Positions 1 through 64,000 of a stretch of 64,000 bases of DNA are shown here, one piece after another (the stretch's first letter is position 1; each line of letters starts with the position of its first letter). The notes below the pieces were generated by a model, which searched no databases, was not told where the DNA came from, and worked only from the letters and a program-made list of their open reading frames with translations. This DNA comes from Variovorax sp. SG517 (GTDB lineage Bacteria; Pseudomonadota; Gammaproteobacteria; Burkholderiales; Burkholderiaceae_C), in contig NZ_JABMJG010000014.1 in NCBI RefSeq assembly GCF_013376045.1, forward strand, positions 1 through 64,000, read 5' to 3'. The position numbers and the translations under genes are program-made.

Positions 1-287
1 CGGTTGGACTTGCACTCCCTGACAGCAAGGCGATAACCTGCCAGAGTGTTTCCCATGTCCGCGCACACCTGTTACCCAGGTCCCCGGTCCATACAGCGAA
101 GCAAAGAAAAGTAGGTCGGCCGCCGGGCCGAGACCCGGCCTCGGGAAGCAATCACCCAACAGCGTCCCACCGAGGCAAGGCCAAGGCAAACCCCCTCAGT
201 CCCCAAACAAACGCCCAAAAAACAAAGTCATAAGCTAGCAACAAAGAGTTCGTTGGCGATCCCAACCCCGCCCCCTACATTCCCGGC
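1..287. other. Gene-free leader, possible IS terminus
   Basis: No credible gene is seen. Two imperfect 14-mers in direct orientation lie at 47-60 (TGTTTCCCATGTCC) and 70-83 (TGTTACCCAGGTCC), differing at two positions. Multiple short repeats of this kind are typical of the ends of some insertion-sequence families (IS21- or IS481-like), so this may be the edge of an element lying left of the window. The A-rich stretch just before 288 probably holds the promoter of the dioxygenase gene. The IS reading is an inference from memory of such ends. Confidence 0.3.
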
Positions 288-1178
288 ATGACTGCCGCCC
301 TAACCAGCGAGGTAGACGCCCCCTCGCAGCACTTCGAAGTCCGCCCCTTCCCCGCCCCCGTAGGCGCCGAAATCCTCGGCCTCGACATCTCGAAGCCCAT
401 CAACACCGAAGACTTCGCCCGCATCCACAAAGCCCACCTGGACCACCACGTCCTGGTCTTCCGCAACCAGCAGATCACCCCGCAGGAGCACATCGACTTC
501 AGCCGCCGCTTCGGCCCGCTCGAAATCCACGTCCTGCACCAGTTCCAGCTGAAGAACCACCCCGAGATCCTGATCGTCTCCAACATCAAGGAGAACGGCG
601 AGCCCATCGGTCTCGGCGACGCGGGTGTCTACTGGCACTCCGACATCTCGTACAAGCCCAAGCCCAGCCTGGGCTCGCTGCTGCATGCGCAGGAGCTTCC
701 TAGCGAAGGCGGCGACACGCTGTTCGCCGATCAGCATCTGGCCTGGGAATCGCTGAGCCCCGAGCTGCAGCAGCGCATCCTGCCGCTGAAGGCCGAGCAC
801 AGCTACCTCGCGAAGTACGAGGAACTACGCGCCAAGAACCCTTGGCGGCCGAAGCTCTCGCAGGCGCAGATCGACCAGGTCGCGCCCGCGGTGCAGCCGG
901 TGGTGCGCACGCATCCTGAGACGGGGCGCAAGGCGCTCTTCGTCAGCGAGCACTTCACGACGCGCATCGTCGGGCTGCCGCAGGAAGAGAGCGACGCGCT
1001 GCTCGCCGAGCTGTTCGCGCACAGCGTGAAGCCCGAGTTCGTGTATCGGCACACCTGGGCGCCGCACGACCTGGTGTTCTGGGACAACCGCTCGCTGATG
1101 CATCTGGCCGCGGGTACGCCCGACCACCTGCGCCGGCGCCTGAATCGCACCACCATCGTCGGCGACACGCCTTTCTGA
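288..1178 (+). CDS. TauD/TfdA family Fe(II)/2-oxoglutarate dioxygenase
   Basis: Non-haem iron, 2-oxoglutarate-dependent dioxygenase; relatives such as TauD oxidise taurine or alkyl sulfonates/sulfates to release sulfite or sulfate in the cytoplasm. The 296-residue product has the family length. The iron facial triad is visible: H117 and D119 in a YWHSD motif and the distal H272 in SLMHLAAG, followed by an arginine near 283 that would bind 2-oxoglutarate. It lies 24 bases upstream of a NitT/TauT-type ABC importer on the same strand, which supports sulfonate scavenging. The exact substrate cannot be told from sequence; other TfdA-type substrates are possible. The start at 288 has no strong Shine-Dalgarno sequence. 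Confidence 0.9.
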   Translation: MTAALTSEVDAPSQHFEVRPFPAPVGAEILGLDISKPINTEDFARIHKAHLDHHVLVFRNQQITPQEHIDFSRRFGPLEIHVLHQFQLKNHPEILIVSNIKENGEPIGLGDAGVYWHSDISYKPKPSLGSLLHAQELPSEGGDTLFADQHLAWESLSPELQQRILPLKAEHSYLAKYEELRAKNPWRPKLSQAQIDQVAPAVQPVVRTHPETGRKALFVSEHFTTRIVGLPQEESDALLAELFAHSVKPEFVYRHTWAPHDLVFWDNRSLMHLAAGTPDHLRRRLNRTTIVGDTPF

Positions 1179-1202
1179 TTTCCCTTTTCGCTTCCTGATC
1201 CA

Positions 1203-2213
1203 ATGAACCGTTTCACCCGCAAAGTCGCGGCGCTCGCCGCCGGCCTCGGCCTTCTGGCCGGCAGCCTCTCCGCGCAGGCCGAAGGCCAGATCCGCATCGC
1301 CGAGCAGTTCGGCATCGTCTACCTGCTGCTCAACGTGGCGCAGGAGCAGAAGCTCATCGAGAAACACGCGAAGGCCGCGGGCATCGACGCCAAGGTCGAG
1401 TGGGTCAAGCTCTCGGGCGGCTCGGCGGTGAACGACGCGCTGCTGTCGGGCAACATCGAGATCGCGGGCGCCGGAGTGGGGCCGCTGCTCACGCTGTGGG
1501 ATCGCACCAAGGGCAAGCAGAACGTGAAGGGCGTGGCCTCGCTGGGCAACTTCCCGTACTACCTGGTGAGCAACAACCCGAACGTGAAGTCGATCGCCGA
1601 CTTCACCGACAAGGACCGCATCGCGCTGCCCGCGGTGGGCGTTTCGGTGCAGTCGCGCGTGCTGCAGTTCGCCTCGGCCAAGCTGTGGGGCGACAAGGAA
1701 TTCAACAGGCTCGACAAGATCAGCGTGGCGGTGCCGCATCCTGATGCGGCGGCGGCGATCATCAAGGGCGGCACGGAGATCACGGCGCACTTCGGCAATC
1801 CGCCGTTCCAGGAACAGGAGCTCGCGGGCAATCCGAATGCGCGCATCGTGCTCAACTCGTACCAGGTGCTGGGCGGGCCGTCGTCGGCGACGGTGCTCTA
1901 CGCCACGGAGAAATTCCGCAGCGAGAACCCGAAGACGTACAAGGCCTTCGTCGATGCGCTCGACGAGGCGGCGAAGTTCGTCACCGCCAATCCCGAGAAG
2001 GCGGCGGACATCTACCTGAAGGTGAGCAACGCGAAGCTCGATCGCGACCTGCTGCTGAAAATCATCAAGAACCCCGAGGTGCAGTTCAAGACCACGCCGC
2101 AGAACACCTATCCACTGGCCGAGTTCATGCACCGCGTGGGCGCGATCAAGAACAAGCCGGCTTCGGTGAAGGACTACTTCTTCGACGACGCGCAGAACGT
2201 GTCGGGGAACTGA
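1203..2213 (+). CDS. NitT/TauT-type ABC transporter substrate-binding protein
   Basis: Periplasmic binding protein (336 residues) of the nitrate/sulfonate/taurine family. The N-terminus is a Sec signal peptide: basic start, hydrophobic core and a likely cleavage after SAQA near residue 26. The mature part shows the family layout, with a small Gly/Ser-rich pocket segment (KLSGGSAVNDAL) and a type II periplasmic fold length. Its stop codon overlaps the ATG of the ATPase gene (TGATG), so the importer genes are translationally coupled. Together with the upstream dioxygenase it probably imports an organosulfonate or related sulfur or nitrogen source; the ligand is not determined. Confidence 0.88.
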   Translation: MNRFTRKVAALAAGLGLLAGSLSAQAEGQIRIAEQFGIVYLLLNVAQEQKLIEKHAKAAGIDAKVEWVKLSGGSAVNDALLSGNIEIAGAGVGPLLTLWDRTKGKQNVKGVASLGNFPYYLVSNNPNVKSIADFTDKDRIALPAVGVSVQSRVLQFASAKLWGDKEFNRLDKISVAVPHPDAAAAIIKGGTEITAHFGNPPFQEQELAGNPNARIVLNSYQVLGGPSSATVLYATEKFRSENPKTYKAFVDALDEAAKFVTANPEKAADIYLKVSNAKLDRDLLLKIIKNPEVQFKTTPQNTYPLAEFMHRVGAIKNKPASVKDYFFDDAQNVSGN

Positions 2214-3139
2214 TGAGCGGCACGGCGGCGGTCCTCGATTCGCGCGGTGACTCCCTCTCCCATCGGGAGAGGGCGGGGGTGAGGGGGGAGCCTCTGGCAT
2301 CGTCGCCAACCCTCACCCCGACCCTCTCCCGCGAGCGGGAAAGGGAGCAAGACAGCGCGCCGCTGCTGCAGGTCGACAACGTCAGCCTCGAATATCGCAC
2401 CCCAGAGCGCGTGGTCCGCGCCACGCACCGCGTGAGCTTCGACGTCCATGCCGCCGACCGCTTCGTGCTGCTCGGTCCCTCGGGCTGCGGCAAGTCGACG
2501 CTGCTGAAGGCCGTGGCCGGGTTCATCCCGCCGGTCGAGGGCGAGATCCGCCTCGACAAAAGGCGCGTGGCGCAGCCCGGTCCCGACCGCATCGTCGTGT
2601 TCCAGGAGTTCGACCAGCTGCCGCCGTGGAAGACGGTGAAACAGAACGTGATGTTCCCGCTGCTGGCCTCGCGCACGCTCGGCAGGAAGGAGGCGGCCGA
2701 ACGCGCGCTGCACTACCTCGACAAGGTCGGCCTCTCGAAGTTCGCCGACGTGCATCCGCACCAGCTCTCCGGCGGCATGAAGCAGCGCGTGGCGATCGCC
2801 CGCGCGCTGGCGATGCAGCCGCGCGTGCTGCTCATGGACGAGCCCTTCGCCGCGCTCGATGCGCTCACCCGCCGCAGGATGCAGCAGGAGCTGCTCGAGC
2901 TGTGGGACGAGGTGCGCTTCACGCTGCTGTTCGTCACCCACTCCATCGAGGAGGCGCTGGTGGTGGGCAATCGCATCGCGCTGCTGTCGCCGCATCCGGG
3001 GCGCATGCGCGCCGAGATCAACAGCCACGCCTTCACGCTCGACAGCCTGGGCGGTGCCGAATTCCAGGGCACGGCGCAGCGCATCCACGACATGCTGTTC
3101 GAGGAAGAAGGGCAGGCAAGCGAGGAGGCCGCCGCATGA
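2213..3139 (+). CDS. NitT/TauT-type ABC transporter ATP-binding protein with repeat-derived N-terminal extension
   Basis: Cytoplasmic ATPase of the importer, 308 residues. Walker A GPSGCGKST lies near residues 88-96, the signature LSGGMKQR near 185, and Walker B LLMDEPFAALD near 207-217. The normal core begins at about residue 50 (LLQVDNVSLEYR). The first 50 residues are unusual: residues about 14-45 are encoded by a GC-rich hairpin repeat (2251-2347) that reads through without a stop. The start ATG overlaps the previous stop and no later ATG precedes the core, so the extension is probably translated unless a non-ATG start is used. The 3' end overlaps the permease start (ATGA). Confidence 0.9.
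   Translation: MSGTAAVLDSRGDSLSHRERAGVRGEPLASSPTLTPTLSREREREQDSAPLLQVDNVSLEYRTPERVVRATHRVSFDVHAADRFVLLGPSGCGKSTLLKAVAGFIPPVEGEIRLDKRRVAQPGPDRIVVFQEFDQLPPWKTVKQNVMFPLLASRTLGRKEAAERALHYLDKVGLSKFADVHPHQLSGGMKQRVAIARALAMQPRVLLMDEPFAALDALTRRRMQQELLELWDEVRFTLLFVTHSIEEALVVGNRIALLSPHPGRMRAEINSHAFTLDSLGGAEFQGTAQRIHDMLFEEEGQASEEAAA
2251..2347. repeat. GC-rich palindromic repeat inside a coding sequence
   Basis: The first hairpin is CCCTCTCCC / GGGAGAGGG (2253-2261 with 2265-2273). The second is CCCTCTCCCGC against GCGGGAAAGGG (2322-2332 with 2335-2345, one mismatch). An outer pairing of GGGGTGAGGG with CCCTCACCCC brings the two together, so the whole 97 bases can fold as one cruciform. Elements of this type are normally intergenic in proteobacterial genomes; here the element lies in frame within the ATPase gene. 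Confidence 0.8.
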
Positions 3140-4005
3140 GTGCCGTCGTTCCGCCCATCCGCCCCGAATACGAGCGCACGCTCGAGCCTTTCACCGAAGT
3201 GCCGGTCGAACGCCGGCTGCCCCTGGGCGAGCGCATCTGGTCGCAGGCCTGGCTGCGCAAGGGGTTGATCCTCGCCGTCATCGCCGTCCTGTGGGAGCTC
3301 GCGGCGCGCTGGCAGGACAACGACCTGCTGCTGCCCACCTTCACCGCCACCGCGGCGGCGCTGTTCGAGGGGCTTGCCAGCGGCGAGCTGATCGAGAAGG
3401 TGCGCATCTCGCTGGCCGTGCTGCTGCAGGGCTACGTCGCGGGCGTGCTGCTGGCCTTCGCGCTCACCACGCTGGCGGTGTCGACGCGCATCGGCCGCGA
3501 CCTGCTGGACACGCTCACCTCCATGTTCAACCCGCTGCCCGCCATTGCGCTGCTGCCGCTGGCGCTGCTTTGGTTCGGGCTCGGGCGCGGCAGCCTGGTG
3601 TTCGTGCTGATCCATTCGGTGCTCTGGCCGCTGGCGCTCAACACCTACGCGGGCTTCCAGGGCGTGCCCGATACGCTGCGGATGGCTGGGCGCAACTACG
3701 GGCTCAGGGGGCTGCGCTACGTGCTGCAGATCCTGGTGCCGGCGGCGCTGCCGTCGATCCTGTCGGGGCTGAAGATCGGCTGGGCCTTCGCGTGGCGCAC
3801 GCTGATCGCGGCGGAGCTGGTGTTCGGGGCTTCTTCGGGCAAGGGCGGGCTGGGCTGGTACATCTTCCAGAACCGCAACGAGCTCTACACCGACCGCGTA
3901 TTCGCCGGTCTCGCGCTGGTGGTGCTGATCGGCCTGCTGGTCGAGAGCCTGGGCTTCAGGACGCTCGAGCGGCTGACGGTGCGCCGCTGGGGGCAGCAGC
4001 GCTAG
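3136..4005 (+). CDS. NitT/TauT-type ABC transporter permease
   Basis: Inner-membrane permease of the importer, 289 residues, with about six hydrophobic segments. The EAA-type cytoplasmic loop that docks onto the ATPase is visible around YVLQILVPAALPSILSGL, followed by the conserved AWRTLIAAEL stretch. The ATG at 3136 overlaps the TGA of the ATPase gene (ATGA), which fixes the start and indicates coupled translation; a longer upstream reading in this frame is an artefact of the ATPase gene. It is the last gene of the dioxygenase-importer operon; the next gene faces the opposite way six bases downstream. Confidence 0.9.
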   Translation: MSAVVPPIRPEYERTLEPFTEVPVERRLPLGERIWSQAWLRKGLILAVIAVLWELAARWQDNDLLLPTFTATAAALFEGLASGELIEKVRISLAVLLQGYVAGVLLAFALTTLAVSTRIGRDLLDTLTSMFNPLPAIALLPLALLWFGLGRGSLVFVLIHSVLWPLALNTYAGFQGVPDTLRMAGRNYGLRGLRYVLQILVPAALPSILSGLKIGWAFAWRTLIAAELVFGASSGKGGLGWYIFQNRNELYTDRVFAGLALVVLIGLLVESLGFRTLERLTVRRWGQQR

Positions 4006-4010
4006 CCTGG

Positions 4011-4409
4011 CTAGCTGCCGGTCTTCTTCGGCTCGACGGCCTGCCGCAGCGCGCGCAGCTCGCCGTTGAGGAACTCGTTCGCATCGCGCACCGTGCCGTT
4101 GGTGAGCTTGACCTTGTAGGCCTGTCCGGTCATTTCGGAGCGCGAGGCGCAGCGCTCGATGAAATCCTCGGCCGTGACCAGTTCCTTCCTGAAGTAGTCG
4201 TACTTCGCCTGCATGTGCTTGGCCGCGTCGGCGGCGTTGTATTCGGTGCCGTTGCGCAGGAAGATCATCGAGCTCATCTTCGAGACGCGCTGGATCAGCG
4301 TGTCGATCAGCTTGTCTTCGGTGTCGGAGGGTGTGGCGTGGGCCAGCAGGGCCGTGGCGCCGAGCACGAGGGCGAGCAGCGCCGAACGGAGGTGGGTGAA
4401 GGAAGCCAT
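4011..4409 (-). CDS. DUF5329 family exported protein
   Basis: Small secreted or periplasmic protein of 132 residues. A signal peptide (hydrophobic core ALLALVLGATALL, cleavage after AHA near residue 25) precedes a charged helical domain with the motif FLRNGTEYNAADAAKHM, which I recognise as the DUF5329 family. No catalytic motif is evident and the family function is unknown to me. It is transcribed toward the permease gene, ending only a few bases from it, and is divergent from hisN. The ATG at 4409 was chosen because it immediately precedes the signal peptide. Confidence 0.75.
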   Translation of the reverse strand: MASFTHLRSALLALVLGATALLAHATPSDTEDKLIDTLIQRVSKMSSMIFLRNGTEYNAADAAKHMQAKYDYFRKELVTAEDFIERCASRSEMTGQAYKVKLTNGTVRDANEFLNGELRALRQAVEPKKTGS

Positions 4410-4523
4410 TTGTCGTAGTCCCTGGCAAATTTCGGGCCATGCTAGGGCTGGCCGGCCCGGCGTGTCAAACCCCGCCCGGCTCGGGTCTAATCGCAGGTTT
4501 TGGCACGCGTTTCCCACTCTTCC

Positions 4524-5300
4524 ATGAGCCCCTCCATTTCCGACCTCTCGCCGATCGCCGAAGCGCTGGCCGATGCCGCCGCCGCCAAGTCGATGCACTA
4601 CTTCCGCACGCCGCTGGACATCATCACCAAGGCCGACGAAAGCCCCGTCACGCTGGCCGACCGCGCCGCCGAGACGGCCATGCGCGAGATCCTCGGCGCG
4701 CGCGTGCCGGCGGACGGCATCTACGGCGAGGAGCACGGCCCCGAGCGGCTGGACGCCGAGCGCATCTGGGTGCTCGACCCCATCGACGGCACGCGCAGCT
4801 TCATCACCGGCTCGCCGCTGTGGGGCACGCTGATCGGTGTGCTGCAGGGCGGGCGAGTGGCGCTGGGCATGATCGACATGCCGGTGCTCAAGGAGCGCTG
4901 GATCGGCGTGGCGGGCCAGGGTGCCACGCGCGACGGCCAGCCGGTGCGCGTGAGCGGCTGCACCGAAGTGGCCAAGGCCCGCATCGTCACCACCTCGCCC
5001 GACATCTTCGCGCCGGCCGACTGGGCCGCCTTCGACAGGCTCAGCCGCCAGTGCGCCATGCGCCGCTTCGGCGGCGACTGCTACGGCTACGCCCAGCTGG
5101 CCGGCGGCACCATCGACCTCGTGGTCGAGACCGGCCTGCAGCCCTACGACTACCTCGGCCCGGCCGGGCTGATCGAGGCGGCCGGCGGCGTCATCACCGA
5201 CTGGCAGGGCCAGCCGCTGGGCCTGAAGTCCGACGGACGGGTGATCGCGGCCGCAACGCCCGAACTCCACCGGCAAGCGATGGCCATTCTCTCGGCCTAG
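4524..5300 (+). CDS. hisN: Inositol monophosphatase-like histidinol-phosphatase
   Basis: Mg2+-dependent phosphatase of the inositol monophosphatase superfamily, 258 residues, probably dephosphorylating L-histidinol phosphate in histidine biosynthesis. The metal-binding signatures are present: GEEHG near residue 70, WVLDPIDGT with DPIDGT at 85-90, and a C-terminal GLQPYDYLGPAGLIEAAGG segment carrying the third metal aspartate. The GLQPYDYL pattern is typical of HisN-type rather than generic SuhB proteins. The ATG at 4524 is preferred over one 24 bases upstream because it fits family length. No other his gene is nearby, so the specificity is inferred from motif type. Confidence 0.8.
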   Translation: MSPSISDLSPIAEALADAAAAKSMHYFRTPLDIITKADESPVTLADRAAETAMREILGARVPADGIYGEEHGPERLDAERIWVLDPIDGTRSFITGSPLWGTLIGVLQGGRVALGMIDMPVLKERWIGVAGQGATRDGQPVRVSGCTEVAKARIVTTSPDIFAPADWAAFDRLSRQCAMRRFGGDCYGYAQLAGGTIDLVVETGLQPYDYLGPAGLIEAAGGVITDWQGQPLGLKSDGRVIAAATPELHRQAMAILSA

Positions 5301-5312
5301 ACTCCTGTCCAT

Positions 5313-5507
5313 ATGTTTCGCTGGCTGATCGTCGTCGTCCTCGCGCTGGTGCTCATGAGCGGCCTGACCGCCTGGCTGCGCCGCTTCGGCTTCGGACGGC
5401 TGCCCGGCGATTTCGAGTTCCGCGCCTTCGGCCGCGAGTGGCAGCTGCCGATCGCGAGCACCATCGTGCTCAGCATGATCGCGTCGCTGGTGGCGCGCCT
5501 TCTGTAG
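5313..5507 (+). CDS. DUF2905 small membrane protein
   Basis: A 64-residue protein with two predicted membrane helices (residues about 4-20 and 46-62) joined by a conserved hydrophilic loop containing GRLPGDF and a short WQLPIAS segment. This is the standard layout of DUF2905, a widespread inner-membrane family of unknown function. It follows hisN by 12 bases in the same direction and could be cotranscribed. Nothing in the sequence suggests truncation. Confidence 0.8.
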   Translation: MFRWLIVVVLALVLMSGLTAWLRRFGFGRLPGDFEFRAFGREWQLPIASTIVLSMIASLVARLL

Positions 5508-5546
5508 GCAGAGCAGAGAAACGAAACAAGGAAAAGACGAACAGCG

Positions 5547-6473
5547 ATGAGAGCCTGCGTAGACATCGGCGGCACCAAGGTGGCCGTGAGCCTTTCCGCT
5601 TCGAGCGACGCGCCGCTGATCGGCCGCCGCAGCGAGCCCACGGCCAAGACCGGCGACAACGACGCGGTGGCGGTGCAGATCATGCGGATGATCGACGAGG
5701 TCTGCGCGGAGCAGGGGGTCGACCCGGCGACCATCGACCGCGTGGGCGTGTCGTCTGCAGGGCCCTTCGAGCTGCATGACGGCAAGGTCGAGCTAGCGAC
5801 GCCCAACATCTGCGGCGGCATCGCCGGCCCGGCGCGAGGCCTCCCCAACAACTGGATGACCGCGCTGATCGAGGCCCCGCTGGCGAAGCGCTTCGCCCGC
5901 GTGCGGGTCGAGAACGACGCGGTGGCCGCGCTGGAGGCCGAGCGCCACTGGGGCGCGCTCAAGGGCATGGACGACTGCGCCTACGTCACCTGGAGCACCG
6001 GTGTGGGCGTCGGCCTGTGCGTGGACGGCCGTGCGCTGCGCGGGAAGAACGGCAATGCCGGCCACGCGGGCCACAGTTTCGTGGTGGACGACGCCAGCGG
6101 CGCGCTGTGCGGCTGCGGCAACGTGGGCGACGTCGAAGGTCTGATCGCCGGCAACTCGATCGCTCGGCGCTTCGGCCAGTCCGCGGCCGATCTTTTCAGC
6201 TCGGCGGCGGCCGGCGAGCGGCACTCGCTGGAAATCGTCGACGCGCTGTGCCGCGTGATGGGCCGCATGCTCTACAACCTGATCGCCACGCTCGACCTGC
6301 AGCGCATCAGCCTGGGTGGCAGCGTGTTCTGGCACCACCGCGACTTCCTGCTGCCGAAGCTGCAGGCGCACGTCGACGGCAAGCTGCCGCCGCTCACGCA
6401 AGGTGTGCGCCTTGTCCCCGCAGGCCTGGGCGACAAGGTCGGCGACTACGCGGCGCTCGCGCTGCTCGACTGA
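5547..6473 (+). CDS. ROK family sugar kinase
   Basis: Cytoplasmic kinase of the ROK (repressor, ORF, kinase) family, 308 residues, expected to phosphorylate glucose or an N-acyl hexosamine with ATP. The N-terminal phosphate-binding loop is DIGGTK at residues 6-11. The ROK signature is present in modified form: GHAGHSFVVDD followed by C188-G-C190-G-N-V-G-D195-V-E197. The usual third zinc cysteine is an aspartate (D195), which may alter or abolish structural zinc binding. No DNA-binding domain is present, so it is a kinase rather than a repressor. A purine-rich stretch precedes the start. The substrate is unknown. Confidence 0.82.
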   Translation: MRACVDIGGTKVAVSLSASSDAPLIGRRSEPTAKTGDNDAVAVQIMRMIDEVCAEQGVDPATIDRVGVSSAGPFELHDGKVELATPNICGGIAGPARGLPNNWMTALIEAPLAKRFARVRVENDAVAALEAERHWGALKGMDDCAYVTWSTGVGVGLCVDGRALRGKNGNAGHAGHSFVVDDASGALCGCGNVGDVEGLIAGNSIARRFGQSAADLFSSAAAGERHSLEIVDALCRVMGRMLYNLIATLDLQRISLGGSVFWHHRDFLLPKLQAHVDGKLPPLTQGVRLVPAGLGDKVGDYAALALLD

Positions 6474-6510
6474 ACGAACGGACGGTCAAACCCACGCAAC
6501 CCGGCGAACC

Positions 6511-8058
6511 ATGACCCCACTGCCTCGCCGTCGCTCGTTTGCCTACCTGCTGTGGCTGGTGGGTGGCTTCATCGGCGCGCATCGTTTCTACTTGGGCAGC
6601 TACCTCGGCGGCGCGGCGCAACTGGTGCTGCTGATGTACGGAATCGCTGGCCTGTCGGGAGGCCGCTTCGGCCTGATGTTGCTGCTGCCGTGGATGCTGT
6701 TCGACCTCTGGTGGATCCAGCAGCGGATGAAGCGGCTGCAACAGCAGGAGCTGGCCGGCGACGACGACGGGGAAGACGAAGCCCCGCCCGCGGCGCGCCA
6801 AGCCTCTCGTCGTTCCGCGCCCAGGGACGCCGCCAAGGACTTCGACCTCGCCGCCCTGGCCGAAGCCAACAAGCTGCAGCAGCGCTTCGTGGCCGCCGCC
6901 GAGGCCGGCGACTGGGCTCAGGCCGTCGCCATCGGCGATCAGATCGTGGCGGCCATGCGCCGCGTGTTCAGGGGGCCGCACCAGAACCTCGCCATGACCC
7001 TGTGCATGCTCGGGCAGGCCTGCTACCAGATCGATGCCTTCGACAAGGCGCGGGCCAGCCTCGAGGAAAGCCTTTCCATCGGCCGCAAGATCGGCATGCC
7101 CGCCGAGGACATGGACGTCGCCCGCAAGGCGCTGGACCTGACGCTGGTCGGCATCGAGCAGCGCAAGGCGCGGGGCGCGACCTCCGACGAAGGGGGCGCG
7201 CTGCTGAACCTGCTCGACGATCGCGAGGCGCGCTACCGCGACGCGCTCGCCCAGGGCGACCTGCCCGGCGCCGAGCAGCTCTGCGCCGAAGCCGTCGCCG
7301 CCAGCCGGCGGCTGCACGCCGGCCCCCACAAGACCGTGGTGCTGCACCTGTCCAGCCATGCCGAGCTGTGCCGCCGGCTGCGCTGGAACGACAAGGCCCA
7401 GGCGCTGGCGGACGAGGCGCTCGCGATGATCGGCCAACTGGGCCTGGACGACAGCTGGCGGCGCGGGCCGACCAACACGCTCGCGCTGCTGCACGCCGCG
7501 GCCGGCCGGGCCGACGAGGCCGAGGCACTCTACAAGAAGACCATCGCCATGGCGGTCTCCGAGGCCGGGGGCGGCTCCAGCGACGGCGTGGTGCGCGCCT
7601 TCAACAACCTGGCCTTCCTCTACGCCGAGTCCGGGCAGGACGTGAAGGCCGAGCTCTGCTATGCCCGCGCCCTGGTGCACCTCGACAAGCTCCCGCCGGG
7701 CGAGGGCGACACCGAGCTGCACTCCGACATGCTCAACAACTTCGCCAGCCTGCACATGTCGCGCCGCGACTTCGTCCGTGCGCGCGAGCTGTTCGAGCGC
7801 TCGCTCGACATCCAGCAGCGCAGCTGCCGCGGCATTTCCGCGGCGGCCGCCAACGCCCACAACGACCTGGGCCTGATCGCGCAGGAAGAGGGCGACCTGC
7901 GCCAGGCGCTCGTGCACTTCAAGCGCACGCTGCTGCTCAACCAGATCTGCACGCCCGACCATTTCAGGAACATCGACAACGCGCAGCGCAACATCGACAG
8001 CGTGAGCATCGCGCTCGCCGCCGTCGCCCGCGCGGCTCGCATGGAACCGAGCACATGA
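6511..8058 (+). CDS. TM2-domain and tetratricopeptide-repeat protein
   Basis: Membrane-anchored protein of 515 residues. Residues about 10-75 form a TM2 domain: two hydrophobic helices with the signature GGFIGAHRFYLGSYLGG, as in TM2 proteins of unknown function. A charged linker follows, then from about residue 120 onward helical TPR-like repeats (for example NNLAFLYAESGQDVKAELCY and NNFASLHMSRRDFVRARELF). These would scaffold protein contacts in the cytoplasm. The ATG at 6511 directly precedes the TM2 domain; the longer frame upstream overlaps the kinase gene and is rejected. It overlaps the next gene by four bases (ATGA). Confidence 0.82.
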   Translation: MTPLPRRRSFAYLLWLVGGFIGAHRFYLGSYLGGAAQLVLLMYGIAGLSGGRFGLMLLLPWMLFDLWWIQQRMKRLQQQELAGDDDGEDEAPPAARQASRRSAPRDAAKDFDLAALAEANKLQQRFVAAAEAGDWAQAVAIGDQIVAAMRRVFRGPHQNLAMTLCMLGQACYQIDAFDKARASLEESLSIGRKIGMPAEDMDVARKALDLTLVGIEQRKARGATSDEGGALLNLLDDREARYRDALAQGDLPGAEQLCAEAVAASRRLHAGPHKTVVLHLSSHAELCRRLRWNDKAQALADEALAMIGQLGLDDSWRRGPTNTLALLHAAAGRADEAEALYKKTIAMAVSEAGGGSSDGVVRAFNNLAFLYAESGQDVKAELCYARALVHLDKLPPGEGDTELHSDMLNNFASLHMSRRDFVRARELFERSLDIQQRSCRGISAAAANAHNDLGLIAQEEGDLRQALVHFKRTLLLNQICTPDHFRNIDNAQRNIDSVSIALAAVARAARMEPST

Positions 8059-8501
8059 GCGTCGGCGCCGCCTTCTACGCCCTCGACCGCTACCGACTGC
8101 GCGCGCTGGTGATCGATCCGTCCACCGTCTCGGGCTTCCTGAACTCGCCCGCCGCGCAGGGGGGCCCGCACGACAGCCAGACGGTGGAGCAGGCCTGGGA
8201 CGTGGTGCGCACGCTGATGCCCGAGGCGGTCGACGGCGAGGAGCTCGACGGCACCGACGGACTGGGCTGCATCTATCTCACGGCCGCCCACGTCGAGCGC
8301 GCGGCCCAGCGGCTCGCCGAATGCGACGTGGCCGAGCTCGTCGGCCGCTTCACGGGCGAGCCGGCGAAGTTTGGCGAGCTGTACTGGGCCAAGGTCTGGC
8401 AGGACGGCGCGCAGGACCTCGCGGACTTCATGGAAGGCGTCAAGCGCTTCTTCGCCGGCGCAGCCTCGAGGCGCGACGCGGTGCTGTTCTATATCGTCTG
8501 A
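8055..8501 (+). CDS. DUF1877 (YfbM-like) protein
   Basis: A 148-residue soluble protein recognised as DUF1877/YfbM-like by its helical N-terminus with a conserved pattern ending in the segment GLGCIYLTAAHVERAAQRL and a C-terminal alpha/beta part finishing in RRDAVLFYIV. No function is established for the family. The ATG overlaps the stop of the TM2-TPR gene, so both are made from one transcript, and they may act together. It converges on the MocR gene with only six bases between the stops. Confidence 0.7.
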   Translation: MSVGAAFYALDRYRLRALVIDPSTVSGFLNSPAAQGGPHDSQTVEQAWDVVRTLMPEAVDGEELDGTDGLGCIYLTAAHVERAAQRLAECDVAELVGRFTGEPAKFGELYWAKVWQDGAQDLADFMEGVKRFFAGAASRRDAVLFYIV

Positions 8502-8507
8502 ACGGGC

Positions 8508-9953
8508 CTAGCCCGCCGGCCGCACGGCCGAGACGATCTCGCCGAGCCGCCGCAGGCCGGCCTCGACGGCATCCGAATACGGCCAGCCGCAGTTGATGCG
8601 CAGGTAGTTGTCGAAGCGCCCCGAGTTCGAGAACTGCGCGCCCGGCGCCACCAGCATCTGCTCGCGCAGCGCCGCGTCGAACACGTCCACCGACGAGCGC
8701 TGCCCCGGCAGTTCCACCCACAGCTGGAGCCCGCCGCGCGGCAGGTTCATGCGGGTGCCCGCCGGGAAGTACCTGGCGATGGCGTCCGCCGTCTGGTCGC
8801 GCTGCACGTGCAGCCGCTCGCGCAGCCTGCGCAGGTGGCGGTCGTAGGCGCCGCTCGCGATGTATTCGCCCGCGGCGATCTGCGCCAGCGCCTCGTTGTT
8901 GCGGGTCTGGGCGTACTTGAGCATCTCCACCTGCGCATGCCAGCGCCCGGCGGTGATCCAGCCCAGCCGCAGCCCCGGCGCCAGCACCTTGTGCAGCGAG
9001 GCGCAATAGATCACGTTGCCCGTGCGGTCCCACGACTTCAGGGCGCGCAGCGGCGCGTCGCTCTCCACGAGGTCGCTGTAGGTGTCGTCCTCGACCAGCG
9101 CGATGCCGTGGTTCTCGCACAGGTGCGCGAGCCGCTGCTTGTGGCTGTCGGGCATCATGCTGCCGATGGGGTTCTGCAGGTGCGGCACCACCACCACGGC
9201 CTTGATGTCGTCATAGGTGTGGATCGCGAGGTCGAGTGCTTCCAGCGAGATGCCGGTCTGCGGGCTGGTCGGGATTTCCAGTGCACGCAGCCCCAGGCTC
9301 TCGAGCACCTGCAGCAGGCCGTAGAAGGTGGGCGATTCCACTGCCACGGTGTCTCCGGGCTTCGCGATGGCGCGCAGGGCGAGGTTCAGCGCCTCGATGC
9401 AGCCGTTGGTGACGAGCACCTCGTCGGGCGGCACCGTCATGCCCACGCGCAGGCTGCGCTGGGCCAGCGCCTCGCGGAACTGCTGGTGGCCCTTCTGCGA
9501 CGAGGCGGTGGTCAGCAGCTCGGGCCGCTGGCGCAGCGCGCGCGTCATCGAGTTGCGTAGCGCCTCCGCGGGATACAGCTCGGGCGCGGCGCGGGCGATC
9601 GCGAAGTTGAGCTTCACGCCGGTGTGCCGGCCGCGCGCCATGAAGTTGGCCATGCGCGCGCGCATGCTCACGAACTGCGCCGGGTCGGGCGGCACGTGGG
9701 CCACCGGCTCTTCCATCGGCGCGATGGCCAGCCGCTGCGGCCGGCGCACGAAATACCCGGAGCGGTCGCGCGCCTCGACCCAGCCGTCGCTTTCCATGGC
9801 GCGGCAGACCTGCAGCGCGGTCGACAGGCTGATGTCGTGCAGCCGCATCAGGCTGCGCAGCGAGGGCAGCCTGTCGCCCTGCTTGAGCGAGCCGGTGTGG
9901 ATCGCATCCACGTAGTGCGCGGAAAGCTGGCGGTAGAGCGGTAGCGAATCCAT
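8508..9953 (-). CDS. MocR-type GntR/aminotransferase transcriptional regulator
   Basis: Transcription factor of 481 residues fusing an N-terminal GntR winged helix (residues about 5-75, with LPSLRSLMRLHDISLSTAL) to a fold-type I aminotransferase domain. The PLP-binding lysine lies near residue 322 in SLHKVLAPGLRLGW, and upstream segments TNGCIEALNL and VVVPHLQNPIGSMM match the cofactor site. MocR proteins sense PLP or amino-compound ligands and often control the divergent neighbour. The ATG at 9953 begins MDSLPLYRQL, a standard start; an upstream ATG at 10016 would add 21 residues. The divergent target is presumably the DUF2917 gene at 10126; repeat sites between them support this. Confidence 0.88.
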   Translation of the reverse strand: MDSLPLYRQLSAHYVDAIHTGSLKQGDRLPSLRSLMRLHDISLSTALQVCRAMESDGWVEARDRSGYFVRRPQRLAIAPMEEPVAHVPPDPAQFVSMRARMANFMARGRHTGVKLNFAIARAAPELYPAEALRNSMTRALRQRPELLTTASSQKGHQQFREALAQRSLRVGMTVPPDEVLVTNGCIEALNLALRAIAKPGDTVAVESPTFYGLLQVLESLGLRALEIPTSPQTGISLEALDLAIHTYDDIKAVVVVPHLQNPIGSMMPDSHKQRLAHLCENHGIALVEDDTYSDLVESDAPLRALKSWDRTGNVIYCASLHKVLAPGLRLGWITAGRWHAQVEMLKYAQTRNNEALAQIAAGEYIASGAYDRHLRRLRERLHVQRDQTADAIARYFPAGTRMNLPRGGLQLWVELPGQRSSVDVFDAALREQMLVAPGAQFSNSGRFDNYLRINCGWPYSDAVEAGLRRLGEIVSAVRPAG

Positions 9954-9985
9954 GGGGTCGATGTTCCCCGCATCGGGCATCCGAA

Positions 9986-10044
9986 AACAGATGCAGTTGG
10001 TTGGGAAAACGACCATAACAGATGCCTTTGCGCCTCCTCTGTTA
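9986..10044. promoter_or_regulatory. Candidate MocR operator cluster
   Basis: The 9-mer AACAGATGC occurs twice in direct orientation (9986-9994 and 10017-10025), 31 bases apart, about three helical turns. An inverted copy, TCTGTTA, follows at 10038-10044 and pairs with TAACAGA at 10016-10022. Direct plus inverted half-sites between a MocR gene and its divergent neighbour are the usual architecture for this family. Confidence 0.55.
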
Positions 10045-10125
10045 CGGCTGCAATAGCCATTGCGTGTGCCTGTTTTCCGGGCGCCGGAATTCCTACGATG
10101 AAGCCTCGTTCAACCGAGGTTCGCC

Positions 10126-10467
10126 ATGATCACCACCCTCTCCCAAGCGCCCGATTCCATCGTTCTTGAGCCCGGCCAGTCGCTGCGCCTGCCGGTCGAT
10201 GCAGGCGCGTGGCTGCAGCTGGCCGAAGGGCGCGCCCGCGTGGTCTCGCCGCCCGGCTGGCTGGGCGAGACTGTGTTCATGACCGAGACGCCGCTCGAGG
10301 AGGGCGACGTGCACCGGCTGCCGCACGGCGGCTGGATCGAGGTGAGGGCGCTGACGCCGGTGCACCTGAGGGTGCACGCGCCGCTGGCCGCGCAGCGGGC
10401 GTCGAGGGCGGCTGCGGCCGAGGCCCGGCCCGTCATGCGGTTCGTGCGGCTGCTGACCGGCTGGTAG
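10126..10467 (+). CDS. DUF2917 domain protein
   Basis: A 113-residue protein consisting mainly of a short beta-rich cupin-like DUF2917 domain: EPGQSLRLPVDAGAWLQLAE, then GRARVVSPPGWLGETVF and DVHRLPHGGWIEV. The family has no known biochemical role; its shape resembles small sensor or stability domains. It is read divergently from the MocR gene across a 172-base region with candidate operators, so MocR probably controls it. A second DUF2917 gene at 24133 is likewise divergent from a regulator. Confidence 0.75.
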   Translation: MITTLSQAPDSIVLEPGQSLRLPVDAGAWLQLAEGRARVVSPPGWLGETVFMTETPLEEGDVHRLPHGGWIEVRALTPVHLRVHAPLAAQRASRAAAAEARPVMRFVRLLTGW

Positions 10468-10511
10468 CAGCCGCGATCGCTGGGGAGCGCCCGGACTTGC
10501 CCGGGCGGGGC

Positions 10512-11897
10512 TCAGCGCTCGCTCGCCGCCTGGCGCAGCGCATCGAGGAAGCTGCGCCGCCACCAGTGGATGTCATGTTCGCGGATGCGCGACAGCAGCT
10601 TCTGGTGCCGCTCGCGCCGCTCTTCCAGCGGCATCTGCAGCGCCTGCTGCACGGTCTGCGCCGTGCCGTGCGTGTCGTAGGGGTTCACCAGCAGCGCCTC
10701 CCTGAGCTGCTCGGCCGCGCCGGCGAAGCGCGACAGCACCAGCACGCCCGGGTCGGCCGGGTCCTGCGCCGCGATGTATTCCTTGGCGACGAGGTTCATG
10801 CCGTCGCGCAGCGGCGTCACCAGCCCCACGGCCGCCGCGCGGCACAGCCCCGGCACGCGCTTGCGCGCCACCATGCGGTGGATGTAGCGCACCGGCATCC
10901 AGTCGAGCTCGCCGTAGTCGCCGTTGATGGCGCCGCACAGCGATTCGAGCTCGCGCCGGATGTCGGCATACGCGTCGACCGTCTCGCGCGTGGGCGAGGC
11001 GATCTGGATCAGCGTGGCGCTGCGCCGGTTCTCGGGGTAGTTCGCCAGCAGCTCGCGGAACGCGCGCACCCGCTGCGGGATGCCCTTGGAGTAGTCGAGC
11101 CGGTCGATGCCCATGAGCAGCCGGCGCTGCGAGTACTCGCGCTTCATGGTCTCGTACATGTCGCGCGACTCCTTCGCATGCGTGAGTGCGGCGAACTCGT
11201 CCACGTCGATGCCGATGGGGAAAGCGGCGGCGCGCACCGTCTGGCCGTAGGCGCGGTACATCTCGCTGCCCAGGTATTCGCCATGGGCCTCGTTGCGCAC
11301 GTAGTGCTCGAAGTGCTGCACGTCCTGCTGCGCCTGGAAGCCGATCAGGTCGTACGAGAACAGTGAGCGCATCAGCCACTCGTGCTGCGGAATGGCCGCG
11401 ATGATGATCTGCGGCGGCAGCGGAATGTGCAGGAAGAAGCCGATGCGCTGCCTGCAGCCCATGGCGCGCAGCTCGGCGGCCAGCGGGATCAGGTGGTAGT
11501 CGTGCACCCAGATGATGTCGTCGTCCTTCAAGAGCGGCAGCAGCTTGCGCGCGAACAGCTGGTTCACGCGCCGGTAGCCGCCCACGAAGCCGGCGTCGAA
11601 GTGCGCGAGGTCCAGGCGGTCGTGGAACACCGGCCAGAGCACGTCGTTGCTGTAGCCGAGGTAGTAGCTGTCGTGGTCCTCGCGGCTCAGGTCGATGGTG
11701 GCGAGCGTGACCTTGCCGGCCTGCTGCCTGTGCAGCTCGCCCTCGCCGGTCGGGCCGCCCTCGACGATCTGTCCGCTCCAGCCGAACCACAGGCCGCCGC
11801 TTTGCTGCAGGCTCTCGCCCAGCGCCACGGCCAGGCCGCCGGCGGCGGGCTTGCGCGGGTCGGCCACGCGGTTGGAAACGACGACGAGGCGGCTCAT
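10512..11897 (-). CDS. otsA: Trehalose-6-phosphate synthase
   Basis: GT20 glycosyltransferase, 461 residues, joining UDP-glucose to glucose 6-phosphate to give trehalose 6-phosphate in the cytoplasm. Recognised by [10 protein letters not shown] at the start, the acceptor-site segment GLWFGWSG, the conserved [14 protein letters not shown], the [10 protein letters not shown] motif, [12 protein letters not shown] and the donor-site [12 protein letters not shown]. The length and ATG at 11897 fit the family. It is the last gene of an otsB - GH15 - otsA block, 55 bases after the GH15 gene. Trehalose made here would serve osmotic and desiccation protection. Confidence 0.95.
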
Positions 11898-11952
11898 GGA
11901 GCCTCCTTGCGGAGGCCGCGGGCGAATGGAGTGAAAAGCCGGGGGGCCTGTT

Positions 11953-13875
11953 TCATATGCACGAATCCCAGGGGGCGGACAGGCGCATGGCCGCGTTGAT
12001 GATGCCGACCATCGAATAGGTCTGCGGAAAGTTGCCCCACATCTCGCCCGTGACCGGGTGCGTGTCCTCCGACAGCAGGCCCAGCGGGTTGCGCGCCGCG
12101 AGCATGGTCTCGAAGATCTGGCGCGCCTCGGCCTTGCGGCCGATCTTGGCGAGCGCATCGATGCGCCAGAAGGTGCAGATGTTGAATGCGGTCTCGGGCT
12201 TGCCGAAGTCGTCGGCGGCCTCGTAGCGGCGCATGTAGGGGCCGTCGCACAGCGACTTTTCCATGGCGTCCACGGTGGAGATGAAGCGCGGGTCGCGCGC
12301 GTCGATCAGGCCCACTTCCACCATCAGCAGGATGCTCGCGTCGAGCTCGTGCCCGCCGAAGCTCTCGGCGAAGGCCTGGCGCTCCTCGCACCACGACTTG
12401 GCGAGGATCTCCTCCTTCATGCGCGCGGCATGCCCGTGCCAGTAGGCGGCGCGCTCCGGCAGCCCCAGCGTGCGCGCGATCTTCGCGAGCCGGTCGCAGG
12501 CGGCCCAGCTCATCAGCGCCGAGCTGGTGTGCACGCGCGCGCGGGTGCGCAGCTCCCACATGCCGGCGTCGGGCGTGCCGTAGACCGCCACCGCGCGCTC
12601 GCCCACCGCCTCCAGGTGCGGAAACTCCGCCAGCCCCGCGCGGCTGAGCAGCCGCTGGTCGTGGAAGGCCTGCGCCGCGCCCAGCACGATGTTGCCGTAC
12701 ACGTCGTGCTGGAAGTGCTCCTGCGCCTGGTTGCCCACGCGCACCGGGCCCATGCCGCGATAGCCCGGCAGGCCGTCGACGAAGGACTCGGGCAGCTCGC
12801 GCTCCAGCCCGATGCCGTACAGCGGCTGTATGTGCTCGCCATGCGAGCCGATCACCACGTTGCCGAGCCAGCGCAGGTAGTCCTCCATGGTGCCCACCTC
12901 GCTCAGCGAGTTGAGCGCCCGCACCACGAAGAAGGCGTCGCGCAGCCAGCAGTAGCGGTAGTCCCAGTTGCGCTGGCTGCCCGGCGCCTCGGGAATGCTG
13001 GTGGTCATGGCCGCGACGATGGCGCCGGTGTCCTCGTACAGCGAGAGCTTCAGCGTGATGGCCGCTCGGATCACCGCGTCCTGATACTCCAGGGGAATGG
13101 CCAGGCGCTTGCTCCAGGTGCGCCAGTAGGAGATGGTCTCCTGCTCGAAGCGGCGCGCGGTGTCGGCGATGCCGTCCATCAGCGTCTCGTCCACGCCGAA
13201 CATGAAGTTGTATTCGCGCGAGAGCACGAAGGGCTGGCGCGAGAGGATGTGCGAGATCGAGGCGTCGGTGTTCAGCCGCAGCGTCACGTCGGGCCCGACG
13301 TAGCGGATGTGGTTGCTGCCGCGCGTGACCTCCACCGGCGCCGACGAGCCCCACTGGAAGCGCGGGTCGAGCGACACGCGCACGCGCGGCGCGCCCGCGA
13401 TGGGCCGCACGCGGCGCACCAGCATCAGCGGGCGGAAGTAGCGCGAGCGGCTGTAGAAGCGCGGCGCGAAGTCGGTGATCTCGATGCCCTGGCCCGCGCT
13501 GTCGAAGAGCTGCGTGCGCAGCACGGCGGTGTTCGGCTCGTACCACTGCTTCGCCTCGGCGAAGTCCTCGATGTCGATGCTCCAGGCGCCGGCATCTTCG
13601 CCGGGGTGCAGCAGGGCGTTGAACACCGGGTCGCCGTCGAAGCGCGGCAGGCAGCACCACACGGCGCGCCCGCGCGCGTCGATGAGCGCGCTGTAGGCGC
13701 AGTTGCCGATCACGCCCACGTTGAGCGAGGGTTCGGCCGGCGGCGCGAATCCTCGCGGCCCGGGGGCTGCGGCGGCCTGCGCGTCGACCGGCGCGCGGTC
13801 GGCGGGGCCGGCCGCGCCCGCCAGCGCCTGGCCGGCGCGGTCCTCGGGCGCCACCGGCAGTTGTTGTTCGCTCAT
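11953..13875 (-). CDS. Glycoside hydrolase family 15 protein (glucoamylase/trehalase-like)
   Basis: Cytoplasmic hydrolase of 640 residues. After a low-complexity Ala/Pro-rich N-terminal tail (residues about 1-45) comes a beta-sandwich domain starting NVGVIGNCAYSALIDARG, then an (alpha/alpha)6 barrel of GH15 with the landmarks NWDYRYCWLRDAFF and GYRGMGPVRVGNQAQEHFQ that line the active site. Relatives act on trehalose, starch-like glucans or other alpha-glucosides. Its placement between otsB and otsA, overlapping otsB by four bases, points to trehalose turnover or recycling. No signal peptide is present. Trehalase versus glucoamylase activity cannot be decided. Confidence 0.87.
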   Translation of the reverse strand: MSEQQLPVAPEDRAGQALAGAAGPADRAPVDAQAAAAPGPRGFAPPAEPSLNVGVIGNCAYSALIDARGRAVWCCLPRFDGDPVFNALLHPGEDAGAWSIDIEDFAEAKQWYEPNTAVLRTQLFDSAGQGIEITDFAPRFYSRSRYFRPLMLVRRVRPIAGAPRVRVSLDPRFQWGSSAPVEVTRGSNHIRYVGPDVTLRLNTDASISHILSRQPFVLSREYNFMFGVDETLMDGIADTARRFEQETISYWRTWSKRLAIPLEYQDAVIRAAITLKLSLYEDTGAIVAAMTTSIPEAPGSQRNWDYRYCWLRDAFFVVRALNSLSEVGTMEDYLRWLGNVVIGSHGEHIQPLYGIGLERELPESFVDGLPGYRGMGPVRVGNQAQEHFQHDVYGNIVLGAAQAFHDQRLLSRAGLAEFPHLEAVGERAVAVYGTPDAGMWELRTRARVHTSSALMSWAACDRLAKIARTLGLPERAAYWHGHAARMKEEILAKSWCEERQAFAESFGGHELDASILLMVEVGLIDARDPRFISTVDAMEKSLCDGPYMRRYEAADDFGKPETAFNICTFWRIDALAKIGRKAEARQIFETMLAARNPLGLLSEDTHPVTGEMWGNFPQTYSMVGIINAAMRLSAPWDSCI

Positions 13876-14678
13876 CGGGGGCTCCTGGGTGATTCTTCGG
13901 GTTGGCTTGCGGTGTCCTGCGGACGTGCCGCGAGCATGTCGCGCGCCTGCACGAGCCATTCGTACACGGCCAGCGGCGATTCGAGGCGGTGCAGCGCCAG
14001 GCTCGGACCGGAGCCGACCTTGATGGCGACGCCGCCGCGCGGCTGCACCACGGCAAAGCCGCTCTCGTCGGTGGTGTCGTCGCCGAGGAAGACGGGCGTG
14101 CGGCCCGCGAAGGGCGCCTCGGTCATGAAGGCGTCGATGGCGATGCCCTTGTTGACGCCCGCTGGCTTCACCTCGAACACGAACTTGCCGTGCATCAGCT
14201 CCAGCTGCGGATGGTTCGCGATGGCGCGCGACATCGCGTCGCGGCACACCGCCTCCAGCTGCGGCGCGAGCCGGTAGTGCAGGGCGATGGCCGCGTGCTT
14301 GCGCTCCACCAGCAGGCCCTCGTGCACGCGCGCGAGTTCGTTGGCGATGTCCAGGACGGGCACGAGATCGGGCGGGCGCTGCTCCTGCATGCGGCCGGCG
14401 GCGTCGCGGCGCTGCACCCCGTGCTCGCCGGCCGCGGGCAGCCGCAGCGGCGCGAGGAAACGGTCGATGGAGTCGATCTGGCGGCCCGACACCACGGCGA
14501 GCGCGCCGCCCAGCTGGTCGCGCAGGTCGCCCAGCAGGGGCACGAGGGCCGGCGGGATCTCGATGGCTTCAGGCGTGGGCGCGAGTCCGACGAGCGTACC
14601 GTCGAAGTCGAGGAAGAGGGCTGCGTCCCGGCCCAACGGAGGTGGCAACTGCGAGGTGTTGCTGGAGGACTTTGGCAT
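13872..14678 (-). CDS. otsB: Trehalose-6-phosphate phosphatase
   Basis: HAD-superfamily phosphatase of 268 residues converting trehalose 6-phosphate to trehalose. The nucleophile loop LDFDGTL carries D24 and D26; motif II/III region VVSGRQ and the C-terminal metal motif FLGDDTTDE are all present. The ATG at 14678 was preferred to an in-frame GTG 18 bases upstream because an AAGG sits at a suitable distance before it. It heads the otsB - GH15 - otsA operon and overlaps the GH15 start (ATGA). Confidence 0.93.
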   Translation of the reverse strand: MPKSSSNTSQLPPPLGRDAALFLDFDGTLVGLAPTPEAIEIPPALVPLLGDLRDQLGGALAVVSGRQIDSIDRFLAPLRLPAAGEHGVQRRDAAGRMQEQRPPDLVPVLDIANELARVHEGLLVERKHAAIALHYRLAPQLEAVCRDAMSRAIANHPQLELMHGKFVFEVKPAGVNKGIAIDAFMTEAPFAGRTPVFLGDDTTDESGFAVVQPRGGVAIKVGSGPSLALHRLESPLAVYEWLVQARDMLAARPQDTASQPEESPRSPR

Positions 14679-14771
14679 CGGGAAAAACCTTAACACGCGC
14701 CGTGCGCGGCGCTTGTCGGCGAAAGCCCAATCTCCTCGCGGCCTGCCCCGGGGCTGATTTCGGAACAGCGG

Positions 14772-16628
14772 TCAGTGAGCCGTTTCCGTCTCCGCCTGGG
14801 GGACCAGCTCGGCGAGCACGCCCAGCAGCGCCGCGGCGTTCACCGGCTTGAACAGCACCGGCACGCCCGAGGCGCGCACGCGCTGCAGCCGCTCGGGCGA
14901 GGTCTCGCCTGTCACCAGCAGCAGCGGCGCCTGCAGGTCGAAGCGGCGCTGCAGCCGCCGGCCGACGTCGAGCCCGTTGTCGCCGTCGGCGAGGCGGTAG
15001 TCGCACACCAGCAGCACGAACGGGTGCTCGCGCGTGACGGGCCGGGCGAGCAGCTCGGCGGCTTCGGCCTCGTCGGACGCGGCCTCCACCGCGAGGCCGT
15101 GGGCCTGGAAGAAGCCGGCCATGGCCTCTCGCACTTCCGCCTCATCGTCGATCAGCAGGATGCGTCCGCGTGCTGCCAGGGGCGTTCGCACGGTGCGCGC
15201 CGGATCGGGCATGGCCTCGCCGGCGAAGGGCGGGGCAAAACCCGCGGCGGGCGCCGTCGCCTCGTCCGCGCCGGAGGCCGGCAGCTGAAGGCGGAAGCGG
15301 CTGCCGCGGTCCGGGCGCGACTTCAGCTGCACCGGGTGCCCCAGGAGCCGCGAGAGCCGCTGCACGATCGACAGGCCGATGCCCAGGCCCTGCGTGCGGT
15401 CGCGGCCCGGGTTGTGCACCTGGTAGTACTCCTCGAACACGCGCTCCTGCTGCTCGGGCGCGATGCCGATGCCGGTGTCGAACACCTCGATCCACACCAT
15501 GTCGCCCCGCGCGCGGGCTCGCACCGCGACGCCGCCGTGTGCCGTGTACTTCAGCGCGTTGTCGACGAGGTTCGAGAGCATGCGGTACAGCAGCTGTGGG
15601 TCGCTGCGCACCCACAGGCCGCTGGCCTGCACGCGCAGCTGGAGCTGCCGCTGCTCGGCTCGCGCCGCGAACATGTGGTTGAGCGAGCGGAACAGCGCGT
15701 CGAGCGGCACGGGCACCACGGTGGGAGTGACCACGCCCGCGTCGAGGCGCGACACGTCGAGCATGGTGTCCAGCGAATTGCCCAGCGCGTTCACCGCGCG
15801 CATCAGCTGCCGCGCATTGCGCCCGCCGTGGTGCTCGCGCAGCTCGTTTTCCAGCGCGGCGCCGAACAGGGCGATCGCGTGCAGCGGCTGGCGCAGGTCG
15901 TGGCTGGCGGTCGCGAGGAAGCGCGTCTTCTCCGCGCTCGCGCGCTCGGCCACGGCGATCTGCCTGCCGAGCTGTCCGGCCAGCGCCTCGTTCTCGAAGC
16001 GCAGCACCAGCGAGTCGGTCAGAAGCCTGTGCTGCTGGTTGCCCACGCGCAGCGTGAACAGCAGGTAGCCCAGGCTGAAGAGCGCGAGGAAGAAGTGCAT
16101 CGCGTCGCCCTGCCAGGCCAGTACGGCGATCAGGCTCAGCATCATCGGCAGGGTGTAGCCGTACAGCGCGGGCCTGAGCGGCCACAGCAGCTGCATGGCG
16201 CGGGCGCAACTGCCGATGATGACCACCGTCACCACCGAGGTCACGGGCAGGTCGTCGGGCGAGATGAACAGCAGCGGCGCGCTCGCCATGCCCACGCCCA
16301 CGGCGGTGACGGTGCGCGAGTGCCGGCGCGCCCAGCGCCTGGTGTCGGCGAGCGGCACGCCCGGGTGCCAGCGCGGCATGAGGAAGAGGAACAGTCCGAG
16401 CGAGAGATGCACCGCCATCCAGACCAGGATCCAGGTGCGCGGCTGGTGCACGTACATGGCGGTGCCCAGCGCCGCGCCCAGGCCGAAGTGCACGAACACC
16501 GACGCGTTGTAGGCCGCGTACACCGAGGCCACGTGCTCGCGCAGCACGCGCAGGGCCAGTTCGTCCGGCCCCGCGGGGAGGGGGAAGTCGGCGGATTCGC
16601 GTGACGGCTGCGGCGCGGTGGCATTCAC
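14772..16628 (-). CDS. Membrane hybrid histidine kinase/response regulator
   Basis: Sensor kinase of 618 residues. Residues about 45-190 contain several hydrophobic helices forming a membrane sensor with no large periplasmic loop. A helical linker leads to the HisKA motif ATASHDLRQPLHAI with the phosphorylated H243, then the ATPase boxes SNLVDNALKYT (N), VFDTGIGIAP (G1) and GLGIGLSIV (G2). A C-terminal receiver domain follows with IDDEAE, phospho-acceptor D543 in CDYRLADGDNGLD and the FKPVN lysine. No separate response regulator or DNA-binding partner lies beside it, so its output must go elsewhere. The signal sensed is unknown. Confidence 0.88.
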   Translation of the reverse strand: MNATAPQPSRESADFPLPAGPDELALRVLREHVASVYAAYNASVFVHFGLGAALGTAMYVHQPRTWILVWMAVHLSLGLFLFLMPRWHPGVPLADTRRWARRHSRTVTAVGVGMASAPLLFISPDDLPVTSVVTVVIIGSCARAMQLLWPLRPALYGYTLPMMLSLIAVLAWQGDAMHFFLALFSLGYLLFTLRVGNQQHRLLTDSLVLRFENEALAGQLGRQIAVAERASAEKTRFLATASHDLRQPLHAIALFGAALENELREHHGGRNARQLMRAVNALGNSLDTMLDVSRLDAGVVTPTVVPVPLDALFRSLNHMFAARAEQRQLQLRVQASGLWVRSDPQLLYRMLSNLVDNALKYTAHGGVAVRARARGDMVWIEVFDTGIGIAPEQQERVFEEYYQVHNPGRDRTQGLGIGLSIVQRLSRLLGHPVQLKSRPDRGSRFRLQLPASGADEATAPAAGFAPPFAGEAMPDPARTVRTPLAARGRILLIDDEAEVREAMAGFFQAHGLAVEAASDEAEAAELLARPVTREHPFVLLVCDYRLADGDNGLDVGRRLQRRFDLQAPLLLVTGETSPERLQRVRASGVPVLFKPVNAAALLGVLAELVPQAETETAH

Positions 16629-16705
16629 CCGGCCGATGCTAGCGAGCGGGCCTGCACCGGGAAGTGCCAGAAGTCATGTCCCGGCGGGCAGCCTTCAGGA
16701 GATGT

Positions 16706-17869
16706 TCAGGCGAGCGATGCGGCGACAGCCTCCACACGTGCCCGGTGGATGGCCTCGCCGATCTTCGGTCCGGCGGCGCCGGACTGCTGGGCGGCCCTGG
16801 CCACCACGTCGGTGGGTACGGCCGCCGCCGTGGCCAGCACCGCGAGCAGGCGCTGGCGCGGCGCGTAGGGTGCGTCGCTGGCGCTGCGCGCATCGCACTC
16901 GCAGGCCTGCAGCGCCTCGGCGAAGCGCGCCGGCTTGCGGAAGGCATCGCAGCGCTCCAGCAGTCGGACCAGGCCGGCGGCGTCGAGCGCGCCGCTGCCG
17001 TCGATGTGGCCGTGTTCGCGCGCCACCACCTCGGCCAGTTCGCGGATCTCCACCGGCACGCGCCAGCGTTCGCACACCGCATGCAGCGCCTTCAGACCGG
17101 AAGGCCCGCTCCGGCCGAGGCCACCGGTCAGGCAGGCGAAGCGCACGGCCAGCGGCGCCTCCTGCCGCGCGGCGAGGTCGATCGACCGCATGGTTCGTGC
17201 GTCCGCTTCGATCTCGGGCAGCAGCACCGCCAGCGCACCGCACTCGCGCAGCACTTCGAACATGCGGGAAGGGCGCGTTTCCATCAGGCCGCGCGACAGC
17301 TCCTGCCACACGCGCTCCGGCACGAGCGCGTCGACTTCGCCGGCCGCCACCATCTCGCGCATCAGCGCCATGGTTTCCGGCGCCACGCCGAAATCGTCGA
17401 AGCGGGCGGCGAAGCGCGCCACGCGCAGGATGCGCACCGGGTCCTCGCGGAAGGCGTCGGTCACGTGGCGCAGCACCTTGTCGCGCAGGTCGCGCTGGCC
17501 GTGGAAGGGGTCGGCCAGGGTCTCGGGCGTGGGCTCGAAGCGGCCGTCGGCACCCACCAGCTCGGCCGGCAGCGCGATGGCGTTGACGGTGAGGTCGCGG
17601 CGCGCAAGGTCCTGTTCGAGCGTGACGTCGGGCGCCGCGTGCACGGTGAAGCCGCGATAGCCCGGCGCGCTCTTGCGCTCGGTGCGGGCGAGCGCGTATT
17701 CCTCGCGCGTCCGGGGGTGCAGGAACACCGGAAAGTCGCGCCCCACGGGCAGGTAGCCGCGCGCCACCATTTCCTCGGGCGTGGCGCCGACCACCAGCCA
17801 GTCGTGGTCGGATACCGGGCGGTCCAGCAGGCGGTCGCGCAGCGCGCCGCCGACGAGAAAGATCTTCAT
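16706..17869 (-). CDS. cca: CCA-adding tRNA nucleotidyltransferase with eroded HD domain
   Basis: Class II nucleotidyltransferase, 387 residues, that builds or repairs the CCA end of tRNA. The polymerase head has FLVGGALRD, the metal pair in SDHDW and the RRDLTVNAIAL and EDPVRILRVARF motifs. The C-terminal region aligns with the HD phosphohydrolase part of longer bacterial Cca proteins, but where HDLGK is expected it reads GGLGR, and the preceding His-rich segment is missing. Nucleotide addition should be intact while phosphatase and phosphodiesterase activity is probably lost. It is divergent from ompW. Confidence 0.88.
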   Translation of the reverse strand: MKIFLVGGALRDRLLDRPVSDHDWLVVGATPEEMVARGYLPVGRDFPVFLHPRTREEYALARTERKSAPGYRGFTVHAAPDVTLEQDLARRDLTVNAIALPAELVGADGRFEPTPETLADPFHGQRDLRDKVLRHVTDAFREDPVRILRVARFAARFDDFGVAPETMALMREMVAAGEVDALVPERVWQELSRGLMETRPSRMFEVLRECGALAVLLPEIEADARTMRSIDLAARQEAPLAVRFACLTGGLGRSGPSGLKALHAVCERWRVPVEIRELAEVVAREHGHIDGSGALDAAGLVRLLERCDAFRKPARFAEALQACECDARSASDAPYAPRQRLLAVLATAAAVPTDVVARAAQQSGAAGPKIGEAIHRARVEAVAASLA

Positions 17870-17896
17870 GGCCGCAGTGTAGGGATACTCCCCGGA

Positions 17897-17923
17897 TTGA
17901 AAATAGAACGGTCGTTCGATAAT
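17897..17923 (+). promoter_or_regulatory. Candidate ompW promoter with TetR-like operator
   Basis: A palindrome GAACG-GT-CGTTC (17906-17917) lies between TTGAAA (17897-17902) and GATAAT (17918-17923). The hexamers are 15 bases apart, slightly short of ideal. Palindromes of this GAACGnnCGTTC form are commonly bound by TetR/AcrR-type repressors, and its position over the spacer would block polymerase. No TetR gene is in the window. Confidence 0.45.
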
Positions 17924-18034
17924 CTGGCGACCGGACCGGGCAATCTGTCGTCATGCGGAAGATTTACAGCGGCGGTCACAGCCGATGCCCGCATCCGTAG
18001 AGGGATATTTCAATACAAAGGAGTAATTCTCATC

Positions 18035-18760
18035 ATGAAGAAAACAACGATTGCGCTTGCAGCCCTGGGCGCCCTGGCGTCCGGCAGCGCGATGGCGCAA
18101 CAGGCCGGCGACTGGGTCGTCGGTGCAGGGTGGTTCCATCTGTCACCGCAGGATTCGAGCAAGCCGCTGACCGTGACTTCGCCCATTCCGAGCGTGCTGG
18201 CCGGTTCCGGTGCCAGCGTGAGCGACTCCGACACCCTCGGTCTCAGCGCCACCTATTTCCTGGACAGCCACTGGGCGGTGGAAGGCGTGTTCGGCGTGCC
18301 CCCGAAGTTCAAGCTCAACGGCACCGGCACCCTCGGGCGCGTGGGGCAACTCGGCGAGGCCCGCCAGTGGAGCCCGACGATCCTGGGCAAGTATTTCTTC
18401 AACGAAGCCAACGACGCCTTCCGTCCCTTCGTGGGCCTGGGTGCCACCTATGTCTGGTACAGCGACGTCAAGCTGACCCCGAACCTGCAGGGCGCGCTGG
18501 CCTCGCAGTTCCACCAGTCGCCCTTCGCCGTGAACACCACGGCCAAGCTCGACAGCTCTTTCGCGCCGGTGATCAACGTGGGCGCCGCCTACCAGTTCGA
18601 CAAGCACTGGGGCATCTCGTTCTCGGTGTCGTACATCCCCCTGAAGACCAAGGCCAAGCTGACGACCACCTCGGTCTACGGCCTGCCCGTGGCCACCAGC
18701 GAGGCCAGCCTGAAGCTGAACCCGATCGTCACCTACGTGTCGGCGACGTACAGGTTCTGA
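18035..18760 (+). CDS. ompW: OmpW family outer membrane protein
   Basis: Outer-membrane eight-stranded beta-barrel of 241 residues. A signal peptide (MKKTTIALAALGALASGSAMA) is cleaved before QQAGDWVVGAGWFHLSPQDS, the standard OmpW start. Alternating strands follow and the protein ends in YVSATYRF, with the C-terminal phenylalanine needed for barrel assembly. OmpW proteins form narrow hydrophobic channels linked to stress and small hydrophobic solutes. The start at 18035 has a strong AAAGGAG; the frame is open far upstream but that part overlaps cca and is not coding. Confidence 0.92.
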   Translation: MKKTTIALAALGALASGSAMAQQAGDWVVGAGWFHLSPQDSSKPLTVTSPIPSVLAGSGASVSDSDTLGLSATYFLDSHWAVEGVFGVPPKFKLNGTGTLGRVGQLGEARQWSPTILGKYFFNEANDAFRPFVGLGATYVWYSDVKLTPNLQGALASQFHQSPFAVNTTAKLDSSFAPVINVGAAYQFDKHWGISFSVSYIPLKTKAKLTTTSVYGLPVATSEASLKLNPIVTYVSATYRF

Positions 18761-18790
18761 TCCCCCGCCGAGGCGGCAGTCCTGGCCTTT

Positions 18791-18827
18791 CGAAGAGCCC
18801 TATCGCCCCGTGCGGTAGGGCTCTTCG
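18791..18827. terminator. Hairpin between convergent ompW and GST genes
   Basis: A 12-bp perfect stem (CGAAGAGCCCTA at 18791-18802 with TAGGGCTCTTCG at 18816-18827) overlaps the stop codon region of the glutathione S-transferase gene and follows ompW by 30 bases. It lacks a clear T-run, so it may stop transcription in both directions only weakly or act in mRNA stability. Confidence 0.5.
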
Positions 18828-19489
18828 AATTGCAGGAAGTCCTTTTCCGCGAGCCCCGCATCGATCCAGGCCTTGACGCCCGGCAGCGCCTGCACGCGTT
18901 CGATGTAGGCCGTGATGTGCGCCGGCACTGGCAGGCCGTAGGTCTTGATGCGGGTGCCGACCGGCGCGAAGTAGGCGTCGGCGATGCCGAACTCGCGCCC
19001 GAACAGCATCGGGCCGCCATGCGCGTCGAGCAGGCCGCCCCACATCTGCACGATGCGCGCGAGGTCGCTGGCGACTTCGGGCACTTCCTTCATCAGCCGC
19101 GCGCCCACCTCGGGCAGCGAGGCTTCGAGGTTCATGCCGCAGTGGTTGCGAAGGCCGCCGAAGCCCGAGTGCATCTCGGCGCAGACGCTGCGGGCGCGCG
19201 CCCGGTCGGCCGCGGCGCGGGGCCAGAGCTGCTTCTCGGGAAAGGTCTCGGCGAGGTATTCGGAGATGGCCAGCGTGTCCCAGATGACGAGGCCGTCGTC
19301 TTCCACCAGCACTGGCACCTTGGCCACCGGGTTCAGCGCGCCGATGGTGTGCTTGAACTGCGAGTCGGCCTCGAAGGAATCGAAGCGCACGGCGACTTCC
19401 TCGAAGTCGATGCCGGCCTGCTTCATCAGCACCCAGGGCCGCATGGACCATGACGAGTAGTTCTTGTTGCCGACGTAGAGCTTGCGCAT
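18800..19489 (-). CDS. Glutathione S-transferase family protein
   Basis: Cytoplasmic GST-fold enzyme, 229 residues. The thioredoxin-like N-terminal domain starts RKLYVGNKNYSSWSMRPW, with a serine-rich catalytic segment, and contains NPVAKVPVLVED and the glutathione-contacting WDTLAISEYLAE. A helical C-terminal domain follows. The N-terminal pattern resembles bacterial GSTs of the YfcF/zeta-like type, but the electrophile is unknown. The ATG at 19489 has a GGAG sequence ahead of it. Its last codons lie within the hairpin shared with ompW. Confidence 0.85.
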   Translation of the reverse strand: MRKLYVGNKNYSSWSMRPWVLMKQAGIDFEEVAVRFDSFEADSQFKHTIGALNPVAKVPVLVEDDGLVIWDTLAISEYLAETFPEKQLWPRAAADRARARSVCAEMHSGFGGLRNHCGMNLEASLPEVGARLMKEVPEVASDLARIVQMWGGLLDAHGGPMLFGREFGIADAYFAPVGTRIKTYGLPVPAHITAYIERVQALPGVKAWIDAGLAEKDFLQFEEPYRTGR

Positions 19490-19598
19490 GAGGGATCTCC
19501 GGTCCGTTGCGGGGTTTGAAACAAAGCCTTCGATGCTAGCCGTGCGCCGGAGGGCGATTGATGCCGAACGAGGCGCCAATTGATGCAGTGGCGCGCTG

Positions 19599-20135
19599 TC
19601 AGTGCCGGCGGCTGCCGTCCTTGCCGCTCCCGTTCTGCTTCTTCGGCCCGGACACGCGCTCGACGAGGCTCACCAGGCGCGGCACCAGCGCCAGCACGGC
19701 GAGCGCGAGCAGCGCGCTCGCCACGGCCGTCACCTCGCGGCCGAGCCCGCAGGCCATGCCGATGGCGGCCGTCATCCACAGGCCGGCGGCCGTGGTCAGG
19801 CCCTGCACGTGGCTCTCGTCCTTGCCCTGCTTGAGGATGGTGCCGGCGCACAGGAAGCCCACGCCCGCCACCAGCCCCTGTATGACGCGGCTCATGTCGG
19901 CCGGCACGATGCCGGTCTGCTGCGGGATCAGCACGAACAGCGCCGATCCGATCGCCACCAGCATGTGTGTGCGCACGCCGGCGGCCTTGCCCTGCTGCTC
20001 GCGCTCGAAGCCGAGTGCGAAGCCCAGCGCGCCCGCGAGCGTGAGGCGCAGCACGATGCGCGTGAGCTGGGCGACGTCGCCCGCATCCGAGAACTCGGAC
20101 GCGATGGTGTCGAGGACTTCGTCGCGCCAGCTCAT
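19599..20135 (-). CDS. MgtC/SapB family membrane protein
   Basis: Inner-membrane protein of 178 residues with about five hydrophobic helices and the family motifs LRLTLAGALGFALGFEREQ, GVRTHMLVAIGSALF, GVGFLCAGTI and GLTTAAGLWMTAAIGMA. MgtC relatives support growth under Mg2+ limitation or acid and modulate ATP synthase. It lacks the extra soluble C-terminal domain of Salmonella MgtC and ends in a basic tail. It lies just after the lytic transglycosylase gene on the same strand with a 15-base gap. Confidence 0.88.
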   Translation of the reverse strand: MSWRDEVLDTIASEFSDAGDVAQLTRIVLRLTLAGALGFALGFEREQQGKAAGVRTHMLVAIGSALFVLIPQQTGIVPADMSRVIQGLVAGVGFLCAGTILKQGKDESHVQGLTTAAGLWMTAAIGMACGLGREVTAVASALLALAVLALVPRLVSLVERVSGPKKQNGSGKDGSRRH

Positions 20136-20150
20136 GTCAGATGGCTGGCT

Positions 20151-22181
20151 TCAGGGAAGGTCCTTGTTCGGCTCGGGCTCGGAGGCGTCGCGCGGGCCGA
20201 CGCGGCCCAGGCGCTCCTTCAGCGACTGCGGCCGCCCGCTGATGATGGCGGCGTAGTTGGTGGTATTGGCCAGCACTTTCTTCACGTAGTCGCGCGTCTC
20301 GTTGAAGGGCACGTTCTCGGCCCAGATGGCGGCGTCGAGCACCGGCCCGTTGCGCCAGCTGCGCGGGCGGCCGGGGCCGGCGTTGTAGGCGGCGGCGGCC
20401 AGCGCCATGGAACCGTCGAAGTCGTCGAGCGCGAGCTTCAGGTAGTTGGTGCCGATGGTGATGTTGGTCTCGCGGTCGTTGATCTGGCTGGGCGAGAAGT
20501 CGCTCAGGCCGATCTTGCGGGCCGTCCAGCGCGCGGTGGCGGGCATGACCTGCATCAGGCCCGAGGCGCCGACGCCGGAGCGCGCGTCCATGATGAAGCG
20601 GCTTTCCTGGCGGATCAGGCCGTAGACGTAGGCCGGGTCGAGGCCGATGTCCTGGCTCTTGCGCAGCACCGTGTCGTGGAAGGGCATGGGGAAGCGCTGC
20701 TCCACGTCGACCACGCCCTTGGTGCGCTCGCTGGTGTTGATGCAGCGGTCCCACACCTCGCGCTGGCAGGCGAAGTCGGCCGCGGCCAGCAGCGCGCGGT
20801 CGTCCATGCCGCCCTTGTCGTGCAGGTTGGTGGCGTAGTTCCACTCGCGCGTGCCCTCGGGGCGCAGGCCGATGGCGATGGCGTAGAGGCCGCGCGCCAG
20901 AGAGGGGTTGCTGCGCGCGGCGGCTTTCTCCTCGGGCGTGAGAGGGGCGGGGCGCGTGGGCACCACGGTGCGCTGGCCCAGTTCCTCCAGCGCCAGCATT
21001 TCGTAGAAGCCGCGCGAGCCGGCGATGCTCTGGTAGAGCTCGCGGGCCTGGGCGCGGCGGTCGTCGCCGCCCGCGCTGGCCAGCGCGCGGGCCTTCCAGT
21101 AGACCCAGGTCGGGTCGAGCTGGGCGGTCTCGCTCATCGCGTTGATGGCAGGCACCACCTCTTTCCACTGGCCGGCGCGCAGCGCGGCGCGCACGCGCCA
21201 GGCGAGCATGTCGTCGGACAGGTCGCCGTTCTTGGTGACGTTGGCGAAGTAGCTGCCGGCCTGCGGCCACAGCTTGATGGCGGCGGCGCGGCCGATGGTG
21301 CCCCAGAGCCAGTTGCGCTCCTCGGCCGAGAGCATCGGGCCCCACTTGCTGTCGAGCTGCGAGGCGGCCTGCTCGGGGTCGGCGATGGCGACCTTGATGA
21401 GCGCGAGCACCACCAGCTCCTTGCGCGACTTGGCGGCCACGAAGGCGCGGCCGGTCAGGAACTTGGCCGAGCTCGCGTTGAGCTCCTCGAAGAGCGGCAG
21501 CGCGTCGGGCGCGGCGATGGTGACGGCGGCGCGCGCGGCCTGCGGGCGGTTGGCCTCCATGGCCAGGCGAGCCTTCTTCCAGACGTCGTTGGTCGACAGC
21601 AGGCGGGCGGCGACCATGCGGTCGGCGGCGGTGAGGCAGCCGTCGTCCAGGTCCTTCTGGGCGAACCAGTTGCGGCGCACCTCGTCGGCCTGCGCCTGCG
21701 TGGCGGTGCCGCTGCGCAGCGCGTCGACCAGGATCGCGTAGCAGCGCACCTGCGCGTCGTCGCCCATGCGGTAGCCGTCGAGCGAGGCGGAGAAGTTGTC
21801 CCAGTCGCGGCGCTGGCCGGTCAGCAGCAGCCAGTCGTTGCGCAGGCGGTCTTCCTGGTAGGTGCCGGGGTAGCGGGCGTAGAAGTCCTGCACTTCATTC
21901 GGGGCGGCTTCCTGCAGGCGGGCCTTGAGTTCCCAGTAGGCGGCCCAGGGTTCGAGCGCATGGCCGCGGGCCTGAGGCAGCAATGCCGTCAGCCGGGCCT
22001 TGTCGCCGCGCTGGAAAGCCTGCTTCATCTGGATCAGGACGTCGTCGTTGGTGTTGCTCTGGGCCGCGGCGGGCTGCTGCGAGAGCAGTGCGGCGAAGGC
22101 GATAACCGCGGAAAAAACCAGCGCGGGGACCGCATTGCGCGGATGGCAGCGCTTGGATGCCAAAATGCTTGGGAACTGCAT
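20151..22181 (-). CDS. slt: Soluble lytic murein transglycosylase
   Basis: Periplasmic enzyme, 676 residues, that cleaves glycan strands of peptidoglycan with 1,6-anhydro product formation. A signal peptide ends near SQQPAAAQS (about residue 40). A long superhelical alpha-solenoid (U and L domains) occupies most of the protein, followed by the C-terminal catalytic domain with the glutamate near residue 526 in LIRQESRF, then GASGLMQVMPATA and NYLKLALDDFDGSMALAAAA. The family length fits Slt70-like proteins. Its start codon is only nine bases from the divergent cyclo-ligase start. Confidence 0.9.
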   Translation of the reverse strand: MQFPSILASKRCHPRNAVPALVFSAVIAFAALLSQQPAAAQSNTNDDVLIQMKQAFQRGDKARLTALLPQARGHALEPWAAYWELKARLQEAAPNEVQDFYARYPGTYQEDRLRNDWLLLTGQRRDWDNFSASLDGYRMGDDAQVRCYAILVDALRSGTATQAQADEVRRNWFAQKDLDDGCLTAADRMVAARLLSTNDVWKKARLAMEANRPQAARAAVTIAAPDALPLFEELNASSAKFLTGRAFVAAKSRKELVVLALIKVAIADPEQAASQLDSKWGPMLSAEERNWLWGTIGRAAAIKLWPQAGSYFANVTKNGDLSDDMLAWRVRAALRAGQWKEVVPAINAMSETAQLDPTWVYWKARALASAGGDDRRAQARELYQSIAGSRGFYEMLALEELGQRTVVPTRPAPLTPEEKAAARSNPSLARGLYAIAIGLRPEGTREWNYATNLHDKGGMDDRALLAAADFACQREVWDRCINTSERTKGVVDVEQRFPMPFHDTVLRKSQDIGLDPAYVYGLIRQESRFIMDARSGVGASGLMQVMPATARWTARKIGLSDFSPSQINDRETNITIGTNYLKLALDDFDGSMALAAAAYNAGPGRPRSWRNGPVLDAAIWAENVPFNETRDYVKKVLANTTNYAAIISGRPQSLKERLGRVGPRDASEPEPNKDLP

Positions 22182-22190
22182 CGGGGGATT

Positions 22191-22808
22191 ATGGACAAGT
22201 CAAAGGGTGCCGACACCTCGGCAACGGCGAGTTTTCTTAAGGAACAGTTGAGGAAAGCCCTCATCGAGCAACGTCTGGCGATGCCCGACCGGCTGACACG
22301 CGCCGACCTGCTGCAGCGCGTGATGCGGATCTGGCTCGTGGGCCGGCCCGACACGGTGATCGGCGCCTACTGGCCGATCAAGGGCGAGTTCGATCCGCTG
22401 CCCGCACTGCACCGCTGGAAGGAGGACGGCGAGCTCATGGAAGAGCCGCAGCGCCGCCGCATCGGACTGCCGGTGATCGACAAAGTTCACAAGACCCTGA
22501 CCTTCCACGCCTGGTATCCGGGCTGCCAGATGGAGGAAGACGCCTACGGCATTCCCAAGCCCAAGGACACCGAGCTGATCGTGCCCACGCTGCTCTTCGT
22601 GCCCTGCGTGGGCTACAGCGCCGGCGGCTACCGGCTGGGCTACGGCGGCGGCTTCTACGACCGCACGCTGGCGGCGCTGGAGCCCCGGCCGTTCACGGTG
22701 GGGCTGGGCTTCACCAACGGCTTCGTCGCGGACTTCGTGCCCGAGGCGCACGACCTGCCGCTGGACGCCATCCTCAACGACAACGGCGTCGTCTGGCCCG
22801 TGGCCTGA
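22191..22808 (+). CDS. 5-formyltetrahydrofolate cyclo-ligase
   Basis: Enzyme of 205 residues that converts 5-formyltetrahydrofolate to 5,10-methenyltetrahydrofolate using ATP in one-carbon metabolism. The N-terminal LKEQLRKALIEQRLAM helix, the substrate segment YWPIKGEFDP, the catalytic loop GYRLGYGGGFYDRTLA and the C-terminal LPLDAIL are all conserved. The ATG at 22191 has GGGGG six bases upstream. In many betaproteobacteria this gene sits beside a lytic transglycosylase gene, as here. Confidence 0.92.
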   Translation: MDKSKGADTSATASFLKEQLRKALIEQRLAMPDRLTRADLLQRVMRIWLVGRPDTVIGAYWPIKGEFDPLPALHRWKEDGELMEEPQRRRIGLPVIDKVHKTLTFHAWYPGCQMEEDAYGIPKPKDTELIVPTLLFVPCVGYSAGGYRLGYGGGFYDRTLAALEPRPFTVGLGFTNGFVADFVPEAHDLPLDAILNDNGVVWPVA

Positions 22809-22810
22809 CT

Positions 22811-22946
22811 CTCCCCCAGGCTTCGCGCGCTTCGTGTCGCGCACTGGGCTCTCCCCCAGTCTTCGCGCACTTCGTGTCGCTTCGCCAACCCCCTTCCGGG
22901 GGCAACACCAGCGGCCCGGCGGAGCCGGTTCCGCGGTGTTCCTGGA
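22811..22946. repeat. Dispersed intergenic repeat, copy 1
   Basis: This stretch shares long near-identical segments with 61759-61861: CTCCCCCAGGC, ACTTCGTGTC, CTTCGCCAACCCCC, GGGGGCAACACC, GCGGCCCGGC and CCGGTTCCGCGGTGTTCCTG. Copy 1 has an extra partial duplication of its first 30 bases (22811-22840 and 22851-22880). It contains a CCCCC/GGGGG hairpin and lies between convergent genes, where it may also terminate transcription. Confidence 0.85.
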
Positions 22947-22978
22947 AGAAGCTGCCAGGCTGTTCTTTCTCTTGAACC

Positions 22979-23962
22979 TCAGTCGATGTCGTCGACGGTG
23001 TCCGGGTCGGGCACTTCGCCGATGGTCTCGCGCGTGGTCACGGCCTGCAACTGCAGCCAGTCGCAGAAGGCCCTGATCTCCGGGCGCTGCATGCTGCGCG
23101 GGCCGGCGATCATCCAGTAGGACATCGGCGAATCCATGCGGTGCTGCGGCAGCACCTCGACGAGGTCGCCGTTGGCCAGGCTCTCGGCGATCAGCGAGCT
23201 GCGCGCCAGGGTCACGCCCTGACCGGTGAGGGCGGCCTGCACCATCTGGTAGGCGTAGTTGAAATACAGCCAGCGCTTGGGCTGTGCGCGCTCCAGCCCG
23301 TTCACCTCGAACCAGCGGCGCCAGGTCAGCCATTCGAGGTGCGTGCGGTGGGCGTCGCCGGCCTCGATCAGCGTGAACCGGGTCATGTCCTCCGGCGTCT
23401 TGATCGGCGGGCTGCTCTTCAGCAGCCAGGGGCTGGCCACGGGCGTGAGCGTTTCGCCGAACAGGCGCACGGCGCCGGAGGGCATGGAATCGCGCGGGCC
23501 GTAGCGCAGGGCGATGTCCACGTCGGCCACGTCGAGGTCGACCGCCACGTCGCTGGCGTCGATGCGGATGTCGATCTCGGGGTTGTCCCGCTGGAAGGCC
23601 TCCAGCCGCGGGATCAGCCACATCGAGGCGAAGGAGGCGAAAGTGGTCAGCGACACGCTCTGGCGCCCCGCGCTCTGGCGGATCTGGCGCACGGCCGTGT
23701 CGATGCGCGGCAGCGACTGCTGCACCGCCAGCAGCAGCAGGGCCCCGGCGCTGGTGAGCTCCACCGCGCGCGTATGACGCAGGAACAGGGCCACGCCCAC
23801 TTCTTCTTCCAGCGACTGGATCTGCCGGCTCACCGCCGACTGGGTCAGTGCCATTTCCTCCGCCGCCGCCCGGAAGTTCAGGTGGCGGGCCACCGCCTCG
23901 AAGGCGCGCAGGTGCCCCGCGGAGATCGGGCGGGAGCGCAGATGGGTCTGGGAATGTTGCAT
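22979..23962 (-). CDS. LysR family regulator (GcvA-like)
   Basis: LysR-type transcription factor, 327 residues. The winged helix occupies residues about 16-75 (LRAFEAVARHLNFRAAAEE, QSAVSRQIQSLEEEVGV) and the rest forms the two-lobed effector domain, with GVTLARSSLI near the hinge. The SAGHLRAFEAVARHLNF pattern places it near the GcvA-like subgroup. It is divergent from a DUF2917 gene and a palindromic site lies between them, making that gene a probable target. The inducer is unknown. Confidence 0.87.
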   Translation of the reverse strand: MQHSQTHLRSRPISAGHLRAFEAVARHLNFRAAAEEMALTQSAVSRQIQSLEEEVGVALFLRHTRAVELTSAGALLLLAVQQSLPRIDTAVRQIRQSAGRQSVSLTTFASFASMWLIPRLEAFQRDNPEIDIRIDASDVAVDLDVADVDIALRYGPRDSMPSGAVRLFGETLTPVASPWLLKSSPPIKTPEDMTRFTLIEAGDAHRTHLEWLTWRRWFEVNGLERAQPKRWLYFNYAYQMVQAALTGQGVTLARSSLIAESLANGDLVEVLPQHRMDSPMSYWMIAGPRSMQRPEIRAFCDWLQLQAVTTRETIGEVPDPDTVDDID

Positions 23963-23997
23963 GGGTATGAATCGAGGGCGGTTCGCGGCCGGTCAAT

Positions 23998-24016
23998 TGA
24001 TGCGAAACCAGCATCA
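23998..24016. promoter_or_regulatory. LysR-type palindromic operator
   Basis: TGATGC and GCATCA are perfect inverted arms separated by seven bases (23998-24003 and 24011-24016) in the divergent region of the LysR gene and the DUF2917 gene. Size, T-N11-A layout and location match a LysR recognition site. Confidence 0.55.
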
Positions 24017-24132
24017 GTAGGCTACCTCGTTTTCATTGGACCGCCAACGCCGTAGAAACGATCATTCATTCCCGAACTGCGCCATTGCCTCTTTCTGTCA
24101 AGCGCGTCGGCACAGCCCCAAGGAGTTACACC

Positions 24133-24450
24133 ATGTCCACCGCCGTCTGCACCACCGAATCGCTCTCGTCCCTCACCGTCCCGGCTCGCGCCGCCACCGT
24201 TCCGCCGGCCGTGCGCCGCGGTGCGTGGCAGATCGCTCCCGGCGAGGCGATGAGCCTGAAGGCGCGGGCGGCCAGCATCCTGCGCGTCAGGCAGGGCCGC
24301 GTGTGGATCACGCCGGACGCCACGCTCGCTAACCCCAGCGAAGACCTGGTGCTCGCACCCGGCGAGTCGCTGATGGTGGCCGCAGGCCAGCGCATCGTGA
24401 TGGAGGCGTGGGATGGCTATGGCGCCACCTACAGCTGGGACAACGCCTGA
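24133..24450 (+). CDS. DUF2917 domain protein
   Basis: A 105-residue protein with a DUF2917 domain: WQIAPGEAMSLKARAASILRV, GRVWITPDATLANPSEDLVL and PGESLMVAAGQRIVMEAW. It has a Thr/Ala-rich N-terminal tail of about 35 residues that the homologous protein at 10126 lacks. A GGAG precedes the ATG. It ends with a strong intrinsic terminator. The function is unknown; divergence from a LysR gene suggests it is regulated by that protein. Confidence 0.78.
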   Translation: MSTAVCTTESLSSLTVPARAATVPPAVRRGAWQIAPGEAMSLKARAASILRVRQGRVWITPDATLANPSEDLVLAPGESLMVAAGQRIVMEAWDGYGATYSWDNA

Positions 24451-24473
24451 TCGTTCCAGTCTCCAGGTGCTTG

Positions 24474-24505
24474 AAAAGGCGGCTTCGGCCGCCTTTTCCT
24501 TTTTT
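24474..24505 (+). terminator. Intrinsic terminator with UUCG tetraloop
   Basis: AAAAGGCGGC (24474-24483) pairs perfectly with GCCGCCTTTT (24488-24497) around a TTCG tetraloop and is followed by a T-rich tract. It ends the DUF2917 transcript and, with the A-run on the other side, can also serve the convergent BLUF gene. Confidence 0.93.
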
Positions 24506-24513
24506 GGGGCCGC

Positions 24514-24924
24514 TCAGCCGTTGATGTCGAAGCTGGGTACCAGCGCCAGGAAGTGCCTCAGCGCCGCTTCCCCGGTCAGCGCATGCACGCCCGCCATCAG
24601 GTCGGGACCCTCGCATTCCGCCAGCCCCATGCCGAAGCCGCTGTAGCGGCGAACTTCCAGAGGGGCCCGGTGGACCACCCTGACGTCCACATGGCGCGGA
24701 TCCTTCTCGATCCGCTCCATCAGCGCACTGACGGCGTCGGCCGGGCCTTCCAGGTGCTGGCAGAAACGCATTCCGTCGAACACCAGGAGGCCCGTGATGC
24801 CGTGCAGCGCGTTCTGGGTACGGGCCCGGGAGACGATCTGTCCCACGGTCTGCGGGGGCAGGCTGTGCGAGAGCATGCTGCAGTAGAAGATTTCGTGAAG
24901 TGGGAGCGTTGCTTCGTCGGTCAT
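24514..24924 (-). CDS. BLUF-domain blue-light photoreceptor
   Basis: Short FAD-binding BLUF protein, 136 residues, with no fused output domain. The photochemical residues are present: Y14 in IFYCS, N38 in NALHGITGLLVFD and Q56 in FCQHLEGP; M99 in GFGMG corresponds to the conserved switch methionine. Blue light would rearrange the hydrogen bonds around Q56. Stand-alone BLUF proteins signal by binding partners. It is divergent from a Crp/Fnr-type regulator with 91 bases between the starts, a plausible but unproven partner or target. Confidence 0.9.
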   Translation of the reverse strand: MTDEATLPLHEIFYCSMLSHSLPPQTVGQIVSRARTQNALHGITGLLVFDGMRFCQHLEGPADAVSALMERIEKDPRHVDVRVVHRAPLEVRRYSGFGMGLAECEGPDLMAGVHALTGEAALRHFLALVPSFDING

Positions 24925-24979
24925 GCGTTCGGAGTCGGAGGGGCGCGCCGAGTGTAGGTGGGCGGGGAAGGCCTCGAAA

Positions 24980-25010
24980 TGTCAAAAGACACAGGCCGGC
25001 CGCCTATAGT
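24980..25010 (+). promoter_or_regulatory. Promoter and palindrome for the Crp/Fnr gene
   Basis: TATAGT (25005-25010) is a good -10 hexamer ending five bases before the GTG start at 25016, so transcription would begin at or next to the start codon. A palindrome TGTC-AAAA-GACA (24980-24991) overlaps the -35 region and could be an operator. Confidence 0.45.
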
Positions 25011-25015
25011 GCGGT

Positions 25016-25786
25016 GTGAAATTCGAGGACTACCCAGCTGCCGCGGCCCCGCCCGTCGGCGCGAATCCGTGCGACCGGTGCGCGCTGCGCCGCCTCGACG
25101 CCTTCCTGCCGTGCTCGCAGGAGGAGCTGAAGACCATCCAGTCCTTCCGCGTGGGCGCCCGCCACGTGGAGGCCGGCGGCTCGATCATCGAGGAGCACCG
25201 GCGCAGCCCGCAGCTGTTCACCCTCTACGCGGGGTGGGCATTCCGCTACAAGACGCTGAGCGACGGCCGGCGGCAGATCCTGAGCTTCCTGGTGGCCGGC
25301 GATTTCCTCGGCCTGCAGGACGAGTTCGCCGACGGCCAGACCCACGGCGTCGAGGCGGTCACCGACGTCACGCTGTGCGCCTTCTCGCGCGACCGGCTGT
25401 GGGAGCTGTTCCATGCGCAGCCCAAGCTCGGCTACGACATCACCTGGCTGGCCGCGCGCGAGGAGAAGATGGTGGACGACAACCTCGTCACCACCGGCCG
25501 GCGCAATGCCGGCGAGCGGGTGGCGATGCTGCTGATGCACCTGTACCGCCGGGCGCAGCGCGTAGGCATGGAGCGCGACGGCTGGGTCGAGTTTCCGTTC
25601 AGCCAGCAGCACATCGCCGACGCGCTGGGGCTTTCGCTGGTGCACACCAACAAGACGCTGCGGCGGCTGCAGCGCCTGGGGCTGTACAAGATCGACGCCG
25701 GCTGGCTGCGCATCATGGAGCCGCATGCGCTCGAAGCGCTGGGCGACTACTTCGAGCGGCCGATGCGGCCGACACCGCTGTTCTGA
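25016..25786 (+). CDS. Crp/Fnr family regulator with altered FNR-type cysteine motif
   Basis: Transcription factor of 256 residues: cyclic-nucleotide-binding-like beta-roll (about 40-130), dimer helix and winged helix (about 185-245, with FSQQHIADALGLSLVHTNKTLRRL). The N-terminus resembles FNR, with C19-X2-C22, and C121 sits where FNR has its fourth cluster cysteine. The position of FNR's third cysteine is D28, with an extra cysteine at 33. Whether it carries a [4Fe-4S] cluster is therefore open. The GTG at 25016 lacks a Shine-Dalgarno sequence and probably lies at the 5' end of the mRNA. Confidence 0.85.
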   Translation: MKFEDYPAAAAPPVGANPCDRCALRRLDAFLPCSQEELKTIQSFRVGARHVEAGGSIIEEHRRSPQLFTLYAGWAFRYKTLSDGRRQILSFLVAGDFLGLQDEFADGQTHGVEAVTDVTLCAFSRDRLWELFHAQPKLGYDITWLAAREEKMVDDNLVTTGRRNAGERVAMLLMHLYRRAQRVGMERDGWVEFPFSQQHIADALGLSLVHTNKTLRRLQRLGLYKIDAGWLRIMEPHALEALGDYFERPMRPTPLF

Positions 25787-25811
25787 GCTCCGCCTGCCGG
25801 AGCCGGCGTCT

Positions 25812-26708
25812 TCAGCGCGCCGCCACCAGCTGGCGCAGGTCGTCCTGGTAGGCCTGCAGCCGGCGCACCGCCTGCGCGCGCTGGCTGGCACTGGTGCCGT
25901 TGTGCATGGCCGCGGTGTTGCGGCAGCCTTCCTGCAGCAGGGCCTGCTGATGGTCGCGCCAGGGCCCGGGCGGCGGCTCGGCGATGCGCTGGATGTAGTC
26001 GTGCAGCGCGGCGCGCGCCTCGGCGGGCGAAGGCTTGCCGGCGGCGAAGCCGCGCAGCAGCCTGAGCGCTTCCTGCTGGCGCTTGCGGCGCTCGGCGTCC
26101 GCGAGCTTCGGGTCGAACACCGACTGCGCGACCTGCTGCTTCAGCAGCTCGCGCTGCTCGGCGCTCAGGCGGCCGTAGAAGTCCTCGGTGCGCTCGAGGA
26201 ACTGGTCGTAGCGCTTTTCCTGCACCTGGGCCGGCGTGCGGTCGAGCCAGTCCTTGCGGTATTCGGCGTTGTTCTTGGCGTATTTGCGCTCCAGCTGCTG
26301 CAGCTGCGCCTCGGTCAGGCTCAGGGCCAGTTCGGCGCCCGCGGGCTCGGCGCGCTCGGTCACGGCCAGCAGGCGCTCGCGGATGCGGTCGGCCATGGCG
26401 CAGACCTGCTCCGGCGTGACCTCGCCCGGTGCCATGGCCTGGGCCTCCTTCAGCAGCGAGGCCAGGCGCGGCAGCTCGTTCTGCCGGTGCCAGGCCAGCA
26501 GCTGGTCGAGCTCGTCACGCACCTTCGGGGTCTGGGTGCCGTCGAAGTCGAGGTAGCCGTCGAGCCACCAGTAGCTCACCGTCGGCAGGTTGTTGTAGGC
26601 CAGCTGGATCGCGCTGCAGGCACCCAGGGCGGCCGCCACGAGCAGCGCGCCGATAATTCGAGCCCATGCCGAGCAAGTCGCGCAACGAATCCTGGAAAAG
26701 AAACGCAT
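25812..26708 (-). CDS. DUF6279 family lipoprotein
   Basis: Exported lipoprotein, 298 residues. A signal peptide ends in the lipobox LGAC with lipidated C31, followed directly by the typical SAIQLAYNNLPTVSYWWLDGY. The rest is helical and charged, matching the DUF6279 family of unknown function. The start ATG shares the palindrome CATG with the start of glmU on the other strand, so the two genes begin base-to-base; no better start is apparent because the signal peptide follows immediately. Confidence 0.8.
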   Translation of the reverse strand: MRFFSRIRCATCSAWARIIGALLVAAALGACSAIQLAYNNLPTVSYWWLDGYLDFDGTQTPKVRDELDQLLAWHRQNELPRLASLLKEAQAMAPGEVTPEQVCAMADRIRERLLAVTERAEPAGAELALSLTEAQLQQLERKYAKNNAEYRKDWLDRTPAQVQEKRYDQFLERTEDFYGRLSAEQRELLKQQVAQSVFDPKLADAERRKRQQEALRLLRGFAAGKPSPAEARAALHDYIQRIAEPPPGPWRDHQQALLQEGCRNTAAMHNGTSASQRAQAVRRLQAYQDDLRQLVAAR

Positions 26709-28137
26709 GAATCAGCCTCCGCAACAGAACAACGACCACGGACCGATCGACGTCGTCATCATGGCCGCCGGCAAGGGTACCCGCATGAAGAGCCGTCTGC
26801 CCAAGGTGCTGCACCGGCTGGGCGGCCGCGCTCTGCTGGCGCACGTGGCGGGCACGGCCGCGCGCATCGGGGCGCGCGACGTGGTGGTGGTCACGGGCCA
26901 CGGCGCGGACCAGGTCGAGGCGGCCATGGCCGGCGGCGTCGGCAATGCCGCGGTGCGCTTCGCGCGCCAGGAGCCCCAGCTGGGCACCGGCCACGCGGTG
27001 CAGCAGGCCGCGCCGCTGCTGGCGGACGACGGCACGGTGGTCGTGCTCTCCGGCGACGTGCCGCTCATCGGCGAGGAAACCCTGCGCGCGCTCGTCGCCG
27101 CCAGCGCCGGCCGCAAGCTGGCGCTGCTGACCATCGAGTTCGACGACCCCACGGGCTACGGCCGGGTCATCCGCGCAGCCGGCAGTGGTGACGTGCAGGC
27201 AGTGGTCGAGCACAAGGACGCCACCGAGGCCCAGCGCGCGGTGCGCGAGATCTACAGCGGCGTGATGGCCGTGCCCGCGCGCGTGCTCAAGGGCTGGCTC
27301 GGCCGGCTGGACAACCGCAACGCCCAGGGCGAGTACTACCTGACCGACGTGGTGAAGCTGGCGGCCGCCGACGGCGTGCCCGTGGTCGCGCACATCACCA
27401 CCGACGCGCTCCAGGTGGCCGGCATCAACAGCCCCGCCCAGCTCGCGGCGCTGGAGCGCGCATGGCAGCTGCGCCAGGCGAATGCGCTGATGGAGCAGGG
27501 CGTGCGCCTGGCCGACCCGGCGCGCTTCGACCTGCGCGGCACGCTCGAATGCGCGGGCGACGTGGAGATCGACGTCAACTGCGTGTTCGAAGGCGCGGTG
27601 TCGCTGGGCGAGGGCGTGCGCATCGGCGCGAACTGCGTGATCGCCAACGCGCGCATCGAGGCCGGCGCGGTGATCCATCCCTTCACCCACATCGAGGGCG
27701 AGAAGGCCGGCGTCACCGTCGGCGCGGGCTCGCTGATCGGCCCCTTCGCGCGGCTGCGGCCGGGCGCGCAGCTGGGCGCCGAGGTGCACATCGGCAATTT
27801 CGTGGAAGTGAAGAACTCCACGCTGGCCGCCGGCGCCAAGGCCAACCACCTGGCCTACCTGGGCGATGCCACCGTGGGCGAGCGCGTGAACTACGGCGCG
27901 GGCAGCATCACCGCCAACTACGACGGCGCCAACAAGCACCGCACCGTGATCGGCGACGACGTGCACGTGGGCAGCAACTGCGTGCTGGTGGCGCCCATCA
28001 CCATCGGCGCGGGCGGCACCATCGGGGGCGGCTCGACCATCAACAAGTCGACCGAGCCGGGCGCGCTGACCGTGGCGCGCAGCAAGGCGGTGAGCTTCCC
28101 CAACTGGAAGCGTCCCCAGAAGAAGCCGAAGGCCTGA
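26707..28137 (+). CDS. glmU: Bifunctional UDP-GlcNAc pyrophosphorylase/GlcN-1-P acetyltransferase
   Basis: Essential enzyme of 476 residues making UDP-N-acetylglucosamine for cell-wall and lipopolysaccharide synthesis. The uridyltransferase domain has VVIMAAGKGTRMKSRLPKVL and GTGHAVQQA; the acetyltransferase half is a left-handed beta-helix with hexapeptide repeats from about residue 265 and the catalytic histidine in RLRPGA...NHLAYLGDA context. The product continues to GlmS two genes away, so the locus supplies amino-sugar precursors. The ATG at 26707 gives an 18-residue tail before the nucleotide-binding loop. Confidence 0.96.
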   Translation: MNQPPQQNNDHGPIDVVIMAAGKGTRMKSRLPKVLHRLGGRALLAHVAGTAARIGARDVVVVTGHGADQVEAAMAGGVGNAAVRFARQEPQLGTGHAVQQAAPLLADDGTVVVLSGDVPLIGEETLRALVAASAGRKLALLTIEFDDPTGYGRVIRAAGSGDVQAVVEHKDATEAQRAVREIYSGVMAVPARVLKGWLGRLDNRNAQGEYYLTDVVKLAAADGVPVVAHITTDALQVAGINSPAQLAALERAWQLRQANALMEQGVRLADPARFDLRGTLECAGDVEIDVNCVFEGAVSLGEGVRIGANCVIANARIEAGAVIHPFTHIEGEKAGVTVGAGSLIGPFARLRPGAQLGAEVHIGNFVEVKNSTLAAGAKANHLAYLGDATVGERVNYGAGSITANYDGANKHRTVIGDDVHVGSNCVLVAPITIGAGGTIGGGSTINKSTEPGALTVARSKAVSFPNWKRPQKKPKA

Positions 28138-28148
28138 CGACGGCCTTC
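28128..28148. terminator. Hairpin spanning glmU and Lrp stops
   Basis: GAAGGCC (28128-28134) and GGCCTTC (28142-28148) form a 7-bp perfect stem that includes the 3' ends of both convergent genes. A T-tract is absent, so it is only a possible two-way terminator. Confidence 0.4.
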
Positions 28149-28638
28149 AGGCCCCCGATGCCAGCGGCATCCGGGGCTCGAACTTCGCGCGCTTCAGGCT
28201 GAAGAAGGCCTTGACGTTGCGCACGTTCGCGTCGGCCGTGAACAGGCGCTGCGTGAGCGCGCCGTAGTCCGGCATGTCGCGCGCCGCCACCACCAGCACG
28301 AAGTCGGGGCCGGGCGACACGCGCCAGCACTGCTGCACCGCGTCGTCGGCGATCACGCGCGCCTCGAAGGCGTCGAGCGAGGCGGCGTCCTGGCGGTCGA
28401 GCGAGATCTCGATGACCGCCTGCAGGCCGTGGCCCAGCACCGTGGCGAGCCGCTCGGGCGACAGCAGCGCGATCTGGCGCTCGATCAGGCCGATCTCGCG
28501 CAGGCGCTGCACGCGTCGCAGGCAGGTGGGCGGGGAGATGCCTACGTCGGCCGCCAGGCGCTGGTTGGTCTGGGAGGCGTCGCGCTGCAGGGCGTCTAGC
28601 AGGCGCAGGTCGGTTGAATCGAGCGAGATTGATTCCAT
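28147..28638 (-). CDS. Lrp/AsnC family transcriptional regulator
   Basis: Regulator of 163 residues: N-terminal helix-turn-helix (LDSTDLRLLDALQRDASQTN, then SPPTCLRRVQRLREIGLI) and a C-terminal RAM ligand-binding domain (VSPGPDFVLVVAARDMPDY). It probably senses an amino acid. The ATG at 28638 gives the normal family length; an in-frame TTG 30 bases upstream is the alternative. It is divergent from glmS across a noticeably AT-rich region containing a palindrome that covers its own start codon, consistent with autoregulation. Confidence 0.88.
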   Translation of the reverse strand: MESISLDSTDLRLLDALQRDASQTNQRLAADVGISPPTCLRRVQRLREIGLIERQIALLSPERLATVLGHGLQAVIEISLDRQDAASLDAFEARVIADDAVQQCWRVSPGPDFVLVVAARDMPDYGALTQRLFTADANVRNVKAFFSLKRAKFEPRMPLASGA

Positions 28639-28657
28639 ATTCGAAGGAATTATGGAA
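28633..28657. promoter_or_regulatory. Palindrome at the Lrp gene start
   Basis: TTCCATA (28633-28639) and TATGGAA (28651-28657) are perfect 7-base arms around an 11-base AT-rich centre. The site overlaps the ATG of the Lrp gene in the divergent AT-rich region toward glmS, the expected place for an autoregulatory Lrp site. Confidence 0.5.
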
Positions 28658-28776
28658 TAAAACTCCAATTAACAGAAATGAAGAAATAAAAGTCCGAAAT
28701 CAATGAAACTTCGAATGCATATTTCTTCTTTGCCTTCCTACCATCGAGTCTCTTCTCCATTCAAAGGCAGCTCACC

Positions 28777-30657
<1,881 letters not shown>

Positions 30658-31019
30658 TGCGGCGGGCAGCTTGGCTGCCGTGCCTAAGAAAAATATAGTC
30701 AGTCGAGAAGAATAAGGACTGTCGAAGAATAGGAAGCCAAAGTCTGTCGGGTGCTCCAATGGAGGATACGGCGCATGAGGCCGAAGGCTTCATTTGTTTG
30801 ACATGGCAAGTTGCATCAGCTGCACATGTCGTTGCCAGTGAGCTCGGCCCTCGGTGAGCAGGCAACTGGTCGTTCACTGCTTGTCGGGATGCATCCAGAC
30901 CCGCTATAGTTTGGACGCGGCTATGGGGGCCCTTCCTTCTAAAACCTGTCAACCTAGGGTCCCCGCTTTCCGCTCGTCGCCTGCCTCCGGCAGGCGATCC
31001 TGTTTCAGGGAGGAGGAGC
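30658..31019. other. 362-base intergenic region before the TerD-type gene
   Basis: No gene is seen. Composition is less GC-biased than in neighbouring genes. A small stem GGCAGC-TTG-GCTGCC follows glmS but has no T-tract. A candidate promoter (TTGTCG at 30881-30886, TATAGT at 30905-30910) lies near the right end, and GGAGGAG precedes the next ATG. This region marks the left edge of the compositionally different segment. Confidence 0.6.
30881..30910 (+). promoter_or_regulatory. Candidate promoter of the TerD-type gene
   Basis: TTGTCG (30881-30886) and TATAGT (30905-30910) are separated by 18 bases and resemble sigma-70 hexamers. The transcript would carry a leader of about 100 bases containing a GCCTGCCTCCGGCAGGC hairpin before the ribosome site. 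Confidence 0.45.
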
Positions 31020-33098
31020 ATGAACGAAATCTACTTGCGCCGGCGCATGCGACTGCATGTGCGCTCGGGTGAGGGGGGCGTCACCCCCGAGCAACTTGCC
31101 TCGATGCTCAAGGAGATTGAGCCGCTGGGGTTTGTGCTGGCCGACGAGGTGGTCTCGCGGTTGTCTTCCCTGCCGTTCGAGGATGCTGCCCGTACGCTGC
31201 GTGGCGTGATGCAGGACATGCGCAAGCTTGTGGGTGCACATCGCCAGCACGAGCCTTTGCACCCCGGCTTCCCGAGCCAGGTGATGGCGCTGTCGGAAGC
31301 GCAGCTGTACCTGAATGCGCTCAGCCACTATGTGAGCCTGCGCCGCATGCCCAACACGGACGAGAAGCGTCCACCGCTGCTTCACAAGCGATACCCGCGC
31401 ATTGTGGAGTTGGGTTCTGTAGAGGACTTCGAGACGATCTGCACGAAGCTGGCGGGCTCGGCGGTGTCCCTGTCCGAGCAAGACCGGGCCGACCTCATCT
31501 GGTTCGTGCGTCAGTATCGGGCTGACATTTTTCGATTGTTGCCCGCGAAGTTCCCGTTCAAGGAGAACCTGGCGTTACTGGGGTCACAGCTGGTCATCCA
31601 TGTGGGGACCGACGAGCGCACACACCGTTTCGTCAAGGACAACTTCCGCACCGCGACCGATGTGCTGCGCCTGGCCGTGGCTCTCTCGGGAGGCGATGTG
31701 TCGCTGGCTGCCTCCACGCGCTTCGTCTCTTTCTCGCGCCACCAGCGCAGGATGCTGCTGGCATTGCTCGAGGACTGCGGTGGCTTGATCGAGGACATGC
31801 ATCGAAGGATTGAGCCGTTTAAACGACTGGGCGAGCGGCTGCACCCCGGCGAACAGGCCGAACGCTATCCCAAGGCTGCTGCGGCGTTCGGCGTTGTCCG
31901 CAACGGCCTGCCAGTCGCAAGCTTCAATAGCCGCGTTGAACAGGCATTGGCCGCGGGGGATATCCGAGGCGCGGCGCAGGTACTGGAAGACCGACCTGGG
32001 GAATATGCGCGTCGGCTCGATGCATTGCTGCGAAAGAGCGAAGAGCCCCAAGCGCTTCTGCAGCGCTTCGCCGAGTTGGCCCCGCGGGTGTCGACGACGG
32101 TCTTGCTGCAGGTCCTGGCGCATTTCCAAGCTCGGGCAGACGAAGGTCGGCTGCGCGTGTTCTTTCCGAAGGGCGATGTTGCGAAGGTCTTTGCACTGGA
32201 GGACCGCCGCGCCGCGATCGACCTGGATACCGCGCAACGGGTGGTGCACGGTTGCAAGCAGGCGCTGTTGGCAAGGTTTGCTCAACTGCCTCCCCTGGGC
32301 CGCTGTCATGTCGATCCGGCGCTGGCGAGTTATGTGGTGCCGATGTCGCAGCGTGCTGCATCCAAGACGTTGCGGACCTTCGCGCGGGGCAGCCGAATCC
32401 CGATGCCGGATGGCGGGTTCGTGCGTCTCTTCCTATGGTGGATGAATGGCCGTTCGCGGGTCGACATCGACCTCTCCGTGGTGTTCTACGGCGATGACTA
32501 CCGCTACGTGGACACCATCGCTTTCTACAACCTGCGTGGCTGGGGCGCACACCACAGTGGCGACATCGTCGACGCGCCGAAGGGGGCCGCCGAGTTCATC
32601 GATCTGGACGTGCAGTTGCTGCGCTCCAGAGGCGTGCGTTTCGTGATGATGTGTATCAACAGCTACTCGGGTCAGGCCTACTGCGATCTGCCGGAGTGCT
32701 TTGCGGGCTGGATGTCTCGCAAGAACCTCAATTCGGGCGAGCCCTTCGAAGCCCGCACGGTGGTGGACCGTGTCGATCTTGCCTCCGACACCCGGATCAG
32801 CCTGCCTCTTGTGCTGGACCTGGAGCGTCGTGAAGTGCTATGGGCAGACTTCGCGCTGCGGGACCACCCGCGCTTCTCCAACAGCGTGGCGGGCAACCTG
32901 GCGGGCGTCTCGCTGATGCTGCGCGCTTTGCACGAGATGGTGAAACCCGACTTGCACACGCTGATGTCCTTGCACGCCCTTGCCCGCGGTACGTTGGTGG
33001 ATACGCCGGCGGAGGCGGAGACGAGATTCGGAGTGGGTCGTGGGTGCACTGTTACGCCATTGGATGGTGACGAAATCCGTTCCAACTATCTGAAGTAG
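31020..33098 (+). CDS. TerD-domain stress protein, MXAN_6230/SCO0854-like
   Basis: Large cytoplasmic protein of 692 residues. The C-terminal part (about 467-650) is a TerD-like domain: RLFLWWMNGRSRVDIDLSVV, WGAHHSGDIVDAPKGAAEF and AYCDLPECFAGWM. The long helical N-terminal region carries FPSQVMALSEAQLYLNALSHY, ATDVLRLAVALSGGDVSLA and the landmark KRLGERLHPGEQAERYP, which I associate with the MXAN_6230/SCO0854 family in tellurite/stress (Ter) systems. Family members are often called RING proteins, but I see no paired CxxC/H pattern here. TerD domains bind Ca2+ and accompany chemical-stress or phage-defence modules. Codon use is less GC-biased than in flanking core genes, suggesting transfer. 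No other ter gene adjoins it. Confidence 0.75.
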   Translation: MNEIYLRRRMRLHVRSGEGGVTPEQLASMLKEIEPLGFVLADEVVSRLSSLPFEDAARTLRGVMQDMRKLVGAHRQHEPLHPGFPSQVMALSEAQLYLNALSHYVSLRRMPNTDEKRPPLLHKRYPRIVELGSVEDFETICTKLAGSAVSLSEQDRADLIWFVRQYRADIFRLLPAKFPFKENLALLGSQLVIHVGTDERTHRFVKDNFRTATDVLRLAVALSGGDVSLAASTRFVSFSRHQRRMLLALLEDCGGLIEDMHRRIEPFKRLGERLHPGEQAERYPKAAAAFGVVRNGLPVASFNSRVEQALAAGDIRGAAQVLEDRPGEYARRLDALLRKSEEPQALLQRFAELAPRVSTTVLLQVLAHFQARADEGRLRVFFPKGDVAKVFALEDRRAAIDLDTAQRVVHGCKQALLARFAQLPPLGRCHVDPALASYVVPMSQRAASKTLRTFARGSRIPMPDGGFVRLFLWWMNGRSRVDIDLSVVFYGDDYRYVDTIAFYNLRGWGAHHSGDIVDAPKGAAEFIDLDVQLLRSRGVRFVMMCINSYSGQAYCDLPECFAGWMSRKNLNSGEPFEARTVVDRVDLASDTRISLPLVLDLERREVLWADFALRDHPRFSNSVAGNLAGVSLMLRALHEMVKPDLHTLMSLHALARGTLVDTPAEAETRFGVGRGCTVTPLDGDEIRSNYLK

Positions 33099-33516
33099 AG
33101 ACGTTGTAGTCGGCCAGATAGTGATCCTTCGCTATCGCGGCGCTCGGTCTCTGCTGGGGCGCAAGCGGGTTCAAGGAATTCTGGTCAAGTCAGATGTTTC
33201 AGGGTCGCCAGTAGGATTTTATTTGGCGGCTCAGGAGCAGGCTTGCGGGCGCAATCCAATCTGACGATGGCCACGCACTCGCGTCGTGGCTTCACTTGCG
33301 GTCGGCGCAGCGCTAACTCCCGGAGGCGATGTCACGGCGCCGCTATGTTTGCCCGCCTCAAGGCCAGACTTTCGATGAAGCCGTCCGATCCCCCGCTGCA
33401 GCCCTGTCCTTGCCGCCACCGAATCCACTGCTGAGCGCGACCGAGCGCGCGATTGCCGCGGCCTGGGGTGACGACTCCGTCTATAAGGATGATGGCGAGC
33501 CCGCGCATGTCGCCAG

Positions 33517-33550
33517 GCTGATACCAGCTGCCGCAGCAGCTGGTATCAGC
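33517..33550. repeat. Perfect 15-bp inverted repeat with 4-base loop
   Basis: GCTGATACCAGCTGC (33517-33531) and GCAGCTGGTATCAGC (33536-33550) are exact inverted arms around CGCA, extendable by a G.T and an A-T pair. There is no T-run, so it is not a standard terminator; it could be a mobile-element or recombination scar or a stable RNA fold. Confidence 0.8.
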
Positions 33551-33581
33551 TTGGGCTTGCGCCGCTCTTCCCAAGGGCGGC

Positions 33582-33720
33582 TTGACCGTGACAGGGGTCT
33601 TCTGCCATCACAGACCCAAGGTCAAATGGACGCCCGCATCTCCGATGACCCAGAAGTTGTACGGTCCGGAACTGGCCGACTTGGTGTTGGTCGTCGAATC
33701 TCCGAATGCGTCTGCTAGAA
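33582..33720 (+). pseudogene. Coding remnant with ELADLVLVVE motif
   Basis: An open stretch reads HHRPKVKWTPASPM and then YGPELADLVLVVESP, a pattern typical of a genuine beta-strand/helix junction in proteins of defence or accessory loci, but I cannot name the family. It has no plausible start, is only about 45 codons, and runs into the opposite-strand remnant. A neighbouring frame at 33329-33480 (FDEAVRSPAAALSLPPPNPL) may be the same broken gene upstream of a frameshift. It could also be chance. Confidence 0.3.
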
Positions 33721-34026
33721 AGGCTCGCTTCTGCCCGCGAGCAGGTTGGTCATCTTGTGAATGACGAAGGCCTCCACCATGTGCACGCCCCGGTAGGACA
33801 GGGTTTCGTGGCGGTCATTCGTGTTGCTGTCCGAGCGATAGAAGTTGCCGCGCAGCTGATTGGCCCGCTCGGCCATCCGGTCGTTGTTCGTGATGCGCCA
33901 CCTGACCTTGTAGGCGTTCGCGAGCGGCATGCCGGAACTGCTGACCGCCTCGAACCGGATGGCGCCGCCGCGCGCGACAGGGCTCTTGGCTCTTGGCTGG
34001 TTGAACCAGCGATATGGTGGTGAGAG
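33715..34026 (-). pseudogene. Remnant of CBASS CD-NTase C-terminal sensor domain (AGS-C-like)
   Basis: About 104 codons without a start context. The sequence contains YKVRWRITNNDRMAERANQL, RGNFYRSDSNTNDRHETLSY and RGVHMVEAFVIHK, then ends after AGRSEPF. This order (W-x-[IV]-x-N, RG-x-[FL]-Y-x-S-D, then [YF]-[RK]-G-x-H-x-VEAFV) matches what I know of the adenylyl/guanylyl cyclase and SMODS C-terminal sensor domain of cyclic-oligonucleotide synthases. An in-frame TGA at 34027-34029 closes it upstream and no catalytic nucleotidyltransferase motif (GS...DxD) is found toward 34200. It is therefore a decayed 3' end of a CBASS-type defence gene. Confidence 0.6.
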
Positions 34027-34202
34027 TCAGCGAGTACACCGATTCATTCGTCGGCGAGTCAAGATCACACACGGCTTTCGGCTGCCTCATCAATTCGGGG
34101 GATGTTTTCCCTGGTCTGCTGCCGCAAGATGAAGCGCGGCCTTCGGATCCTTTTGGGCATGAAGGATCTCGTTCATCCGGAGAAGCAGATCAGGAGGGAT
34201 TC

Positions 34203-35363
34203 ATGGCAAACAGGCTTTTCATGCGCTTGGTACGGTGCGGTCGCTTCATCGCATTGCGGGGCTTCCCCGTTCTGGTGGCACTTGCGCTGGCGGCCTGCGC
34301 GACCGCGCCGGCTCCGCTGATCGTTCCCGCGGGAATCCCCCGGATCGAGGACGCGAAGAAAGGGCATCCGGTAAAGGTCGCGGTGTTCTATGGAACGAAT
34401 CGCACCCCGGTCGCAAGGCCCGTCTACTTCGACGACAACGAGGCAACGCAAGTCCAGTATGGGTATACCCTGGTCAGCCTGCCGTGGATCCATGAAAAGG
34501 GTGAGGTCGAAACGCCGACCGTCTTCGACCGGGACAAAAGCAACCCGGACAAGTTCATGCTTCTCCTCGACGCGGTGCCCTTGAGGCCCGAGGAGTTCAT
34601 CGTGCAGGTGAATCGATCCTTCGGCGCCGCTCCCCGAAAGAACATCGGCTTCGTATTCGTGCACGGCTTCAATGTCCCTTTCCGCGATGCCGCGCTGCGA
34701 ACGGCGCAACTCGCCGTGGACATGCAACTGCCCGTGGTGCCGGCCTTTTTCAGTTGGCCCTCGAATGGCGAGTCGCCCGTCGAGGGAACCGCCAACTATT
34801 TGCGGGACTTCACCAAGGCCATCAGCTCCATTCCCGCGCTCGAGGAGTTTCTCGTCCAGTTCGGAGAGAAGACCCGCGCCGATGAAATCTTCGTCCTTGC
34901 GCACAGCATGGGCTCCTGGACGACGACCCATGCACTGATGTCTCTCGCCTTGAATCGCCCGAAGCTGACGGCAAAAGTGAAGCTGGTTACGCTGGCGGCT
35001 CCCGACATCGATGCCAGGGTGTTCACGGTGCAGATCGCGCCAGCGATGGTCAAGGCCGGCTACGCTGTGAACCTCTATGCATCGGACAACGACAAGGCGC
35101 TGAACGCTTCCAGGATCGTCTGGGGGAGGGCTCGCGCGGGCATTGCGGGCACGGCGCTGGCACTCTCGCCCGGCATCGAGACCGTCGATGCGAGCGACAT
35201 TAGCACCGACGTTCTCGGGCATTCGAAGTACGGCGATTCACCCGTCCTGCTGAGGGACATGGCTCTCTTCTACAGCGGTATGCGCGCGAGCCAGAGGCCT
35301 GGATTGACCATGAAGCGCCTTGGCGAGCAGAACTATTGGCAGATCCAGACTCCGCCGCGCTGA
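34203..35363 (+). CDS. DUF900 alpha/beta-hydrolase lipoprotein
   Basis: Exported lipoprotein of 386 residues. The signal peptide ends in LAAC with lipidated C32. The mature protein has the DUF900 landmarks VAVFYGTNRTP, a strand-loop FVFVHGFNVPF (oxyanion region), FFSWPSNG and the nucleophile elbow AHSMGSW with S235. Such proteins are serine hydrolases of unknown substrate. GGAGGG precedes the ATG at 34203; a longer reading upstream overlaps the decayed CBASS remnant and is rejected. It is the last gene of the island-like segment. Confidence 0.83.
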   Translation: MANRLFMRLVRCGRFIALRGFPVLVALALAACATAPAPLIVPAGIPRIEDAKKGHPVKVAVFYGTNRTPVARPVYFDDNEATQVQYGYTLVSLPWIHEKGEVETPTVFDRDKSNPDKFMLLLDAVPLRPEEFIVQVNRSFGAAPRKNIGFVFVHGFNVPFRDAALRTAQLAVDMQLPVVPAFFSWPSNGESPVEGTANYLRDFTKAISSIPALEEFLVQFGEKTRADEIFVLAHSMGSWTTTHALMSLALNRPKLTAKVKLVTLAAPDIDARVFTVQIAPAMVKAGYAVNLYASDNDKALNASRIVWGRARAGIAGTALALSPGIETVDASDISTDVLGHSKYGDSPVLLRDMALFYSGMRASQRPGLTMKRLGEQNYWQIQTPPR

Positions 35364-35422
35364 GGGCTCCCTTCAGGCGGCACGCTCCGCGATGGGCTCC
35401 CCCGACGCGCCCGCGCTGCTCA

Positions 35423-35457
35423 CATTGGGTGAATAGCTCTTCGCTATTCACCCAATG
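35423..35457. terminator. 15-bp hairpin between lipoprotein and katG
   Basis: CATTGGGTGAATAGC (35423-35437) pairs perfectly with GCTATTCACCCAATG (35443-35457) around TCTTC. It lies 60 bases after the hydrolase gene and 86 before katG. The absence of a T-run leaves two readings: a two-way terminator at the island edge or a katG control element. Confidence 0.55.
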
Positions 35458-35495
35458 AACCCAATTTGGTTGATGGATGGGCCCGGCCTACCTAG

Positions 35496-37745
<2,250 letters not shown>

Positions 37746-37756
37746 TCGACCGCGAA

Positions 37757-37838
37757 CGGGAGGCCGGCTCCAGCCGGTCTCCCGCCGCGTGCACCAGCAG
37801 TGAATGAACGAAGCCCCGGTCCGAAGCAGGCCGGGGCT
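37757..37838 (+). terminator. Tandem hairpins after katG
   Basis: The first stem pairs CGGGAG-G-CCGGCT with AGCCGG-T-CTCCCG (37757-37769 with 37772-37784). The second pairs AGCCCCGG (37812-37819) with CCGGGGCT (37831-37838). Both follow the katG stop closely and probably end the katG message; neither has a long T-tract. Confidence 0.6.
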
Positions 37839-37870
37839 CTTCAGCAAAAGAATGACAGCAGGAGACAACC

Positions 37871-38314
37871 ATGCTCGTCGTGAAAAAGGACAAGGCACCT
37901 GCGACGCCATCCTCGGAGTTCTTCCAGGCCGGGCAATGGCTCCGTCTGCTCGAGCAGCTGGACATCATCCTGGCGACCGTGCAGGGCGACGACGCCAATC
38001 CCATACTCCGCCGCTTCGGCCCGCGCCGGCGCAACGCCATCGTTCGCCGCCTGATGCTCGAGCGCAGCCGCCTGGTCAAGGAGATGGAGGCCTTCGGCCA
38101 GGTGGCGCTGCTGGACTTCGCGAGGAACAACGGCCCCGTGGCCGGCGCCTCGCCTACGCGCCGGCACCTGGACGTCGAGTTCAAGCTGCTCGGCGAGGCA
38201 TTCGACCAGTGCTCCAGGGATCTTTCTCCCGACACGCAGGCCTCGCTGCGAAAGTGGCTGCTCGCGCGCTCGCACATGCACAAGGAGCACGCCCGGTTTC
38301 TGCAGACCTACTGA
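37871..38314 (+). CDS. Hypothetical helical protein
   Basis: A 147-residue protein I do not recognise. It is predicted to be mostly helical and strongly charged, with a basic patch RRFGPRRRNAIVRRLMLERS near residues 47-66 and no signal peptide or membrane helix. AGGAG lies just before the ATG at 37871. It sits between katG and a CMD-family gene with a 62-base gap to the latter, so it might belong to a peroxide-response set, but nothing in the sequence shows a function. Confidence 0.55.
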   Translation: MLVVKKDKAPATPSSEFFQAGQWLRLLEQLDIILATVQGDDANPILRRFGPRRRNAIVRRLMLERSRLVKEMEAFGQVALLDFARNNGPVAGASPTRRHLDVEFKLLGEAFDQCSRDLSPDTQASLRKWLLARSHMHKEHARFLQTY

Positions 38315-38376
38315 CGGATCGACCGGCGCAGCGAGAAGGCTGGTACCGTCGGCCTCGACACCAGCAGGAGCCTTGC

Positions 38377-38769
38377 ATGAAACCCCAGCCCATCGAATAC
38401 GCGGATGCTTCAGCGGAAGTGCGCGCGGTCTTCGACGACATCAAGACCACGCGCAACGTGCCCGACGTCAACAACTTCTGGAAGTACCTCGCCAACGACC
38501 CCGCCACCCTCAGGCGCACCTGGAGCAGCCTGAAGGAAGTGATGGCGCCCGGCGCGCTCGACCCGGTGGTGAAGGAGATGGTCTACCTCGCCGTGAGCGT
38601 GACCAACGGCTGCGGCTACTGCACCGCGAGCCATCACGCCGGCGCCGAGAAGGCCGGCATGACGCCCGCGATGTTCGCCGAGCTCATGGCCGTGGTCGGC
38701 ATGGCCAACGAGACCAACCGGCTCGTCAATGGTTACCGCGTGCCGATCGATCCCGCGTTCGACAAATAG
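38377..38769 (+). CDS. Carboxymuconolactone decarboxylase (AhpD-like) protein
   Basis: Small helical protein of 130 residues in the CMD/AhpD superfamily. The redox pair C79-X2-C82 in NGCGYCTASHH with following histidines matches AhpD-type peroxidase or disulfide-reductase proteins rather than the lactone decarboxylases. CAGCAGGAG precedes the start. Placement after katG supports a role in peroxide or organic hydroperoxide defence. It converges on putA with 19 bases between the stops. Confidence 0.85.
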   Translation: MKPQPIEYADASAEVRAVFDDIKTTRNVPDVNNFWKYLANDPATLRRTWSSLKEVMAPGALDPVVKEMVYLAVSVTNGCGYCTASHHAGAEKAGMTPAMFAELMAVVGMANETNRLVNGYRVPIDPAFDK

Positions 38770-38788
38770 CAGGGCTGGGCAGGCGCCC

Positions 38789-41700
38789 TCAGCCGATCGT
38801 CATCAGGCTCGCGTTGCCGCCCGCCGCCGCGGTGTTGGTGCTGATTGCGCGCTCCACCACCAGGCTTTCGAGCGGAATGCGCGCCTCGCCCGGCGCGAAG
38901 CCGCGCACGCCGACGATCGGGCCCGGCCGCGCGGCGATGCGCCGCAGCACTTCGCGAAGCCCCTGTGCATCGCCGTGATGCAGCGCGGCGTCGAACGCCA
39001 CCGTGTCCGAAGACCAGTCGCTTGCAATCGCCACGCATTGCTGCACCTCAGCGGGCAGCGATGCACGCAGGCTCTGCGCTGCGGCATCGGCGGGCCAGAT
39101 CGCGCTGCTGCCCGCCGCGAGCACGGCCGTAAGCTGGGTCAGCCGGTCGGCTTCCGCATCGGCCAGGCACAGCACGGCCTCGCGCGGCTCCAGCCTGTAG
39201 ACGTTGCGCTCGCCGGTCGGTCCGGCGAGCGTGCGCGAACTGCCCGAGCGCGACTGCGCCGCGAACAGCACGCACTGCGCCGACAGCGCGGCCCGGCCGG
39301 TGGCATCGGCCCAGCGGGCCAGTGCCGACAGCGCGGGTTGCACAGCAGGTGCACCACCTGAAACCGCGCGCGCCATCGCGTCGTCCGGCCGTGCCGCCAG
39401 CATGCGCAGCATGTACAGCGGCCCGCCCGCCTTCGGCCCCGTGCCCGACAGGCCCTCGCCGCCGAAGGGCTGCACGCCCACCACCGCGCCCACGATGTTG
39501 CGGTTCACGTAGACGTTGCCGGCCTTCGCGTTCTCCACGACCTGCGCGATGGTCTCGTCGATGCGCGTGTGCACGCCCAGCGTCAGCCCGTAGCCGGTGC
39601 CGTTGATCTGCCCGACCAGCGCACCGAGGTCGCGGCGGCGAAAGCGCACGAGGTGCAGCACCGGGCCGAACACTTCGCGCTGCAGCTCGGAGATGCTGTC
39701 GAGCTCGATCAGCGTGGGCATCACGAAGGTGCCGTGCCGCGTGTCGTCGCCATGCTCGCGGGCCTGGCGGAACACCGCATGGCCGCTAGAGCGCATCGCC
39801 TCGACGTGGCGTTCGATGCCGTCGCGCGCCTCTGCGTCGATCACCGGGCCCACGTCCACCGCGAGGCGGGCCGGGTTGCCGATGGCGGCCTCGGCCATCG
39901 CGCCCTTGAGCATCGCGACCACGCGGTCGGCCGCCTCTTCCTGCACGCACAGCACGCGCAGCGCGGAGCAGCGCTGGCCGGCGCTGTCGAAGGCGGAGGC
40001 CATCACGTCGGCCACCACCTGCTCCACCAGCGCCGAGGAGTCGACGATCATCGCGTTCTGCCCGCCGGTCTCGGCGATGAGCGGCACCGGCGCGCCGTGC
40101 GCACCGAGGCGCTGCGACAGCGTCTTCTGCAGGATGCGCGCGACCTCGGTGGAGCCGGTGAACATCACGCCCTGCACGCGCGCATCGGCCACCAGCGCCG
40201 CGCCCACCGTCTCGCCGCGCCCGGGCAGCAGCTGCACCGCCGCGCGGGGAATGCCGGCCTCCCACAGCACGCGCACCGCTTCGGCCGCGACCAGCGGCGT
40301 CTGCTCGGCCGGCTTGGCCAGCACCGGGTTGCCGGCAGCCAGCGCAGCCGCCACCTGGCCGGTGAAGATCGCCAGCGGAAAGTTCCACGGGCTGATGCAG
40401 GCCATCGGGCCGAGCGCGCGGTGCGTGTCGTTGGAGAAATCGCTGCGCGCCTGCGCCGCGTAGTAGCGCAGGAAGTCCACCGCCTCGCGCACTTCCGCGA
40501 TGGCGTTGGCGTAGGTCTTTCCGGCCTCGCGCGTGAGCAGGCCGAGCAGGCGCGGCATGCCCTGTTCGAGGCTGTCTGCGGCGCGTTCGAGCAGCGCTGC
40601 GCGTTCGGCGGGTGGCGTGGCGGCCCATGTCGGCGCAAAGGCGTGGGCCTGCGCGATGGCCGATTCGACATCGGCGAGCGTGGCTTCGCGCACGCGGCCG
40701 ACGATGTCGCGATGGTCGGCAGGGTTCGGCACCTCGGCCGCTTCGCCATCGGCGGGCGCGGCTTCGGCGAGCATCGGCGCGGCGTGCCATCGCTCGCCCG
40801 CGCTCTCGCGCAACGCATGGCCCAGCGCGCGCAGACTGTCGTCGCTCGCGAGGTCGAGGCCGCGCGAGTTGGCGCGCTGCGTTCCGTAGAGCGCCGCCGG
40901 CAGCGGAATGGCCGGATGCGGCAGGCCGGCAGTGCCTTCCTGCGCCGCCATGCGCTCCGCCGTGGCGACCGGGTCTTCCACCAGCACGTCGAGCGAGATG
41001 GTCGGGTCGGCGATGCGGTTCACGAAGGAGGTGTTGGCGCCGTTCTCCAGCAGCCGTCGCACCAGGTAGGCCAGCAGCGTCTCGTGCGTGCCCACCGGCG
41101 CATAGATGCGGCAGGGCCGCGCGAGCGGGCCCACCACCTGCTCGTAGAGCGGCTCGCCCATGCCGTGCAGGCACTGGAACTCGTACTGCCCCGGCTCGTA
41201 GCGCGACGGATCCGCCATCGTGTAGATGGCGGCCAACGTGTGGGCGTTGTGCGTGGCGAACTGCGGGTAAACCGCCTCGGGCGCATCGAGCAGCTTGCGT
41301 GCGCAGGCGAGGTACGACACGTCGGTGTAGGCCTTGCGCGTGTAGACCGGATAGCCGTCGAGCCCGTCGAGCTGCGCGCGCTTGATCTCGCTGTCCCAGT
41401 AGGCGCCCTTCACCAGTCGCACCATCAGCCGGTGGCCGCTGCGGCGCGCGAGGTCGATCACGAAGTCGATCACGAAGGGGCAGCGCTTCTGGTAGGCCTG
41501 CACCACGAAGCCGATGCCGTTCCAGCCCGCGAGCTGGGGCTCGAAGCACAGGCGCTCCAGCAGGTCGAGCGAGAGCTCCAGCCGGTCGGCTTCCTCCGCG
41601 TCGATGTTCAGGCCGATGTCGTACTGCCGCGCCAGCAGCGCGAGTTCGCGCAGCACCGGATACAGCTCGGCCATCACGCGCGAATGCTGCGCGCGGCTGT

Positions 41701-42508
41701 AGCGCGGGTGCAGCGCCGAGAGCTTGATCGAGATGCCCGGCCCCTCGTACACGCCGCGCCGCGCCGACGCCTTGCCGATCGCGTGGATCGCGTCTTCGTA
41801 CGCGGTGCGGTAGCGCTTCGCGTCTTCCATGGTCAGCGCCGCTTCGCCGAGCATGTCGTACGAATAGCGAAAGCCCTGCGCCTCCAGCTCGCGCGCGTTG
41901 GCGAGCGCCTGCGCGATGGTCTCGCCGGTGACGAACTGCTCGCCCATCATCCGCATCGCCATGTCCACGCCCTTGCGGATCAGCGGCTCGCCGCCCTTGC
42001 CGATGAGGCGCGTGAGCACCGTCGACAGGCTGCTCTCGCTGTGCGTGGCCACCAGCTTGCCGGTGAGCAGCAGGCCCCAGGTCGCGGCGTTGACGAACAC
42101 CGAGGGGCTGCGGCCCGCGTGCGCCTGCCACTGGCCGTGCGCGATCTTGTCGCGGATCAGCGCGTCGCGCGTGCCCGCATCGGGGATGCGCAGCAGCGCC
42201 TCGGCCAGGCACATCAGCGCCACGCCTTCCTGCGACGACAGCGCGTATTCCTGCAGCAGCCCCTGCACGAGGCCGGCGCGCCCGCTCGCGCTCTTGCGCT
42301 CGCGCAGCTGCCGCGCGATGCGGTGGGCGAGTTCCTGTGCTTCTGCCGCCTGGTCGCCGGACAGCCGTGCCTGCGCGAGCAGCGGCGGCAGGGCTTGCGG
42401 TTCAGGCGTGCGGCATGCCGCGGTGATGCGCTCGCGCAGCGGCGCCGGGTCGGAGGGCAGTCCGTCGGCGAAGGCCGCGAAGGAGGAGGGCAGGGGGTCG
42501 GGGTTCAT
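38789..42508 (-). CDS. putA: Bifunctional proline dehydrogenase/P5C dehydrogenase
   Basis: Membrane-associated flavoenzyme of 1239 residues oxidising proline to glutamate. The N-terminal half holds the FAD-dependent (beta/alpha)8 barrel with GPGISIKLSALHPRYSRA and RLVKGAYWDSEIK. The second half is an aldehyde dehydrogenase with the glutamate in IAETGGQNA and the catalytic C847 in GQRCSALR; FGGEGLSGTGPKAGG lies in the C-terminal part. There is no ribbon-helix-helix DNA-binding domain before the barrel, so it is unlikely to repress its own gene as E. coli PutA does. A further weakly conserved C-terminal domain is present. Confidence 0.95.
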   Translation of the reverse strand: MNPDPLPSSFAAFADGLPSDPAPLRERITAACRTPEPQALPPLLAQARLSGDQAAEAQELAHRIARQLRERKSASGRAGLVQGLLQEYALSSQEGVALMCLAEALLRIPDAGTRDALIRDKIAHGQWQAHAGRSPSVFVNAATWGLLLTGKLVATHSESSLSTVLTRLIGKGGEPLIRKGVDMAMRMMGEQFVTGETIAQALANARELEAQGFRYSYDMLGEAALTMEDAKRYRTAYEDAIHAIGKASARRGVYEGPGISIKLSALHPRYSRAQHSRVMAELYPVLRELALLARQYDIGLNIDAEEADRLELSLDLLERLCFEPQLAGWNGIGFVVQAYQKRCPFVIDFVIDLARRSGHRLMVRLVKGAYWDSEIKRAQLDGLDGYPVYTRKAYTDVSYLACARKLLDAPEAVYPQFATHNAHTLAAIYTMADPSRYEPGQYEFQCLHGMGEPLYEQVVGPLARPCRIYAPVGTHETLLAYLVRRLLENGANTSFVNRIADPTISLDVLVEDPVATAERMAAQEGTAGLPHPAIPLPAALYGTQRANSRGLDLASDDSLRALGHALRESAGERWHAAPMLAEAAPADGEAAEVPNPADHRDIVGRVREATLADVESAIAQAHAFAPTWAATPPAERAALLERAADSLEQGMPRLLGLLTREAGKTYANAIAEVREAVDFLRYYAAQARSDFSNDTHRALGPMACISPWNFPLAIFTGQVAAALAAGNPVLAKPAEQTPLVAAEAVRVLWEAGIPRAAVQLLPGRGETVGAALVADARVQGVMFTGSTEVARILQKTLSQRLGAHGAPVPLIAETGGQNAMIVDSSALVEQVVADVMASAFDSAGQRCSALRVLCVQEEAADRVVAMLKGAMAEAAIGNPARLAVDVGPVIDAEARDGIERHVEAMRSSGHAVFRQAREHGDDTRHGTFVMPTLIELDSISELQREVFGPVLHLVRFRRRDLGALVGQINGTGYGLTLGVHTRIDETIAQVVENAKAGNVYVNRNIVGAVVGVQPFGGEGLSGTGPKAGGPLYMLRMLAARPDDAMARAVSGGAPAVQPALSALARWADATGRAALSAQCVLFAAQSRSGSSRTLAGPTGERNVYRLEPREAVLCLADAEADRLTQLTAVLAAGSSAIWPADAAAQSLRASLPAEVQQCVAIASDWSSDTVAFDAALHHGDAQGLREVLRRIAARPGPIVGVRGFAPGEARIPLESLVVERAISTNTAAAGGNASLMTIG

Positions 42509-42678
42509 GGTGCTTCGTGGTGGGATTTGTTGGATGATCCGCGCCTCGAAGCCGAATTTGTGTTCGAAGAGTGGCGTTCCGGTAGAGTAAATCTCCGGTA
42601 AACCAGCGCAACGGTCAGGTTGGTGCGAAGGGGCGGGCAGAGAATCCGCGTTCCGTCGATTCCGGGAGTGACACGAAC

Positions 42679-43758
42679 ATGCCCAGCAGCCGCAGATGGT
42701 TCCTTTCCTTGGCCCTCGCCGCTTCGTTCACCGCGCCATGGCAGGCGCGCGCGGCGACGGCCGCAGCCTCCGCCTGCCAGGACTCTGCCGCGGCGGAGTG
42801 CTTCCGCAGCTTCACGCCGCCGGGGGCCGGAGGCGCGCTTCACTATTACTCGTCGCTCGATCCCGATGCGCCGGCAGCCGGGCCGACCCGGGCGCTCATC
42901 GCCATGCACGGCCACTCGCGCGATGCCGACAGGACCTTCGAAGCTGCACTGCGCACCCTACGCAACGCCGATGCGCTCGGCGACACGCTGGTGGTCGCGC
43001 CGCTCTTCCAGGTCGCGGCCGACAAGGCGGTGGCCGGCCGCTGCAACACAGCGGGCGTGCCAGTCGCTCAGCCCGGCGACCTGCTGTGGACCTGCGGCTC
43101 GTGGCTCGAAGGCGTGCGCTCGGCATCGGGCAACCGCATCGGCTCCTTCGCGGTCATGGATGCACTCGTCGACGAACTCGTGCAGCGCTGGCCCAGCCTG
43201 CGCACCATCACCGTCGCCGGCTTCTCGGCAGGCGGGCAGTTCGTGCAGCGCTACGTCGCCTTCACGCAGCACGACGGCAAGCCGGCGATGCGCTACGTGG
43301 TCGCCGACCCGAGCACCTGGCTCTACTTCGACCCGGTGCGGCCGCAGTTCTCGGCCGACGGTGCCTCGGTGACCGGCTTCGCCGCACCCGACGCGGCGGC
43401 ATGCCCGCAGATGAACCGCTGGAAGTACGGCACCGACGACCTGCCCGCCCACCTGGGCCGCACCGCTGAACAGGCGCGCCGGCAGTACGCACAGGCCGAC
43501 ATCAGCTATCTCGAAGGCGCGCTCGACAGCAGCGACGCCAGGGGCACCGCGTACCGCGTGCTCGACAAGTCGTGCGCCGCGCTCGCGCAGGGCTCGTTCC
43601 GCATGCAGCGCGGCCTGGCCTATGCGGCGTACGACCGCAAGCTGCTCGCGCCAGACAAGCGCCGCGAGGTCGTGGTGGTGCCGGGCTGCGCGCACGACGT
43701 GGCCTGCGTCTTCCCCTCCGAGGCCGCGCGCGCCGCGCTGGTCGGCCCGCCGCGCTGA
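42679..43758 (+). CDS. Secreted alpha/beta-hydrolase-like protein
   Basis: Exported protein of 359 residues. The signal peptide (RRWFLSLALAASFTAPWQARA) is followed by a cysteine-containing region and an alpha/beta-hydrolase core. RALIAMHGHSRDADRTF marks the oxyanion strand and GFSAGGQF carries the candidate nucleophile S183. A C-terminal histidine in PGCAHDVACVFPS completes a possible triad. Several cysteines suggest disulfides. The substrate is unknown. It is divergent from putA, separated by 170 bases in which I see no clear operator. Confidence 0.7.
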   Translation: MPSSRRWFLSLALAASFTAPWQARAATAAASACQDSAAAECFRSFTPPGAGGALHYYSSLDPDAPAAGPTRALIAMHGHSRDADRTFEAALRTLRNADALGDTLVVAPLFQVAADKAVAGRCNTAGVPVAQPGDLLWTCGSWLEGVRSASGNRIGSFAVMDALVDELVQRWPSLRTITVAGFSAGGQFVQRYVAFTQHDGKPAMRYVVADPSTWLYFDPVRPQFSADGASVTGFAAPDAAACPQMNRWKYGTDDLPAHLGRTAEQARRQYAQADISYLEGALDSSDARGTAYRVLDKSCAALAQGSFRMQRGLAYAAYDRKLLAPDKRREVVVVPGCAHDVACVFPSEAARAALVGPPR

Positions 43759-43797
43759 CGGCAGGAACCTGCCAGCGGGCTTGACGCTATTTCCTGA

Positions 43798-43820
43798 ATA
43801 GTGGATATTTCATCTACTAT
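43798..43820. promoter_or_regulatory. Palindromic operator over promoter and start of the XRE gene
   Basis: ATAGTGGAT (43798-43806) and ATCTACTAT (43812-43820) are inverted arms with one mismatch. They lie downstream of TTGACG (43781-43786) and overlap the presumed -10 region and the ATG of the XRE-cupin gene, the expected place for autorepression. Confidence 0.5.
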
Positions 43821-44430
43821 GACGGAAATCAAGGAATCGGCCGACACGGAAAGCCCGTCCGGCCTCAACCACCGCATCGCCCAGCGCGTGCGCGACCTGC
43901 GCGCCGCGCGGGGCCTCTCGCTCGACGCGCTCGCCACCCAGTGCGGCGTGAGCCGCTCGATGATCTCGCTCATCGAGCGCGGCGAGAGCAGCCCCACCGC
44001 CGTGGTGCTCGAAAAGCTCGCGACTGGCTTGGGCGTGTCGCTGGCCTCGCTGTTCGAGGCGCCCACACCCGCTGCCGACCCGGTCTCGCGGCTGGCCGAC
44101 CAGCTGCAGTGGCGCGATCCGCATTCCGGCTACCTGCGCAGGAACGTGTCGCCCAGCGGCTTCGCGTCGCCGATCCAGATCGTCGAGGTGGAGTTTCCGC
44201 CCGGCGCGCGCGTGGCCTACGAGACCTCGGCGCGCGAGCCTCTCATCCACCAGCAGGTGTGGGTGCTCGACGGCGTCATCGAACTCACGCTGGGCGACGA
44301 GCAGCACCGGCTCGCCACCGGCGACTGCCTGGCGATGGTGCTCGACCGCCCCATGAGTTACCACAACCCCTCGCGCAAGAGCACCCGCTACGCCGTGGTG
44401 ATCGCGACCGCCCCTTCTTCCTGGAGATGA
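43819..44430 (+). CDS. XRE-family regulator with C-terminal cupin domain
   Basis: Transcription regulator of 203 residues. An N-terminal Cro/CI-type helix-turn-helix (VRDLRAARGLSLDALATQCG, SRSMISLIERGE) is followed by a cupin domain (about 105-195) with VEVEFPPGARVAYE, LIHQQVWVLDGVIELTLGD and DRPMSYHNP. Such proteins bind small molecules in the cupin and repress detoxification or transport genes. The ATG at 43819 is preferred to an in-frame GTG at 43801. It is followed directly by an acetyltransferase gene it probably controls. Confidence 0.87.
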   Translation: MTEIKESADTESPSGLNHRIAQRVRDLRAARGLSLDALATQCGVSRSMISLIERGESSPTAVVLEKLATGLGVSLASLFEAPTPAADPVSRLADQLQWRDPHSGYLRRNVSPSGFASPIQIVEVEFPPGARVAYETSAREPLIHQQVWVLDGVIELTLGDEQHRLATGDCLAMVLDRPMSYHNPSRKSTRYAVVIATAPSSWR

Positions 44431-44432
44431 AC

Positions 44433-44969
44433 ATGACGACCGTTTCTGCCGGCACCGCCCCGGCCATCCGCCTGCTGGACTCCGTTTCCGAAGCGCAGCT
44501 GCGCGACCTTGCCGCCGTGCTGGCCGATTGCGTCGATGGCGGCGCCTCGGTGAGCTTCATGCATCCGCTGAGCGAGGAGCGCGCGCAGGCCTTCTGGCGC
44601 AACGTGGCCGCCGGCGTTGACAGCGGCAAACGCGCGCTGCTGGTGGCGCAGGACGAGGAAGGCATCCTCGGCACCGTGCAGGTGGTGCTGGCGCAGCCCG
44701 AGAACCAGCCGCACCGCGGCGAGGTCGCGAAGATGCTCGTGCACCGCCGCGCGCGCCGCCGCGGCGTCGGAGCACTGCTGATGAAGGCGGCCGAACAGGT
44801 GGCGCGCGAACGCGGCAAGACGCTGCTGGTGCTCGACACATCGAGTGCCGACGCCGAGCGGCTCTACGAGCGCTCGGGCTGGGTGCGCGTCGGAACGATC
44901 CCCGGCTTCGCGCTGCTGCCGCAGGGCGAGCCCTGCGCAACCACCTTCTTCTATCGCGAGCTGAAGTGA
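44433..44969 (+). CDS. GNAT family N-acetyltransferase
   Basis: Acetyltransferase of 178 residues using acetyl-CoA. The pyrophosphate-binding loop is visible as KMLVHRRARRRGVGALLM, and the C-terminal LLVLDTSSADAERLYERSGW is the standard GNAT strand-helix with the conserved tyrosine. The ATG at 44433 has GGAG at ideal distance; an ATG six bases earlier would overlap the XRE stop. It forms a two-gene operon with the XRE-cupin regulator, a pairing typical of antibiotic or toxic amine acetylation. The substrate is unknown. Confidence 0.85.
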   Translation: MTTVSAGTAPAIRLLDSVSEAQLRDLAAVLADCVDGGASVSFMHPLSEERAQAFWRNVAAGVDSGKRALLVAQDEEGILGTVQVVLAQPENQPHRGEVAKMLVHRRARRRGVGALLMKAAEQVARERGKTLLVLDTSSADAERLYERSGWVRVGTIPGFALLPQGEPCATTFFYRELK

Positions 44970-45009
44970 AGGCCTGCGCGACGAGGGGCCGCTTCGCAGC
45001 CGATGCGTT

Positions 45010-46149
45010 CTAACGCGCGCCGAACGCCGCGTTCTCGAACAGGTCCTTGAACTCGCGCGGCTGCGAGCGCCAGTACTGGTGCGGCGCCTTCACCTGCGCG
45101 CCCAACTCGGCCGCCGCATGCCAGGGCCAGCGCGGGTCGTACAGGATCGCGCGCGCCAGCGACACCGCATCGGCCTGCCCGTTGGCGATGATGGCTTCGG
45201 CGTGCGCGGGTTCGGTGATGAGCCCGACCGCGATGGTCGGCAGGCCGACCTCGGTCTTGATGCGTTCCGCGAACGGCACCTGGTAGCCCGCGCCCAGCGT
45301 GATCGCCTGCTGCGGCGACACGCCGCCGCTGGACACATGGATGGCCGCGCAGCCGCGGGCCTGCAGCGCGCGCGAGAAGGCGACGGTGCTGTAGAGGTCC
45401 CAGCCGCCCGGCACCCAGTCGCTGGCCGACACGCGCACCCACACAGGGCGGTCGGCGGGGAACTCCTTGCGCACCGCGTCGAAGACTTCGAGCGGAAAGC
45501 GCAGGCGGTTCTCCAGGCTGCCGCCGTATTCGTCTTCGCGATGGTTGGCGATGGGCGAGAGGAACTGGTGCAGCAGGTAGCCGTGCGCCGCATGCAGCTC
45601 GATGCCGTCGATGCCCAGCCGCGCGGCGCGGCGGGCCGCGGCCACGAAGGCGTCGCGCACGCGGGCCAGCCCGGCGGCATCGAGCGCGATCGGCGGGTCT
45701 TCGCCCGGCGCGTGCGGCACGGCCGAGGGCGCCCAGGCCTTCCAGCCGCCGGGCTCGCCGGGGCGGATCTGCCTGCCGCCTTCCCACGGCGCGCGGCTCG
45801 ACGCCTTGCGCCCCGCGTGGCCGAGCTGGATGGCGACCTTGATCGGCGAGTGCGCGCGCATCGCCTGCAGCACCCTCGCAAGGCCTTCCTCGTTGGCATC
45901 GGAATAAAGGCCGAGGTCGCCGGGCGAAATGCGGCCGTCGGCCTCCACCGCCGTCGCCTCGATGATCAGCAGCCCGGCACCCGAGAGCGCAAGGTGGCCC
46001 AGGTGGATCAGGTGCCAGTCGCCCGGCGTGCCTTCGGTGGCGGAGTACTGGCACATCGGCGCGATGACGATGCGGTTGTCGATCTTCAAGGGGCCGAGCT
46101 GCAGGGGCTCGAAAAGATGGCTTCGGTGGTTGCTGTCGCTGATGCTCAT
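45010..46149 (-). CDS. Old-yellow-enzyme NADH:flavin oxidoreductase (YqjM/NamA-like)
   Basis: FMN-dependent ene-reductase, 379 residues, reducing activated C=C bonds. It belongs to the thermophilic-like/YqjM class: C33 in IAPMCQYSA modulates the flavin; HLIHLGHLALSGAGLLIIEA, LGHAGRKA and GIELHAAHGYLLHQFLSP line the active site, and SSGGVSPQ binds phosphate. The start overlaps the stop of the upstream EamA gene (ATGA), so the pair is coupled, and the substrate may be a metabolite handled by that transporter. Confidence 0.92.
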   Translation of the reverse strand: MSISDSNHRSHLFEPLQLGPLKIDNRIVIAPMCQYSATEGTPGDWHLIHLGHLALSGAGLLIIEATAVEADGRISPGDLGLYSDANEEGLARVLQAMRAHSPIKVAIQLGHAGRKASSRAPWEGGRQIRPGEPGGWKAWAPSAVPHAPGEDPPIALDAAGLARVRDAFVAAARRAARLGIDGIELHAAHGYLLHQFLSPIANHREDEYGGSLENRLRFPLEVFDAVRKEFPADRPVWVRVSASDWVPGGWDLYSTVAFSRALQARGCAAIHVSSGGVSPQQAITLGAGYQVPFAERIKTEVGLPTIAVGLITEPAHAEAIIANGQADAVSLARAILYDPRWPWHAAAELGAQVKAPHQYWRSQPREFKDLFENAAFGAR

Positions 46150-47126
46150 GAGGGTGTGGCTCCGCAGGTCCGGTAATTCTGCTGTGGCCGCGCCGTCGGT
46201 GCAGCCGCGGCGGCGGAAGCCTTGCGGCTCGATGCGGTATGGATCAGCAGCGCCGCGATCACCATCGCCATGCCGGCGGCCTCGCCCGCCGTGGGCAGGT
46301 GGCCCAGCGCCGCGCTCATCAGCAGCGCCGACACCGGCACGAAGTTGAGAAAAGCCGTGCCCGTGACCGCGCCGAGCGCGCGCACGCCGTAGTTGAAAGC
46401 CAGCACCGAGATGGCCGAAGGCACCACGCCGACGAAGAGCAGCGCATGCCACGACAGGCGCAGCCCTTCCACGCTCGGCACCGCGGACCAGCCCAGCACC
46501 GAAGCGCCGACGGCCGCCGCCAGCAGCACGGGCCACGAGGCCAGCACCGTGAGCGCGGTGTACTCGATCACGTCGAGCTCCGGAAAGCGCGCGGCGCCGC
46601 GCGTGTACCAGACCCAGCCCAGCGTGCCGACGAAGGCGATCGCGTCGCCCATCAGCGTGCTCGCCCCGCTCGCGGAGCCCGCGCCGCCGGCCAGCAGGCC
46701 CGAGACGGTCGCCACGCCCAGCAGCGCGAGCGCGCTGGTCAGCAGCGTGGTGCGCGTGGGGCGCACGCCGTCGAGCACCCAGCGCACGAGCTGCGTGGTC
46801 ATGGGCGTGGTGGCGATGATGACCGCGCCGTGCGAGGGCACCGAGTGCGCCAGCCCCACCAGCAGCATCACGCTGAACACGCCGAAGCCGGCGGCGCCGC
46901 GCAGGGCCAGTGGCCCGGCATGCCGCCGCAGCTTGCGCCAGGGCGCCGCTCCGCGCGGCAGGATCAGCAGCACGAACAGCAGCGCCGACAGCGTGTAGCG
47001 GATCAGCGTGAACCACACCGGTTCGACATGGTGGAGCACGCCCTTGCTCACGAGGAACAGGGAGCCCCACCCGGAGGTGGCGAGCAGCAGCGCGGCGGTG
47101 CCGGCGATGCGTTGGCGAGTGGACAT
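46146..47126 (-). CDS. EamA/DMT family exporter
   Basis: Inner-membrane transporter of 326 residues with about ten hydrophobic helices arranged as two EamA repeats (for example ATSGWGSLFLVSKGVLHHVE, and SWHALLFVGVVPSAISVLAF with GVRALGAVTGTAFLNFVPV). DMT proteins export amino acids, nucleosides or drugs. The ATG at 47126 starts MSTRQRIAGTAALLLATSGWG, a normal beginning; an extension upstream is possible but unsupported. It is coupled to the ene-reductase gene and divergent from the LysR gene at 47268, its likely regulator. Confidence 0.88.
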   Translation of the reverse strand: MSTRQRIAGTAALLLATSGWGSLFLVSKGVLHHVEPVWFTLIRYTLSALLFVLLILPRGAAPWRKLRRHAGPLALRGAAGFGVFSVMLLVGLAHSVPSHGAVIIATTPMTTQLVRWVLDGVRPTRTTLLTSALALLGVATVSGLLAGGAGSASGASTLMGDAIAFVGTLGWVWYTRGAARFPELDVIEYTALTVLASWPVLLAAAVGASVLGWSAVPSVEGLRLSWHALLFVGVVPSAISVLAFNYGVRALGAVTGTAFLNFVPVSALLMSAALGHLPTAGEAAGMAMVIAALLIHTASSRKASAAAAAPTARPQQNYRTCGATPS

Positions 47127-47267
47127 GGGAAGCCAGCCTTTTCTTTGCAATGGATCGATACCCCAAGAATCGGGGCTGCGGGGCGCCATTGCCATTCGCA
47201 TCTTTGGACAGGGGGCTCCAAAAAAGCGAACGGACTCCTTCGGCGCCGGCGCTCACAATCGGCAGCC

Positions 47268-48146
47268 ATGGAGCTCTACCAACTGAAGACCTTCGTTGCC
47301 ATCGCCCGCGAGGGCAGCCTGACCCGCGCCGCCGAGCGCGTGTTCACCAGCGCGCCCGCGGTGAGCGCCCAGCTCAAGGCGCTGGAGGACGAACTCGGCG
47401 TGAAGCTGTTCGAGCGCACGCCGCGCGGCATGTCGCTCACCGAGGCCGGCGTGCGCCTGCTCGACGAGGCCGAGCGCACGCTGGATTCCGCGATGCGCAT
47501 GCGCTCGGCCGCCGACCAGCTGCGCGGCGCGGCGCAGGGCGTGGTGCGCTTCGGCACGGTGGTCGATCCGGTCGCGCTGCGGCTCGGCGAGGTGCTGGTG
47601 AAGCTGGCGCAGCGCCATCCGCAGGTGACGCTGCAGCTCAAGCAGGGGCTGTCGTACGAGACGCTCTCGGCCGTGCAGCGCGGCGATCTCGACTGCGCCT
47701 ACGTGCTCAGCGACGCGGAGCACATCGAGGGGCTGGAGCTGCACCGCCTGGGCGCGGTCGACCTGGTCGTGGCGCTGCCGCCGCCGGTGGCCGAGGCGCA
47801 TCCCGACCTGTCGCTCGACGAGCTCACGAACCTGCCGTGGGTCGGCACGCCGCCCTCATGCATCCTGCGCGTGCATATCGAGAAGCTGTTCTCGGGCGCA
47901 GGCCGCGAGTACCGCCAGGGCCGCACGGCCGACGGCGAAAGCGCCATTCGCAGCATGGTCGCCAGCGGCATGGGCGCGGGGCTGATCCGGCTCGATCAGG
48001 CGCAGCAGGGCGAGCGCAACGGCGAGCTCGCGATCTGGAAGGGCTGGCGCTCGCACACGTGGCTGTGCTGGGTCGCGCCGGCCGGTGCCCGTCGCGCCGT
48101 CGCGGTCGAGGCGGTGAAAGAGGCCGTGATGGAGGCCTGGGCCTGA
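47268..48146 (+). CDS. LysR family transcriptional regulator
   Basis: LysR-type factor of 292 residues. The winged helix is MELYQLKTFVAIAREGSLTR through VSAQLKALEDELGVKLFER (residues 1-60), followed by a linker helix and the effector domain with MVASGMGAGLIRLDQA near its end. It is divergent from the EamA-ene-reductase pair (141 bases between starts) and stands 115 bases before the CapA-Mur ligase fusion on the same strand, so it could regulate either side. No clear palindrome was found in the divergent region. Confidence 0.88.
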   Translation: MELYQLKTFVAIAREGSLTRAAERVFTSAPAVSAQLKALEDELGVKLFERTPRGMSLTEAGVRLLDEAERTLDSAMRMRSAADQLRGAAQGVVRFGTVVDPVALRLGEVLVKLAQRHPQVTLQLKQGLSYETLSAVQRGDLDCAYVLSDAEHIEGLELHRLGAVDLVVALPPPVAEAHPDLSLDELTNLPWVGTPPSCILRVHIEKLFSGAGREYRQGRTADGESAIRSMVASGMGAGLIRLDQAQQGERNGELAIWKGWRSHTWLCWVAPAGARRAVAVEAVKEAVMEAWA

Positions 48147-48261
48147 GGCTGCGCCTCGCGTGGCGGCCGGGGTGCGGTCAGCCAACGGTCAGGCTCGCCC
48201 GAGGTCCCATGGATTGACGGGATGGCGGCCCGTGCCGGGGCCTGTCATGATTCGCGGCTGC

Positions 48262-51200
48262 ATGAATCACGACGCGAAGAATCCTCTTGCAGATCTGTTG
48301 AACCGCGCCAGGCAGGCCCTGGCGGACCAGGCGGGCGCGATGCCCGCCGCGGCTGCGGCCACAGCGCAAGCGGGTTGCGTGGTCTTCTTCGCCATCGGCG
48401 AGGACGGCAGCCGGGCCCGCGTGGCCTCGGGCCGCGGCGCGGACATCGAAGCTGCATGGCACGCCGCCGCCGAAGCCATCGCCACGCAGGCCAGGCGAGG
48501 TGCGCAGCCGCCGCAGCGCCTGCGCGCGGAGATCGTCGACAAGGTCGTGCCCATGCGCTGGGGCGACCTGAAGGCCAGGCTCGCGCAGACCAAGCGCAAC
48601 TACTTCAACGAGGGCATTGCGTTCGACGCGAACTTCGAGTTCGCCCTGCTCGCGCAGGAAATGCACGGCAGCGCCGTGCTCTACAACGGCGACGTGGACC
48701 ATGCCGAGCCCAACACCGGCAACCTGCGCCTGCACACCCGGCGGCGCTTCGGCCGCGAGCTCGACTTTCCTTCGGACGACGCTGCTCCGGTGTGGTGCTT
48801 CACCACGCGGGCCGTGTACGTCGACGCGAAGGGCGCGTGGCCCATCACCGCCGAAGGGCAGGCCGCGGGCTTTCGCGAACTGAACGACTGGAACGCGCAG
48901 CAGGTGCATGCGCTGATCGACGACGCGGGCAACTACCTCGCCGAACAGGTCAAGCCCACGGGCGAGTTCCACTACGGCTGGTTCCCCTGCTTCGACCGCA
49001 CCATTCCCACCTACAACACGCTGCGCCACGCCAGCTCGACCTACGCGATGCTGGAGGCCTGGGAGCTCACGCGCAACGACACGCTGAAGGCGGCCATCGA
49101 CCGCTCGCTGGCCTTCCTCACCGGCACGCTGATCCGCCCGGCCAACCTGCCCGACGGCACGCGCGCGGCCTACTTGCTGGACATCGGCAACGAGATCAAG
49201 CTCGGCGGCAATGCGGTGTGCCTGCTCGCGCTGGTCAAGTACACCGAGCTCACCGGCGACGAGCAATACCTGCCGCTGCTGGAGCAGCTCGCGCTCGGCA
49301 TCCGCCACATGCAGGACCCGGAGACCGGCAGCTTCGTGCACGTGCTCAATGCGCCCGCGCTCGACGTGAAGGACAGGTTCCGCGTCATCTATTACGACGG
49401 CGAGGCCGCCTTCGGGCTGATGCGCCTGTACGGCCTCACGCGCGACGCGCGATGGCTCGCGGTGGTGGAGAAGGCCTTCGAGCACTTCATCGCCGCCGAG
49501 CACTGGCGCGCGCACGACCACTGGCTGAGCTACTGCGTCAACGAGCTCACGCGCTACCGGCCCGAGCTGCGCTACTACCGCTTCGGCCTGCAGAACGTGG
49601 CCGGGTATCTCGACTTCGTGCTGGAGCGCATCACCACCTTCCCCACGCTGCTCGAGCTGATGATGGCCGCGCGCGACATGGTGTTGCGGCTGGAGGCCGA
49701 CCCAGAGCTGCGCCCGTTGCTGGCAGGGCTCGATCGCGACCGCTTCGACCGCGCGCTCGAGTACCGCGCGCGCTACCTCGCCAACGGCCACTTCTGGCCC
49801 GAGCTGGCGATGTTCTTCCGCAACCCGGCGCGCATCGCGGGCTCGTTCTTCATCAAGCACCACAGCTTCCGCGTGCGCATCGACGACGTGGAGCACTACC
49901 TCTCGGGCTACGTGGCTTACCACCGCATGCTGAAGGCGGGCGAGGCCGCCGCAACAGCAGATGCGGATGCCGATGCCGTGAGCGGCGCCACGGGCACCGT
50001 CGCATGGGGCGGCGACGTGAACCTTGCGCGCCGCCAGCACTACCGGCTGAAGGACCTCGGCGGTGCGCACAGGATGCTCGGCGACATCACCGCGCTGCGC
50101 GAGGCCGACCTGGGCATCGTGAACCTCGAATGCGTGGTCGCCACCGTCGGCGAGCAGGGCGTGGACAAGGACGAGACCGGCCCCTACTACTACCGCGCGC
50201 GCCCCGAGATGCTCGCGGTGCTGACGGAGGCCGGCATCGGCATGGTGGCCACCGCCAACAACCACAGCGGCGACTACGGCCCCGAGGCGCTGATGGAGCA
50301 GCACGCCCTGCTGCAGGTCGCGGGCATCGCGCAGGCCGGCACCGGCCGCACGCTGGAGGCAGCGCTGCGCCCGGCCTTCCGCCGCGCCGGCGGCGTGCGC
50401 GTGGCGCTGTTCTCGCTCGATGCCACGCAGCCGCGCTTTGCCGCCACCGCCACGCGCGCGGGCGCCGCATGGCTCCCGCTCGAAGACCCCGCCGCATGGA
50501 CCGCCACGCTCGCGCCGCGCATCGAGGCCGCGCGCCGCGAGGCCGACGTGGTGCTGGTGGCGGTGCACTGGGGCGCCAACCTCGAGACCGAACCGTCGCC
50601 GGCCGAGATTGCCGTGGGCCATGCCATCGTCGATGCCGGTGCCGACGCGGTGCTCGGCACTTCGGCCCACGTGCTGCAGGGCATCGAGATCCACAAGGGC
50701 AGGCCCATCCTGCACGACGCCGGCGACCTGCTCTTCGACTCGGTGCGCAACGACTTCGGCGACTCCGGCGTGTTCACGCTGAAGCTGAGCCCGCGCGGCG
50801 TGGAGGAAGTGAGGTTCACGCCCGTCGGTGTGGGCTTCGGCTTCTCGCGGCAGCTCGAAGGCGACGAGGCGCGCGCTTTGAGCGAGCGCTTCGCCGCGCA
50901 GTGCCTCGCGCTCGGCACGCGGATGAGCCAGCTGCCGGACGGTCGCTGCGCGGTTCGCCTGTCGCCGCCCGAGCGGCCCGCGTTCCATGCCGACCCGGCC
51001 GGTGCCGGCGCACGGCACGTTCAGCCTGTTCCAGCCATTGCGCCCCTGCCGGCGCCGCGGCCCGAATGGCTGGTGGACGAGGTGCCCGCGGAGGCACGCA
51101 TCGCGCCGCTGCAGTTCGGCCCCCTGCGCCTGGTGGGGCTGCGCTGCGTGCCGCGGCAGATCGTCGGGCGGCGCATGCTGTGGGTCGAATCCTTCTGGAG

Positions 51201-53031
51201 CGCCGACGCGCCCGTTTCCGCAGACCTGCGCCTGCACTTCCGCGCGCTACCGATGCGAAGCAAGCGCATGCCGCCGTGGGGCGAGGGCATGGACCACGAT
51301 CCCTGCGACTGGATGTGGCCCACCAGCCGCTGGGAGCCCGGGCGCATCTACCGCGACCGCTACGGGCTGCGCCCGCCGCGCGCGGGGCTGCTCGAAAGCG
51401 ACGTGCTGCAGATCGAGGTGTGCTTGCGCGGCGAATGGCCCGGGCTGCCGCCCGCGCGGCGCCTCGCGCTGTGGTGCGGGCTGCGCGTGCCCGATGCGCC
51501 CGTGCCGCTGCCGCAGCGTCCGGCGCCGGTGCTCTCGGCCGACCGCCCCGGTGCCGGCCCCGAAGCCGCGCCCGTGTGGACCGCCGAGGAACTGCAGCGC
51601 GTCACCGGCGGGCGCTGGCTGGTCGAGCCGCCGCCGGGCTGGTTCGCCAACTCGGTGGTACGCGGGCCCTTGCACATGTCGCTCCTGCCCGGGCCCTCGC
51701 TCTTCATCGCCTCCGACTACCGCACGCTGGCCGTGCACGAGAGCTACAGCAAGCCGCGCGCCGACAACTGGGACCGCCATCTCGAACTGCCGCGGCTGCA
51801 CTCCGCGCTGGCCGGCGCGGTGGTTGCGCATCCGGTGGAAGGGCTCGACCCGGCCTTTCCGCTGCTGCAGGCGGACGACCCCATCGCCGCGATGATCGCC
51901 ATGGGCGCCGCGGCGCGGGCGCGCTACAAGGGCATGGTGGTGGGCGTGACCGGCACGGTCGGCAAGTCGTCCACCATCGCGATGCTGCGCGACCTGCTGC
52001 CCGAGCGCGCGCGGGTACACACCACCATCGACAACTACAACTCGCGCGTCGGCGTGCCGGCCACGCTCGCGAACCTCGGGCCCGACGTGGACGTGTGCAT
52101 CCTGGAGATGGCGCAGAGCGGCCTGTGGATGGACCGCGGCCCGATCTCGCTGGTGGCTCGTCCGCACGTGGCCATCGTCACCGAGATCGGCCTGTCGCAG
52201 ACCCGGCAGGCATCGACGCTGGAGCTCACGGCGGCCTACAAGTCGCGCATCTTCCTCGGGCTGGAGCCCGGCGGCGTGGCGATCGTGCCCGACCACATTC
52301 CCTGCCTGCGCCAGGTGGTGGACGCCGCCGCGCTCACGGCCGGCGCGATCTGGGTGGTGGGCAGCGGCCCCGACGCCAACGTGCGCATGCTCGACGCGCG
52401 GCCCGAGCCCGGCGGTGGCTGCCGCGTGCGGGTTGCCGTTCCCGGACGCATCTACGAGTACCTGTTCCCTGTCGAAAGCGCGGGGCTGGTGCGCAATTCG
52501 CTGCTCGCATTCGCGGCGCTGCTGGCCATGGGCTTCGACGGCGAGGCCGCCTGCGCGCGCATGCCGCGGGTGCGCCTGCCGGCATCGGTGATGCAGGTGC
52601 GCGCGCTGCGCACGCAGGCCGGCGTGCAGGCCACGCTGATCGACGACAGCTGGAACGCCGAGGTCATGTCGATGCGCAACGCCATGGATTTCGTGCGCAC
52701 CTGGCAGCGCGCGGACAACGGCCCGGTGCTGCGCAAGATCGGCGTGCTGGGGCGCATCGTCAACCTCGGCAAGGATGCCGAGGCCATGCACCGCAGCCTG
52801 GCCGCGCCGCTGCTGGCCTCGGGCATCGGGCACCTCGTGACGCACGGCGAGGAGATGCGCTGGCTGCGCGAGGAAGTGCCTGCCGAGCTGCTCGGGCCGC
52901 ACTTCGACGATGCCGCGCAGCTCGCGCTCTACCTCGGCGGCGTGCTGCGCAACGGCGACCTCGTGCTGGTGAAGGGCGACCGCGTCGGCTCCGACTTCGG
53001 CAGCATCCCGGGGCTCCTGCAAAGCCTATGA
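48262..53031 (+). CDS. Giant toroid-CapA-Mur ligase fusion protein
   Basis: A 1589-residue protein without signal peptide. Residues 1-230 are of unknown fold. Residues about 233-560 look like an alpha/alpha toroid (GEFHYGWFPCFDRTIPTYN, then LGGNAVCLLALVKY). Residues about 577-880 form a CapA metallophosphatase-like domain: AWGGDVNLARR, VNLECVVA, ATANNHSGDYGP, VAVHWGANLE and GTSAHVLQGIEI. About 880-1220 is a beta-rich region I cannot name. From about 1224 a Mur-ligase/CapB-type ATPase has GVTGTVGKSST, HTTIDNYNSRVGVP and DDSWNAEVMSM. CapA and CapB-type domains make and export poly-gamma-glutamate, so I infer an ATP-driven amide ligation for a surface polymer, unproven. The ATG at 48247 is an alternative start. 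It overlaps the next gene by four bases. Confidence 0.82.
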   Translation: MNHDAKNPLADLLNRARQALADQAGAMPAAAAATAQAGCVVFFAIGEDGSRARVASGRGADIEAAWHAAAEAIATQARRGAQPPQRLRAEIVDKVVPMRWGDLKARLAQTKRNYFNEGIAFDANFEFALLAQEMHGSAVLYNGDVDHAEPNTGNLRLHTRRRFGRELDFPSDDAAPVWCFTTRAVYVDAKGAWPITAEGQAAGFRELNDWNAQQVHALIDDAGNYLAEQVKPTGEFHYGWFPCFDRTIPTYNTLRHASSTYAMLEAWELTRNDTLKAAIDRSLAFLTGTLIRPANLPDGTRAAYLLDIGNEIKLGGNAVCLLALVKYTELTGDEQYLPLLEQLALGIRHMQDPETGSFVHVLNAPALDVKDRFRVIYYDGEAAFGLMRLYGLTRDARWLAVVEKAFEHFIAAEHWRAHDHWLSYCVNELTRYRPELRYYRFGLQNVAGYLDFVLERITTFPTLLELMMAARDMVLRLEADPELRPLLAGLDRDRFDRALEYRARYLANGHFWPELAMFFRNPARIAGSFFIKHHSFRVRIDDVEHYLSGYVAYHRMLKAGEAAATADADADAVSGATGTVAWGGDVNLARRQHYRLKDLGGAHRMLGDITALREADLGIVNLECVVATVGEQGVDKDETGPYYYRARPEMLAVLTEAGIGMVATANNHSGDYGPEALMEQHALLQVAGIAQAGTGRTLEAALRPAFRRAGGVRVALFSLDATQPRFAATATRAGAAWLPLEDPAAWTATLAPRIEAARREADVVLVAVHWGANLETEPSPAEIAVGHAIVDAGADAVLGTSAHVLQGIEIHKGRPILHDAGDLLFDSVRNDFGDSGVFTLKLSPRGVEEVRFTPVGVGFGFSRQLEGDEARALSERFAAQCLALGTRMSQLPDGRCAVRLSPPERPAFHADPAGAGARHVQPVPAIAPLPAPRPEWLVDEVPAEARIAPLQFGPLRLVGLRCVPRQIVGRRMLWVESFWSADAPVSADLRLHFRALPMRSKRMPPWGEGMDHDPCDWMWPTSRWEPGRIYRDRYGLRPPRAGLLESDVLQIEVCLRGEWPGLPPARRLALWCGLRVPDAPVPLPQRPAPVLSADRPGAGPEAAPVWTAEELQRVTGGRWLVEPPPGWFANSVVRGPLHMSLLPGPSLFIASDYRTLAVHESYSKPRADNWDRHLELPRLHSALAGAVVAHPVEGLDPAFPLLQADDPIAAMIAMGAAARARYKGMVVGVTGTVGKSSTIAMLRDLLPERARVHTTIDNYNSRVGVPATLANLGPDVDVCILEMAQSGLWMDRGPISLVARPHVAIVTEIGLSQTRQASTLELTAAYKSRIFLGLEPGGVAIVPDHIPCLRQVVDAAALTAGAIWVVGSGPDANVRMLDARPEPGGGCRVRVAVPGRIYEYLFPVESAGLVRNSLLAFAALLAMGFDGEAACARMPRVRLPASVMQVRALRTQAGVQATLIDDSWNAEVMSMRNAMDFVRTWQRADNGPVLRKIGVLGRIVNLGKDAEAMHRSLAAPLLASGIGHLVTHGEEMRWLREEVPAELLGPHFDDAAQLALYLGGVLRNGDLVLVKGDRVGSDFGSIPGLLQSL

Positions 53032-53966
53032 GGCTGCTGCGCACGCTTCGAAGACTGCGCTTCGTGCTGCTGCTCGTCGCGCTGGCGCAGACCGCCTGCG
53101 CCCAGCGCACCGGGCCCGACGTGCCGCGCGTCTTCGCAGCCGGCGCCGACGAGGTGCTGTACTGGAACCAGCCCGCCGACCGCAGCCTCTGCCCCGACCG
53201 CAACGGCTTCCTGTGGGTGCAGGCCGCGGAGGGGCCGTCGTGCATCCGCTACTTCGCGAGCGACGACATCGACGGCGCGCGCATCGCCATCGTGCAGTTC
53301 TCGGGCGACCGCGACGGCGTGATGGACCAGGCGCCCACGCGCATTCCCGGCAACACCGAAGAGCTGCGCACGCTCGACGCGCAGCGCAGCCGCGACCGCG
53401 CCGGCGTGCCGTGGATCTTCGTGGCGCGGCCCGGCACGTACGGCTCTTCGGGCGACCACCGCAAGCGCCGCCAGCTCGTGGAGTTCCACGCGCTCGATGC
53501 GGCGCTCGACGCGCTCATGCAGCGCCACCGGCTGCAGCGCATCGTCATCGTCGGCCACAGCGGCGGCGCCACCGCGGGAGCCGCGCTGCTCACGATGGGG
53601 CGCACGCGCGTGGCCTGCGCGGTGCTCACCTCGGGCGCCTACGGCCTGCTGGAGCGCGCGCGCATGCTGGGCCGCTCGAAGGACGGCCGCACCGACACCA
53701 CAGGCAGCACGCAGTTCTACGACCCGCTCGACCACGTGGGCGGCATCGCGCGCGACCCGGCGCGGCGCATCGTGCTGATAGGCAGCCGCGAGGACCGCAA
53801 CACGCCCTTCGTGCTGCAGGAGCGCTTTGCCGATGCCGTGACCAAGGCCGGCCACCGCATCGAGCTGCGCACCCACGCGGCCGAGCCGCCCGACTTCCAT
53901 GACCTCAAGGACGGCATCGCGCTGCGCACCGCCTCGCAGTGCGCGCGCGAGTCACTCCTTCCCTGA
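53028..53966 (+). CDS. Exported alpha/beta-hydrolase coupled to the CapA-Mur ligase fusion
   Basis: Protein of 312 residues with a signal peptide (LRFVLLLVALAQTACAQ) and a hydrolase core. IVIVGHSGGATAG carries the nucleophile S178; VFVARPGTYGSSGDHRKRR replaces the usual oxyanion strand and DFHDLKDG supplies a possible catalytic histidine near the C-terminus. The ATG overlaps the stop of the 1589-residue fusion (ATGA), so the two are translated together. Location outside the membrane suggests it trims or releases the product of the fusion enzyme, by analogy with capsule depolymerases; this is inference. Confidence 0.78.
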   Translation: MRLLRTLRRLRFVLLLVALAQTACAQRTGPDVPRVFAAGADEVLYWNQPADRSLCPDRNGFLWVQAAEGPSCIRYFASDDIDGARIAIVQFSGDRDGVMDQAPTRIPGNTEELRTLDAQRSRDRAGVPWIFVARPGTYGSSGDHRKRRQLVEFHALDAALDALMQRHRLQRIVIVGHSGGATAGAALLTMGRTRVACAVLTSGAYGLLERARMLGRSKDGRTDTTGSTQFYDPLDHVGGIARDPARRIVLIGSREDRNTPFVLQERFADAVTKAGHRIELRTHAAEPPDFHDLKDGIALRTASQCARESLLP

Positions 53967-53977
53967 TCACCAGACAC

Positions 53978-55072
53978 ATGAGCAATCAAGAACAGAAAAG
54001 CAGCATCGCCTCGCGCGAGTACGGCCGCATGCCCGACGGCCGCGTGGTCACCGAATACACCCTCGACAACGGCCTCGGCCTGAGCCTGAGCGCCATCAAC
54101 ATCGGCGGCATCGTCACCGCGCTGCGCGTGCCCGACCGGCAGGGGCGCTGCGACAGCGTGGTGCTGGGCCTGCCTTCGCTGGCCGACTACCTGGGGCCGC
54201 ATCCGCACCTGGGAACCATCGTCGGGCGCTACGCGAACCGCATCGCGGGCGGGCGCTTCACGCTCGATGGCAAGGTGCACCAGCTGGGCCTGAACGACGG
54301 CCCCAATTCCCTGCACGGCGGCGCAACGGGCTTCGGCAAGCGCTACTGGGAGATCGAGCCGCTCTCCGCGCAGCAGGCAGGCGCCGATGCCATCGCCATC
54401 GAGCTGAGCAACACCAGTGCCGACGCAGAAGAGGGCTACCCGGGAGAAGTTCGGCTCGCGGTGCGCTACACGCTGAGCACGAAGGCGAACACATGGCGCA
54501 TCGACTACAGCGCCACCACCGACAGGCCCACGGTGCTGAACCTGAGCCACCACGACTACTTCAATCTCGCGGGCAGCGGCTCGGTGATGGACCACCGGCT
54601 GACGCTCGCCGCGAGCCGCTACTGCCCGGTGGACGCGACGCTGATCCCGCTGGACGTCGCCGAGGTGGCCGGCACCCCCTTCGACTTCCGCACCCCGACG
54701 CGCATCGGCGAGCGCATCCGCGAAGGCCATGAGCAGCTGCTGCGCGCCCATGGCTACGACCACAACTGGGTGCTCGATCGAACCGGTGCCGCGCAGGGCC
54801 TCGCGCTCGCGGCGCGGCTGGAGCACGATGCCTCGGGCCGCGTGATGGAGGTGCACACCAGCGAGCCCGGCGTGCAGTTCTACTCGGGCAACTTCCTCGA
54901 CGGCAGCCTCTTCGGCAGCGCGGGCGCGAGCATCAGGCAGGGCGACGGGCTGTGCCTGGAGACGCAGCACTTTCCCGATTCGCCGAACCGCCCGGACTTT
55001 CCTTCAACAGTGCTGCGGCCCGGCGAGCGCTTCCACAGCGCGACGGAGCATCGGTTCTCGCTGATGGGTTGA
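53978..55072 (+). CDS. galM: Aldose 1-epimerase (mutarotase)
   Basis: Enzyme of 364 residues interconverting alpha and beta anomers of galactose, glucose or arabinose. Family motifs are HLGTIVGRYANRIAGGRF, GPNSLHGGATGFGKRYWEIE, VLNLSHHDYFNLAG with the catalytic histidine and LCLETQHFPDSPNRPDFPST with the catalytic glutamate. No signal peptide is evident. Only 11 bases separate it from the exported hydrolase, so it may be cotranscribed with the CapA-Mur fusion; equally it serves the aldose oxidation genes downstream. Confidence 0.92.
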   Translation: MSNQEQKSSIASREYGRMPDGRVVTEYTLDNGLGLSLSAINIGGIVTALRVPDRQGRCDSVVLGLPSLADYLGPHPHLGTIVGRYANRIAGGRFTLDGKVHQLGLNDGPNSLHGGATGFGKRYWEIEPLSAQQAGADAIAIELSNTSADAEEGYPGEVRLAVRYTLSTKANTWRIDYSATTDRPTVLNLSHHDYFNLAGSGSVMDHRLTLAASRYCPVDATLIPLDVAEVAGTPFDFRTPTRIGERIREGHEQLLRAHGYDHNWVLDRTGAAQGLALAARLEHDASGRVMEVHTSEPGVQFYSGNFLDGSLFGSAGASIRQGDGLCLETQHFPDSPNRPDFPSTVLRPGERFHSATEHRFSLMG

Positions 55073-55082
55073 TGCCGTCTTC

Positions 55083-55102
55083 GCGATTGCACATGCAATC
55101 GC
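55083..55102. terminator. Hairpin between convergent galM and DUF gene
   Basis: GCGATTGC (55083-55090) pairs perfectly with GCAATCGC (55095-55102) around ACAT in the 33-base gap between convergent genes, a plausible two-way terminator although no long T-run follows. Confidence 0.55.
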
Positions 55103-55105
55103 AGG

Positions 55106-56179
55106 TCAATAGAGGCTGTAGTGGTGGTCGTAGCTGCGAAAGCGCAGCCGCGGCTTTCGAGGCTCGTCGAAGTGCAGCTGCAGCAGATTGCGCGGGTGTG
55201 CCGTGTCGACCAGCAGCTGCTCTTCGCTTTCGGGCGACGCAGCCTGAGAAAGGGCGAGGCGCTTGAACACGTGGGTCAGTGCCGCTTCGGCCGTCTGCGG
55301 CTGATAGCCGTCGTCCAGCAGCAGTGCGGGCTCGGCGATGTGCTCCTGGTGCAGCCAGTACCAGACACCTTCGTTCGGCGTCGCGGGCCGCGCGCCGGGG
55401 TTGTCCTGGTCGCCGGGGGCGTTGGGCGGCTCGCCGGGGACCACGCCCTGCGGATCCCAAGCGAGGGCGCCCAGGCCGTCGCCGATCTCCACGAATACGG
55501 CCACGCTGCGGCGGTAGCGCGCCAGGACCGAATGCGGCAGCAGCACGCCGAGGTCACCGTTGCCGTCGCCGTATCCGCCGGGGCCGAGCAGCAGGCCTTC
55601 GGCCGTCTGCAGCCGATGGGGCTGCACGAAGTACGAGTTGTCGATCCGGATGTCGGCTTCGGCCAGCAGTGCGCGCAGCGGCGAGGGCAGCGTGGTGCCC
55701 AGCCGGGCTTCGGCTTCGAGCAGCACAGCCTCGGCGCTGGTGCCGGCAGGCAGATGGGCGTCGCCGACCTCCACCAGTCCGGAGAGTTCGGCGAAGGCGC
55801 GGATGCGCTCGACCAGCGGCCGGGCCGTGTCGTAGAGAGGGTGGGAGATGCGGGCCATGTCGAGCACCGACCAGCGCCGCTTGAACGAGGTGGCCTTGCC
55901 CTGGGCATCGACGTGCGATCCGCGCAGCTCGAGCCGACGAAGGTTCTCCGGCAGCTCGAACACCAGCGATGGCAGCTTCTTCAGCCCCGGCACCGTCGCC
56001 GTGTGCTCCAGCCTCGCGATGGCCTTGCCGTCCGCCAGCACGTCGACATTCACTCGCTCTCCGACCTGGAGCCAAGGATGGATGCCCGCCCGCCCCTTCG
56101 TCGCATGCTGCGGCGGTGCGTCTCCCGCGAAGACCCTGGAAAAGAGATTGCCGATGTAGGAAGAAAGAAGCGCTGCCAT
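55106..56179 (-). CDS. Uncharacterised protein with SUKH/SMI1-like segment
   Basis: A 357-residue protein I cannot assign firmly. The N-terminal third is beta-rich (RVNVDVLADGKAIARLEHTA). From about residue 150 a segment AEAVLLEAEARLGTTLPSPL, RALLAEADI and later VAVFVEIGDGLGALAWDPQ resembles the SMI1/KNR4 (SUKH) fold, a superfamily rich in immunity proteins against polymorphic toxins. No toxin gene is adjacent, so it might be an orphan immunity protein or a housekeeping SUKH protein. No signal peptide. It converges on galM. Confidence 0.5.
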   Translation of the reverse strand: MAALLSSYIGNLFSRVFAGDAPPQHATKGRAGIHPWLQVGERVNVDVLADGKAIARLEHTATVPGLKKLPSLVFELPENLRRLELRGSHVDAQGKATSFKRRWSVLDMARISHPLYDTARPLVERIRAFAELSGLVEVGDAHLPAGTSAEAVLLEAEARLGTTLPSPLRALLAEADIRIDNSYFVQPHRLQTAEGLLLGPGGYGDGNGDLGVLLPHSVLARYRRSVAVFVEIGDGLGALAWDPQGVVPGEPPNAPGDQDNPGARPATPNEGVWYWLHQEHIAEPALLLDDGYQPQTAEAALTHVFKRLALSQAASPESEEQLLVDTAHPRNLLQLHFDEPRKPRLRFRSYDHHYSLY

Positions 56180-56253
56180 GTTCGATGCGTGGATGCCGCC
56201 GCCGGAGCCGATGCGCGGGTGTAGTGATGAAGGACGCCGAGTATCGTTTCTGC

Positions 56254-57204
56254 TCAGCCCGCGAACAGCGCCGCCGGCACGCCGGGGCTGTCGATGCGCA
56301 CCCTGAACAGGCCGCCCGCCAAAGGCTCGGCCGCTTCCTGCTCGGGCGTGAGGCCGTTGCGCGCGGTCGTGATGTAGAGCGTGCGCAGGTCCGCATCGCC
56401 GAAGGCGCAGTCTGTGACGTGGCTCGCGGGTATGGCGATGCGGCACAGTTCGGCCGCGCTCACCGGGTCGTGGCAGGTCACGCAGGAGCCGCCCCAGTGC
56501 GCGATCCACAGGCGGCCTGCGGCGTCGGTGGTCATGCCGTCGGGCAGTCCGTCGGGCTTGGGGAAGCGGTGCCACACGCGGCGGTTCGACACGGTGCCGG
56601 CTTCCATGTCGAAGTCGTAGGCGTAGAGGTTGTTGAGCACCGTGTTGTTGAAGTACATGGTGCGGCCGTCGGCCGACCAGGTCGGGCCGTTGGTCACCTC
56701 GAAGCCGTCGTCGTGCTTTGTGCAGCGGCCGTCGGCGTCGTAGCGGTAGAGCGCCCCGGTGGGCGCCTTGCAGTCGAAGTCCATGCTGCCGGCCCAGAAG
56801 CGGCCGCGCGCGTCGCACTTGCCGTCGTTGAAGCGGTTGCCGGTGCGCTCGGGCTCGGGCTGGTGCAGGTAGCGCGGCTTCGCCTCGTCGCCGGGCGCGG
56901 TGGTGTCGACGAGCGCGAAGCCGCGGCGCAGCGTGACGAAGAGGCCGGGAGCCGATGCGCGCTCGGCGATGGCGGTGATCTCCTCGTCGAAGTGCCAGGT
57001 GCGCTGCGCGCCGGTGGCCGGGTCGTAGCGGAAGAGGCGCGGCGTGAGGATGTCGATCCAGTACAGCGCCTGCTCGCGCTGCGACCACATGGTGCCTTCG
57101 CCGAGGTTCGCGCCGGCGGGCCAGATGCACTCGGCCTGGCCGATGACGGAAGGAGAGGGAGAAGGGGGGACGGGGGGAACGGGGCTGCTTGTCTCTTGGC
57201 TCAT
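56254..57204 (-). CDS. SMP-30/gluconolactonase family sugar lactonase
   Basis: Six-bladed beta-propeller lactonase of 316 residues, hydrolysing an aldonolactone such as L-arabinono- or D-galactonolactone. Metal-binding positions are visible in NLGEGTMWSQ (Glu), VTNGPTWSADG (Asn) and DGLPDGMTTDAAG (Asp). A proline-rich N-terminal tail precedes the domain. The ATG at 57204 follows AGGAAAG and is preferred to an upstream frame. It is divergent from the SDR gene; lactonase plus dehydrogenase are consecutive steps of an oxidative aldose pathway. Confidence 0.9.
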   Translation of the reverse strand: MSQETSSPVPPVPPSPSPSVIGQAECIWPAGANLGEGTMWSQREQALYWIDILTPRLFRYDPATGAQRTWHFDEEITAIAERASAPGLFVTLRRGFALVDTTAPGDEAKPRYLHQPEPERTGNRFNDGKCDARGRFWAGSMDFDCKAPTGALYRYDADGRCTKHDDGFEVTNGPTWSADGRTMYFNNTVLNNLYAYDFDMEAGTVSNRRVWHRFPKPDGLPDGMTTDAAGRLWIAHWGGSCVTCHDPVSAAELCRIAIPASHVTDCAFGDADLRTLYITTARNGLTPEQEAAEPLAGGLFRVRIDSPGVPAALFAG

Positions 57205-57255
57205 TGGTCTTCTTTCCTGTTCGTGTCTGTCGGTCGTCTTGACGCGGCGGATGGT

Positions 57256-57306
57256 ATCAAGGCATATTGATAACCGAAATTTAAAATAGCGGCATTGATT
57301 GATATC
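57256..57306. promoter_or_regulatory. LysR-type operator region, lactonase/SDR
   Basis: ATCAA-N6-TTGAT (57256-57271) is a perfect palindrome, and TTGATATC occurs at 57299-57306. The reverse of the latter, GATATCAA, recurs at 59196-59203 before the dehydrogenase gene. The AT-rich stretch lies between the divergent lactonase and SDR genes, fitting control by the LysR protein at 58146-59111. Confidence 0.55.
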
Positions 57307-57347
57307 TGTATTGCAATGCCTTTGGATTCCCATCTCGGAGACTTTTC

Positions 57348-58121
57348 TTGAATTCCCCCCAGTTTTCCATCCATCCGAGCCTCAAGGGCCGCACCGTGTT
57401 CGTCACCGGCGGAGGCAGCGGCATCGGCGCGGGCATCGTTTCGGCGTTCGCCGAACAGGGCGCCCGCGTGGCCTTCGTCGACATTGCCGAAAGCGCCAGC
57501 GCGGCGCTCGCGAAGCAGATCGAGGATGCCGGCCATGCCGCGCCGTGGTGGCGCACCTGCGACGTGCGCGACATCGCCGCGCTGCAGAAGGCGATTGCCG
57601 ACGCGGCCGCCGAACTCGGCGACTTCGCGGTGCTCGTCAACAACGTGGCGAGCGACGACCGCCACACGCTCGAATCGGTCACGCCCGACTATTACGACAA
57701 CCGCATGGCCATCAACGAGCGTCCCGCGCTCTTCGCCATCCAGTCGGTGGTGCCGGGCATGAAGCGCCTGGGCTTCGGCTCGGTGGTCAACCTGGGCTCC
57801 ACGGGCTGGCAGACCAAGGGCTCCGGCTACCCCTGCTACGCGATCGCGAAGTCGTCGGTGAACGGTCTCACGCGCGGCCTCGCGGTGGACCTGGGCCGCG
57901 ACCGCATCCGCATCAACACCGTCTCGCCCGGCTGGGTGATGACCGAGCGTCAGGTCAAGCTGTGGCTCGACGAGGAGGGCGAGCAGTCGCTCAAGCGCAA
58001 CCAGTGCCTGCCCGACAAGCTCATGCCCGAAGACATCGCGCGCATGGTGCTGTTCCTCGCATCGGACGACGCGAAGATGTGCACGGCCCAGGAGTTCACC
58101 GTCGACGCCGGTTGGACCTGA
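57348..58121 (+). CDS. SDR family aldose/sugar dehydrogenase
   Basis: NAD(P)-dependent short-chain dehydrogenase, 257 residues. The Rossmann motif TGGGSGIG (residues 20-27), NNVAS strand, Y164-X3-K168 in CYAIAKSS and PGWVMTE are present. In this neighbourhood the likely role is oxidation of an aldose such as L-arabinose or D-galactose to its lactone for the adjacent lactonase. The start is TTG at 57348 with GGAG at proper distance; no ATG fits. The LysR gene converges on its 3' end. Confidence 0.87.
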   Translation: MNSPQFSIHPSLKGRTVFVTGGGSGIGAGIVSAFAEQGARVAFVDIAESASAALAKQIEDAGHAAPWWRTCDVRDIAALQKAIADAAAELGDFAVLVNNVASDDRHTLESVTPDYYDNRMAINERPALFAIQSVVPGMKRLGFGSVVNLGSTGWQTKGSGYPCYAIAKSSVNGLTRGLAVDLGRDRIRINTVSPGWVMTERQVKLWLDEEGEQSLKRNQCLPDKLMPEDIARMVLFLASDDAKMCTAQEFTVDAGWT

Positions 58122-58145
58122 AGCCGCGGCCCGCCCGGTTGCCGG

Positions 58146-59111
58146 TCAGTCGATCTCCATCTCCAGCTTGCGCCCGTAGACGCTGACGCTCGCCGTCTTC
58201 AGCGCCTTCAGCATCACCTTCGCCGCCGGTGACAGCAGCCGGTCGGTGCGGGTGATGATGCCGAAGGCGTCCATGTGGCAGGGCATGTCCAGCGGCAGCA
58301 GCGACACGATGCCGTGCGATGCGTAGTAGCGCGCCACGTCGGTCGCGAGCACGGCGACCATGTCGCTTTGCTGCAGCATGCGCGTGATGAAGAGCAGGGC
58401 CGGGCTTTCGATGGTGTTGGTGGGCGGAGCGAGGCCTTCCTCCTGGAACATCAGCTCGAAGCGGTGGCGCAGCACGCTGCCCGCGGGCGGCACGATCCAG
58501 CCTGCGCTCACCACGTCGCGCAGCGTGAGGCCGCTCACGCCCAGCAGCGGATGGCCGGGTCGCACCAGCGCGCACACGGGCTCCTCGCTCAGGGCTTCGT
58601 AGCGCAGCTGCGACTTGTCGTGTTCGGCGAACAGGCGCGCCACGAGGATGTCGAGCTTGCCCTGCTCCAGCCGCTCGAGCAGCACGGGGCTGGTCTCGAT
58701 CTCCAGCGACACGCGCAGGTCGGGTTGCTCGCGCTTGACCATCGCCACGGCCGGCGGCATCAGCGTGAGGCCGGGCGCGGTGATGGCGCCCACGTTCACC
58801 TGGCCAAAGCGGCCGGCCTTGAGCGCGGTGAGTTCGTCGTGCGCCTGGTTCAGGCTCGCGAGCGCCACGCGGGCGTGGCGGATCATGGTCTCACCGTACC
58901 AGGTCGCCCGCATGCCGCGCGGCAGGCGCTCGAAAAGCGGCACCTCCAGCACGTCTTCCAGGTCCTTCAGCAGCTTGGAGGCGGCCGGCTGCGTCATGTT
59001 GAGCACCTGGGCCGCGCGGTGGATGTTGCCTTCCTCGGCCAGGGCCACGAGCAGCAGCAACTGGCGGGTCTTGAGGCGGGCGCGGATGAACCAGTGGTTG
59101 TAGTTGGTCAT
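58146..59111 (-). CDS. LysR family regulator of sugar oxidation genes
   Basis: LysR-type factor of 321 residues: winged helix LLLLVALAEEGNIHRAAQVL and QPAASKLLKDLEDVLEVPLF, then the effector domain with NVGAITAPGLTLMPPAVAMV. It resembles regulators of galactose, arabinose and uronate catabolism (GguR/GbpR group). The ATG at 59111 is preferred to an in-frame TTG 15 bases upstream. Shared ATCGATAT/TTGATATC sites near 57299 and 59161-59203 suggest it controls the lactonase/SDR pair, the dehydrogenase and probably the downstream transporter. Confidence 0.87.
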   Translation of the reverse strand: MTNYNHWFIRARLKTRQLLLLVALAEEGNIHRAAQVLNMTQPAASKLLKDLEDVLEVPLFERLPRGMRATWYGETMIRHARVALASLNQAHDELTALKAGRFGQVNVGAITAPGLTLMPPAVAMVKREQPDLRVSLEIETSPVLLERLEQGKLDILVARLFAEHDKSQLRYEALSEEPVCALVRPGHPLLGVSGLTLRDVVSAGWIVPPAGSVLRHRFELMFQEEGLAPPTNTIESPALLFITRMLQQSDMVAVLATDVARYYASHGIVSLLPLDMPCHMDAFGIITRTDRLLSPAAKVMLKALKTASVSVYGRKLEMEID

Positions 59112-59160
59112 GTCTCTGGACTTCAAACAAAGGATTGACCGGGTTTTCCAGAATCCGGCG

Positions 59161-59203
59161 ATCGATATCCATTTTGCTCAAAAAACGATTGGATCGATAT
59201 CAA
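59161..59203. promoter_or_regulatory. LysR-type operator region before the aldehyde dehydrogenase
   Basis: ATCGATAT occurs at 59161-59168 and 59193-59200, 32 bases apart (three helical turns), and GATATCAA at 59196-59203 matches the TTGATATC site upstream of the SDR gene. The sites lie between the LysR gene and the dehydrogenase gene. Confidence 0.6.
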
Positions 59204-59259
59204 ATCTATACATAGACTGGGGGCACTTCAAGAACAACAGAGACAAGGTCCACGCCCCG

Positions 59260-60714
59260 GTGATCCACGGCGAGATCCATCAGAACGTGCGGCTCTACAT
59301 CAACGGCCGCTGGGAAACCAGCGCGACCACCGGTGTGAGCGCCAATCCCTCGGACACCAGCGAAGTGGTGGCCGAGTACGCACGTGCCGATCGCCGCCAG
59401 GCCGAGGCCGCCATCCGCGCCGCCACGGAAGCCTTCCCCCACTGGAGTCACAGCACGCCGCAGCGGCGCGCCGACGTGCTCGACCGCATCGGCACCGAAC
59501 TGCTCTCGCGCAAGGACGACCTGGGCCTGCTGCTGGCGCGGGAAGAAGGCAAGACGCTGGCCGAGGCGGTGGCCGAAGTGGCGCGCTCGGGCCAGATATT
59601 CAAGTTCTTCGCGGGCGAAGCGATGCGCGGCGGCGGCGGCGAGAACGTGGCCTCGGTGCGCGCCGGCGTGCAGGTCGATGTCACGCGCGAACCGGTGGGC
59701 GTGGTGGGGCTCATCACGCCGTGGAACTCGCCCTTCGTCGTTCCCGCCTGGAAGATCGCGCCCGCGCTGGCCCATGGCAACAGCGTGGTGTTCAAGCCGG
59801 CCGAGCTGGTGTCGGCCTGCGGCTGGGCACTGGCCGAGATCATCAGCCGGGCCGCATTGCCGGCCGGTGCCTTCAACCTCGTGATGGGCAGCGGCCGCGA
59901 AGTGGGGCAGGCGCTGGTCGACAGCCCGCTGGTCGATGCGCTGAGCTTCACGGGTTCGATGGCCAACGGCGAGCGCGTCCTGCAGGCAGCGGCCGCGAGG
60001 CGCGCCAAGGTGCAGCTGGAGACCGGCGGCAAGAACGCGCTGGTGGTGCTGGCCGATGCCGACCTCGACCGTGCCGTCGACTGCGCCGTGCAGGGCGCAT
60101 ATTTTTCCGCGGGCCAGCGCTGCACCGCGTCGAGCCGGCTCATCGTCGAATCGGCGGTGCACGACGCCTTCGTGGCGAAGCTGCGCCAGCGCCTGAAGAC
60201 GCTGAAGATCGGCCACGCGCTGGAGCGCGGCGTCGACATCGGTCCGGTGGTCGACGAAGAGCGCTTCGCGCAGGACCTCGCCTGGGTCGACACCGCGCGC
60301 GAAGAAGGCGCCGAGCACGTGTGGGGCGGCGAAGCGCTGGAGCGCGCCACCACCGGCCACTACATCAGCCCCGCGCTGTTCCTCGCCAAGCCCTCGCACC
60401 GCATCGCGCGCGAGGAGATCTTCGGCCCGCTGGCCTGCGTGCTGCGCGCCGACGATTACGACGAGGCGCTCGCGCTGTGCAACGACACGCCCTTCGGCCT
60501 GTGCGCGGGCATCTGCACCAATTCGCTGAAGCACGCGATGCATTTCAGGCGCCATGCCGTGGTCGGCATGACGATGGTCAATCTGCCGACCGCGGGGGTG
60601 GACTTCCACGTGCCCTTCGGCGGCCGCAAGGGGTCGGGCTACGGGCCGCGCGAACAAGGGCGCCACGCCGCGGAGTTCTACACGACGGTGAAGACCGGCT
60701 ACATGCTGGCCTGA
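59260..60714 (+). CDS. Aldehyde dehydrogenase (alpha-ketoglutarate-semialdehyde type)
   Basis: NAD(P)-dependent dehydrogenase of 484 residues. The catalytic C288 is in GQRCTASS and the general base E254 in QLETGGKNA; VVGLITPWNSPFVVPAWKIA and FTGSMANGERVL define the cofactor site. In an oxidative pentose or hexose pathway it would oxidise 2,5-dioxopentanoate to 2-oxoglutarate, or another sugar-acid aldehyde. The frame is open back to 59104, but that would run over the LysR start and operator; GTG at 59260 gives the usual family length, with AAGG upstream. The exact start is uncertain. Confidence 0.87.
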   Translation: MIHGEIHQNVRLYINGRWETSATTGVSANPSDTSEVVAEYARADRRQAEAAIRAATEAFPHWSHSTPQRRADVLDRIGTELLSRKDDLGLLLAREEGKTLAEAVAEVARSGQIFKFFAGEAMRGGGGENVASVRAGVQVDVTREPVGVVGLITPWNSPFVVPAWKIAPALAHGNSVVFKPAELVSACGWALAEIISRAALPAGAFNLVMGSGREVGQALVDSPLVDALSFTGSMANGERVLQAAAARRAKVQLETGGKNALVVLADADLDRAVDCAVQGAYFSAGQRCTASSRLIVESAVHDAFVAKLRQRLKTLKIGHALERGVDIGPVVDEERFAQDLAWVDTAREEGAEHVWGGEALERATTGHYISPALFLAKPSHRIAREEIFGPLACVLRADDYDEALALCNDTPFGLCAGICTNSLKHAMHFRRHAVVGMTMVNLPTAGVDFHVPFGGRKGSGYGPREQGRHAAEFYTTVKTGYMLA

Positions 60715-60790
60715 GCCGGACGGGGTTTCAGTACGTCAACAGCAACGCCGACAGGCAAATCCTCGGAATCATCAAGAAGGAGACATTCCC

Positions 60791-61756
60791 ATGACCATGA
60801 ATCGCCGCACCCTCAACACCGCCCTGGCCGCCGCCGCGCTCGGCGGAATGCTGCCCGCTTCCGTGCTCGCGCAGAAGAAGCTCGTGCTCGGCTTCGCGCA
60901 GGTGGGCGCCGAAAGCGAATGGCGCACCGCCAACACCGAGTCGATCAAGTCCTCCGCCAAGGAGGCCGGCATCGAGCTCAAGTTCTCCGACGCGCAGCAG
61001 AAGCAGGAGAACCAGATCAAGGCCATCCGCTCGTACATCGCTCAGAAGGTGGATGTGATCGCCTTCTCGCCGGTGGTCGAGTCGGGCTGGGAGACTGTGC
61101 TGCGCGAGGCCAAGGCCGCGAAGATCCCGGTGGTGTTGACCGACCGCTCCGTCAACACCAAGGACGATTCGCTCTACGTGACCTTCATGGGCTCCGATTT
61201 CACCGAGGAAGGCCGCAAGGCCGGCCGCTGGCTGGTGGAGAAGATGAAGGACCAGAAGGGCGACGTGAACATCGTCGAGCTGCAGGGCACCGTGGGCTCG
61301 GCCCCGGCCATCGACCGCAAGAAGGGCTTCGAGGAAATCATCAAGGCCGACCCGAAGTTCAAGATCATCCGCTCGCAGACCGGCGACTTCACGCGCGCCA
61401 AGGGCAAGGAGGTGATGGAAGCCTTCCTGAAGGCCGAGGGCAAGAAGATCAATGTGCTGTACGCGCACAACGACGACATGGCCATCGGCGCGATCCAGGC
61501 CATCGAGGAAGCCGGCCTGAAGCCTGCGAAGGACATCGTGATCATCTCCATCGACGGCGTGAAGGGCGCCTTCGAGGCCATGATCGCCGGCAAGCTCAAC
61601 GTGTCGGTGGAATGCAGCCCGCTGCTCGGCCCGCAGCTGATGCAGGCGGTGAAGGACATCAAGGAAGGCAAGACGCTGCCCAAGCGCATCGTGACGGTCG
61701 AGAGCATCTTCCCGATGGAAGTCGCGGCAAAGGAATTCCCCAACCGAAAGTATTGA
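60791..61756 (+). CDS. Sugar ABC transporter substrate-binding protein (YtfQ-like)
   Basis: Periplasmic type I binding protein, 321 residues. A signal peptide ([23 protein letters not shown]) precedes [20 protein letters not shown], the typical start of YtfQ-type galactofuranose or hexose binders. [24 protein letters not shown] and [14 protein letters not shown] line the sugar pocket. AAGGAG stands before the ATG. It is placed ahead of the ChvE-like gene, separated by a dispersed repeat, giving two distinct binding proteins for one transport locus. Confidence 0.88.
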
Positions 61757-61758
61757 GT

Positions 61759-61861
61759 ACTCCCCCAGGCTGCGCGGCACTTCGTGTCCGCTTCGCCAAC
61801 CCCCTCGCCGGGGGCAACACCTGCGGCCCGGCAAGGCCGGTTCCGCGGTGTTCCTGGAAAA
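61759..61861. repeat. Dispersed intergenic repeat, copy 2
   Basis: It matches 22811-22946 in long near-identical blocks, including CTTCGCCAACCCCC, GGGGGCAACACC and CCGGTTCCGCGGTGTTCCTGG. It contains the same CCCCC/GGGGG hairpin. It sits between two same-strand genes of the sugar locus, so it may attenuate transcription between the two binding-protein genes. Confidence 0.85.
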
Positions 61862-61895
61862 GACACAGCACCCATTGAAAAAAACGGATCGAACC

Positions 61896-62966
61896 ATGAA
61901 ACGCAACTTCCTCAAGGCATCGCTCGCAGGCGTCGCACTGGCCATCGTCGGCTTCTCGCCGCTGGCCAGCGCGCAGGAAAAGGGCCTGATCGCCATCTCC
62001 ATGCCCACCAAATCGTCGGCGCGCTGGATCGCCGACGGCGCCAACATGGTCAAGTACTTCAAGGACAAGGGCTACAAGACCGACCTGCAGTACGCCGAAG
62101 ACGACATTCCCAACCAGCTCGCGCAGATCGAGAACATGGTGACCAAAGGCTCGAAGGTGCTGGTCATCGCAGCCATCGACGGAACGACGCTGTCGGACGT
62201 GCTGCAGAAGGCGGCCGACAAGGGCGTGAAGGTCATCGCCTACGACCGGCTCATCAAGGGCTCGAAGAACGTCGACTACTACGCCACCTTCGACAACTTT
62301 CAGGTCGGGGTGCTGCAGGCGCAGTCGATCGAGGCGGCGCTGGGCCTGAAGAGCGGCAAGGGTCCGTTCAACATCGAGCTCTTCGGCGGCTCGCCCGACG
62401 ACAACAACGCCTTCTTCTTCTACAACGGCGCGATGTCGGTGCTCGACCCCTACATCAAGAGCGGCAAGCTGGTGGTGCGCAGCAAGCAGATGGGCATGGA
62501 CAAGGTCGGCACGCTGCGCTGGGACGGCGCGGTGGCGCAGGCGCGCATGGACAACCTGCTGTCGGCCTTCTACACCAAGGACCGCGTCGACGCGGTGCTG
62601 TCGCCGTACGACGGCCTGTCCATCGGCATTCTTTCGTCGCTCAAGGGCGTGGGCTACGGCTCGGCCTCGCAGCCGATGCCCATCGTGTCGGGGCAGGACG
62701 CCGAGATCCCCTCGGTGAAGTCGATCCTGCGCAAGGAGCAGACCTCCACCGTGTTCAAGGACACGCGCGAACTGGCCAAGGTGACCGTGTCGATGGTGGA
62801 CGCGATGCTCTCGGGCAAGACGCCCGAGGTGAACGACACCAAGACCTACAACAACGGCATCAAGGTCGTGCCCTCGTACCTGCTGAAGCCGGTGAGCGTG
62901 GACGCCTCGAACTGGAAGCAGGTGCTGGTGGACAGCGGCTACTACAAGGAAAGCCAGATCAAGTGA
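61896..62966 (+). CDS. chvE: Multiple-monosaccharide-binding protein ChvE
   Basis: Periplasmic sugar-binding protein of 356 residues. The signal peptide ends at ASA near residue 26. The mature part starts [20 protein letters not shown] and includes [22 protein letters not shown] and [18 protein letters not shown], typical of ChvE/GbpR-type proteins that bind galactose, arabinose, glucose and uronic acids. In Agrobacterium ChvE also feeds the VirA sensor. The ATPase gene follows after two bases. Confidence 0.93.
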
Positions 62967-62968
62967 GC

Positions 62969-64000
62969 ATGCAGGGCAGCAGCGACGGTGCCGGCGCCAT
63001 CCTCGAGATGCGCGGCATCACCAAGACGTTCCCCGGCGTGAAGGCGCTGAGCAACGTCAACCTCAGCGTGCGCGCGGGGGAGATCCACGCGGTGGTCGGC
63101 GAGAACGGCGCGGGCAAGTCGACGCTCATGAAGGTGCTCAGCGGCGTCTACCCGTGCGACTCGTACACCGGCGAGATCTTCTTCGAGGGCGAGGAGCGCC
63201 GCTTCAGGGGCATCGCCGACAGCGAGAAGCTCGGGATCATCATCATCCACCAGGAGCTGGCGCTGGTGCCGCTGCTGTCCATCGCAGAGAACATCTTCCT
63301 CGGCAACGAGCTTGCCAACGGCGCCGGCGTGATCGACTGGTTCGCCGCCTATGCGAGGACGCGCGAGCTGCTCGCCAAGGTGGGCCTGAAGGAGCCGCCC
63401 ACCACGCTGGTGACCGACCTGGGCGTGGGCAAGCAGCAGCTGGTGGAAATCGCCAAGGCGCTGGCCAAGGAGGTGAAGCTGCTGATCCTCGACGAGCCCA
63501 CCGCCAGTCTCAACGAGAACGACAGCGACGCGCTGCTGATGCTGCTGCTGGAACTCAAGCGCCAGGGCATCGCGTCGATCCTCATCTCGCACAAGCTCAA
63601 CGAGATCGCCAAGGTGGCCGACTCCATCACCGTGCTGCGCGACGGCGCGACGGTGGAGACCATGGACTGCCGCGGCCAGCCCATCAGCGAGGACCGCATC
63701 ATCCGCGGCATGGTGGGGCGCGACATGGCGCACCGCTACCCACAGCGCGACCCGAAGATCGGGCAGACGGTGTTCGAGGTGCGCGACTGGCGCGTGCACC
63801 ACGCGCTGCACGCCGACCGCGAGCAGATCAAGGGCGTGAGCCTGAACGTGCGCCAGGGCGAGATCGTCGGCATCGCGGGCCTCATGGGCGCGGGCCGCAC
63901 CGAGCTGGCCATGAGCGTCTTCGGCAAGTCCTACGGCCAGCGCATCAGCGGCTCGGTGTTCATGCACGGCAAGCCGGTGGACGTGAGCACGGTGCGCAAG
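62969..64000 (+). CDS. gguA: Sugar ABC transporter ATP-binding protein, 3' end beyond window
   Basis: Two-domain sugar ATPase; 344 codons are visible and the gene continues past the window. The first domain has Walker [10 protein letters not shown] (about residues 44-52), [14 protein letters not shown] signature-like region and [16 protein letters not shown] linker leads to the second domain, whose Walker A appears as [10 protein letters not shown] near the right edge. Order chvE-gguA and the sequence type match the multiple-monosaccharide importer; a gguB permease should follow. The ATG at 62969 is preferred, with a GTG six bases earlier as alternative. Confidence 0.93.

Follow-up and report, generated by a model that had tools for sequence, protein, structure and literature searches.

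In a 64-kb stretch of DNA from the soil bacterium Variovorax sp. SG517 (hereafter the window), a single gene encodes a protein in which a toroid-containing module (T), a CapA-type metal domain, a module termed X and a MurF-like ligase are joined in one chain. Relatives of T are linked, with good support, to surface adhesins that carry long X-Asp dipeptide repeats. On balance, comparison of the sequences leads us to favor a reading in which the fusion is a cytoplasmic writer that would modify the (Ala/Ser-Asp)n tracts of such adhesins, with its MurF-like domain probably amidating Asp.

An intact four-module gene

The 1589-residue frame called in the initial annotation was borne out by its 1589 uninterrupted codons followed by a stop, its base composition and its relatives. 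The GC contents of the three codon positions, taken from the longer GTG frame that starts at 48,160, are.73,.49 and.92, a normal coding pattern in a window of 68.8% GC. Homologous frames at L049, L053, L054, L056, L057, L060 and L064 all start precisely at residue 1, which supports the ATG at 48,262. Full-length homologues are found at 72%–95% identity in many named Variovorax and in Pseudacidovorax, the best named match being V. paradoxus 110B (95%), and at about 48%–59% in Xylophilus, Xenophilus and Microbulbifer. This spread across genera argues that the gene is neither a chance frame nor an assembly join; it is real, conserved and intact. Thirty phage records also match the fusion, none covering more than 59% of the query among the 10 of these 30 matches listed. 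No operon partner was seen beside the gene within the window. Upstream lie LysR, EamA and oxidoreductase genes, and downstream a sugar cluster (aldose epimerase, SMP30, SDR, aldehyde dehydrogenase and periplasmic binding protein).

The features of the protein are collected in Table 1. A toroid, a CapA-type domain, a Mur-ligase domain and two unassigned regions had been proposed from the sequence. The four-part architecture held, and the boundaries shifted: residues 1–230 belong to T, and residues 880–1220 comprise X together with the N-terminal domain of the MurF-like ligase.

Table 1. Features of the fusion gene, in window positions
Feature	Residues	Position	Strand	Evidence
Whole gene, T–CapA–X–MurF-like fusion	1589 aa	48262..53031	+	Frame, Pfam, GC pattern, homologues
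T module: N-terminal alpha/beta part (~1–210) and (alpha/alpha)6 toroid (~212–565)	1–565	48262..49956	+	AlphaFold2, Foldseek
CapA/PGA_cap metal domain	579–826	49996..50739	+	Pfam, Foldseek, MslH residue mapping
Module X, modeled as beta-rich, without a Pfam match and with a conserved H-D-P-C-D-W..P...W motif	870–1100	50869..51561	+	AlphaFold2 model, alignment
MurF-like ligase	1149–1582	51706..53007	+	NCBIfam, Foldseek
Intact ligase P-loop	G1231..K1235 S1236	51952..51969	+	Alignment

T is the portion common to the fusion and its adhesin-linked relatives. Its AlphaFold2 model (residues 1–571) has a pLDDT of 94, and the nearest PDB folds found by Foldseek are AGE-family epimerases and GH76/GH88-type toroids (best E 6e-7; best TM-scores among the 50 matches listed, 0.47 by query and 0.67 by target). 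The toroid is therefore identified by fold and not by sequence, T of the window protein having no Pfam match at E ≤ 1. A profile search for a sequence relative in the PDB gave at best an aminodeoxychorismate lyase entry (E 0.04), which was set aside as unconvincing. T of Listeria shows weak Pfam matches to GH88, GH127 and C5-epimerase families.

The CapA-type domain, initially placed at 577–880, was recovered as a PGA_cap match with an E-value of 1.7e-57 (195 bits against a cut-off of 27). Its closest solved relative by Foldseek is MslH, a lasso-peptide epimerase, whose catalytic and metal residues are given as D11, E44, N87, H88, D91, H259, H261 and H295 in the excerpts available to us of the MslH paper (PMC10406935). 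Seven of these eight have equivalents in the window protein, namely D585, assigned to D11 by the GD motif outside the HMMER alignment, and the aligned E623, N667, H668, D671, H769 and H803, and at least 19 of 21 aligned proteins share each of the seven. The metal ligand H261 corresponds to G771, and the domain scores 82 bits against the MslH-type equivalog model (cut-off 700). The AlphaFold2 model of CapA–X–Mur (residues 566–1589) has a pLDDT of 86 and a pTM of 0.55, so the mutual placement of these three domains is uncertain.

In the C-terminal part, Pfam detects Mur_ligase_M at residues 1229–1419 (E 1.1e-19) and Mur_ligase_C at 1456–1573 (E 8e-7), and no ATP-grasp domain anywhere in the protein. 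Residues K1235, E1282, K1327, D1461 and N1465 are kept and are invariant in 21 of 21 aligned proteins. Judged by these residues, the CapA and ligase halves of the fusion both look active. Segment 1224–1589 had been described as Mur-ligase/CapB-like; the former term stands, and we rejected the latter because MurF provides both the best models and the best folds (TM-score by target 0.85 to 4qf5). Thirteen NCBIfam models match the window protein at E ≤ 1, none of them named PgsB or CapB, with MurF best over the ligase. The MurF signature DDS(W/Y)NA..SM is also retained, as might be expected if the domain still worked on cell-wall precursors or D-Ala-D-Ala in a side-branch of peptidoglycan metabolism, for instance coupling an adhesin to wall peptides. 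The D-Ala-D-Ala carboxypeptidase domains Peptidase_S11 and VanY, each present in one of 46 T proteins, and a weak S11 match in a neighboring ligase (L091) would agree with this. We nonetheless consider such a role very unlikely, given that the scores fall far below the curated MurF cut-offs (184.5 against 288.6 for TIGR01143; 191.3 against 544 for NF010693) and that a separate MurF homologue, presumed to be housekeeping, is encoded on contig C10 of the same genome, with which the N-domain of the ligase aligns poorly.

Linkage of T to X-Asp-repeat adhesins

The window gene has no evident partners, and it was annotated plasmid relatives of T that gave the first lead to adhesins. In the first five records, T adjoins an SdrD-like protein (S. 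epidermidis), an LPXTG protein (Listeria), a BapA-type adhesin with type I secretion (Agrobacterium), pieces of a "clumping factor" with type I secretion (Klebsiella) and a BapA-type protein (Sulfitobacter). Reading the DNA revealed (Ala-Asp)n or (Ser-Asp)n tracts exceeding 100 units in four of the five, the exception being Klebsiella. A second S. epidermidis record carries SdrF (185 units), T and a GT4 gene; in S. simulans an Sdr protein whose Ala/Ser-Asp tract runs to 601 units is followed by T and then a Mur ligase gene; Nitratireductor has a 223-unit tract, type I secretion, T and a MurF-like gene; Enterococcus gilvus has a 26-unit tract, then T; and Agrobacterium Tul002 has 251 units, type I secretion and then T fused to several ATP-grasp domains. 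T of Acinetobacter adjoins a type I secreted adhesin in which no X-Asp tract was found. T relatives often lie next to such tract-bearing adhesins, accompanied by type I secretion genes in Proteobacteria or by LPXTG/Sdr proteins in Bacillota.

The survey of homologue neighborhoods that the initial annotation had suggested was extended to 46 T loci, a convenience set in which five (L118–L122) were chosen because their plasmid annotation stood out, and a tract of (XD)≥6 was present at 27 of them versus none of 20 control 20-kb stretches, taken from five toroid-bearing genomes and also without any type I secretion seeds (Fisher 1.8e-6). No tract was found at the other 19 loci. In a less selected phylum sample, T is present in 14 of 398 genomes, with a tract at 4 of 12 T stretches outside Variovorax, several of which are short contigs, and secretion genes at one more. 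Neighbors over 57 loci include the type I ABC cluster at 31 (which may include other ABC proteins), HlyD at 24 and TolC at 22. Microbulbifer fusions are flanked by a RimK-like ATP-grasp gene together with acylphosphatase and transglutaminase-like genes, and a LapD-like gene adjoins one T-Mur.

For the four-module fusion itself, an (AD)n tract accompanies 5 of 11 loci outside Variovorax: Xylophilus, three Microbulbifer and one gamma-proteobacterial MAG (L035/L077, counted once, L066, L068, L071 and L081). The remaining six (L067, L073, L076, L093, L111 and L147), some on short contigs, showed no tract, nor did the fetched flanks of the window fusion and the other Variovorax fusions, in which secretion genes were likewise not found. 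CapA–X genes without an adjoining T had an adjacent tract in none of seven cases. Genomes with a T-less CapA–X–Mur carry T elsewhere in five of five checked (L087, L088, L089, L098 and L099), and those with an orphan fusion outside Variovorax carry a second T in three of three checked (L067, L073 and L076), two further genomes in that search yielding just their already known T. Five of seven T stretches from six such genomes bear an (AD)n tract, secretion genes or both, the two misses being contigs of 3.7 and 5.7 kb. This tie between T and X-Asp-repeat adhesins points to a protein substrate.

Partner exchange and the residue preceding Asp

Pfam analysis of the 46 T proteins found Mur_ligase_C in 25, PGA_cap in 7, YheCD ATP-grasp in 3 and GT4 in 3. 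The partner of T has been exchanged repeatedly among a Mur ligase, an ATP-grasp ligase, a GT4 glycosyltransferase and none. On a tree of T from 45 loci plus the window (14 of 43 inner branches weak; L040 excluded, its T being split over two frames), partner labels need 20 changes, with a minimum of 5 and a mean of 23.5 for shuffled labels, a value as low being reached in 2 of 200 shuffles. Even when just the well-supported branches are counted, Mur requires at least 10 changes and CapA–X–Mur at least 6.

The residue before Asp differs with the partner. Ser precedes Asp (92%–99%) at three of three GT4-partner loci having a tract, which amount to about two independent cases because L118 and L214 are one species. 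At Mur- or ATP-grasp-partner loci having a tract the residue is mainly Ala in 22 of 23, a count that includes L039, where Ala holds a plurality of 0.40 (Fisher 0.0015 versus GT4); the exception, L041, has a Mur partner and 98% Ser. These counts cover neighbors as well as fusions (L118 and L214 for GT4; L212, L213 and L039 for Mur) and omit T-alone loci such as L154 and L096 (98% Ser). The GT4 fusions L037 and L121 showed no tract, and neither did the three fusions to YheCD ATP-grasp in the 46-locus set. A glycosyltransferase requires the Ser hydroxyl, and a carboxylate-amine ligase requires just Asp. Ala before Asp at ligase loci and Ser at GT4 loci are our main reason for proposing Asp side chains within the repeat as a putative amidation acceptor.

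The same observations bear on two other readings. T might be a glycan-active toroid of the AGE/GH76/GH88 kind that works on an adhesin glycan, with the MurF-like domain decorating that glycan, for example at a uronic acid carboxylate, instead of Asp. Although its fold relatives among sugar epimerases and glycoside hydrolases, the weak Pfam matches of Listeria T and the GT4 partners at some T loci fit this idea, we regard it as improbable, since no hydroxyl acceptor is available in (AD)n tracts and ligase-partner loci prefer Ala over Ser. The other is the initial annotation's own proposal of a cytoplasmic peptide or amide polymer synthase outside the Cap pathway. That the protein looks like a cytoplasmic, amide-forming enzyme distinct from this pathway held up, and the two absences on which the proposal drew, capC and a signal peptide, were both reproduced: the CapC profile (PF14102) matches nothing in the genome, in a search whose control detects B. 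subtilis CapC, and a hydropathy scan of the fusion finds no signal-peptide-like or membrane segment (best 19-residue mean 1.64). The idea that such a polymer, in free form, is the most likely product was not supported, T being tied to X-Asp adhesins. On this reading a peptide or amide polymer, or a small molecule, of Cap-like or cyanophycin-like type would be made free and exported or stored, with the adhesin adjoining because both serve biofilm. The pairing of CapA with a Mur ligase recalls CapA/CapB, the RimK-like ATP-grasp gene by the fusion in Microbulbifer (L066 and L093) and at L147 recalls cyanophycin synthetase, and NRPS condensation-domain genes adjoin T-Mur in Sulfitobacter. We judge this reading unlikely all the same, in view of the missing CapC match, a repeat-adhesin linkage that spans two phyla and several partner enzymes, and a residue before Asp that tracks partner type.

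A dead T-Mur paralogue in Variovorax

Among 61 Variovorax genomes, T occurs in 33, the adhesin N-terminal region in 30 and module X in 28, the latter two falling entirely within the 33 T genomes; these counts, like those for the T-Mur loci that follow, are inflated by shared ancestry, and shared descent may be an alternative cause of T and adhesin occurring together. At 29 Variovorax T-Mur loci (L005 and 28 others), a tract is present in 27 and ABC plus HlyD genes in all 29. All 29 adhesin-linked T-Mur proteins have lost both catalytic lysines, the P-loop Lys being replaced by Ser or Gly and the K1327 equivalent by Asp, as detected first by pattern and then checked residue by residue. Both lysines are also lost in L235 and L236, from two orphan-fusion genomes, and in L038 and L040. 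Intact T-Mur ligases occur, for example, in Agrobacterium, Halomonas, Lysobacter and V. soli; the last (L095) stands outside the 29, and its genome (G227) gave no match for the adhesin N-terminus. With the T-Mur paralogue dead and the fusion intact, the active ligase in most Variovorax would be the fusion, acting in trans. Other Variovorax have T alone or T–CapA–X at the chromosomal site of the window gene, and genomes in which it is T alone retain just the dead T-Mur. T alone is found in Listeria, Enterococcus and Acinetobacter as well. The existence of such genomes indicates that ligase activity is not required everywhere.

A putative model of adhesin modification

These data enable us to propose a model in which the X-Asp repeats of an adhesin would be modified before export. 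T, the constant part, may recognize the repeat or act on it first. The MurF-like domain would then activate a carboxylate at the expense of ATP, most likely that of the repeat's Asp side chains, and couple onto it an amine, perhaps an amino acid or short peptide. The CapA/MslH-like domain could serve as a metal-dependent partner that trims or epimerizes the added residue, and module X may assist binding. In Variovorax the substrate would be an (AD)n adhesin encoded elsewhere with type I secretion genes and the dead T-Mur paralogue, a locus to which the window fusion would provide its ligase in trans. Besides the linkage of T to X-Asp tracts and the residue before Asp, we counted in favor of this writer reading the precedent of SdgA/SdgB and GtfC/GtfD as far as the excerpts at hand describe it, the retention in the fusion of catalytic residues that adhesin-linked T-Mur has lost, and the 20 partner changes on the T tree. 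Against it we counted the lack of a tract by the Variovorax fusions, at 6 of 11 fusion loci elsewhere, at 19 of 46 T loci and beside all seven T-less CapA–X genes, the low share of tracts (4 of 12) in the phylum sample, together with the T-alone genomes, L041, the tract-less GT4 and YheCD fusions and the Acinetobacter adhesin.

A wider proposal, which we advance only tentatively, is that the T family forms the hub of undescribed, phylum-crossing systems in which X-Asp repeats, synthesized on ribosomes, are decorated by swappable MurF-like, ATP-grasp or GT4 writers. Where the writer is of the Mur or ATP-grasp type, each Asp side chain might gain an amino acid or short peptide whose stereochemistry the CapA/MslH-like domain sets, giving a templated, cyanophycin-like comb polymer at the surface. 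Glycosylation of Ser-Asp repeats is known in staphylococci, but Ala-Asp repeats, which are common in the adhesins described here, have no hydroxyl acceptor, and we know of no modification of them. Asp side-chain amidation is a testable prediction from the occurrence of ligases mostly at Ala-Asp and of the glycosyltransferase at Ser-Asp tracts. If true, Mur-type ligases would join the protein-modifying enzymes, proteins annotated as "poly(glycerol-phosphate) alpha-glucosyltransferase" or "Mur ligase family protein" would acquire a function, and the extreme dipeptide repeats of biofilm adhesins would be easier to explain.

Comparison with known systems

Modification of repeats by enzymes encoded next door is already known in general: according to excerpts of PMC3794999 and PMC7029136, SdgA/SdgB and GtfC/GtfD are encoded beside SD-repeat adhesins and glycosylate those repeats. 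In the titles and abstract openings of open-licence PMC papers, we found none describing T, modified Ala-Asp repeats or the action of a Mur ligase on an adhesin; the toroid hub, the MurF, CapA or ATP-grasp writers and the Ala-Asp substrate class were thus not found in the literature searched. Like SdgA/SdgB and GtfC/GtfD, the glycosyltransferases of staphylococcal SD-repeat proteins, T-family enzymes are often encoded beside a dipeptide-repeat adhesin, and some T are fused to or lie next to a GT4; the window protein, however, has no glycosyltransferase, and Ala-Asp predominates in the tracts at ligase loci. With MurF, the UDP-MurNAc-tripeptide:D-Ala-D-Ala ligase, the window ligase shares fold, P-loop, conserved Lys and signature, yet it is fused to T, CapA and X, has a divergent N-domain and falls below the curated MurF cut-offs. 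The CapA domain resembles MslH, a lasso-peptide C-terminal epimerase of calcineurin-like fold, in keeping seven of the eight residues named in the excerpts, and differs in the Gly at the H261 position, a score of 82 against 700 and another architecture. Like the CapB/CapC/CapA poly-gamma-glutamate synthase, the window protein joins a CapA-family domain to a ligase of Mur fold, but the genome has no CapC match, the protein has no membrane segment by hydropathy and the ligase is MurF-like. Finally, cyanophycin synthetase combines ATP-grasp and Mur enzymes in one chain, and some relatives have the two side by side. The window protein itself lacks ATP-grasp; it would share with cyanophycin synthetase the amidation of Asp side chains on a repeating backbone, which here would be ribosomally made.

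Across the 57 loci surveyed for recurrent neighbours of the toroid module (T), T-Mur or CapA-X-Mur, a protein of about 330 residues adjoins one of these in 11 and is probably a further component of the T system. In the stretch L150 it forms a portion of a 1022-residue protein with a GT2 domain, and Pfam gave no match in the two members scanned. A second protein, of about 630 residues, lies close to CapA-X-Mur or T in five of the 57 loci, and the three members scanned likewise had no Pfam match.

In L215, T shares a single chain with one ATP-grasp domain of the YheCD type and with others that are RimK-like, and this fusion protein is adjoined by a BapA-type adhesin with an Ala-Asp tract of 251 units. 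Next to the T-CapA-X-Mur fusion of L147 are two large proteins, each with two ATP-grasp regions, and an acylphosphatase. The SG517 genome itself encodes two related adhesins with X-Asp dipeptide tracts of 62 (L005) and 31 units (L153). Both lie on contig C1, with about 43 kb between them; T-Mur and secretion genes adjoin only the L005 adhesin.

Elsewhere in the window, there is a fragment of AGS_C, the sensor domain of CBASS-type nucleotidyltransferases. Both flanking genes have unusually low third-position GC (0.75–0.77); one encodes a DUF900 hydrolase and the other has no Pfam match. Together they look like a foreign island or a decayed defence gene.

Compared with the T-CapA-X-Mur fusion, the Desulfovibrionaceae MAG protein in L111 carries the same modules rearranged as T-Mur-CapA-X.

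Coordinates of the features in the window and in the fetched stretches (L-numbers)
Feature	Stretch	Positions	Strand	Remark
~330-aa protein	L144	6523-7539	-	
~330-aa protein	L121	11083-12069	+	
~330-aa protein	L146	7990-8952	+	
~630-aa protein	L091	8013-9959	+	
~630-aa protein	L090	8073-9965	+	
T protein with ATP-grasp domains	L215	8761-13740	+	1660 aa
Genes adjoining T-CapA-X-Mur fusion	L147	5362-11841	+	
Adhesin, SG517	L005	12723-17483	-	X-Asp tract
Second adhesin tract, SG517	L153	near 7610	+	X-Asp tract
AGS_C fragment	window	33715-33930	-	71 aa; flanking genes 31020-33098 (+), 34014-35363 (+)
T-Mur-CapA-X protein	L111	8-4864	+
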